Assembly (NCBI RefSeq): GCF_000518285.1
Contig: NZ_JADH01000013.1
Location: 1 to 41,097, forward strand
Length of the DNA stretch: 41,097 nt
Source of the DNA: Williamsoniiplasma lucivorax ATCC 49196
Lineage (GTDB): Bacteria > Bacillota_I > Bacilli_A > Mycoplasmatales > Mycoplasmataceae
Reading direction: 5' to 3'
The position numbers and the translations under genes were made by a program. The notes beneath the pieces are model-generated. The model saw only the letters and a program-made list of their open reading frames with translations. It ran no database searches and had not been told where the DNA came from. This document shows, one piece after another, positions 1-41,097 of the stretch (position 1 is the stretch's first letter; the number at the start of each line of letters is the position of its first letter).

Positions 1-2
1 GC

Positions 3-89
3 TTAATATTGATGTGTTTAATCATATTAATTTCAATAATTATTCTTTGTATTTTATTTAATCCTTTAATAAAATCTGCTTTGTTTTAA
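3..89 (+). CDS. Possible 3' end of a membrane protein gene (partial)
   Basis: The third forward frame is open from the window edge to a TAA at 87-89. It encodes a strongly hydrophobic stretch (many Ile/Leu) followed by a short tail ending KSALF, as expected for the last membrane segment of a protein whose start lies outside the window. It would meet the next gene (minus strand, stop at 66-68) tail to tail with a 24-base overlap. Only 28 codons are visible and AT-rich DNA gives hydrophobic frames by chance, so this is weak. Confidence 0.3.
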   Translation, partial: LILMCLIILISIIILCILFNPLIKSALF

Positions 90-464
90 TGTTTGACCTA
101 TATGCCAATTTCAAACCATAAATCCGGTTATATGAATAAAAAATAGTGAAACAATAACTATAGTAAATAATTGACCAACAATCCCCAGAATTAAATTATA
201 AATTTCCAAAACCAAATTGTTGTTTGATGAAATTAAATAACTAATTCCAATAGCTATTAATAAAATAACATTTATTACAAAAACTGATGATGTCTTTAAC
301 ATACTTTTTTTCAAAAAATTATTGATAATTTCACCTAAATTTTCGAAACCCTTTTTATTGACAATTATTTTTACCAAAAACAAAATAATTCAAAATAAAA
401 GTCATCATCCAATTCCCCCAAACAACAATCCTATTATTAAATTAAAAAACTCATTATATGTCAT
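66..464 (-). CDS. Small three-span membrane protein, hypothetical
   Basis: A 132-residue protein, seen complete only when TGA is read as Trp (a WW pair near residues 20-21, another Trp nearer the C-terminus). The ATG at 464 is preceded by a GGGGTGG stretch that can serve as ribosome binding site. Three hydrophobic segments are visible (about residues 7-38, 65-84 and 92-115), with a basic loop (KIIVNKKGFENL) after the first. It is transcribed away from the relaxase gene, with about 70 bases between the starts. I do not recognise a family. Its position next to mobilisation genes hints at a conjugation accessory membrane protein, but nothing in the sequence proves it. Confidence 0.6.
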
Positions 465-532
465 ATTTATATATTACCACCCCAAAAAAATAATGACAAA
501 ACATACTACTTAGCTAAAAAGAAAGGAAACCA

Positions 533-2854
533 ATGAGTGAAACACAAAAAGCCATTTTTAAAGTTATTCGTTTTTATGACCCGAACAATAAAGATCAACA
601 TTTGTCCAGTTATTATCGCGGAACTAAAAATGGCAAAAATATGACATATTTAGATTACATTACACGTAATCAAGCATGTATTAAAAAAGCTTTGCCCGAA
701 AAAGCAATGCAAGTATTAGAAGAATTAGAAGAAGCACGTTTAGGTCATCGAATCGGATTAGTTCGGGAGTGAAGACAAAAATATGGGGCTTCTGAAAAAT
801 ATTTAAAAGAGGTAATGAAAATTATCGATGATAGATATAACGTTTGAAGTGATTGAAATGACAGATGAGAAACCGTTAACAAGCGTTATGGTTGAAATTT
901 TAAAAAGAAATACTTTGATAACATAAAACGATGAATTGACCCTAAAGATGATACTTTATCTAAAGAATTAAAAGAAAAATTATGAAATGAAATTAAAGAA
1001 TTTGAAAAATATGAGGCAAAAAAACATCGAGTATATGAAGAATTTTTGAAACAAAAATGAGGAACTGGCATTTATACAAATGATGCTGCCTGAAAAAGCA
1101 AAGGAAGTTTTAAGTTTGGAGAAATGTCCAAAAAAGAATTTTTGTCAAAAAAACAAGAATTTTTAGCCATGAAAAAAGATGATCGCCTCATGTGAGATAC
1201 CACACTGTCTTTTGACAAAAAATTTGCAGAACAAAACAAACTTCTTACGCCAGAAGTAATTGGTAAATTAATCGAAAAACATATTGACCAATTTTTTAAA
1301 GAGAATCACCTCGACCCTTCAAGAATGTTTTGGGGATTCTCAATGCATGGAAATACAAATAATCCTCATGTTCATTTGTTTTTTCAAGAACACACACAAA
1401 AAAATGGTGAATGAAGACTAAAGGGCGAGCTCACAGAAGAAAGTATGTCTGCTTTTTATCAAAGGGTTGCTTTGAATGCTCAAATTAACACCCTTTATTT
1501 ACAACAAATGAAAAGCATTCAATATGAAACCACTAAATTATTAACCGAACCAATTGCTGGGAAGTTTATTTTAAGTAATGATGAAAAGTGAAGCATTCAT
1601 AGAGATATTGTCAAAATGAATGAATTGGAGGTCGAAGTTCAAAATTTCAAGCTAAAAATTGAAAATTTATTACTTTTTGAACCAGCAAAAAATAATAAAA
1701 CTTTGGAAACGTTACAAAACCAATTAGAATCTAGCCAAAACAATTTTAATGAAGCTAAAGAAAATATTTTGCTTAAGCATTCAGTTGAAAATTTGAAATT
1801 ATATTTTAGTACAAGAGTAAGTTTAAATTTTAATGAAACAAAAATATTTGAAGAACTAAGCACTTATTTTTTAAATGATGGGACATGAAATATTTATAGA
1901 GATATTCAAAAAATAAGTAAGCTTGAAATTGAAATTCAAAATTTAAAGCTTGAAATTGAAAATCTATTGATTTCTGGATCTATTGAAGGCGATAAAATTT
2001 TGGAAACGTTACAAAAACAATTAGAATCTAGCCAAAACAACTTTAATGAATCCAAAGAAAAAGTCTCTAAATTAAAAACAATTGATTTTGCAGCTAATTT
2101 AACTAAAGTAAATTCTTTGGAATGAGACCAATTGAGAAAAAAAATGGTTAAAGGGCATGAACAAGAAAATAAAAATTATTTCCAATGATATGACAAAATG
2201 CAAAATTTTTTACTTCCTGACCAAAAATATTTAAGGTATGAAAACCTAACTGATGAAGGTAAAAAAATAGCTATTAAATACATTGAAGAAATGTTACTAA
2301 AAAATCCCGAAACTCAAAATCTGTGGGAAAAAGAAAAAGAAAATATTGATTTGTATACAAAAGAATTGTTTAAAGCTTCTTTTTATAACATCGGTAAAAA
2401 ACAGACTATGAAAATGCAAAATTTACAGATTCTGGATAATTTGGATAAAGTTGGTGTGCAAATCGACACAACCAAACTTTATAATTCTGAAATTAATATT
2501 GATAATGTAACCAAAGAGCAAAGGAATAAATTAATCCAAAAAGAAATCAATAATGCACTTTGAGAAAATAATGGATTTTTCTATGCTAAACAAGCAAACG
2601 TTCTTTTTGGGGAAATTCAAAACCAAAAAGAACAATTAGATAAAAAAAATAAACATTCTAAAAAATTTAATTTAAATAAAGCAATGAATATAGCTAATAA
2701 AGCAATTAATAATATTTTTAGTTTTGGTTCAAACAAAGCTGCTGCTGAATTTGAAAAAGAAATGGATAAAATTAGAAAACGTTTTGAAAATAATCTTGAA
2801 CAATATGAACGCGCAAAGCGCATCGCTTTAGAACAAGAAAGAATGATGAGGTAA
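533..2854 (+). CDS. MobL/MobP-like conjugative relaxase
   Basis: A 773-residue protein read through many Trp-TGA codons. The start ATG at 533 follows a good ribosome binding site (GAAAGGA). The diagnostic feature is the three-histidine metal motif HGNTNNPHVHLFF (H272, H279, H281), the HUH-type signature of relaxases that nick DNA at oriT and stay covalently attached through a Tyr; candidate tyrosines lie in the N-terminal SSYYRG segment. The N-terminal third is the relaxase part. The rest is Lys/Glu-rich and probably coiled coil, and contains a tandem duplication of 99 codons beginning near residues 349 and 448. It is followed after two bases by a small membrane protein and then the coupling ATPase, the normal order of a mobilisation operon. 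Family assignment rests on the motif and context; the exact MOB class was not testable. Confidence 0.8.
1577..2170 (+). repeat. 297-bp tandem duplication inside the relaxase gene
   Basis: Copy 1 starts at about 1577 and copy 2 at about 1874, an offset of exactly 297 bases (99 codons), so the frame is kept. Both copies encode a W-x-I-x-RDI start, then an E-x-E-x-QN-x-K-x-IENLL segment and LETLQ-x-QLESSQNNFNE. Near-identity at the DNA level is clearest around 1703-1760 versus 2000-2057. The later third of each unit has diverged. Confidence 0.8.
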
Positions 2855-2856
2855 AA

Positions 2857-3090
2857 ATGGGTACAACAATTTATATTTTGTTTGCTCTTAATTTAATGAT
2901 CATGAGTTGATTACTTTTTGACTCTTTCAAAATTAAGAAACAAATCAAAAAATGAAACAATGAAGGTTTATATGATAATGTCAAACCTTACAAAAAATCT
3001 AAAAATAAAATTAGAAGAAGTTTATATATTTTTATGGGTGTTACCTATTTAATATGTATTGCCTTACTAATAATGAATGGAGGTTTTTAA
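2857..3090 (+). CDS. Small two-span membrane protein of the conjugation operon
   Basis: A 77-residue protein starting two bases after the relaxase stop and ending directly before the coupling-protein ATG at 3091. An N-terminal hydrophobic segment (IYILFALNLMIMSWLLF) and a C-terminal one (YIFMGVTYLICIALLIM) flank a very basic middle rich in Lys and Asn. The last codons (AATGGAGGTTTTTAA) contain the GGAGG ribosome binding site of the next gene, so the two are translationally coupled. No family recognised. Size, topology and position suggest a helper that anchors the transfer machinery, which is inference only. Confidence 0.7.
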
Positions 3091-5634
3091 ATGAAATTTA
3101 AATGATGAAATAAAATAATAAGGAATTTATTTTTAATCCAATTAATTGTGTTTATTCCTTTAGCAATCTTGGTTTGATTGCTAATTATTGCTGCTTTTAA
3201 TATGGTGATGTCCAAAGAGACATTCAACATACTAAGCGCTATAAATGGAGGAAATATGATGGTTAACATCGGTTTTGCCTTTGTTGCTATTTTAATTGGA
3301 TTATTATTCGATTGATTTGCAGCAATCTTTGTTTATCTAAAATTTTGAAAAAGTAGTTTTCGCCAACATTTTGATACAACTGATGTTTCAACTAGTTTTT
3401 TAACAATTGATGATCGTCAAATTTTAGATAACACTCCAAAATGAAAAACAAAAAATGCAGACATTTATGATGTTGGTTCTAAACAACCAAAAAATGTCAT
3501 GGAAAGTTTTAATAAGTCTCTACAATTTGAAAGTAATAAGGATAATCCTGGTTTTCTGGTCCGCAATGTCTGAGATGCCAAAACTAAACAATTGAATGCA
3601 GTTATAGCTAATGATGTTAATGCTGCAGTTAATGGGGATACCGGTTCAGGGAAAACCGCTTCGATTATCATGCCAACAATAATTTATAATGCTAAATTAG
3701 AAAATAAACCAAGTATGGTCATTAATGACCCTAAAGGTGAGCTTTATCACAAAACAGCTAAAGAATTAAAAAATAATGGTTATGAAATTAAAGTTTTTAA
3801 TTTATTCGATACAACCAAATCCCATTCATGGAATCCTTTAACTTCAATTTTTGATAATTGACAAAAATATTTAAATACCCAACAAGAAATTCGTAAAGTT
3901 AAAGTTGGCGATGTTAATGAAGCTAAAGCAATGATTCAAGCACACTGTTGAACAAGTCATTGTTACACTCACTTCATGCTAGGGTGTAGTGAGTGCATTG
4001 AAAAACTTGTCGAAGAACAATATATCAATCAAAGCATTAATTGAGGGATTGGATTTGTTCAAATTGAAGACACAACTAAAAATGAAGCTACTGAGGTGTA
4101 TTTTGCAACTGATGAAGAAATGAATAAATGATTACACCAACGTCAAAGAATTCACAAAGGGGAAACCTTTGGGCAAATTTCAGAACTTGCAGCAATATTG
4201 TATACAATTCCCGATCCTAAAAGTGAGTTTTTCTATTCAGCTGCACGAGAATTCTTTGAAGGAACTTTACAATTTTTATTAGCGATTAGCACACAATTCC
4301 CAGAAGTTGTTAATCGAAGTAATTTTAATTTGAAATCAGTTCGAAAAATTATTGCTAACAAAAACAAATTTTTTGAAAAAATTTCAAATCATACTTCAGA
4401 TTTAGAAAAAGCTGCAGAAATTATAAAACAACTTTTTGAAGTTGAAGAGGATAAAATTTCTAATAAAGTTATTAACAAAGCTAAAGAATTAGAAGATTTT
4501 ATTGAATTAAACAGTTTAATTGAAAATGATTGACAAACAAAATTAGCAGATACTGCTCAAACTTTTTATAAGGATCCTGCTAATGTTGAAAACTGATGAA
4601 AAACAATGACCAATGCTTTACAAGTTTTTGACAACATCGAATTAGAAAGTATCATTTGTGAAACAACTATTCAGGCTAAAGAATTAATTACAAAACCAAC
4701 AGTTGTGTTTTTAATTATTCCAGACACTAAAACTGCTTATAATGGCCTTGTTTCACTCTTTGTGGGACAAATGTACTCCCAACTCATTTCTGAGGCGTCA
4801 AAACGCTCAGATTTGCGTTTAGAAAGAAAAATTCTTTTCATTCTGGATGAATTTGGTTTGATGAAACGAGTTGAACCACTTATTAATGCTTTTGCTATTT
4901 GTCGCAGTAGAAACATTAATATGTTAATTTGTTTCCAAATGCAATCACAATTATTAGAAACTTACGGGAAAAATAATTCATCTTCAATACTTGGAAACTG
5001 TCAATTAACTTACTTCATTTCTTCTCAAGAGCGTAGTGATTATGAAAAGTATTCTAAAGATTTTGGAATGACAACAGAATTAAAACGTACCTTTTCTTCA
5101 AACGATAAAGATACAAAAGAAAGCACATCTGAATCTTTAGAAAAAGTACCTTTACTTCCAATCGAAGAACTGGAGCAATTGAAAAAACCACTTGTAGCCA
5201 TTTTGTTAAATGACAAGAAGTATATTTCTTATCTCTTACCTACTTGAATTGGAGAAAATAATTTTATCGATTATTTAGGCAATAAAGTTTATGATCATTC
5301 ACCCTTAACTGTTCAAGAACAATTTAAAAACAACTTCTTATACAATGAGGGTTATGACATTAAACTTTATGACCCTTTAACTAAGAAAGCTAAAGAATTG
5401 GAAAAAGAAAATGCGGCAACTGATGCAGTTACAGAAATGATGACTGATGAAAATTCTAATGTTGTTCGACAAGAAATTTTAACCAATTCTTTAACAGATG
5501 AACGTTTAGAAAATTTAATGAACCAACTTATTGAACTAAAAAAGACAGGGGAAATGACTCCTGAAATTAGACAAAAAATTGTCGAATTAAACAAAATAAT
5601 TCTCCGCAAAAGAGTTAATATGAACAATAATTAG
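3091..5634 (+). CDS. VirD4/TraG-type coupling ATPase (type IV secretion)
   Basis: An 847-residue membrane ATPase that would bring the relaxase-DNA complex to the transfer channel. Two N-terminal membrane spans (about residues 12-35 and 55-85) precede the ATPase domain. Walker A is GDTGSGKTAS around residues 182-191, followed by the family hallmark NDPKGEL; Walker B is ILFILDEFG with D586-E587. A later CFQMQSQLLETYG block fits the sensor region of VirD4 proteins. Between the WNPL motif and the next conserved helix lies an insert (about residues 275-365) with four Cys and three His (C286, C291, C299, C302; H285, H290, H294), unusual for the family and a possible zinc site. The C-terminal tail is acidic and probably helical. 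The gene overlaps nothing and ends at a terminator. Confidence 0.85.
3953..4009. repeat. 57-nt imperfect inverted repeat inside the coupling-protein gene
   Basis: The ends CAAGT and ACTTG and the inner arms CACTCACT and AGTGAGTG pair around a central CTAG. The segment encodes the Cys/His-rich stretch of the coupling ATPase. A long hairpin of this kind inside a coding region is unusual in this window. Confidence 0.6.
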
Positions 5635-5658
5635 CACTTTAAAAAGTGCTTTTATTTT
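5633..5658 (+). terminator. Rho-independent terminator of the conjugation operon
   Basis: AGCACTTT and AAAGTGCT form an 8-bp stem with a two-base loop, followed by TTTATTTT. It overlaps the TAG stop of the coupling-protein gene. Confidence 0.85.
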
Positions 5659-6058
5659 GGCTAAAAATTAAGTCAAATGTTGAAAAGGTACTAAAATTAG
5701 TACTCTTTTTTATAATTAGTACTCGTTTTGTTTTATTTTATGATATTCTTTTCTATGAAAAGAATATTCAATATTAAAATTTTTGATGTGAAGGTACTCC
5801 CTCTTATCTTGTTTCCACCTTTTTACACAAAATCAAGGCATGAAATGCCATAATTTTGTTGTAAAAAACAAAAAGACCCGAGTTGGACACGGGATTTTTT
5901 GGTGGAGCAGGTGTTCATAACTCTTTTGGTACAAGAATTGGTACCAAAAGAATGGACACCGCCATTTTCAGGAGATAGCATAATTTTAGGATAAAATTTG
6001 GTATCATTTAATTAGCGAAGGGACTATTTCAAAACTTACTAAAGTTAATAGTTATTAG
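5659..6058. other. Noncoding, palindrome-rich region after the conjugation genes
   Basis: No convincing gene. It holds: a GTACT/AGTAC inverted repeat (5688-5703) inside a doubled AATTAGTACTC (5695-5705 and 5714-5724); a hairpin with 10-bp arms ATATTCTTTT/AAAAGAATAT (5743-5767); a two-part hairpin with arms ACAAAAT/ATTTTGT and GGCAT/ATGCC (5827-5859); CCCG/CGGG flanked by A and T tracts near 5876-5900; and a perfect 10-bp inverted repeat CTTTTGGTAC/GTACCAAAAG (5923-5950) that extends through GGTGTTCA and TGGACACC. The density fits an origin of transfer or the end of an integrated element. That function is inference. Confidence 0.55.
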
Positions 6059-6067
6059 GTGTCAAAA

Positions 6068-6700
6068 ATGAAAAAGCTTTTATTATCTTTAATGTCTTTA
6101 ACAGTTACAATTAGTGCTGTAGCGACTGTTATTGCATGTGATAAAAATAAAAATACCAATAGTGGTGGGAATGAAAAACCTAATCCAGACCCAACTCCAA
6201 CACCAGAACCAACTCCACCTGTTGATCCTGAAAATAAATATGAAATAACTTTTGAAAATTACATTAAAAAATTTAAATATCCAATACATTGAAATGATAC
6301 CCCTGTAGGAAATCCTATTCACAATTTAGATTGAGATAGAGATGAAATTTATTTAAATGACACAATTAATGAAATTACTGATGAAATCATTTTGAATGGC
6401 GGAAAGTGAAAAGATTTTTTTGGTACAACAGAAAGTAACTATTTAAAAATATCGAACATAAATGAAACTGAAACACAAAATGAAGATTATGATGGTTTTT
6501 ATGATGTTGAATTAACTCAATCAGGGATTGAAGCGATAAAAATAATAAATTATGGTGGTATTTATACAAAACAACTAGGTTTTACCTGAGATACCAATGA
6601 CTTAAATATTATTTCAAAAGCTTCTGCAGAAGCAAAAAAATTAAAAATAACGGGTTCTATTCGAGTTTATTTCGTTTTCCAAGACCCGATAAATGTGTAA
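6068..6700 (+). CDS. Secreted lipoprotein, hypothetical
   Basis: A 210-residue protein with a classical mollicute lipoprotein signal: MKK, a hydrophobic stretch, then VIAC with the lipid-anchored Cys near residue 23. A GTG at 6059 is in frame, but the ATG at 6068 gives the normal MKKLLL start. The mature part opens with a Gly/Asn spacer and a proline-rich linker made of Pro-Asp and Pro-Thr pairs (about residues 35-56), holding the folded part off the membrane. The remaining 150 residues are acidic and match no family I know. It stands alone between the palindrome-rich region and a terminator, so it may be cargo of the mobile element or a chromosomal gene. Confidence 0.75.
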
Positions 6701-6713
6701 TACTATAAAAATT

Positions 6714-6744
6714 TATAAATCGACTAATGTCGATTTATATTTTT
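6714..6744 (+). terminator. Rho-independent terminator
   Basis: ATAAATCGAC and GTCGATTTAT form a perfect 10-bp stem with loop TAAT, followed by a T-rich tail. It lies 14 bases after the lipoprotein stop codon. Confidence 0.8.
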
Positions 6745-6750
6745 CTATCC

Positions 6751-6791
6751 TACATATTACATACTACATACTAAACACTACATACTACATA
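6751..6791. repeat. Short tandem repeats, ACATACTACAT type, upstream of the transposase
   Basis: An irregular tandem array built from the words TACATA, CATACTACATA and ACACTACATAC, located just ahead of the transposase promoter (TATAAT at about 6802). The same words recur inside the transposase gene at 7670-7710. Confidence 0.75.
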
Positions 6792-6827
6792 GGTTATTTA
6801 GTATAATTAATTTTGAGGTATCAAAAA

Positions 6828-8027
6828 ATGTGAATTAATGAAAAACTCGAATATAAAAAAATTCTAGACCAAAAGAAATTAGAACTAGAAGAATTAGATT
6901 ATAAGTTATTAAAAAATAGAGATAAAAAAAGATACATACTAATAAAAGTTGCACCCAGAACAATCTCTACAAAGTTTGGAATCTTAACATTTAATAGACG
7001 TATCTATATGGATAATACTAAATCTAAAGATAAATATCTATCATTGCTGGAAGAAAAAATAAATTTACCTAAATATGTAAAAATTCATCCCGACTTAGTT
7101 GAAGAGATCAAAAGCTATATTGGAGACGGGAAACGATATCGTGATATTCAAGATTTATTTCCTCATGCTAATTTATCTCAAATGTCGATTTCTAATATTT
7201 TTAAATCTGTTAAAAATGAAGAAAAAAGATTACATGTAAATAATAAAATAGCTTTACCAAACAAACAAACAATTTACATCTTTTTAGATGATACTTTTGT
7301 TAATCTGGATCGCTTGAAAGTTAGAAATAAAATTAGAAAAATTAAACGTCACAAAGACGTTAAAGTCCGAGTAGCTACTTTTTGTACAGGTTATGCCTGA
7401 AACAATAACTCTCGTAAACGCAAAAAACTAGCTAATAAAAAAATTGTTTATTGATTAGGCAAAGAAGAAAGTTTAACTACAGAACAATTATCCCAGCGAT
7501 TACTCGAACACTTAGAACAGTTCTATACTAATGTCGAAAATTGTCATTTAGTTGTTGGTGGAGATGGAGCTGGGTGAATTAAAAATGTTGCTTCATGATT
7601 ACATGCTGATTACATTTTAGATCGTTATCATGCAATTAAAAAACTAAGAACAACATTTTATAACAACACTACATACTACATACCTACATACTCCATACTA
7701 CATACTATGTACAATATTCCAACGAGCATCGTGGGTAAAGATTTGTTTTACATAACTAAAGATTTGTTCAAAAATGGTAAATATGAAATTTTATATGCAA
7801 TCTTACAAGAACTAGCAACTGATGAAGTAGCTAAATATTTTAAAAATAATAAAACAGGAATTATTAATCAAGGTGCAGCTTGGAATATTGGTGTTTCAGC
7901 AGAGTGTGAGATTTCCCGTTTAGTCAAATCTGCTTTAGGTTATGGTTCAAAAATCTATTCTCACATTGTTTTTAAAAACATTCTGAATGAGCGTGCTTTT
8001 AAAATAAATAACAATTTATGCGTTTAA
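6828..8027 (+). mobile_element. ISLre2/UPF0236-family transposase
   Basis: A 399-residue transposase. The ATG at 6828 follows TTGAGGT, and the frame stays open to TAA at 8025-8027 with TGA read as Trp. Family features: an N-terminal Lys/Glu helix, a region with YRDIQDLFPHANLSQMSISN resembling the UPF0236 helix-turn-helix part, IFLDDTFVNLDRLK (first acidic position), VVGGDGAGWIKN followed by ILDRYHAIKKL (second acidic block), and SAECEISRLVKSAL near the C-terminus (acidic third block). Residues about 282-294 (TTYYIPTYSILHT) are encoded by a low-complexity repeat, so the protein may be altered there. No terminal inverted repeats or target duplication were identified, so element ends are unknown. 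Slightly shorter than I would expect for the family. Confidence 0.8.
7670..7710. repeat. ACATACTACAT-type repeats inside the transposase frame
   Basis: Copies of TACATACTACATACC and CATACTACATACTATG lie directly after the DRYHAIKKL block. The array resembles 6751-6791 and keeps the reading frame open. Confidence 0.7.
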
Positions 8028-8324
8028 TCAATTATTAACTTCTTGTATTTGCCCCAAAATCTCTCCATTACAAGACATTTTTAGTTTTTATTGAATATAA
8101 GAGTGGTTTAACTTAAAAAAGCCTTGAATAAGGTTATTTTGCTATGCTAAATATTTTTTTGACACTATTCAACACCTTTTTTATATCTGTGCTAAAATAT
8201 TTTTGACAGTTGGAATATGATCTAAAATCTCTACACCAACCCCTACAACAAATTTATACAACCAATTGGTGCTGCGACTATTTGAAGAATTTTTGAATTC
8301 TTGATTTTTTTAAAATGCATATTG
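8028..8324. other. Intergenic region between transposase and nrnA
   Basis: No gene. Two imperfect copies of a TGCTAAATATTTTTTGACA-like word occur at 8145-8164 and 8190-8208. A hairpin with 7-bp arms AAGAATT/AATTCTT (8285-8302) is followed by a run of T, suitable as a forward terminator for the transposase transcript. The right end of the insertion element should lie here but I could not define it. Confidence 0.5.
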
Positions 8325-9287
8325 TTATCCTGCCTTTTTAATTAGTTCTTGTGCTTCTTGAATAATTAGTTTTGCTTGATCGAGGTTATCAATGATTGCT
8401 CCGGCTGCCAATTTATGACCACCACCACCTCAATTGGTGGCAAGTTCATTGACAGGAATTCTTTTACTGCGAAATTCGACACGGTATTTTTGGTCTTCAC
8501 GAATAGCAAAAGTAATTCAAATTTCCATGCCATCAATCCCACTCAATAAATTGGCAAATTTTCCATTTTCGTCATATCTTAAATGATATTTTTTTAACAA
8601 TTCATCAGTTAAAACAATATAACCAACTTGTTCAACAAAATTAGCTGTTTGCATCAATTCTGCTTGAAGTTTTAAATCAGAAAATTGTTTATTGTACATT
8701 TGTAAATGTAAAGCATTTAAATCAAAACCACTTTTCAATAAATGAGCAGCTACCTCGAGTGTTCTTGGGGTTGTTGCTGAAATTGAAAAGCGTAATGAAT
8801 CAGTTAAAATTCCGTGATAAATAACCCGTCCAGTTTCAGGACTAATTTTTCAATTTAATTGTTGGGCTAAATACCCAACCATTTCACTAGCACTTGTAAA
8901 GCTAGTATCGACTCATAATAAATCTCCATAAGGAGTAGTGTTGGGGTGATGATCTAATTTAATTAAAAAATTACCCATTGAAAAACGTTGGTCGTCAATT
9001 CTTTCTATGTTGGCACAATCAGTGACAATGACTAAAGCATTATCATATTTTGAATCCGCAACATTAGTGTCCATTGAACCAATGAATTTCAGGTAATTTA
9101 TGTCTAAACCGACAGCTAACACCTTTTTCTTGGGGTAGTTATTTTGAATTAAATATTTTAAACCCAGTTGAGAGCCATATGCATCACCATCGGGGATGAT
9201 ATGTCTGTGCAAGATGATAGTGTCGTAGCTTTCAATAGCTTGTTTTATCTTCTTGATAATTTCCATATTTTTATTAGTTGAAGTCAA
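8325..9287 (-). CDS. nrnA: DHH/DHHA1 phosphoesterase, NrnA-type (nanoRNase / pAp phosphatase)
   Basis: A 320-residue DHH-superfamily enzyme, a usual NrnA length, expected to degrade 2-5 nt RNAs and to convert pAp to AMP in the cytoplasm. Metal-binding motifs are all present: HRHIIPDGDAYGSQ near the start, VTDCAN, DHHPNTTPYGDLLW, GILTDSLRF, and the DHHA1 glycine motif NWGGGGHKLAAGA near the C-terminus. The start is taken as TTG at 9287, because AAGGAGG (9299-9305) lies 11 bases upstream and no in-frame ATG is near; the next in-frame ATG (9264-9266) is 32 bases from that site. The ATG at 9295-9297 is in another frame and stops after seven codons. The gene stands alone between noncoding regions. 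Related GdpP-type domains are absent, so a c-di-AMP hydrolase of that type is unlikely. Confidence 0.9.
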
Positions 9288-9870
9288 GTTTCAACATGCC
9301 TCCTTGCTCCTATATTAACACCAAAAAAATACTAAAAAATTAAAGGTTAAAATAATTTATTTCTAATTGATTTTTAATAATAAAAATGTGTAAAACTAAG
9401 GTTATTTTGTTAAAAATTTTTCAAATTAATAATAAGTTTGAATCAAGTTATTTGATTTATTATTCTAAAAATTTTGCTTATTTTGTTAATTATTTTTTTC
9501 CACCAATTTGAATAGATTTTCAATTAGTTTTCCAATTCTAAATAGCAAAAAATCATTCAATAATACTAGCGGTTGGAATTTATTTTCTAAGAAATATATA
9601 TAAATTGGAATTTATTTTAGTTAAAATAACAATGTCTAGATAAAAAAATGACAAAGGATTGCTTTTATATTTTGGTAAATAGTAGTCTAACAGAGTGTGT
9701 TATTACATTTAAAAACTTGCTCTTAAAGGGTTATGATTATTTTTTGTAAATAAAGTTTTAAAAAACTAGACATGTTTAACACCATCAATGTTGGAAAGAT
9801 TTTCTTTTTGATATTCAATATTACCAATTTAAATATTTAAGCACCAATAAAGTTAGAAGAAGGAGTTAGT
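9288..9870. other. Long AT-rich intergenic region with short repeats
   Basis: No open frame that looks coding on either strand. TTGGAATTTATTTT occurs twice (9574-9587 and 9605-9618). An 8-bp inverted repeat ATGTCTAG/CTAGACAT (9632-9639 and 9766-9773) brackets 126 bases. The divergent promoters of nrnA and the PatB-type gene must lie here, but I cannot fix their -10/-35 boxes. Confidence 0.5.
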
Positions 9871-11061
9871 ATGGATAACATATTTGACAAAAAAATAGAC
9901 AGAAGCAACCACGAAGAAAAAAAATGATCTTTAGAACATCTAAAAAGAACATTCCCTGTGAATTTTTCTAAAAAATTACACAGTTTATGAATTGCTGATT
10001 TGGATTTTGAAACACCAAAACCAATTGTTGACGCAATTAAAACAAGAGCCAACAAAGCAACTTATAGTTATGGTTATATTCAAAATGAAGCAATCGAAGC
10101 AATCGTTTTATGATATAAAAAACTTCACAATATCACTTTAGATAAAAGTATGATTCAAATTGTTGATGGGATTGTTAATTCCATGATTGAAGTGATTAAA
10201 TGTTTTACCAAAGAAGGTGAAAGTGTTTTAATTCAAACACCAGTTTATAAACCATTTGAAGAAGTGATTTTAAATACTAAACGTAAATTAGTGGCTAATA
10301 AATTAGTTCATAAAAACAATGAATATCATATTGATTTTGATGATTTTGAAAAACAAATTGTTGATCACAAAGTAAAATTATTCCTTTGATGTAACCCACA
10401 CAATCCAGGTGGTAGAGTTTGAAGAGATGATGAAGTTTTAAAAATTATTGAAATTTGTAACAAACACAATGTCTTCATCTTATCTGATGAGGTTCATGGT
10501 GACTTAGTCTTAAAAGGTGAACATAATTCAATCTTAAGATTTGCTGATAAAGTTAAAGAATTTATTGTGGTTAATTCACCAAACAAAGGTTTTAACTTAG
10601 CTGGATTGTATGGTTCATATATGATTTTTTCAAGTCAAAAAACTATGGATCTAGTTATGAATACTTATAAACAAAGTCGAGTAATGACACCAAATGTCTT
10701 TTTCCAACCTGCTTTGATTGCGGCCTATGCTAATGACGAATCATTTAAATGATTTAAAGCGATGAAAAATTACATTCATGATAACTACCTATTCATTAAA
10801 GAAGAATTTACTAAACTTGGTTTCTTAGAACCAATGAATGTTGAAGCTTCATATTTAATTTGAACAAAAATTAATCTTGATCTTGATTGAGTGGCTCTAA
10901 AAAAAGAACTCTTCAATCATGGTGTGATTGTCAGTTTCTTTGATTCATTTATGGGAGCTGAACCAGGTTGATTTAGAGTCAATATCGGCTTACCAAGAGC
11001 TGAATTAGCTCAAGGAATTGAGGAAATAAAAGCAGTTCTAACAGAATTTAAGAATAGATAG
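9871..11061 (+). CDS. PatB/MalY-type PLP-dependent C-S lyase (cystathionine beta-lyase-like)
   Basis: A 396-residue fold-type I aminotransferase-like protein, cytoplasmic. Recognition blocks of the MalY/PatB group: LWIADLDFETPKPIVDAI near residue 49, WCNPHNPGGRVW, ILSDEVHGDLV, and the PLP-lysine block SPNKGFNLAGLYGS with K239 as the Schiff-base lysine. The C-terminal substrate region has FRVNIGLPR with the carboxylate-binding Arg. Members cleave cysteine, cystathionine or related beta-substituted amino acids to a thiol, ammonia and pyruvate by way of 2-aminoacrylate. The start ATG has a strong AGAAGGAG site. It precedes a permease and ridA on the same strand, which fits aminoacrylate chemistry. 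The true substrate cannot be read from sequence; a plain aminotransferase is less likely given the motifs. Confidence 0.8.
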
Positions 11062-11144
11062 AATAAAAAAATAAAAAGTGTGTAGAAAGTAGGAAAATAA
11101 AATTTCTGATTTATTTTCTAATGTTTAAACGCCTTTTTAATTTT

Positions 11145-11173
11145 ATTTTATTGGTGTGTCACACCAATAAAAT
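11145..11173. promoter_or_regulatory. Perfect 13-bp inverted repeat upstream of the permease
   Basis: ATTTTATTGGTGT and ACACCAATAAAAT flank a 3-base loop (GTC). No T tract follows on the forward strand, so it is a poor terminator. It ends 23 bases before the permease ATG and may be an operator or a leader hairpin. Confidence 0.6.
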
Positions 11174-11196
11174 ATAGAAAGAATTTATGGTTTTTT

Positions 11197-12909
11197 ATGA
11201 ATAAAGACAAAATAAAAAATATGTTTAAGCGTAAAGACAGACCATCAGACCAAAAAATTGGTTTAAAACAACTAATATGATTAGGATTTGATTACACCGT
11301 TTCAATGAGCTTTGTTTTAATCTTATCAAAAACATTTAGTGGGGCCGAAGGGGTTGGATATAATCTCTTTTGAATTATCCTTTTAGGTGGTTTTGTGGCT
11401 GGAATTGCTGGTTTAGCTTTTGCTAAATGCGCCAACATCTTTTCAGAACGAAGTGGAGGACCATTTGAATATTCAAGAAGAACATTTGGTCATTTTGCCG
11501 GATGAATGATTGGGATTTATCAATATGTTTTAATTCCCATTTCAGCAACTGCTAACCTTTTGGTTTTATTATCAATTTCTCTACAAGGTTTATACTCACC
11601 AACAATGTGAGGGAGTGAAGAATTAACACAATTATATTTAAACTTAATATCAATTGGAATTTACATTGCAATCTCTTTAACTGTGTTATTAGGGACAAAA
11701 ATATTTAAATTTGCCACAAATATCACTAGTATTATTAAATGAATTGTGATGTTAATGGTTTATGTCGGAGCAATGGTGATCATGGCTCGTAATAGTGGTA
11801 AAAATTTTGATGAAGCACTAGGAACTGGGAGTTTAACAGTGGGAAATTTTAACACTGCATTTACAGCATTCTTCTATGCTTTCACTGGTTTTGAAACATT
11901 CTCAACAATTGGAGATAATGTGAGAAACCCTAAAAAAACAATGCCAAAAGCAATTATGATTGTTTTAGCAATTGCGGTGGTTTTTTACTTAATTGGTTTA
12001 GTTTTCTTAATTGGAGGACTTGGTAGCTTCTTCCCTGAAAACCCAAATAATGCAATTATTGAAATGGTCATGGGAACTGGGGCTTTAGTTTTTGTGGCAA
12101 TTTCTTTAATTGCCCAAAACCTAAACAACTTTATGCAAGGAACATATTATAGTGGGGGAATGTTACAACCATTAGCTGAACAAAAAATGATTTCAGCTAA
12201 ACTTGCTCAAAAAGACGAAACAGGATTAGCAATCCGTGCGATTTTCTTAAATATTATCCTGACTGTTATTTTTGGGATGATTTGACTTGTTTTACCTTTT
12301 ATTACCAAAGATAAATCAATTGATTTTGCCGCGATTGTTGGTTTTAAATCAATTGTCATGTTTATTATTTATGGAACAGTAATTGTGATTGCTTTACTAC
12401 TAACTTTTAAAAAGAAAACAAAAACTAATTTAATTGTTTGTGTGTTTTGAATGTTTGCCTTAGTTTTCTTGTTCTACCAATGTGTGATGTATTTTATTGA
12501 TTGAAATGCACATAAGTTTCAAATCTTAACTTTTGTTGGTTTAACAGTTCTGGCCATTATTTGGTACTTTGCTTGGATTCGCCCAAGACATCAAAAACGT
12601 TTAGCAAGTGGTGAAATCACTTTACAAAAAGTTAGTGATTTACCAGATTGATTGGATTCAGAAGAATTTAAAGAATTATCAATCTTAAAAGAAAAAGCTC
12701 TTGATATGAAAATGCGTAGTTTAAAAGACGGTAGTGATGCGATCTTGATTCCACGTTTGATTTTAAAACTTAAAATCAAAAACAAATACAAAAAGACTGA
12801 GGGAAAATTAGAACTAACTAATTTAACTAAAACAGAATTAATGGTTAAATTAAATGGACCAATAGTTACAAATCAAACAATCGAAATAAAGAAAAACAGT
12901 AAGGAATAA
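11197..12909 (+). CDS. APC-superfamily amino-acid permease
   Basis: A 570-residue integral membrane transporter of the amino acid-polyamine-organocation superfamily. About twelve hydrophobic spans follow an N-terminal basic segment. The first span contains LGFDYTVSMSFVLILSKTFSGAEG, in keeping with the APC substrate-binding helix, and ERSGGPFEYSRRTFG matches the family loop after span 2. A later block AFTGFETFSTIGDNVRNPKKTMPKA is the well-known conserved APC cytoplasmic loop. The last 100 residues are a charged cytoplasmic extension. Start at 11197: an ATG ten bases upstream opens only a five-codon frame that stops within the gene's second and third codons. ridA begins two bases after the stop. 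Substrate is unknown; context suggests cysteine, methionine or a related amino acid. Confidence 0.85.
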
Positions 12910-12911
12910 AA

Positions 12912-13286
12912 ATGAAAAAAATAAACACACACAATGCACCACAAGCAATTGGCCCGTACTCACAAGCTATTCTAGCACCGGACCAAACATTATATCTTTC
13001 TGGACAACTTGGTTGTGATCCAGAAACTGGTGAATTAGTTGTTGGAGTTGAAGACCAAACGCAAACAGTTTTAATTAATATTAATTCAATATTAGAAGAA
13101 GCTAACTTTAATAAAATGAATGTTGTTAAAACGACTATCTTTTTAACTAACCTTGATCACTTTGAAATTGTAAACAAAATTTATGAAAATTATTTTGGTG
13201 ATCATAAACCAGCAAGAAGCACGATTGAGGTTTCGAAATTACCTAAAGAAGCTTTGGTTGAAATTGAAGTCATTGCCAAAAAATAG
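12912..13286 (+). CDS. ridA: RidA/YjgF/YER057c family enamine-imine deaminase
   Basis: A 124-residue cytoplasmic protein of the usual RidA length. Signature features are APQAIGPYSQAI near the start, LYLSGQLG, and the C-terminal block PARSTIEVSKLPKEALVEIEVIA, whose Arg (R105 in RidA numbering) binds the substrate carboxylate. RidA hydrolyses 2-aminoacrylate and similar enamines to 2-ketoacids and so protects PLP enzymes from inactivation. Here it sits two bases behind the permease and in the same run as a C-S lyase that makes aminoacrylate, a coherent pairing. Ribosome binding site AAGGA overlaps the permease stop. A strong terminator follows. Confidence 0.92.
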   Translation: MKKINTHNAPQAIGPYSQAILAPDQTLYLSGQLGCDPETGELVVGVEDQTQTVLININSILEEANFNKMNVVKTTIFLTNLDHFEIVNKIYENYFGDHKPARSTIEVSKLPKEALVEIEVIAKK

Positions 13287-13296
13287 AATGCTTTAG

Positions 13297-13342
13297 AAAA
13301 ACAAAAATTACAAGTTTTGTGCTTGTAATTTTTGTTTTTTTA
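13297..13342. terminator. Strong terminator after ridA
   Basis: An 18-bp perfect stem, AAAAACAAAAATTACAAG with its complement, around loop TTTTGTG, ending in a T run. The A tract on the 5' side lets it work in both directions, so it may also end the minus-strand lipoprotein transcript. Confidence 0.9.
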
Positions 13343-13442
13343 CATGAGTGATGATAACCATTGATGGGCTTGCGTTTATTAAATTAATTGTTAAATAAAG
13401 ATGGGTAATTTGGTGATTTTTTTCATGATAATAAGAAAATGT

Positions 13443-14033
13443 CTATTCTTCTACATTGTAACTTGCATCAATGATTCCTTGATAATTGTTTGAAGAGTCT
13501 TTAACACTAATTCTAACTATTACATAACCATGATTAAAACGGTTTAGGTTGTCTCCTATGTTGTCATTGCTTGCCAGAACTTCTAAATCATTAGCAACTA
13601 AATTTTTATTAGGATTTTTACTAATAAATGTTGTAATAATGTTGAAGTGGGAATCATCTTGCAATAACCCTAAGTCTGATATTAAATTAAGATTGTTAAT
13701 ATTTTCTTTGATTGTAAAACTCACCTCAACACGACCAGTATAAAGATCATAAGTATCTTTGGCCTTAATGATCGCTTTAGAGGTGGTTGTTGCATTTATT
13801 TCAATATCTAAGCCGGCAGCAACTATTTTTTTATTAGGATTTTTAGCAATAAATTTTGCAATAATTGTGTCTTTTTCATTATTATTTAAAGCACCAAGTT
13901 GCATATCAAAATCCTTGATTTCCTCAAGATCTATTTTTATTACTTCATTTTTTTTCTGAAGACATCCAACAATTGTAGTTGATGTTGCAACAGCAACACA
14001 AAAGCCTCCTAATAACATCATGTTCTTTTTCAT
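13443..14033 (-). CDS. Lipoprotein with two internal repeats
   Basis: A 196-residue lipoprotein. The signal runs MKKNMMLLGG, a hydrophobic segment, then TIVGC with Cys near residue 24. The mature part holds two copies of one module of about 70 residues: DMQLGALNNNEKDTIIAKFI then AKNPNKKIVAAGLDIE, and ISDLGLLQDDSHFNIITTFI then SKNPNKNLVANDLEVLA. Each is followed by a beta-rich tail ending in G-x-V-x-V(S/R)-x-x-V. This LG-L...F-x-KNPNK module recurs in the lipoprotein at 27185-27763 in weaker form (LQLGVLENNN). No known function; likely a surface antigen or adhesin. The region 14034-14217 upstream has only AT-rich DNA with A9 and C7 runs. Confidence 0.8.
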   Translation of the reverse strand: MKKNMMLLGGFCVAVATSTTIVGCLQKKNEVIKIDLEEIKDFDMQLGALNNNEKDTIIAKFIAKNPNKKIVAAGLDIEINATTTSKAIIKAKDTYDLYTGRVEVSFTIKENINNLNLISDLGLLQDDSHFNIITTFISKNPNKNLVANDLEVLASNDNIGDNLNRFNHGYVIVRISVKDSSNNYQGIIDASYNVEE

Positions 14034-14217
14034 TATTTACCTTTATTGTTTCTAGTTCTTTTATAAAATCTTATTCAAAGTTTTTTAAAAGTAAATCATC
14101 TTATCAAAATTTTAAAAAAAAATTTATCCCCCCCTAAAAATTAACTAAAAGTTCTATAATAAGTTTTTAAACATTAAGAAATAATATTATCTAAAAAATG
14201 GAAAAACACATCTTATT

Positions 14218-14428
14218 TTAAATACCGACACGATAACTAGTTTGATAATCAAAAAAATTATTTGAAAGCATGATTTGACCAACTAATATGTTGATGTATA
14301 TCATAAAATAATGTGCAAAATAGCGATCAAAAGCCCGATCAACACATGCAACAATATTGTGAGGGTTCAGCACAATACAATATCCAAAAGCAATTAAACC
14401 AACTACACAAAAGGAAAATGATTTAAAT
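14218..14428 (-). pseudogene. Possible decayed gene fragment downstream of the ABC-F gene
   Basis: One minus-strand frame is open for about 70 codons without a credible start and ends with TAA at 14218-14220. The product has hydrophobic patches (VVGLIAFGYCIVLNP, YFMIYINILVGQIML) and less biased composition than random AT-rich DNA (HNIVACVDRAFDRYF). It lies behind the ABC-F terminator. I read it as the remnant of a membrane protein gene. No other gene was found in 14034-14474. Confidence 0.35.
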
Positions 14429-14470
14429 TAAAACACCAAGATATTCCAAACGAAATATCTTGGTGTTTTA
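14429..14470 (-). terminator. Terminator of the ABC-F gene
   Basis: A perfect 17-bp stem, TAAAACACCAAGATATT with its complement, around an 8-base loop. It begins five bases past the ABC-F stop codon in the minus direction. Confidence 0.9.
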
Positions 14471-14474
14471 ACAT

Positions 14475-16010
14475 TTATTCAACCAAATCTTCAAAGTTTA
14501 AAACTTTATCAGCTCATTTAGTTTCAAAATTAATATCATGAGTTGTTAATAAAACTGTACCCGGAAAAGCTTGAATCGCTTCTAATAGTGCTTCTTTAGC
14601 TAAAACATCAATATGGTTAGTTGGCTCATCTAAAATTAATAAACTGGCTGGTTCTAAACTTAAAGCAGCTAGTCGCACTTTGGTTTGTTCTCCCCCTGAC
14701 AAGGTGTCCATGGTGTTTAACATTAATTCAGATTTAACTCCGAATTTAGCAATCGTTGCTCGTGCTTCACCTTCGAGAATTTTTGGATAAAGACTCATCA
14801 AATAAGCAATTGGAGTCATTTCTTCAAATTTTTCTTGTTGATGGAAATAAGCAATATCTACACCACTTCCAACCATTAAATTTCCTGATAAAGGTTTTAA
14901 AGTATGGGCCACTGTGTTTAAAAATGTAGTCTTTCCAATTCCATTATAACCACGCACAATACATTTTTGTCCTTCCCTTAATTCAAAAGTTAATGGATGA
15001 GTTAAAGGGAAAGTATAACCAATTTCTAAGTTTTCAGCTTTCACAATAACAGCCGAAGATGGACGTTTATATTTAAAACTCATTTTGGGTTTAACTAAAT
15101 CACGACGCTCTTGCATGACGTCAATTTTATCTAATTGCTTTTGGCGTGATTGGGCACTACGAGCTGTTGAAGCACGCGCTGCATTTCTGGCAACATAATC
15201 TTTTAATTTAGCAATTTGTTGTTGTTGAGAAGCACGAGCAGCATCATATTGTTCTGCTCTTTGAGCAGAAAGTTCTAAATATTTATCATAGTTACCAACA
15301 TAACGGTTGATTTCGCGATTTTCAATCGCGTAAATAATTGAGACTGTTTTATTAATGAATTCAGTATCATGAGAAATAATTAGAAAAGCATGTTCATAAG
15401 CTTGTAAAAATTTAGCTAATCATTCGACTTGTTCAATATCTAAAAAGTTAGTTGGTTCATCTAATAAAATAAAATCATCATTTTTTAAAAGCAATTTAGC
15501 CAGCATAACTTTACCACGTTGCCCCCCACTTAATTCACCAAGTTGTTTTTCCAAGTTTTCAATATTAATTCCTAAACCAGCCACTAAGTTTCCGATTGTT
15601 TTGTCAATTGTATCAAAACCTTTGTTGTTTAACTCATCTTGTAAAGCAAGTGCTTTCACTAAATCATCTTCACGATATTCAATTGCCATGTGTTCATAAA
15701 TTTTATTAATTTGTGCTTCAACTTCATATAAATGATTAAAAACTTCTTTTAAATAATCAATGACTTTAATTTGCATATCAACATCATGATGTTGATCCAA
15801 ATAACCCATTTTAGCTTTAGGATGGATTTCAATTTCACCATGATCAGGAACATCTTTGCCGGCAATTAGATCAAATAAAGTTGTTTTTCCAGTTCCATTA
15901 GCACCAACTAAAGCAACGTGTTCTCCTTTATTAACCCTGATAGTGACATCTTCATATAAAAATTTGTCACCGTTTTGATGTGATAAATTTTTGATGTGGA
16001 CAATACTCAT
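14475..16010 (-). CDS. ABC-F family ATPase (YkpA/YbiT-like translation factor)
   Basis: A 511-residue soluble protein with two ABC ATPase domains and no membrane spans. Domain 1: Walker A VGANGTGKTT, signature LSGGQRGK, Walker B ILLDEPTN. A charged linker with an RASTARSAQSRQKQLDKID segment follows, the ABC-F interdomain linker that reaches the ribosomal P-site tRNA. Domain 2: Walker A RGYNGIGKTT, signature LSGGEQTKVRLA, Walker B LILDEPTNHID. Proteins of this class act on ribosomes, either as general translation factors or as antibiotic-protection proteins. The short linker and overall length favour a housekeeping YkpA/YbiT type over resistance. AGGAGG stands just upstream of the start ATG. 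Confidence 0.9.
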
Positions 16011-16071
16011 AAAAACCTCCTAAAATAACTTATAAATTATACACAAAACTTACAAAACAACATAATGTTTT

Positions 16072-16101
16072 TTATAAAAAAGAACTCAAAATGAGTTCTT
16101 T
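16072..16101 (-). terminator. Terminator of the coiled-coil protein gene
   Basis: AAAGAACTC and GAGTTCTTT form a 9-bp stem with a 5-base loop. On the minus strand it is followed by TTTTTATAAAA. It lies about 50 bases past the stop of the minus-strand gene. Confidence 0.75.
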
Positions 16102-16153
16102 GTTAGATTTTGTTAATTTAAGTATGCATGTAACAAGTGAGAATAAAATGTTC

Positions 16154-16669
16154 TTATTTATTGAATACGGCATCATTTAATTTAGATACTTGATCCTCCA
16201 CAACAACTAATCGTTTGTCAACAATAGTTACTTTTTCATCAAGTTTATCAACCTTAACTTCTAAATTAGTTACACGCTCATCAAGTTTAGTTACTTTTTC
16301 ATCAAGTTTATCAACTTTAACTTCTAAATTAGTTACACGCTCATCAAGTTTAGTTACTTTTTCATCAAGTTTATCAACTTTAACTTCTAGACTAGTTAAA
16401 CGTACTTTGATTTCACCAACATCACCAGTTAATTGATTTAAAGCTGCCATAACTTTAGATTGAAATAATTTTTGTTCCATTTCTTCCTCAATTATTAAAT
16501 GTTCGTCACTAAACTTTTTAATTCATTTTTTCAAAATTTTTCTTGTTGCCACTTTTTCGGGATTAGATAACAAATGTAAAATTTCTGCATTTTCTTTATC
16601 TATTGCAAATTCGAAAATCCCTTGTTCATCAAAAATGAAACAAAAAATATTTTTATGATTTTTGTTCAT
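16154..16669 (-). CDS. Coiled-coil protein with 21-residue repeats
   Basis: A 171-residue protein. The ATG at 16480 is internal: reading TGA as Trp carries the same frame upstream to an ATG at 16669, preceded by a GGGG stretch. The N-terminal 60 residues (MNKNHKNIFCFIFDEQGIFE...) form a small mixed domain ending in an acidic IIEEEME helix. Residues about 88-160 are nearly perfect heptads arranged as three 21-residue units, LEVKVDKLDEKVTKLDERVTN, matching 63-bp DNA repeats. A long parallel coiled coil and oligomer formation are expected. The architecture recalls mollicute DUF16/UPF0134-type proteins, but I cannot assign it. Function unknown. An operator-like palindrome stands directly upstream. 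Confidence 0.75.
16227..16405. repeat. 63-bp tandem repeats, about 2.8 copies
   Basis: The word GTTACTTTTTCATCAAG starts at 16227, 16290 and 16353, exactly 63 bases apart. Copies 1 and 2 are almost identical; copy 3 diverges towards its end. The period equals 21 codons or three heptads, so gain or loss of a unit keeps frame and coiled-coil register. Confidence 0.9.
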
Positions 16670-16682
16670 ATAATTTACCCCT

Positions 16683-16701
16683 AGTATATTTGAAATATAC
16701 T
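16683..16701. promoter_or_regulatory. Operator-like palindrome upstream of the coiled-coil gene
   Basis: AGTATATT and AATATACT with a 3-base centre, a perfect 19-base palindrome, 14 bases before the minus-strand start codon. Position between promoter and ribosome binding site suits a repressor site. Confidence 0.5.
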
Positions 16702-17134
16702 GGTTTTTTCTTGTAGAAAGAAATAGTAATTATGTGTTTGTAGATTTAATAATTTATATTCTCCTTCTACAACATTATTTTACCAAAAAATTATCAAATA
16801 ATTAACTCCATTTAGCTAATTAATCCGTTTTTATAATAGTAAAAAAGCACTTTATTTTTTTGGGCTAGGAGTTATAAAATCTTTTAAATAATAAATCATT
16901 TTTGACTATTTCAAACCTGACTACAAAACATTTCATAATTCTCAAAAGATAAATGGTAGGTTGTTAGATAGGTATTGGTATAATTATTTCTATGCCAAGC
17001 AAGATTTTCCTTTTTTTACTCCAATTTTTGCAAAATTATTTTAAAATACCAAATTTAAAGGTTTCCTTTTTTATCTAAAAGTAATATTATAAATAATATA
17101 GAAATAATTATCAGTGTAAAAAAAGGAAAACAAA
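16702..17134. other. Intergenic region upstream of prs
   Basis: No gene seen. It contains an 8-bp inverted repeat TTGTAGAA/TTCTACAA (16711-16718 and 16765-16772) and a further direct copy TTGTAGA at 16738. An extended -10 promoter, TGGTATAAT at 16976-16984, points towards prs and would give a leader of about 140 bases. A second AT-rich box, TATTAT at 17085-17090, lies closer. Neither has a clear -35. Confidence 0.45.
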
Positions 17135-18181
17135 ATGACGCACAATAAACAACCACTTGAAATCAATATTTTTGGATTAACAGCTAGCCAAGAATTGACA
17201 AACGAAGTGTGTGATATTTTAAATATCAAACAAAAAACAGCTAAAACAATGAAATTTGCAGATGGTGAACTTTTAGTTCAATCATTAGATTCTGTTCGTG
17301 GAAGAGAAATTTATATTATTCAATCAACAAGTCAACCAGTTAATGAAAATTTAATGGAATTATTAATTGCTATCGATGCCTTTAAAAGAGGAAATGCTGC
17401 CAAAATTAATGTGGTGATTCCGTATTATGGTTATGCTCGCCAAGACCGTAAAGCCAAAGGAAGACAACCAATTACTGCTAAATTAGTAGCTGATTTATTA
17501 ACTAAAGCTGGAGCTAATAAAGTGATTACAATTGATATTCACTCACAACAAATTATGGGGTTCTTTGATATTCCAATGGAAAATTTCCAAACTGCAGAAA
17601 CATTGGCAACTGAAATTGTTAACACCATTATCGATGAAAAATTAGACCATAAAAATTGTATTTTGGTTTCTCCAGATTATGGTGGGTTAACGCGTGTTCA
17701 TAATGTTGATTCTTATACAGGAGCAATGACTGATGGAATTGCAGTCATTGCTAAAAGACGACCAGCCCCAAATCAAGCCGAAGTTGAATTTATTTTAGGA
17801 GATATTGCTGGGAAAACTTGTTTTGTCATTGACGACATGATTGATACTGGTGGAACCATTATTAATGCTGCCAAAGCACTTAAAGAAGCCGGGGCTAAAG
17901 ATGTTTACATCTTTGCTTGTCATGGTTTATTTAATGGTGAAGCTGTCAAACGAATGAATGATGCTGTGAAAGAAGGAATCGTCAAAAGAGTTGTCGTGAC
18001 AAACACCATTCAAATTCCTGAAGCCAAAAAATTCGATGGTTTAAAAATCATCTCTATTGCCCACTTATTAGCAAACATGATTGAAGCTTCTGTCCAAAAC
18101 CATTCCTTAACTGATGTTTATCATACTGCTCGTTGTAAATTAGCCAAACATATTGACAAATACATCAAAGATCATAAATAA
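17135..18181 (+). CDS. prs: Ribose-phosphate pyrophosphokinase (PRPP synthetase)
   Basis: A 348-residue cytoplasmic enzyme that transfers pyrophosphate from ATP to ribose 5-phosphate, giving PRPP for purine and pyrimidine salvage and NAD synthesis. Family motifs: FADGELLVQ, RGREIYIIQS near residue 50, YYGYARQDRKAKGRQPITAKLVADLL (the flexible catalytic loop), TIDIHSQQIMGFFDIP with the metal-binding His, VSPDYGGLTR, and the PRPP-binding loop CFVIDDMIDTGGTI. Compared with the usual length of about 315-320 residues it has a C-terminal extension of about 30 residues (LTDVYHTARCKLAKHIDKYIKDHK). The ribosome binding site AAAGGA precedes the ATG. pth starts on the last base of the stop codon (TAATG), so the two are coupled. 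Confidence 0.97.
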   Translation: MTHNKQPLEINIFGLTASQELTNEVCDILNIKQKTAKTMKFADGELLVQSLDSVRGREIYIIQSTSQPVNENLMELLIAIDAFKRGNAAKINVVIPYYGYARQDRKAKGRQPITAKLVADLLTKAGANKVITIDIHSQQIMGFFDIPMENFQTAETLATEIVNTIIDEKLDHKNCILVSPDYGGLTRVHNVDSYTGAMTDGIAVIAKRRPAPNQAEVEFILGDIAGKTCFVIDDMIDTGGTIINAAKALKEAGAKDVYIFACHGLFNGEAVKRMNDAVKEGIVKRVVVTNTIQIPEAKKFDGLKIISIAHLLANMIEASVQNHSLTDVYHTARCKLAKHIDKYIKDHK

Positions 18182-18741
18182 TGAAATTAATAATCGGCTT
18201 GGGTAATCCTGGTCGCGAATATCAAAAAACAAGGCACAATGCGGGTTTCATGGCTCTCGATCTATTATTGGCTAAATATGGGTTTACTAAAGAGAAAAAT
18301 GAATTTAATGCCACGGTTTATCTTTCAACAATCAATAATGAAAAAGTTTTATTTGTCAAACCTTTAACATACATGAACAATTCAGGCGCTAGTATTCGTC
18401 AAATTATGGACTATTATAAAATTAATAAAAAAGATGTAATTGTTATTCATGATGAAAAAGATTTTCCGATTGGAAAAAACCAGTTTAAAACGTCTGGTTC
18501 TGCTGCTGGACATAATGGGATTAAAAGCATGATTCAACATTTAAGTGGTGAAGATTTCAATCGTTGAAGATTGGGTATTGGTTTACCTGAAAACTCACGC
18601 ATGATGGCTGACTGGGTTTTGAGTAATTTCACTAAAGAAGAACGAGAATTATTGGACCAAAGCATTTACAATTCATTATCATTTTTACAAGATTGAATTA
18701 ATGGAGACACCTTTCAAAACATTATGAATAAATACAATTAA
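18181..18741 (+). CDS. pth: Peptidyl-tRNA hydrolase
   Basis: A 186-residue enzyme that frees tRNA from peptidyl-tRNAs dropped by the ribosome. Motifs: GLGNPGREYQKTRHNAGFMALD with the catalytic His (H20), VKPLTYMNNSG with the binding Asn, VIHDEKDFPIGK (the active-site Asp; families usually have HDDLD, so DEKD is a small variation), and SAAGHNGIKSM with the second binding Asn. Length is normal. It overlaps the prs stop by one base and ends in a terminator, so prs-pth forms a two-gene operon. Confidence 0.96.
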
Positions 18742-18780
18742 ATTCAAGAAAAAGAAATTTCTTGAATTTAATTTTTTTTA
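18739..18780 (+). terminator. Terminator of prs-pth
   Basis: TAAATTCAAGAAA and TTTCTTGAATTTA form a perfect 13-bp stem with loop AAGAAA, followed by a run of eight T. It overlaps the pth stop codon. Confidence 0.92.
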
Positions 18781-18806
18781 TATTATTTTTTGTTCAACTA
18801 TATATA

Positions 18807-20045
18807 ATGAAAGAAATGAAAAAAACAAAACTCATTGCATTAACAATAATAAGTGCATCTTTAATTGCTGTCCCAATCATTACAGTCGTCACCGGCTTTA
18901 ATTTCAATGCGTCTTCTAATTCACTTTGAGCGATTGCAAATTTTAGACAACCTACAACTAAAACAGGTTGAGAAATGTTACGAGTTGATGCGATTAAAAA
19001 CAAAACACGATACTTTCAAAATGTGGAAAATCTTGCTTATGATACTGCATTAAAAAACAAAACAATGGATGACACATCAATGAATGATTACATTAGTTTT
19101 CAAATTGAAAAAGGCATGGATTTTCAATTTTATTTAGCTTATGTTTTGCGAGAAATGTTGGCTAATGTTAATTTATTTAAAATTACTCAAGATCCCACAA
19201 CATATCAAATCCAAGGTCAAGATTTAGATAATTTAGTACCATTTGAATTGATTAATTTAACTTCTAATAATTATGCTTACATTATTTGAAACATTGTTAA
19301 AGAAGGTGCGATCGCTTTAACCAATATTCCTTTAAATCCTGATTTGAGAAATTTGGTCAACTTAACTCTCGATGAGATTAGGAGTTTAAAAATTTATGAT
19401 GATCAAATTAATAATCTTTGAACATCAGGATTAAAAGATTATTTTGCTAGTAAAATGGCTGATTTAACAAAAGCAAATTATCAAAAAAATAAAGCCAAAG
19501 AACTCAATCAATTAAATTTAGACTTAGCAAAAGCTAAAGCAGAACACAAATCTGAAAAAATAATTGAGGAGATTGAAGCAAAAATAGTTGTGAAAAAATT
19601 AGAAATTCAAGTCCGTTTTGATCAATATAATTATGAACTGGATCAATTTGCAAAAAATATTACCATCTATCAAAATGAATTATCTACATGAGTTGCCGAA
19701 CAAACTAATTTAAATCATCAACAATTGCTTGATAAAGTAAAAGAACATCCTAAATTTAAAATCTTTATGCTTTTAAATTTTTATCAAATCAGTTATAAAG
19801 AACAAGCTTTAGCAACATATCAAGTAATTAAAACAGTCATTCCAGACTTAGTCATTCCAGATAAATTTGTTATATCTGATTGAGAAAATCATTTCATGCT
19901 ACTAGCCAAACAGGGAAAAAACACCATTGATTTTGTAGTTAAGAGTAAAGATGAGGTTGTTGTAAATCTCAATGAGATTCCTTTGTCTGATGAAATTATC
20001 AATGCGGCTGCCTTGCAAGAATATAAAGGGGGACAAGATGCTTAA
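18807..20045 (+). CDS. Signal-anchored coiled-coil protein, first gene of the GH85/ABC operon
   Basis: A 412-residue protein with an N-terminal signal-anchor segment (KLIALTIISASLIAVPIITVV) and no lipobox Cys, so it is probably membrane-tethered and faces outwards. An ATG at 18816 (MKKTKL) is an alternative start; TATAAT at 18803-18808 would place transcription start almost on it. The middle (about residues 220-285) is a Lys/Glu-rich coiled coil (LAKAKAEHKSEKIIEEIEAK). I recognise no family. The last 8 bases overlap the ABC ATPase gene, so it is translated together with it. It may act as an extracellular partner of the transporter or of the GH85 glycosidase, which is inference from position. 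Confidence 0.75.
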
Positions 20046-20742
20046 AGCAATTAAAGTTAATAATATTATGAAAAAATTCAAAAATCACATCGTACTGAAC
20101 AATGTGAGTTTTGAAATTAAACAAGGTGAAAGTGTAGCTTTTATTGGGAGTAATGGTTCTGGAAAAACCACACTTGTTGAAATTATTGCAGGGTTACAAA
20201 TTCCCACTACTGGAACTGTCTTTTTTGATGACCAAACACCTGAAAAATTTACTAAATTAGGCATTCAATTTCAAGAAGGTGAATGACCAAAAGGAACTAC
20301 TACTAATGATATTATCAAATTTTATTTAGGTAAAAAATTTGCTCAATCAGAGCAAATTCGCACGATTATCGATATGTTCGAAATTAATGATTTTTTAAAA
20401 GCAGATTTAACCAACTTATCTGGTGGTCAAAAACAAAGGTTTAATGCTTTTCTGGCAGTTTCCAATGAACCAGAAGTAATTATTTTAGATGAGTTAATCA
20501 CTAGTTTGGATTTGAAAATGCAGATTAAATTGATTGATTATTTTAAGCAATATCAAAAAGAAAAACAGGCCACAATGATTATGATTACCCATATGCCTGA
20601 AGAAGTGGAAATCATGTGTAACCGGATTATTTTATTAGAACAAGGCAACTTGATTTTAGATGCTAATGTCAAAGATGTTGTAAAGAAACACGGAAGTATC
20701 AGAAAGATGATTATCAAACATTATGCTGGCGAAAAAATATAA
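20038..20742 (+). CDS. ABC transporter ATP-binding protein
   Basis: A 234-residue single ABC ATPase. Walker A is IGSNGSGKTT, the Q-loop lies in GIQFQEGEW, the signature is LSGGQKQR, Walker B is VIILDELITSLD (the normal DEP has become DEL, keeping the catalytic Glu), and the switch His lies in MITHMPEE. The type is that of ABC-2 drug, antibiotic or polysaccharide exporters. The start overlaps the previous gene by 8 bases behind a GGGGG ribosome binding site. The 3' end overlaps the permease start by 20 bases. It should energise the two ABC-2 permeases encoded on either side of the GH85 gene. Confidence 0.92.
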
Positions 20743-21610
20743 CAATTTAAACTTTGAACTTGATTCATTTCGCAAAACTTTTAAATTATTTTTCACCTTA
20801 ATGGTGAAAAATCCTAAAACTTACATCTTGTATTTAATCTTCCCGCTCTTCCCGCTCTTATTGATTTTATTTATTTGAACAATTGCCATTAGTGCTAATA
20901 TTTATCCACCAATGTTGATTAACTTCTTAGGTGTAAATCTGATATTTTCTAACTTTTTTGTAATTCAAACTTTGATTAATTGGAAAAACAGTATTATCTT
21001 AAAACGGATTAAAATGAATGGGGTTTCTAAATATAATTTCATCTTAATTTTATATTTAATTTTTATTCCGTTGTTTATGTTATCGGTTGTGATCAATATG
21101 TTATTTTTTGTCATCATCGCTAAATCCATACCATTTTCTGAACAAATGTTTATGGCAGCAACAATAGCTTTTCTTAATTTAGCATTGGATAATTTTACTC
21201 CCTACACTTTCATCTTTTCTTTTTTAATATTAACTCTCTTTGCAATTTTTCTTTTTTCAATGATTTTGATTGTTGTTTTTAAAGTTCGTAAAAATGGTTA
21301 TGTGCGTGTGATTTTATTTTCATTTTTATTATTCACATTACTTTTTTCTGACATTATTATTAATAGTCAAATGTCTTCACAATGAGAATGGATGATTATT
21401 ATTGGCTATTTTAGTCCAGGAAGATATTTCATGTGAGTGCTCTTGTTTATCAATTCTTATGCTAACATTGACCCACTAGGAGTGACCCAGATTATTGATT
21501 ATGTATTTGGTTATTTATCATTTCCAAAAATGTGAATTCCATCACTGGTATCAGGGGTGTTGTTATGTACAACACCACCACTGTCATTTGTGTTATTTAA
21601 CTGGAGGTAA
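20723..21610 (+). CDS. ABC-2 type permease, first of two
   Basis: A 295-residue membrane protein with about six hydrophobic spans. The N-terminal cytoplasmic helix (NFELDSFRKTFKLFFTLMVKNP) leads into span 1. The motif NWKNSIILKRIKMNGVSKYNF is the characteristic short cytoplasmic segment after span 2 of ABC-2 permeases (usual form: KR-x-x-x-TG). The partner permease at 24612 has the parallel DWKDSILIKRIRMSGLTNN, so the two are paralogues and probably form a heterodimer. The start lies inside the ATPase gene. The last codons contain the GGAGG ribosome binding site of the GH85 gene. Confidence 0.85.
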
Positions 21611-21616
21611 AAACTT

Positions 21617-24600
21617 ATGAAAAAAATTTTTCCGATTTTTATTATATCAACATTAGTCATTGGCATGACTGCTAATTTTATTGTAATTAATATTGGCAAT
21701 ACAAGTATTAGAAAATATCTTGAAACATTACCTGATTTTGATTGGAGTTCTGATTATGGTGATCGTGCCCCAAGCATTAAAATTAAACCAATTGATTTAA
21801 AGAAAAATCGAGATATTGTTGCTCCTGATACAACTTATGCTGATGCTTGAGATTCGGTTTTTGATTACACCAATTTTCACACTGGCTATCAATATCATGA
21901 TTCAATCACAAAACAAGGTGTGACCGGCGCACCAACTGGTAAACTTTTTCAACCAAATGGAAATATTGGTTTAGATTTTGGTTTGACTAGTCGAGCAATT
22001 AGATTTCAAGAGTTAAATTCTTTTTTAACATGAAGTCCTGAAAATGATATGGATGCGAAGTACAATGTGCCAACTATTCCCCATGCTGCAAAATCAATGC
22101 GTGTTGCTGCTCCGTGAGCAGCAACACAAAATGCCCAAATTCTTTGTCAAATGTTATCAGGCCCAAATATTGAAAAGCGGGTTCCAGCAACCACAAATAT
22201 TGGTTTAAAAAACAATTTTGAAATTGCCTTTCCAAACTTACAATACACCGATTACATGACTGGTTGAGGTGGGTCTTGATTTGAAGGACTAATTAAAATC
22301 CCGCCAGCAGATTTTGTTGAACAAGCACACAAAAATGGAACGCATGTTTTTGGAAATGTCTTTTTAGATGGTTTTCATGGACTCTCTAAAAGGATGTTAA
22401 GAGATTTTTTAAAGAAAGATAATCAAGGTAATTATTTGATTGCCCAAATTTTAATCAATATGGCCACTTATATGAATCTTGATGGTTGGTTTTGAAACAA
22501 TGAAGCAAATGGAGGTCTACCGAATGGTTCTATTTTAGACTATCGTGAAGTTAAAACTATTTTTGAACAAATGAATAAAATTATTAAAGAATCAAAAGAT
22601 CCCAAAGTTGCTAAATTACAAAATGAATATTATGTCAACTTTAGTTTGCAATACAATTCTGCTGGTCGTCCAGATTATCCCGAAACTGCTGATATGGTGA
22701 AAGTATCTCAACTTTATCAACAAAATTTTGATTTTGATCCATACAATATGAAAGATGTGATGAGTTTTAATCCACATCTTGACCCATACAAATTATTCTC
22801 ACTTGTGGAGCTTTCAGGCACTGGGTTAAGAGGAATTTATGATACAAGAACAATCACAACTGAAGCGAGAAATTATGATGGTTCACCATTCACTAATTCT
22901 TATGATCGGACTAATGCATTAAATCAAAATAATCGCGTTAGATTTTTTGGAAACCCCTTACTTTCAGCTGGGTTTTTCGAAGGTGATGGTGGAGCTGGTT
23001 ATGGTGCTGAAGCTTTAGGTATCATGGAGCAAACAAGTGAATATCAAGCAGCAAAAAATTCTGGACTTTTACCTTGATGAAAAGAAAATATGTATGCTCA
23101 ACAAGTGGCTAATCTGGCTGATGATTTATTATTTACCGGAAGAAATCGTTTTGTCCGTGGTTACGCATCAGAAGCAGACCCACAATATGATGCTGGACAA
23201 AAAGGAAAAATTAGTTGACTTAATCCAGATGGTACACCAAAAAGTGATGCCGAATTAGCGAAATTCCAACCTGATGATTGAAAAGTTGATAGTCATTTTA
23301 CAAGTGATTATGGAATGACCAATAATGGTTGAAATAGCCAATGAGTTAAAGGTCAATGGCCAAACGAAACCCAAAGAGCACCACTCATTAAAACACTTGA
23401 CGTCTTGCCAACTTTTGCCAAAGTTGAAGATTGAAAAAAACATAATAATAATTTATCTTTAAAACAACGTCAATGAATGTTTGCCAAAGATCAAGATGGT
23501 AATTATGTTTATTCATCAGGAGAAGGTAATGCTCGTCAAGAAGCAACAATCATCAACAACCAATTAGAAGATGATTTAGTGACTAATTTTTCCACAGGAA
23601 ATGGAATTTATTTTAAAGATGCTGAAGGTAATTTAATTGAAGCATACCCATGATCAAATCGACGTTTGGCAGATGTTCAACCAACATATAAATGAGATGT
23701 GAAACAGTTTGATACCACCAAAACATACAATTCAGAATTAGAAAATTTTCCGCAAAATCAAATCTCAGGATTTTATGATTATTACAATATGTATCAAAAA
23801 GGTAATTCAATTGCTTTAGGTAAAAAGATTAATATGGATGGTTCTGTGGTTGGTTTTGATGCTAAGCAAAACCAAAAAATTCTCTGAAATATCATGGGAG
23901 CCAATCTAGATAGAAGCAAATTGAGTGATCAAAAAATCTCTTTTAAAATTCAAGGAAATTTTGCAACAGAAAATACCAAACTGAATGATTCAAGACATAT
24001 TCCGATAACAGATTTAGAAAAAATGTTTGATTTCAATGTGGTTTTATCTGATGGCTCATTTACCCAAGACCATTCACAAACTGATGGTTTAACTAGATAC
24101 AAAGATCTTGCTAAATTTTATTCATTAAAACCAGTTATTACCCCCGATAAATTTGATTCTAATTGATTAGATATCACTTTAGATTTATCTAAAATACCAA
24201 ACCCAATTCCAGAAGGCCAAAAATTATCAAAAATTGGTCTTGCTCTCACACCGCTACAAGATGTTCAAAATGTGGTTTTTAATGTTGGTCAATTTTCCTT
24301 GGTAAGACAGCCTCAAGCCACACTATCTAATAGTAATTTTGGTACTATCCAAAATTTCAATTCAGAATATGTGGTGCAAAGAAAAACCTCGTTGAATGCA
24401 AGAATTGGATGAGAATTTAATGGAGATAAAACTAATCTTGATTACTATGAAATTTATGCTATTGATAGTGATAACAAAAAAATTCGATTAGGCGAAACAA
24501 CCCAAAATATTTATTACGTTAAAAACTTGCCAGTTGATCAAGAATTAAGAATTGGGATTAAACCAATTTATAAAAAATATGACCAACAAATTTTAGGAGA

Positions 24601-24646
24601 AACATATATTTATGCAATTAGTAAAAAACCAAAAAACTGAAAATAA
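21617..24646 (+). CDS. GH85 endo-beta-N-acetylglucosaminidase (ENGase)
   Basis: A 1009-residue exported glycosidase. An N-terminal hydrophobic segment (IFPIFIISTLVIGMTANFIVIN) without lipobox suggests membrane anchoring or secretion. The GH85 barrel follows: FLTWSPENDMDAKYNVP, RVAAPWAATQNAQI, YMTGWGGSWFEGLIKIPP, AHKNGTHVFGNVF, and the active site LDGWFWNNE at residues 288-296, where N294 and E296 form the Asn-x-Glu pair that orients the 2-acetamido group and acts as acid/base in the family's substrate-assisted mechanism. The enzyme cuts the GlcNAc-beta-1,4-GlcNAc core of N-glycans. About 600 further residues form beta-rich C-terminal domains that may bind glycan. It sits inside an ABC transporter operon, 6 bases after one permease and overlapping the next by 35 bases. 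Confidence 0.82.
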
Positions 24647-25490
24647 AATTAATAACAAATTTACAACCCAAACCAGAACAATTGGTTTAATGTTTAAAAC
24701 ATATTTAAAAAGTTCCGAAACATATTTATTTTTGATTGTTTTTCCAATTTTGTTAACTATTTTAGCATATGCCATTATTAGTCTCTTTTTTGCATCAGAA
24801 GTTAGACCTCCGTTAATGGGGGGGATCATTTCTATTGGTTGTTTAGGTTCAATGTTTTTAGTCAACACGATTTTAGCTGATTGAAAGGATTCGATTTTGA
24901 TTAAAAGAATCAGAATGAGTGGATTAACAAATAATGGTTTTTTGTTAGCATTTTATTTTATCAACATTTGTTTTGTTCTTCTCGCTTTTTGTTCTTCTTT
25001 ATTCTCGGTTTGACTAATTGATAAAATTTTTCAATTGAAAAATTTGATGACTTTTATCGAACAATTAAATGATTATTGATTGAACTATCTTGGCTTTATT
25101 TTTAGCTATATTTTATTAGTCACAACAGCCTTATCATTAGCAATTTTGATTGTTGGTAAAATTAAAAAAAGGCTTATTGCTGATATTGTTTTAGCACTTT
25201 TAATTTTATATATTTTAATGGTTTCGGATTTAATTTTAGATCCAGCAATTATGAAAAAAAATTTATTTTATAACATTCTTGGTTATGTTGATCCAATCAA
25301 ATATATTGTTTGATTAATCTTTATGTTTTCTTCGTCGATGATCAATAGTCCAGAAAATATTGAGCTTATTATGCCAACAGATGGACTGGTGTTTTTAAAA
25401 TATTTATGACAAGGTTTAGTTTTTTCGATGATCATTAGTGTTTCGATCACAACTTTAGCATTTCTCTTTTTCAGCATTAATCGAAAATAA
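24612..25490 (+). CDS. ABC-2 type permease, second of two
   Basis: A 292-residue membrane protein, paralogue of the 20723 permease: a cytoplasmic N-terminus with Lys/Asn/Gln, a TYLFLIVFPILLTILAYAI first span, then DWKDSILIKRIRMSGLTNN, the ABC-2 hallmark segment, and four further spans. It begins within the last 12 codons of the GH85 gene (35-base overlap), which makes translational coupling very likely. Together with the upstream permease and the single ATPase it can form a heteromeric exporter. It could move the glycosidase or a coupled peptide or lipid, or in principle serve uptake, though ABC-2 architecture favours export. A terminator follows. Confidence 0.85.
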
Positions 25491-25498
25491 TTATGATG

Positions 25499-25528
25499 AT
25501 GAATAAAATTCATTTATTCATTTTTTAT
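25499..25528 (+). terminator. Terminator of the GH85/ABC operon
   Basis: ATGAATAAA and TTTATTCAT form a 9-bp stem with a five-base loop, followed by a run of T. It starts nine bases after the last permease stop. Confidence 0.8.
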
Positions 25529-25559
25529 AGTAGAATATTCCAAGAAAGAGGTATCATAT

Positions 25560-27077
25560 ATGCCAAAAAAATTTTATGTAACCACACCAATTTATTACCC
25601 AAGCGGTAAGTTGCACATTGGACATGCTTACACAACAACCCTTGCTGACATTTTAACAAGATATAAACAAATGCAAGGCTATCAAACATTTTTTTTAACC
25701 GGAAGTGATGAACATGGTCAGAAAATTGAAAAAAAAGCCAAGGAAGCAGGATTAGAACCAAAACAATATCTTGATGGAATCATTACCAACTTTAATGAAT
25801 TGTGAGAAAAACTAGATATTAAATTCGATAAATTTATTCGTACGACTGATGATTATCACAAAGAAACTGTCAAAAAAATTTTTTCAACACTTGTTGAAAA
25901 AGATTTAATTTACAAAGGTTTTTATGAAGGATTGTATTGTGTGAGTTGTGAAGAATTTTTATCTCCCGACCAAATTGAAAATGGAATTTGCAAAATTTCT
26001 AATGATAAACCACAAACAGTTCAAGAGAATACTTATTTTTTAAGAACAAGCAAATTCCAAAATTTTATTGAAGAATTGTTAAAAACAGATTTCTTAATTC
26101 CTGAATATCGTCGTACTGAAATGTTAAAAAACTTTGTGGAACCAGGGATTCAGGATTTATCAGTGACAAGAGTTTCGTTTAAATGAGGGATTCCGATTAA
26201 TGAAGATCCAGAACATATTGTTTACGTTTGATTAGATGCCCTAACCAACTATATTACTGCTTTAGGATATTTGCAAAATGATGATGCTAACTTTAAAAAG
26301 TTTTGAGCAGAAGATAGTGAAATTTTACAATTAGCTGGAAAAGAAATTGTCCGTTTTCATGCTATTTACTGACCAATAATTTTACAAGCTTTAGATTTAA
26401 GAATTCCCAACCACTTATTAGCTCATGGATGAATCTTGAATAAAGATACAAAGATGAGTAAAACTTTAGGAAATGTTGTGGACCCAATTCAATATATTGA
26501 ACAATATGGTGCTGATGCTTTAAGATTTTATATTGCTTATGAATTACCAACTGATCGTGATGGTAATTTTACTAATGAATTATTTGTAGAAAGTTTTAAT
26601 GCCCATTTAGCGAACAATGTCGGGAATTTAATTAGCCGTGTGAATAATATGATTACCAAATATTTTGCTGGTCAAATTCAAGATGTCCAGAATGTTGATT
26701 TTGATTTAATTACACTAGGACATCAAACAATTGATAAATATATTGAATTAATGGACCAGTATAAAATTAGTGAAGCAATGCGAGTTGTTTTAGATCTTGG
26801 GGCTGCTGCTAATAAATTTATTGAAGTCCAAGAACCATGAAATCTAGAAAAACTTGGTAAAACAAAAGAGCTGGAAATGGTCATGGCCACATTACAAAGA
26901 ACGCTGGCAATTATTGTTTATTTATTAAAACCAGTTTTAGTTAAGAACTACGAGTTAATGACTGAACAAGTTGGATTAACAAATGTTGAATTTAGTTTTG
27001 CTGAGTTAAAAACATTTAAAACAATTAAATTTAAAAAATTAGGAGACAAAAAAATCATTTATCAAAGATTAAAATAA
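25560..27077 (+). CDS. metG: Methionyl-tRNA synthetase
   Basis: A 505-residue class I aminoacyl-tRNA synthetase that charges tRNA-Met. The HIGH-type motif is [11 protein letters not shown] near residue 17; [14 protein letters not shown] is the MetRS-specific block; CVSCEEF is a reduced remnant of the zinc-knuckle region; the KMSKS loop is [14 protein letters not shown]. The C-terminal helical domain carries the anticodon-binding Trp block (VQEPWNLEK). The protein is short, without the C-terminal tRNA-binding domain of larger MetRS, as in other small-genome bacteria. The ribosome binding site AAAGAGG precedes the ATG. It stands as a single gene behind the GH85 operon terminator. Confidence 0.96.
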
Positions 27078-27184
27078 TTTTTTTAGGATTTTATATACTT
27101 TTTTAAAAATAGTAAAAATGCTTGATTAGAATAAACAAAATAAATAAAATAATTGTAAGAGTTTTAACTCTTTAAGGAATTTTT

Positions 27185-27763
27185 ATGAAAAAGTTATTAA
27201 CAATATTTGGAAGTGTTGGAATAATGGTTTTGAGTGCATCTACATTGACAGCATGTACTAATCGCATTCCTCCGAAAGATCGTAGTGATACATTAGCAGA
27301 AGAAGCTCAAGATCAACTAAATAATTTAAAAAATATTAACACAGTTGTGACGGGTGAGCGATTACAATTAGGGGTTTTAGAAAATAACAATCAACAAGTT
27401 ATCAGGGACAAATTTTATAATAAAAATAAAGATTTAGGATTTGAACGAGATGACTTCATGGTTTCAAAATGAACTTTAACATCAGCTAAAATTAGTCAAT
27501 TCAAAGGTTATAGTGGTGAAATTATAGTCGAATTTCAAGTGCTAGAAAATTTGATTGTGAAAACTGATTTAGGAACCATTCCAAATAATAGTTACACAAC
27601 TATTGAAAATAAAATCATTGATATAAATAAAGAAGCTAATCCAAATAATCCAATTAAACATGGTGACTTTGTAATCACTAACATTAATCACGATAGAGCG
27701 ATAGTTCAAGCATATGCTGATGCTGATGCATTTATCACAGTTACTTTCAAAGTCAGCAAATAA
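27185..27763 (+). CDS. Lipoprotein, hypothetical
   Basis: A 192-residue lipoprotein: MKKLLTIFGSVGIMVLSAS then LTAC, with the anchored Cys near residue 24. The mature part has a charged spacer, then RLQLGVLENNNQQVIRDKFYNKNKDLGFERDDF, related to the LG-L..F-x-KN module of the lipoprotein at 13443-14033, and a second weaker copy (KTDLGTIPNNSYTTIENKII with NPNNPIKHGDF). Each half ends in a beta-rich V-x-F segment. A small surface protein with two degenerate modules is the best description; function unknown. AAGGAAT provides a ribosome binding site and a terminator follows. Confidence 0.8.
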
Positions 27764-27781
27764 TAATTAATTATTTTTTGG

Positions 27782-27810
27782 AAAACACAAACTTTTGTTT
27801 GCGTTTTTTA
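27782..27810 (+). terminator. Terminator of the lipoprotein gene
   Basis: AAAACACAAAC and GTTTGCGTTTT form an 11-bp stem with one A-C mismatch and loop TTTT, followed by T. Confidence 0.75.
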
Positions 27811-27933
27811 TTTGAACATTTTAGAAAAAAGTATAAACTAAAGATAGTTATTTATTGTCAAAGAATGATAACAAAACTAATTAGTATATGTCAAAGATAT
27901 GCCGAACTTAATTTTTAAAAGGAAGTTTAATAT

Positions 27934-29823
27934 ATGAAACAAACAAACTATGATGTTTTGGTTATTGGAGCCGGACATGCTGGAGTTGAAGCTGCGCTAG
28001 CTTCTGCTCGTTTAAATAAAAAAACAGGATTAATTAATTTATATACAGACAAAATTGCTTTGATGCCATGTAATCCCAGTGTGGGGGGGCCTGCTAAAGG
28101 GATTGTGGTGCGTGAAATTGATGCATTAGGTGGAGAAATGGCTAAAGCTGCTGATGCAACTGCGCTGCAAACCAAATTATTAAATTCATCGAGAGGACCC
28201 GGGGTTTGAGCACTAAGGGTGCAATCTGATAAAGAAGAGTATTCAAAATACATGATTAACAAAATTCAAAATCAAGCTAACCTTGATTTGATTGTTGGTG
28301 TTGCTCAAGATTTAATTGTTGAAAACAACACAATTATTGGTGTCCAATTGGCTGATGAAACAATTATTCATGCTAAAACTGTGGTGTTAACAACAGGAAC
28401 ATATTTAAAATCATTGATTTTACAAGGGAATGAAAAAACTGAATCTGGACCAAATGGTGAGATGACTACTAAAGGTATTAGTGGTAGTTTAAAAAGATTA
28501 GGGATTGATTTATTTCGTTTCAAAACAGGCACACCAGCTCGTATTTATAAAGATTCTGTTGATGTTTCGCAAGCCCAACCAGAACCAGGGACTGATGCTA
28601 AATTAGCATTTAGTTTTTCAACCAAAACTTTTACCCCTATTGCAGAACAAGAGATGTGTTATTTAATTCACACAACTTTAGAAACTAAAAAAATCATCGA
28701 AGAAAACTTACATAAATCAGCAATGTATGCTGGTGATGTGGAATCAATTGGACCGAGATATTGCCCTAGTTTTGAAGATAAAATTGTGAGATTCGCCAAC
28801 AAAGACCGACACCAAATTTTTATTGAACCAGAATCAAAAAATTTAGACACTTGATATATTCAAGGTTTTTCAACATCAATGCCGATTGATGTTCAAGAAA
28901 AAATGTTAAAAAGCTTACCAGGTTTTGCCAACATGCGAGTTAAGCATTGATCTTATGCTATTGAATATGATTGTATTGATCCAATGCAATTAAAACCAAG
29001 TTTAGAACTGCATCAAATTAATAATTTATTTACAGCCGGACAAATTAATGGAACTAGTGGATATGAAGAAGCTGCCGGTCAAGGGTTGATCGCTGGGATT
29101 AATGCTGCTCGTAAAGTTGATCATCTAGAACCATTAATTTTAAGAAGGGATGAAGCTTATATTGGTGTCATGATTGATGATTTAATTAACAAAGGTGTTT
29201 GAGAACCATACCGTTTATTAACTAGTCGTGCTGAACACCGCTTATTGTTAAGAAATGATAATGCTGAACAACGTTTAAAACAATATGGTCGTGATATTGG
29301 TTTAATTCAAGATGCCGAATGAAATGAATATTTAAACTATTTACAAGAAAATGAAAATGCTTTGGAAGAATTAAAAACCATGAGATTTACCCCCAAATCT
29401 CCACTGGCTGAAATTTTAGATACTAAATATAACATCAAATTAAAACAAGGATATTCTGGATATGAATTAATCAAAATGCCAAACATTCCAGTTGATGAAT
29501 TAATTCCTTTTATTCCAAGCATGCAAAATTTAAGAGTGAACCAAGTTCAATCAATTACAATTAATTCGCGATTTGAAGGTTATGTCAAAAAAGAGCTTGA
29601 ACAAGTTGAACGTTTCAATAAATTAGAAAAGAAACAAATTCCAACTGATTTAAATTATGATCATGTGGCCAATCTGGCAACTGAAGCTCGCCAAAAATTA
29701 AAAAAAGTTTGTCCGCTAAACATTGGGCAAGCTTCGAGAATCACTGGGGTTAATCCAGCCGATATTCAAATGTTATTATTCTATTTGAAATCACAATACG
29801 CTAAAGATAACCAAAATAATTAA
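27934..29823 (+). CDS. mnmG: tRNA uridine-5-carboxymethylaminomethyl modification enzyme MnmG (GidA)
   Basis: A 629-residue FAD-dependent enzyme which, with MnmE, adds the (carboxymethyl)aminomethyl group at wobble U34 of certain tRNAs. The N-terminal Rossmann motif is [17 protein letters not shown]; the signature [11 protein letters not shown] with the catalytic Cys comes near residue 47. Further blocks: [38 protein letters not shown], and [21 protein letters not shown] in the variant form [37 protein letters not shown] and the C-terminal [12 protein letters not shown] complete the family pattern. Length is normal. AAAAGGAAG precedes the ATG. A strong terminator overlaps the stop. Confidence 0.97.
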
Positions 29824-29868
29824 CCAAATCACTAGCATAAAAAATGATGCTAGTGATTTGGTTTTTTT
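29822..29868 (+). terminator. Terminator of mnmG
   Basis: AACCAAATCACTAGCAT with its complement forms a perfect 17-bp stem and 8-base loop, then a run of seven T. It begins within the stop codon. Confidence 0.93.
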
Positions 29869-29920
29869 ATTGCAAAAACCAACAACTTTTTTATTTTGTA
29901 AATCATAAAAAATATTTAAT

Positions 29921-29929
29921 TGGTATAAT
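29921..29929 (+). promoter_or_regulatory. Extended -10 promoter of purA
   Basis: TGGTATAAT has the TGn extension and a consensus -10. It lies 25 bases before the purA ATG; no good -35 at the normal distance. Confidence 0.55.
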
Positions 29930-29954
29930 TACAAAGTAATTAAAGGATATATAT

Positions 29955-31256
29955 ATGAAAAGAAATTTTAAAACTATTGTTGTGGTGGGTACACAATGAG
30001 GAGATGAAGGTAAAGGTAAGATTACTGATTATTTTGCCCAAAAAGCGGAAATGGTTGTGCGTTATGCTGGCGGTGATAATGCTGGACACATGATCGAATT
30101 TGGTGGTAAACGTTATAAAGTCACCATTGTTCCATCAGGAATTTTTAACAAGAATGTTAAAAATATCATTGGGAATGGAACAGTTGTTAATTTAGAGAAA
30201 TTAGTCAGCGAACTAACTGGTTTAAAACAAGCTGGTATTGATACATCAAACTTATTTATCTCGGGAAGAGCACATTTGATTTTGCCTTATAATTTAAAAA
30301 TCGATGAAATGCAAGAAGAGCAACGAAAAGATAATAAAATTGGAACCACTAAACGTGGTATCGGTCCAACATATGCTGATAAAGCATCTCGTTGTGGAAT
30401 TAGAGTTTATGATTTATTACTGCCAAATTTTAAAGAGATTTTAAAAGAAGCAGTTGATTATCATAACCTAATCTTAAAAAACTTGTATAACTCAGATGTC
30501 CAATTTACATTTGAGGAAATTTATAATAATTTAATGACTAATTTTGAAGTTGTTAAAAACAATGTTTTAGATACTGGAGAAATGGTCGCTAATGCAATTG
30601 AAGCCAATAATTTTGTGTTATTTGAAGGAGCACAAGGGGTGCTTTTAGATATTGATCATGGAACTTATCCTTTTGTAACAAGTTCAAATACTAGTGGAAA
30701 CAACGCTTCAATTGGAAGTGGTGTTCACTATAAACATATTCAAAAAATTGTTGGGGTGGCAAAAGCTTACAACACGCGTGTGGGAACCGGGGGGATGCCG
30801 ACTGAATTAGTTAATGAAATTGGTAACCGTATCCGTGAACGTGGAAGAGAATATGGTTCAAACACTGGACGTCCACGTCGTGTTGGTTGATTTGATGCAG
30901 TGGCAATGAAATACGCTGTAAGAGTTGGGGGGATTGACGAATTATTCTTAACTTTATTTGATGTTTTAGATGCTGAAGAAACTTTAAAAATTTGTGTGGC
31001 TTATGAACTTGATGGCAAAACAATTACCACCATGCCGATTAGTGATCAAGAATTACAAAGATGTAAACCAATTTATATTGAGCTGCCTGGATGAAATGAA
31101 GATATTACCAAAGTGCGTTCATATGATGAATTACCAACTAATGCCAAAAACTATATGAAAGCAATTGCTGAACACTCAGGAGCAAAATTCTTAGGGTTTT
31201 CAGTTGGACCAGATCGTGAACAAACAATTTTATTAAAAGGTGAATTTGATGATTAG
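29955..31256 (+). CDS. purA: Adenylosuccinate synthetase
   Basis: A 433-residue enzyme that joins IMP and aspartate with GTP to form adenylosuccinate, the first step from IMP to AMP. Motifs: [17 protein letters not shown] (P-loop with catalytic Asp), [26 protein letters not shown] in the form [66 protein letters not shown], and the C-terminal [11 protein letters not shown]. All key regions are intact. The ATG has an AAAGG site. Its last 8 bases overlap purB, so adenylosuccinate passes to a co-translated partner enzyme. Confidence 0.97.
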
Positions 31257-32547
31257 TCGTTATGCTGTTGCAGATATTGAAAAAATTTGAACTGATGAAA
31301 ACAAATACCAAGTTTGATTAGATGTTGAAAAATATATTGTTGAAGCATGAGCATCATTAAAAGTTGTTCCGCAAAAAGATTTAGCCGCTTTAAGTCAACT
31401 AAAAGTTGATTTACCAAGAATGTTGGTCATTGAACAAGAAACTAAACATGATGTTGTGGCTTTTACAAGAATGCTTGGTGAACAAATTGGCCACGAAAGC
31501 AAATGAATTCATTTGGGTGTGACATCAACAGATATTGTTGATACGGCACAAAATTTTTTAATCAAAAATTCTAATGTTATTGTTGAACAAGAATTGAAAA
31601 ATTTATTAAAAACCTTAAAGTCATTAGCTTTAAAAAATGAAAAAATTTTGATCATGGGGCGCACTCATGGGATGTATGGAGAACCAACATCATTAGGTTT
31701 AAAATTTGCTTTATGGTATGAAGAAATTAATCGTCAAATCAAACGTTTAGAGCTAGCAAGAAAAGATATTGAACTAGTGAAAATATCAGGTTCAATGGGG
31801 AACTATGCCAATTTAGAATTAGCAGTCGAAAGCTTTGTGGCCAAGAAAATGAAAATGGGGGTTGATAGTTTATCAACCCAAGTTACTCAACGTGATCGTC
31901 ACGCTTTTCTAATTTCTGTGTTTGGTAATCTGGCCTCAACTTTAGAAAAAATTGCCACAGAAATTAGGTTATTTCAACGTAGTGATGTTAATGAATTAGC
32001 CGAAGGATTTAGTGCTGGGCAAAAAGGAAGTAGTTCGATGCCCCACAAAAAGAACCCGATTAGTTCTGAAAATATTGCAGGATTATCAAGATTTATTCGT
32101 GCATTCACAAATCTGGCTTTTGAGAATAATAACTTATGACATGAGAGAGATATCTCACACTCATCAAATGAAAGAATTATGTTTCCTGACATTTTCAATA
32201 CTCTAGTTTATGCATTAAGAAGAATGAATGATACATTACAAAATCTTCAAATTAATAAAGTCCAAATCCAAAAACATATTGATGAAGCTCATAATATTTA
32301 TTTTTCGCAACGTGTTTTAACTTACATTATTATGCATAATGCTTTAGTTACTCGTGAAGAAGTTTATGATTTAATTCAAAAATGTACAACTATTTCAATG
32401 GTTGAAAAAACAGACTTAAAAGAAGTTTTATTGAATAATGATATTTTGAATTTCATTTCTAAACAAGAATTTGATACTTTGTTTGATAAGCAATTTTTCA
32501 ATCGTCAAACCAAACAAATTTTTAAAAGAGTTTTTAATCAGAAATAA
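31249..32547 (+). CDS. purB: Adenylosuccinate lyase
   Basis: A 432-residue fumarase/aspartase-superfamily enzyme that splits adenylosuccinate to AMP and fumarate. Motifs: [48 protein letters not shown] with the catalytic His, and the superfamily signature [17 protein letters not shown] on the mobile catalytic loop, followed by [18 protein letters not shown]. It begins within the last codons of purA (overlap 8 bases). No hairpin terminator directly follows the stop; the nearest one ends the RNA gene 260 bases on, so purAB transcripts may read through it. Confidence 0.97.
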
Positions 32548-32640
32548 GCTTTTATTAATTTATTTCGTTGATAGTATTACCAACCAAAATGGATTTAGTA
32601 ATCAAAAACAACATTTATTATTAAAATATAAATTGTGTTG

Positions 32641-32646
32641 TATAAT
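32641..32646 (+). promoter_or_regulatory. Consensus -10 box of the small RNA gene
   Basis: TATAAT lies about 6 bases before the GC-richer RNA segment. At the -35 distance only TTATTA (32618-32623) is available. Confidence 0.55.
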
Positions 32647-32651
32647 AAATA

Positions 32652-32836
32652 TGAGTCGGGATGCTTAGAATGTCCCAGACATACTCGGGAAGTTCGGGTG
32701 AAGAACACCATTGTTGTGTTCAGGGTTAAGATAGCGAATGGTTAGTGCTGTGCTATTACCTCTTGCAAGGCAACCACTAATAGTTGTTCTTGGATATTTA
32801 TTAAACAACACTTTAATTAATTAAAGTGTTGTTTTT
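32652..32836 (+). ncRNA. Structured small RNA of unknown class
   Basis: About 150 bases of clearly GC-richer DNA with no open frame, between a TATAAT box and a perfect terminator. Predicted local pairings: GUC-GGGA with UCCC-A-GAC near the 5' end (about 32655-32680); GAACAC/GUGUUC (from 32703) or alternatively GGUG/CACC; ACCAUU/AAUGGU; and GAUAGC/GCUAUU, whose loop holds UUAGUG able to pair with CACUAA downstream, a possible pseudoknot. It lacks the SRP RNA GGAAGGAAGCAGC region, the tmRNA 3' tRNA-like ACCA end and the RNase P P4 core, so it is none of those as far as I can see. 6S RNA or the mycoplasma MCS4-type RNA remain possible. Confidence 0.6.
32803..32836. terminator. Bidirectional terminator of the small RNA gene
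   Basis: AAACAACACTTTAATT and its exact complement form a 32-base perfect palindrome followed by T. Its mirror use would end the convergent lipoprotein gene (stop at 32895). Confidence 0.85.
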
Positions 32837-32894
32837 GATTATCATTTATTTAATAAAAACTTATTGTTCAAAATTCTTTCTAACATTTCTCTTG

Positions 32895-34222
32895 TTAATG
32901 TACATCAAGAATTGGAATTTGGAAACTGTTTTTAATTAATTGGGAGTTCGGTAATGATCGAACCATAATTATACCCGGTTTTCTTGTACTCCCGATAACT
33001 TGATAGTCAATATCTTTTTTGGCTTCTGGTGCTACTGTATGAATTTCCTCTTCAACTCAAGAGTATATGTTTTCGATCTTAGTTTTTATTGGAAAAGTAC
33101 GAATGTGTAATTTTCTAATAGTTACTCTTTTATCAATTGGTATCGAAATGTTTCTAGAAACAACAGCAATAGTTTTTGAACCTTCAAGTCATTTTGATGA
33201 TTCTTGTGTTTGGACTTGAATGCTTCCCTTATTTTTAGTGTTTCCAGAAATCCAATAGTCTCGATTAAGTTGTGCATCTGGTGCTAATGCATAAATTGCA
33301 TCCATAACATCAGCTTCGATTTGTTCCAGATCATCCTCAACTTTAACCTGATTTATATCAATTTTATGTGAAATATTAATTTTTTCAATTCAACTTTTTG
33401 GTTTAACAACTTTAATTTTAAAACTATCTTTAATGAACTTAGAATTAGGTTTAGCTTTTACTAAAATTCCACCCTCTTTTTTAGTGTCACCTTTAATTTC
33501 AAAATCTTCATTAAGTTTTGCTTCGGGTGCAATTTCATGAATTTTATCCAAAATTTTTGCCCTTACTTGTTTCATATCAGCCCCAATACGAAGATCTGGT
33601 GTAAATTTGATTTGTTTTAAACTTTCCTTAACTATTTTACTTGATAATGAAATAACCTTAATTTCAAATTGATCTTTTAATATTTTAGAAGAACTAACTG
33701 CCTTCACCACAATTTTTCCAACCTCTTTTGTATCACCTTGAATGACAAAGTCTATACCAAGTTTTGCTTCCGGTGCTATTTTATAAACATCAAGCAAAAT
33801 CTTATTTTTTACAAGTTCCATATTATACTCAACTCTAACATCTTCTGATTTTATTTTTTGCAAACTTTTTTTCGCAGTTTCTACATGCTTGCCCGCATCT
33901 TTAACAATGTTAATTTCAAACTGGTCAACTAATCATTTTGAATCTTTTGTTGCTTTAACAATAATGTGTCCTGCTTGTTTAGTATCACCTTCAATAGTGT
34001 AGTCTTTCCCAAATTCTACATCAGGTATTTTGCCTATAATTTTGCTATGAACTTCTTGTTGCAAGCTTTTCATATTAAAGCCAACTTCTTTATCACCAAT
34101 ATGAATATCAGAAATGCTAATTGCCCCTGATGATTCTTGGTCATTTTTGTGGCAACAACAGCAGTTGTAGCTGTTGTTGCCACCAAACCAATACAACCTA
34201 ACAATGTTAATAAATTTTTCAT
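32895..34222 (-). pseudogene. Five-repeat lipoprotein gene with a frameshift in the signal peptide
   Basis: GGAGG and ATG at 34222 open a typical signal, MKNLLTLLGCIGLVATTATT then AVVA, but this frame leaves the body after about 24 codons and stops 38 codons later. The body lies in another frame from CHKNDQESSG onwards and continues through Trp-TGA codons to TAA at 32895. It contains five modules of about 75-90 residues with the pattern (I)APEA-x-L-x-x-DY-x-IxGDTK-x-x-G-x-I-x-VKA-x-x-SSK-x-L-x-D-x-F-x-I-x-V. The lipobox Cys is missing at the junction. Adding four bases restores one frame of 443 residues with VVAC. The same module occurs in the lipoprotein at 38434. It is a pseudogene, a phase-off surface protein, or a sequencing error at a hairpin. 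Confidence 0.75.
34149..34183. repeat. Perfect 14-bp inverted repeat in the lipoprotein signal sequence
   Basis: GTGGCAACAACAGC and GCTGTTGTTGCCAC flank a 7-base loop. It encodes the end of the signal peptide and coincides with the frame change. Confidence 0.9.
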
Positions 34223-34352
34223 TTTTACCTCCATTTGTGTTATTACCACAACTCTATTCTACATTTTCTACTTTTTTGTTAGAAGTAAATCCTGGCTAGT
34301 GAGAGCGCTTTTTTTGTCCTTAAAATAGACAAAATCTCGATGTTTATTTAAA

Positions 34353-34400
34353 AAACCCCTTCTGAAATTGAAGAAAATTTTCAATTTGGGAAGGGGGTTT
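34353..34400 (-). terminator. Terminator of the P-type ATPase gene
   Basis: AAACCCCTTC pairs with GAAGGGGGTTT and an inner AATTGAA with TTCAATT, a long hairpin with a T-rich tail on the minus strand. It lies about 30 bases past the ATPase stop. Confidence 0.8.
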
Positions 34401-34428
34401 AAAAAATTAAAATAAAGGAAATGAAAAT

Positions 34429-37206
34429 TTATTTTTCATGGCTCTTTTTATTCCATCACCAATTTTTAACTTTGATGTATCCTTGGTAAGTTAATCAAAT
34501 TGAGAGAATGGTTAAAATCGTGTTGGTGACAAAAATGGCAATTAATCCGGCGGGTAGTCCAATAGTACTAAAATCAAAAAACTTATTAATTTGTTCAACC
34601 GGAACTAAAGTAATGATTGCTAAAAATAAAGCTAAAAAAGAAAAAATCAGTAAACGTTTATTTAGAATAAATTTTTCTTTCTTTTTGATCAAGAGACCTT
34701 TTTGGTTAATTGGTAAAAAGAAATTATTGTATAAAAATGAATAAACAATAGGGGCAAACATAATAGAAATATAAACTCCAGTTTTACCAAACTCTTGCGC
34801 TAAGATATCATTATCAGTAAAAAATTTAGCAAATTCATAATTTAAAATTGCAAACAGTGAACTCAAAGTAGTAGTAATAATAATTTGCATTTTAATCCCT
34901 TTAAGTAGTGATTCTTTTTTGTGTGATGGGGGTGGATTTCACATCACACCTTTGCGGTCATAACCCATCCCAATTGGAATGGCTACAATTGTTTCAATGA
35001 CAAAGATGTGGAATAAAATGTTAACCGAATTTAAAGCAACCCCTTTATTGACTAATAAAATAAAAAGGATGGTTAAGACCTGGCTAATGTTAGCGGCAAT
35101 TAAAAATGAAATGGAGTACTTAATTTTTTCATACACATTTCTCCCGGCTCGCACTCCATAAACAATACTTTTAAAGTTATCATCTTTTAAAATAACATCA
35201 CTAACTTCTCTAGTAACTTCAGTACCACTAATTCCCATCGCAATTCCAACATCAGCTTTAACAATACTTGGGGTATCATTAATTCCATCCCCAGTCATCG
35301 CGACAATATTTTTTTGTTCTTGTAAGAGTTTAACAATCACTGCTTTGTGTTCAGGACTTACTCGTGCAAAAACATTCGTGCTTTTAATTTTTTCTGATAA
35401 CTCTTCTTGAGAAAGAGTGTCGATTTCAGCTCCAGTGATCACTTGGTTATATTTTTCAGTGTAAATCCCTAATCTTTGAGCAATCTCTTGGGCTGTAATT
35501 TTGTGATCACCAGTAATCATCACCACCCTCACTCCAGCATCATTAGCGGTTTTGATTGCTTCTTTAACCTCTGGACGTGGTGGGTCAATAATGGCTACAG
35601 CACCAATAAAAATTAAATCATTCTCATATTCATCATCAAGAGATTTTAAATTTTTAAAAGCAATCCCTAAAACTCGCATTCCTTTTCTCGCAAATTCAAA
35701 AGCTTGATTTTCGATGGTGGTGCGGTCTTCAGCGGTTAAAGCTGAAATTTCTCCATCAATAATTTTTTGTGTGGAATTGGCTAATAAATAATCAAAAGCT
35801 CCTTTAGTATATGAAGTAAAATGATTTTTATTTTTATGCACAGTTGTCATCATTTTGCGTTTTGAATCAAAAGGAATTTCGTCCACTCGGGGATAAAGTT
35901 TTTTCAGATTTAAATAATTTATTTTTTGTTGCTCTAAAAATTTAACAATAGCAACTTCAGTCGCCCCACCAAGAATTTGGTTATCAGGATTGGTGATGGC
36001 ATCATTACATAAAGCAAAAGCAGTTAAAAAATGTTTATTTTTCGTAATTTGACTTGGATTGGGGTGGTATTTAAAGTCAACAAAAAATTGGTCAACATGC
36101 ATTTTGTTTTGTGTTAAAGTGCCGGTTTTATCAGAACAAATCACATTGACATTCCCCAGTGTTTCAATTGATTTTGGATTTTTAACTTGCACATTATTTT
36201 TATCCATTTTTTTAGTAGCAATCATCATACACAACTTAACAATAATTGTAAGTGATTCAGGAATAACACTAATTGCTGCTGAGACAGCTAATAAAAGTAA
36301 AGTATTTCAAGCTTGCAAGGCAACAGGTAATTCATCTCGAATAAACAAAGAAAAGGCTAGTAAAAGGGCTCCAAAAATAAGGGCAATAATCCCAATCCGA
36401 ATTGTTAAAGCTTTAATTTTCTTTTCTAAAGGTGTGCGATTAGTTTTATGAGTGGTAATTTTAGAAGCAATTTTGCCAATTTCTGAATCTAATCCCGTGT
36501 TTAAAACTAAGCCAACCAATTTTCCTTCTAAAATCATTGTTGACATAAAAGCAATATTTTTTTGATCAGAAATCACAAGGTTATCTTCTTTAATGACTTC
36601 AGCACTTTTTTCTACTGGTTCAGATTCACCAGTTAATGATGACTCATCAATTTTTAAAACTGATTGATCAACAATGCGTAAATCTGCTGGAATAAATTCT
36701 CCAAGTTTGGAATAAACAACATCTCCGGGCACTAAAAATTCGACATTAACTTGTTTAATTACACCATCTCTTAAAACTGAAATTAAGATTTCTTCTTTGT
36801 TTCCCAAAGAAGAAATATAGTTCATTGATTTAATTTCCTGATAAGTTGAAATCAAGGAATTGGTGATGATGATTAAGCCAATAATACATAATCCAGCCAC
36901 ATCAGGAATTGACATTTCTTGATTAATGATCCCGGCAATAATTGTAATTAAACCAGCTAAAGCCATGATAATACATAATGGATCTAAGAAAGTTTTCAAA
37001 AAAATTACAAAAATATTTGGTTTTTTTGAAGAAGGTAAGCAATTTGGGCCATATTTTTTTAAACGCTCAGTAGCTTCTTGTTCGGTTAAGCCGATACTCA
37101 AATTAGTTTTATAAATTTTTGCAATTTTTTTATCTGAAAGCTGATATCATTTTCTATCAGTTTCAATAATTTTTTTTGAATTTGTGTCACTAATATTTTG
37201 GTTCAT
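34429..37206 (-). CDS. P2-type cation-transporting ATPase (calcium-type)
   Basis: A 925-residue ion pump with all P-type domains. The actuator domain carries LTGESEPVEK; the phosphorylation site is CSDKTGTLTQNKM with D359; the nucleotide domain has FTSYTKGAFDYLL (KGA) and the hinge has MTGDGINDTPSIVKADVGIAMG. About ten membrane spans, with VIPESLTIIVK at the ion-binding helix 4 in place of the usual PEGLP, a small but notable change. The nearest relatives are SERCA/PMR1-like Ca2+ pumps; Mn2+, Na+ or Mg2+ cannot be excluded. Start at 37206 (MNQNISDTNSKK) follows AGAGG and adds about 35 residues upstream of the first recognisable domain block. An inverted repeat at the probable transcription start suggests control. 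Confidence 0.9.
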
Positions 37207-37219
37207 ATTAAATCTACCT

Positions 37220-37240
37220 CTTACAACATCAAGTTGTAAG
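37220..37240 (-). promoter_or_regulatory. Operator-like inverted repeat at the ATPase promoter
   Basis: CTTACAAC and GTTGTAAG with a 5-base centre. On the minus strand it follows a TATAAT-like box and directly precedes the ribosome binding site, a place suited to a repressor or a leader hairpin. Confidence 0.55.
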
Positions 37241-37423
37241 ATATATTATAAATAATTTTTTAGACAAAGTTGAGAATTTGAAAGATATGCTAAATAACAA
37301 ATGAAGTAGCAAATTGGGAGGTTTTATTTTTTATATCAAAAAATAATTTTAATATTATAATTTAATTATAGAAATTATTTTTCTATCGATGATTCTATTA
37401 AAGAATTTAAGGGAGTTATTAAA

Positions 37424-38416
37424 ATGGTTGAATCAATTATTGGATTTCTTATTTTTGTTGTTGTTATTTATTCATTAGTCGTAAATTTTGGGCATATTTT
37501 AATGTGAATAGGTATTGGTTTAGCTTGTTTAATTGGGATCGTTATAATTGGTTGAATTATATATAAGATTCGTGAGAATCATGTGCTTCGTAAGTTTTAT
37601 GGTGAACCAACATCTTCTTCTTCATCTCCTTTGATTGATATTTTTTATAAATGAAAAAATCAGTCCAAGACAAAATATGTGGATGTTAAAAGTGGAGAAG
37701 AAGAATTTGTTGCTGGACCAGCTCCTGAAGGAACAAGAGAAATTTTAATATTGGGGTGGGATAAATATGGTAGAGCTTACCCACTTCCGCTCACAACTGA
37801 AATAATCCCCAGTGGACTTGATCCTGAAATAATGAGCACAAAAAATTTATTTGCAAAAGCATCAAAATCTAGTGAAAACATTTGGAAATGAGACACAAAA
37901 ATAGATAAATCCAAATTTTATGATGAAACAGGATATTATAGTTATGAACAATTAGAATTTTTGTATTCTTTAAATTTTGATAAAATAGATTTTTGAGAAA
38001 TTTGGGAAGATCTTGATCGTCCTTGTGTAAATTATGAACTAAATCCTGCTAAATTATTTTTTGGCACTAACACATGACCTGATGATGTTCCAGAATGAAG
38101 TTTTTGGCATATTGGGTTTAGTGATGATGATTCAAAATTGAATGTTTCACACCGCAGCTCATCTGAATGGATTGAGGGATATATCAAGTGAAGGGAAGAA
38201 AACCAAGATCCAATATTTGAAGCATATGAATTGTTGGGGATTGATCCAAATATAAACATTTCAGTTCCACAAATTAAAGCACTTCGTAGAAAAATGGCAA
38301 AACAACATCATCCTGATAAAAATTTGCAAGTCAACACAAATGAAAGGATGACCGAAATAAATAATGCTTGTGATTTTCTTATTGAGCATAAACAAAACGA
38401 AAAAAATAAAGAGTAA
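37424..38416 (+). CDS. Membrane-anchored protein with a C-terminal J domain
   Basis: A 330-residue protein. Two hydrophobic spans at the N-terminus (about residues 4-20 and 24-46) are followed by a Ser-rich linker and a Trp-rich acidic middle region of about 200 residues with no family I recognise. The last 65 residues form a J domain: YELLGID, then KALRRKMAKQHHPDKN with the intact HPD triad that activates DnaK, and a closing helix INNACDFLIEHK. Canonical DnaJ has the J domain first; here it is last and tethered to the membrane. GGGAG precedes the ATG. The next gene starts 17 bases after the stop. It could recruit DnaK to a membrane site, for example lipoprotein export, by inference. Confidence 0.8.
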
Positions 38417-38433
38417 ATGGAGATATTTATAAA

Positions 38434-39012
38434 ATGAAAAAAACACTCATGATATTGTCTGGCATCACAATTATACCGATGCTCACAAGCACGGTTGTTG
38501 CTTGTAATGAACCCCAAACCAGCAATAAAAAAACAATTGATAATTTATTTGTTGAGATTGAGCATGGAATGTTATTAAATGCTGTACAAACTTTAATTAC
38601 AAAAGCCATTGATGCAATTGAACCAAGAGCCTTATTTAAGAATGATTACACAATTGAAGGAAGTGAAGTCACTGCCGAATATGAAAAAATACATGTGATT
38701 GCAACTCCAAAATCAAAATGATTAGAAGGTCATGCGGTTATTTTTGTGAAAAAACAAGATAGAAGAATATCTATTTCTGAATGAAATATAAAACTTTTTG
38801 GTGAAATGAACCAAGAAGAGGCAATCCAGGAAATTGAACAATGAATTTCTAATAAAGTAGTAGGTGCTAAATTGGCTAGAGACTATTCAATTCTTCACCT
38901 TCCAAAGAAATTAACTGAGGATGATGAAATTATGATTAAAGCATATGAAGACTCCGCGCTATTAAAGGACAGTTTTAAAATAACTGTTTTACCACCCAAA
39001 AAACAAAACTAA
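38434..39012 (+). CDS. Lipoprotein of the J-domain gene cluster
   Basis: A 192-residue lipoprotein: MKKTLMILSGITIIPMLTS then TVVAC, Cys near residue 24. The mature part has two copies of the module found five times in the minus-strand gene at 32895-34222: a helix (VQTLITKAIDAIEP), then NDYTIEGSEV, then IHVIATPKSKWLEGHAVIFV; the second copy reads EQWISNKVVGAKLARDYSI and later YEDSALLKDSFKITVL. It lies 17 bases from each neighbour, so the three genes form one operon. AAATGGAGA gives a ribosome binding site. Surface location is clear, function unknown. Confidence 0.82.
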
Positions 39013-39029
39013 CAGAAAGCAGGAATAAA

Positions 39030-39989
39030 ATGAAAATTATAAAATCCAAAAAGCAATCTAACAAATGACTTCGAGATTTGGAAAAACATATTGCTTTATT
39101 AAAGCCAGAATATCAAGAAGAAATAATTTCAATCTACTCTGATTATTTTGAAGAAAACATTAAAGAAGGTAATGAGTTTAATGATCTAATATCAGATGCA
39201 AAACCTATTGAAGTTTTGGTTAAAAATTTATACAAAAAATATAATATTGATCCCGAAAGTCTTAATCGTGATGCTAGAACAAAAAAACAAAAATTTTTAA
39301 ATGCATTTTCGTTGTTTTTGCAACCTTTTATTTTATTAGGAGGAATAGCATTAATTATTCTAGCTGTTCTTACACCTGTGGCAAGTTTTTTTGTTGCTAC
39401 ATTACTTTATTTAAATTTTGATTTTTGAGAAGCTAGTTCCATAACTTGAATCACAATTCCAGGAACACCCCTTCTTTTGGTTTCGTTTTTATTTATTGCT
39501 AAATTGCTCTTTAAATATAGCAATAAAACATTAAATTATTTTGGATTAGCATATTGAAATAAAAAACTGCAAAAAATAAAATGAAAGAAATGGTTGATTA
39601 GATTTTGTGTGTCAATTGCTTTTTTTGCAACTTTCTTAGCAATAATTTTTATTGTTAACCCAAACCAAAGTTTAATTAAATATGCTAAAAGTGATCAATT
39701 AAAAAATGTTCAAACTTTTAATATAAATAAAATTTTGGACCAAGAACATTGGAATAAGGATTTGAAACTAGAAACAACTTATGGTGAAAGCACATTTAGT
39801 ATTGAAAGAGCCGGAATAAATAATGAATATAAAAAGGGCACATTAGTAAGACGCCATAACTTTAAAAATAATATTGGTGAAAACAAATATATTTTTGATG
39901 AAAAAAATTTAATAATTAAGGTTGAACCAGATAACTGAGCACAAAAATATTTTATTTTTGGAATAGAAAAATATACTCTTTATATTTAG
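39030..39989 (+). CDS. HAAS/DUF1700-like membrane protein
   Basis: A 319-residue protein. The first 75 residues resemble the HAAS (DUF1700) domain: WLRDLEKHIALLKPEYQEEI, IYSDYFEENIKEG, then a DLISDAKPIEVLVKNLY segment, as in small cytoplasmic domains attached to regulated membrane proteins. Four spans follow (about residues 95-125, 132-150, 155-170 and 195-215). The C-terminal 105 residues face outside and are hydrophilic with no match known to me. HAAS proteins are often paired with PadR regulators; none is present here. It ends the cluster with the J-domain protein and the lipoprotein. Confidence 0.6.
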
Positions 39990-40019
39990 TTGTTTTGGAA
40001 AAGGTTAAATTTTCATAAA

Positions 40020-40045
40020 AAAATCTATTTTGTAAAATAGATTTT
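40020..40045. terminator. Bidirectional terminator between convergent genes
   Basis: AAAATCTATTTT and AAAATAGATTTT form a 12-bp stem with a two-base loop, flanked by A and T runs on both sides. It serves the forward cluster and the minus-strand S-component gene. Confidence 0.85.
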
Positions 40046-40060
40046 TTAAACTTATCAAGT

Positions 40061-41038
40061 TTATCTTTTAGATCTATAACGGCTAGCTAATTTAGCGGCT
40101 TTAATAGTTGGTACCATTAACACTTGGTTAAATGGATAAGCTAATGCTCAAACGGAAATCGCATTGTAAATAATTGAATAAGCTCATCCGCTTTCTCCTC
40201 AACTAGGACCAAAAGTAGCAACTCAAACAAAATACCCTGATAATGTTTGAGAAATATAAATTCCTAAGAAAGTAAAGAAACCAATAATAATGAAATTAAC
40301 ATAACTGACATAATCTTTATCAGAATTAATTTTGAATTTAAAGAATCCAACAATTCCCGGAATAATCATTGGGATAAAATAATCCAAAAGATATGACCAA
40401 GCCGAAATAATATAACTATTACCAATAAAAGCTAAAGCAATTAAAGCGGTTGTACCTCCGGCAATGATTGCTAGAATTGGTGTTGAAACTACCGCCAGGG
40501 TAATTAAGGGAAGGTAACTTATACCAAGACCTCCACCATTAGGTAGCTGTGGTAAAAACTGCCCAACATATTCAAAAGTAATGGTTAGGGCTGTAAACAT
40601 TCCGCATAAAACAACATCATAAACTGTTAATTTTCTAAAACCAAAACGATGAGCTATGCCTTTTCATGTGATTTTTTCTCGAGTATTTTCAATTTTGTTT
40701 TTGTGGAATAAATAAATTAAAATTCCAATGTTAACAAAATTGAAAGACAAAATACTTAACAATATAAATTGCATCTTATTGTCTATAATTTTTTCTAAAT
40801 TAGATAGAATCCAACTAATGGCAATCAGAATGCTAAAAGCTAAACTTAAAGCAAAGACCATGATCATCATCGTTTTAATATTTTCAAACACCTCACCATC
40901 ATTAATATTTGTTCACGATATTTTCATCAAACAAAATGTAATCAGTAAACTTAACATAATGAGAAAAAATGTAATTGCAAAACCCATACCCATTTTAACC
41001 AATGGTGGTTTTTCTATTTTTGTAAATGCTATTTTCAT
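40061..41038 (-). CDS. ECF transporter S component, probably thiamine-type
   Basis: A 325-residue membrane protein. The C-terminal part (about residues 130-300) resembles energy-coupling-factor substrate-binding (S) subunits: TVYDVVLCGMFTALTITFEYVGQFLP with the A-x-x-x-A-like coupling helix, GGGLGISYLPLITLAVVSTPILAIIAGGTTALI, and WSYLLDYFIPMIIPGIVGF, whose LLDY recalls the LLDYP block of ThiT/YuaJ proteins. About 110 extra N-terminal residues with three spans are unlike typical 180-residue S components. The AAAGGAGA ribosome binding site precedes the ATG. The 3' end of a TPP-type riboswitch upstream supports thiamine as substrate. The EcfA and EcfT partners are not in the window and would be shared. 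Confidence 0.75.
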
Positions 41039-41044
41039 AAAAAA

Positions 41045-41061
41045 ATCTCCTTTAAAGAGAT
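41045..41061 (-). promoter_or_regulatory. Hairpin covering the ribosome binding site of the S-component gene
   Basis: On the minus strand ATCTC and GAGAT form a 5-bp stem with loop TTTAAAG, hiding half of AAAGGAGA. It may be part of the riboswitch expression platform. Confidence 0.45.
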
Positions 41062-41084
41062 AACAAAAAAACATCTGATTAGAC

Positions 41085-41097
41085 TCCCTACGCTAGT
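41085..41097 (-). promoter_or_regulatory. 3' end of a putative TPP riboswitch (THI box), cut by the window edge
   Basis: Read on the minus strand the segment is ACTAGCGTAGGGA. The AGCGTAGGGA word is the conserved 3' core of thiamine pyrophosphate riboswitches. The 5' part (with CTGAGA) would lie beyond the window. Distance to the S-component ATG is about 45 bases, including a run of seven T. Confidence 0.6.

What the first reader, a model, noticed from the sequence alone, without database searches (positions are those of the whole stretch)
18807..25490. GH85 endoglycosidase embedded in an ABC-2 transporter operon
Five genes overlap or abut: signal-anchored coiled-coil protein, ABC ATPase, ABC-2 permease, a 1009-aa GH85-like enzyme with N294-x-E296, and a paralogous ABC-2 permease that begins inside the GH85 gene. 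The overlaps (8, 20 and 35 bases) imply fixed stoichiometry. GH85 enzymes release whole N-glycans from host glycoproteins. A dedicated glycosidase-exporter unit in a cell with no wall would be a new host-interaction or feeding system: the ABC complex may place the enzyme on the surface, or may move its products. Family calls come from motifs; the coupled function is inference.
Basis: partly seen in the sequence, partly recalled or inferred. Interest (0 to 1): 0.85.

Follow-up and report, generated by a model that had tools for sequence, protein, structure and literature searches.

The report
Surface glycan-cutting enzyme with dedicated transporter
A family of wall-less, mostly insect-associated bacteria carries an enzyme predicted to cut whole sugar chains off host proteins, and it is almost always encoded together with its own ATP-driven membrane complex, so the two probably work as one surface machine whose exact job is not yet known.

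Summary
Under genetic code 4 the five genes lie at the stated coordinates and overlaps. The 1009-aa protein is a GH85 endo-beta-N-acetylglucosaminidase: Pfam 72.7 bits against a cut-off of 22.2, and N294, E296 and Y339 (the Endo-A N171/E173/Y205 set) are kept in all 32 near-complete mollicute copies aligned. The linkage is not an accident. In 34 mollicute GH85 loci an ABC-2-like permease of one family adjoins the enzyme in 32 and an ABC ATPase in 31. Three gene orders each follow their own GH85 clade. GH85 and ATPase distances correlate (r = 0.89). Every strong hit of the permease profile lies at a GH85 locus, and ten non-mollicute Bacilli GH85 loci lack the permease. The enzymes carry Sec anchors or lipoprotein signals, so they need no ABC export. 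The genome lacks GH38, GH92, GH125, GH20 and GH3, so feeding on whole imported glycans is doubtful. The coiled coil is a local insertion. Best reading: a membrane-anchored ecto-deglycosidase worked by an ATP-driven ABC-2 complex, analogous to YbbAP-TesA or FtsEX-hydrolase units. The module is well supported; the mechanism is inferred (about 0.4). No paper found describes the pairing.

The parts
18807..20045 (+). N-terminally anchored extracellular accessory protein (412 aa); anchor at about 6-28; lineage-specific helical hairpin at about 209-297
   Evidence: profile finds relatives at the same operon place in most other type I loci; coiled coil only here and in L032. N-terminal 70 columns match the otherwise different accessory family of type II operons (hhalign E 9e-6). 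Fold poor apart from the hairpin.
20038..20742 (+). ABC ATPase (234 aa) with intact Walker A (GSNGSGKTT), signature (LSGGQ), Walker B (VIILDE) and H-loop
   Evidence: PF00005 8e-26; GH85-linked ATPases separate from a stand-alone sister system by a 100/99 branch.
20723..21610 (+). ABC-2-like permease A (295 aa, 6-7 predicted TM)
   Evidence: Family profile A2; no PDB sequence match; AlphaFold model too weak (pLDDT 46).
21617..24646 (+). GH85 endo-beta-N-acetylglucosaminidase (1009 aa), N-terminal membrane anchor, catalytic N294/E296, probable third residue Y339
   Evidence: PF03644 72.7 bits; PDB 3fha by profile 1.6e-47, EndoD 2w91 1.1e-32; residues invariant in 32/32.
24612..25490 (+). ABC-2-like permease B (292 aa), paralogue of permease A, starts 35 bases inside the GH85 gene
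   Evidence: 28% identity to permease A, E 6.9e-19; same overlap of 35 bases in the nearest relative L032.

Best explanation
The five genes encode one dedicated surface machine. GH85 is sent out by Sec and held in the membrane by its N-terminal anchor (a lipid anchor in most relatives). Outside, it cuts the GlcNAc-GlcNAc bond in the core of N-glycans on host glycoproteins. Two ABC-2-like permeases, probably a heterodimer here and a homodimer in the single-permease operons, sit with two ATPase subunits under it. The anchored accessory protein bridges them. ATP hydrolysis inside the cell works the extracellular part: it loads, presents or releases the substrate, or switches the enzyme, rather than exporting the enzyme or importing whole glycans. 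The likely use is stripping glycans from host proteins that reach the wall-less membrane (immune or lectin-type binding, or access to the protein). Shown here: gene identity, catalytic residues, surface signals, dedicated co-inheritance. Inferred: physical complex, ATP coupling, host substrate and purpose.
For: GH85 identity and catalytic set. Membrane or lipoprotein signal at every intact N-terminus. Permease adjoining in 32 of 34 loci and ATPase in 31 of 34; median gap between module genes -0.5 base, 92 of 102 gaps at most 30 bases. All A2 permease hits with E below 1e-48 lie at GH85 loci in the 60-genome search. Bacilli GH85 loci lack the permease. Permease at E <= 1e-20 only in this family within 395 sampled genomes of the class. 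GH85-ATPase Mantel r 0.89, 0 of 5000 permutations as high. GH85 clades match operon order with the minimum possible number of changes, 4 against 23.9 shuffled. One genome (G030) holds three copies, each with its own transporter (L036, L037, L038). GH38, GH92, GH125, GH20 and GH3 not found in this genome. Precedents for an ABC complex that works an extracytoplasmic hydrolase: YbbAP-TesA (PMC12646458), FtsEX (PMC11627006).
Against: No physical contact, ATPase coupling or enzyme activity was tested. The precedents YbbAP and FtsEX are type VII ABC proteins, not ABC-2 proteins. The permease fold could not be modelled. Type III operons have no recognised accessory protein. One full GH85 copy (L095) has no transporter beside it. 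Adjacency with ROK-type sugar kinases in five type III loci hints at metabolism.
Confidence: 0.4

Rival explanations
1. Nutrient uptake: GH85 frees N-glycans and the ABC complex imports them (or fragments) for catabolism, as EndoD and ABC-NG do in the pneumococcus.
For: Pneumococcal EndoD with NgtS-P1-P2 is a proven GH85/ABC pair, and that pathway's locus includes a putative ROK kinase (PMC5215778). A 320-aa gene lies next to five type III modules and the copy tested is a ROK kinase; the own genome has two ROK genes elsewhere.
Against: No solute-binding protein or CUT1 permease in the unit; ABC-2 permeases are usually exporters (general knowledge). No GH38, GH92, GH125, GH20 or GH3 found in this genome; in the 40-genome sample GH38 occurs mostly in genomes without GH85. 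ROK genes are not at the window's locus. Other mannosidase families were not searched.
Confidence: 0.22
2. Efflux or membrane-clearing transporter like LanFEG-LanI: the ABC complex with its anchored accessory protein expels host peptides or lipids from the membrane, and GH85 helps by trimming glycosylated attackers or by exposing them.
For: Same parts list as LanFEG plus LanI: one ATPase, two six-helix permeases, one membrane-anchored surface protein (PMC5786555). Wall-less cells depend on membrane protection. The sister two-gene system has no GH85.
Against: No sequence link to LanFEG was found or specifically tested; GH85 is not expected in an immunity transporter, yet it is the constant member here.
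Confidence: 0.18
3. The ABC complex exports or installs the GH85 enzyme on the cell surface.
For: Tight operon and co-evolution.
Against: The enzymes carry ordinary Sec signals or lipoboxes; ABC-2 systems that move folded 100-kDa proteins are not known to me.
Confidence: 0.07
4. Transglycosylation: the unit moves host N-glycans onto the bacterium's own surface molecules to mask it.
For: GH85 enzymes transglycosylate, with Y205 affecting the balance (PMC2646837); mycoplasmas are reported to put scavenged hexoses on surface proteins (abstract of PMC12453214).
Against: No acceptor known; Y339 is kept, which favours hydrolysis; no direct evidence.
Confidence: 0.06

Closest known systems
EndoD / ABC-NG (NgtS-NgtP1-NgtP2) of Streptococcus pneumoniae
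   Same: Surface GH85 functionally tied to an ABC system (PMC5215778); EndoD structure 2w91 matches the profile.
   Different: ABC-NG is a sugar importer with a solute-binding protein, encoded apart from endoD and linked to GH38/GH92/GH125. Here the ABC is ABC-2-like, has no binding protein and interleaves with the GH85 gene, and those exoglycosidases were not found.
YbbAP-TesA of E. coli
   Same: ABC complex paired with a dedicated extracytoplasmic hydrolase and proposed to present substrate to it (PMC12646458).
   Different: Type VII permease and lipid hydrolase; no sequence relation shown.
FtsEX-EnvC / FtsEX-PcsB, CwlO, RipC
   Same: ATP-driven control of extracellular wall-cutting enzymes by an ABC complex that does not transport, sometimes through a coiled-coil protein (PMC11627006, PMC7668044).
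   Different: Type VII fold; peptidoglycan substrate, which mollicutes lack; not homologous by any test here.
LanFEG-LanI lantibiotic immunity
   Same: One ATPase, two six-helix permeases, one anchored surface protein (PMC5786555).
   Different: No glycosidase; target is a peptide.
MIB-MIP of mycoplasmas
   Same: Mycoplasma surface pair that captures and processes host glycoproteins (immunoglobulins); a mollicute-specific F1-like X0 ATPase lies in the same genomic region (PMC6456743).
   Different: Protease, not glycosidase; no ABC-2 complex.
Stand-alone two-gene ABC-2 system of the same mollicutes
   Same: Nearest homologues found of both ATPase and permease.
   Different: No GH85, no accessory protein, one permease; also in genomes without GH85.

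Membership tests
GH85 (endo-beta-N-acetylglucosaminidase) | Sequence match over the curated family cut-off | tested here: met
   PF03644 72.7 bits against 22.2; profile to 3fha E 1.6e-47.
GH85 (endo-beta-N-acetylglucosaminidase) | Catalytic Asn-x-Glu plus Tyr (Endo-A N171, E173, Y205) | tested here: met
   N294, E296 and Y339 conserved in 32/32 mollicute rows and aligned with N, E (10/10) and Y (9/10) of Bacilli GH85.
GH85 (endo-beta-N-acetylglucosaminidase) | Release of N-glycan from glycoprotein | not testable with these tools
   Needs an assay, e.g. RNase B.
ABC-2 (type V) transporter | ABC ATPase with complete motifs | tested here: met
   PF00005 8e-26; Walker A, signature, Walker B and H-loop present.
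ABC-2 (type V) transporter | Permease matches ABC-2 family models | tested here: inconclusive
   Window permeases have no hit; 7 of 25 family members hit PF12698, best 4e-6; sister family 51 bits against cut-off 31.6.
ABC-2 (type V) transporter | ABC-2 membrane fold | tested here: inconclusive
   Model pLDDT 46; no usable PDB match.
N-glycan import system (EndoD/ABC-NG type) | Solute-binding protein and CUT1 permeases with the GH85 | tested here: not met
   None among the module genes in window or relatives.
N-glycan import system (EndoD/ABC-NG type) | Exo-mannosidases and hexosaminidase for the released glycan | tested here: not met
   GH38, GH92, GH125, GH20, GH3 not found in G000, which is 98.66% complete; other families not searched.
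LanFEG immunity transporter | Homology to LanF/LanE/LanG and role in peptide efflux | not tested
   Only the parts list was compared.
Mechanotransmission ABC-hydrolase unit (YbbAP-TesA, FtsEX) | Type VII permease with large extracytoplasmic domain | tested here: not met
   Permeases are 292-295 aa with 6-7 predicted helices and no long extracytoplasmic stretch. It may work like one; it is not a member.

The most novel reading that the evidence does not exclude
A new class of ATP-driven surface deglycosylation machine in wall-less bacteria: an ABC-2 heterodimer that does not move a solute but drives a tethered GH85 through an anchored bridge protein, in three operon types that evolved as units and that remove N-glycans from host proteins at the bacterial membrane.
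Probability: 0.3. Interest if true: 0.82.

Novelty: new variant of a known kind. Interest (0 to 1): 0.62.

Why it matters
Surface GH85 enzymes and ABC complexes are each well known. A GH85 that is inherited as a unit with its own ABC-2 complex, in three gene orders and in up to four GH85 copies per genome, was not found in the papers searched. It would explain what many unnamed ABC genes in Entomoplasma and Spiroplasma do. It gives a testable route by which wall-less insect symbionts alter host glycoproteins. It would also extend the idea of ABC complexes that drive extracellular hydrolases to the ABC-2 type.

Tried and rejected
Coiled coil as the key feature: rejected, it is present only here and in L032. 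Chance insertion of GH85: rejected. ABC as exporter of the enzyme: unlikely because of the signal sequences. Fixed stoichiometry from overlaps: not supported, gene orders and permease number vary. Structure of the accessory protein and permease: models too weak; the Foldseek search of the permease model was meaningless. Genome-wide file of the host not available. First genome-contig scan empty; the second gave only three named Spiroplasma loci. An apparent loss of the ATPase in L048 was an artefact of my ORF filter; the gene is intact in another frame. An apparent loss of the catalytic motif in L092 was an artefact of my pattern (NGWFINNE). Promoter scan of the operon: no more sites than shuffled sequence. 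A first HMM run failed because gapped rows were read and was repeated correctly.

Full report
What is there. They lie between pth (peptidyl-tRNA hydrolase) and metG, both housekeeping genes. The window is contig C12 of a 1.10-Mb, 31-contig genome. Host identity is an inference. Relatives in its genus have 1,031,560 and 868,413 bases, which fit Entomoplasma luminosum (1,032 kb) and E. somnilux (868 kb) in the table of PMC6117150. This draft would then be the one species of that group listed without a closed-genome accession, E. (Williamsoniiplasma) lucivorax, given there at 1,127 kb against 1,103 kb here.

The enzyme. The 1009-aa protein passes the curated GH85 cut-off (72.7 against 22.2 bits). 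It aligns with Endo-A (3fhq) with N171 and E173 opposite N294 and E296. A profile of 21 mollicute relatives finds Endo-A and pneumococcal EndoD (1.6e-47 and 1.1e-32). Endo-A catalysis rests on N171, E173 and Y205 (PMC2646837). In an alignment with ten ordinary Bacilli GH85 proteins, N294 and E296 match in every row, and Y339 matches Y in 32/32 mollicute rows and 9/10 Bacilli rows. So it should be catalytically able; no activity was tested. Every copy with an intact N-terminus starts with a Sec-type hydrophobic segment, and most have a lipobox; the window's protein has an anchor without the cysteine.

The partner genes. The ATPase is canonical. The two permeases are paralogues at 28% identity, with no other copy in the genome. 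Their family reaches ABC2_membrane_3 in 7 of 25 members, and a sister family passes that model's cut-off. The fold could not be confirmed: AlphaFold pLDDT was 46 on a four-row alignment, and the structural search of that model gave nothing usable. The upstream protein is an anchored extracellular protein whose conserved part is its N-terminal region. The coiled coil occurs only here and in L032. A different-looking accessory family in type II operons shares its first 70 columns (hhalign E 9e-6).

Is the pairing real? GH85 was found in 20 of 60 relatives, in 10 of 25 genera. I read 34 mollicute loci (window, L032-L056, L091-L098). A permease of this family adjoins the GH85 in 32 of them. The exceptions are L056, a decayed gene, and L095, an extra copy in a genome with other modules. 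An ATPase is present in 31 (L048 re-read; L094 has none). Gaps between module genes have median -0.5 base. Ten GH85 loci from other Bacilli have no such permease. The reverse search agrees: in 60 genomes every permease hit with E below 1e-48 lies at a GH85 locus. Hits between 1e-42 and 1e-26 are mostly away from GH85 and belong to a separate two-gene ATPase-permease system without GH85, which also occurs in genomes lacking GH85; the few others in that band are divergent or broken module permeases of G007 and G004. In a sample of 395 genomes of the class, hits at 1e-20 or better occur only in this family.

Co-inheritance. Mollicute GH85s form one group apart from Bacilli (100/100). Three operon orders map onto it with 4 changes, the least possible, against 23.9 for shuffled labels. 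They are type I accessory-ATPase-permease-GH85-permease (the window), type II accessory-ATPase-permease-permease-GH85, and type III GH85-ATPase-permease. GH85 and ATPase distance matrices correlate at r = 0.89 over 30 loci; the best of 5000 permutations was 0.23. Shared species history contributes to such a correlation. But three paralogous modules in one genome (G030: L036, L037, L038), each with the ATPase of its own clade, cannot be explained by species history alone. GH85-linked ATPases separate from the stand-alone system by a 100/99 branch. Broken copies often show several module genes damaged together (L040, L054, L089, L090). This suggests one functional unit.

How it may work. Export of the enzyme is unlikely, because Sec or lipoprotein signals suffice. 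Import of products, as in the pneumococcal EndoD/ABC-NG system (PMC5215778), is possible but lacks the binding protein. GH38, GH92, GH125, GH20 and GH3 were not found in the genome, and GH38 in relatives sits mostly in genomes without GH85. In favour of import, a 320-aa gene, a ROK kinase in the copy tested, neighbours five type III modules. LanFEG-LanI has the same transporter parts (PMC5786555). YbbAP-TesA (PMC12646458) and FtsEX (PMC11627006) show that ABC complexes can work an extracytoplasmic hydrolase. I therefore favour an ATP-driven, membrane-tethered deglycosidase (confidence 0.4). The purpose, removing glycans from host proteins at the wall-less surface, is inference.

What is known. 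Papers mention a Spiroplasma endo-beta-N-acetylglucosaminidase as a possible pathogenicity factor (PMC9666726) and as up-regulated in a S. poulsonii strain (PMC7187355). The literature searches of the held library found no description of its pairing with an ABC-2 complex. The library omits most subscription journals. Novelty is therefore rated as a new variant of a known kind.

Noticed in passing
L089 (S. poulsonii MSRO_BK) and L090 (S. ixodetis), around 7100-12760 and 7446-10750: GH85, ATPase and permease genes of the module are broken into pieces, although PMC7187355 reports an endo-beta-N-acetylglucosaminidase as up-regulated in the BK strain; sequencing error or another copy is not excluded.
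   Followed up: partly
L139-L161 (e.g. L141:9047-10619): A separate two-gene ATPase plus ABC-2 permease system, the nearest relative found of the module's transporter, occurs across the family with no GH85; function unknown.
   Followed up: partly
L043:13026-13988, L044:13210-14172, L037:5981-6943, L045:5744-6706, L098:7358-8320: A 320-aa gene lies beside the type III module in five loci; the L043 copy is a ROK-family sugar kinase and the others share its length and place.
   Followed up: partly
L050:7933-9095: A polysaccharide deacetylase gene and a small three-helix membrane protein lie directly upstream of a type III GH85 module.
   Followed up: no
L091:3867-11209: Two GH85 genes bracket one ATPase-permease pair, with a GDSL lipase gene further upstream.
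   Followed up: no
window 533-5634 and 6813-8027: MobL relaxase, T4SS coupling ATPase and a UPF0236 (transposase-like) gene: a mobile-element segment at the left end of the contig.
   Followed up: no
window 32895-34196: Protein with five spiralin-domain stretches (PF05215, 195 bits), a surface-protein family of Spiroplasma, here in a likely Entomoplasma-group genome.
   Followed up: no
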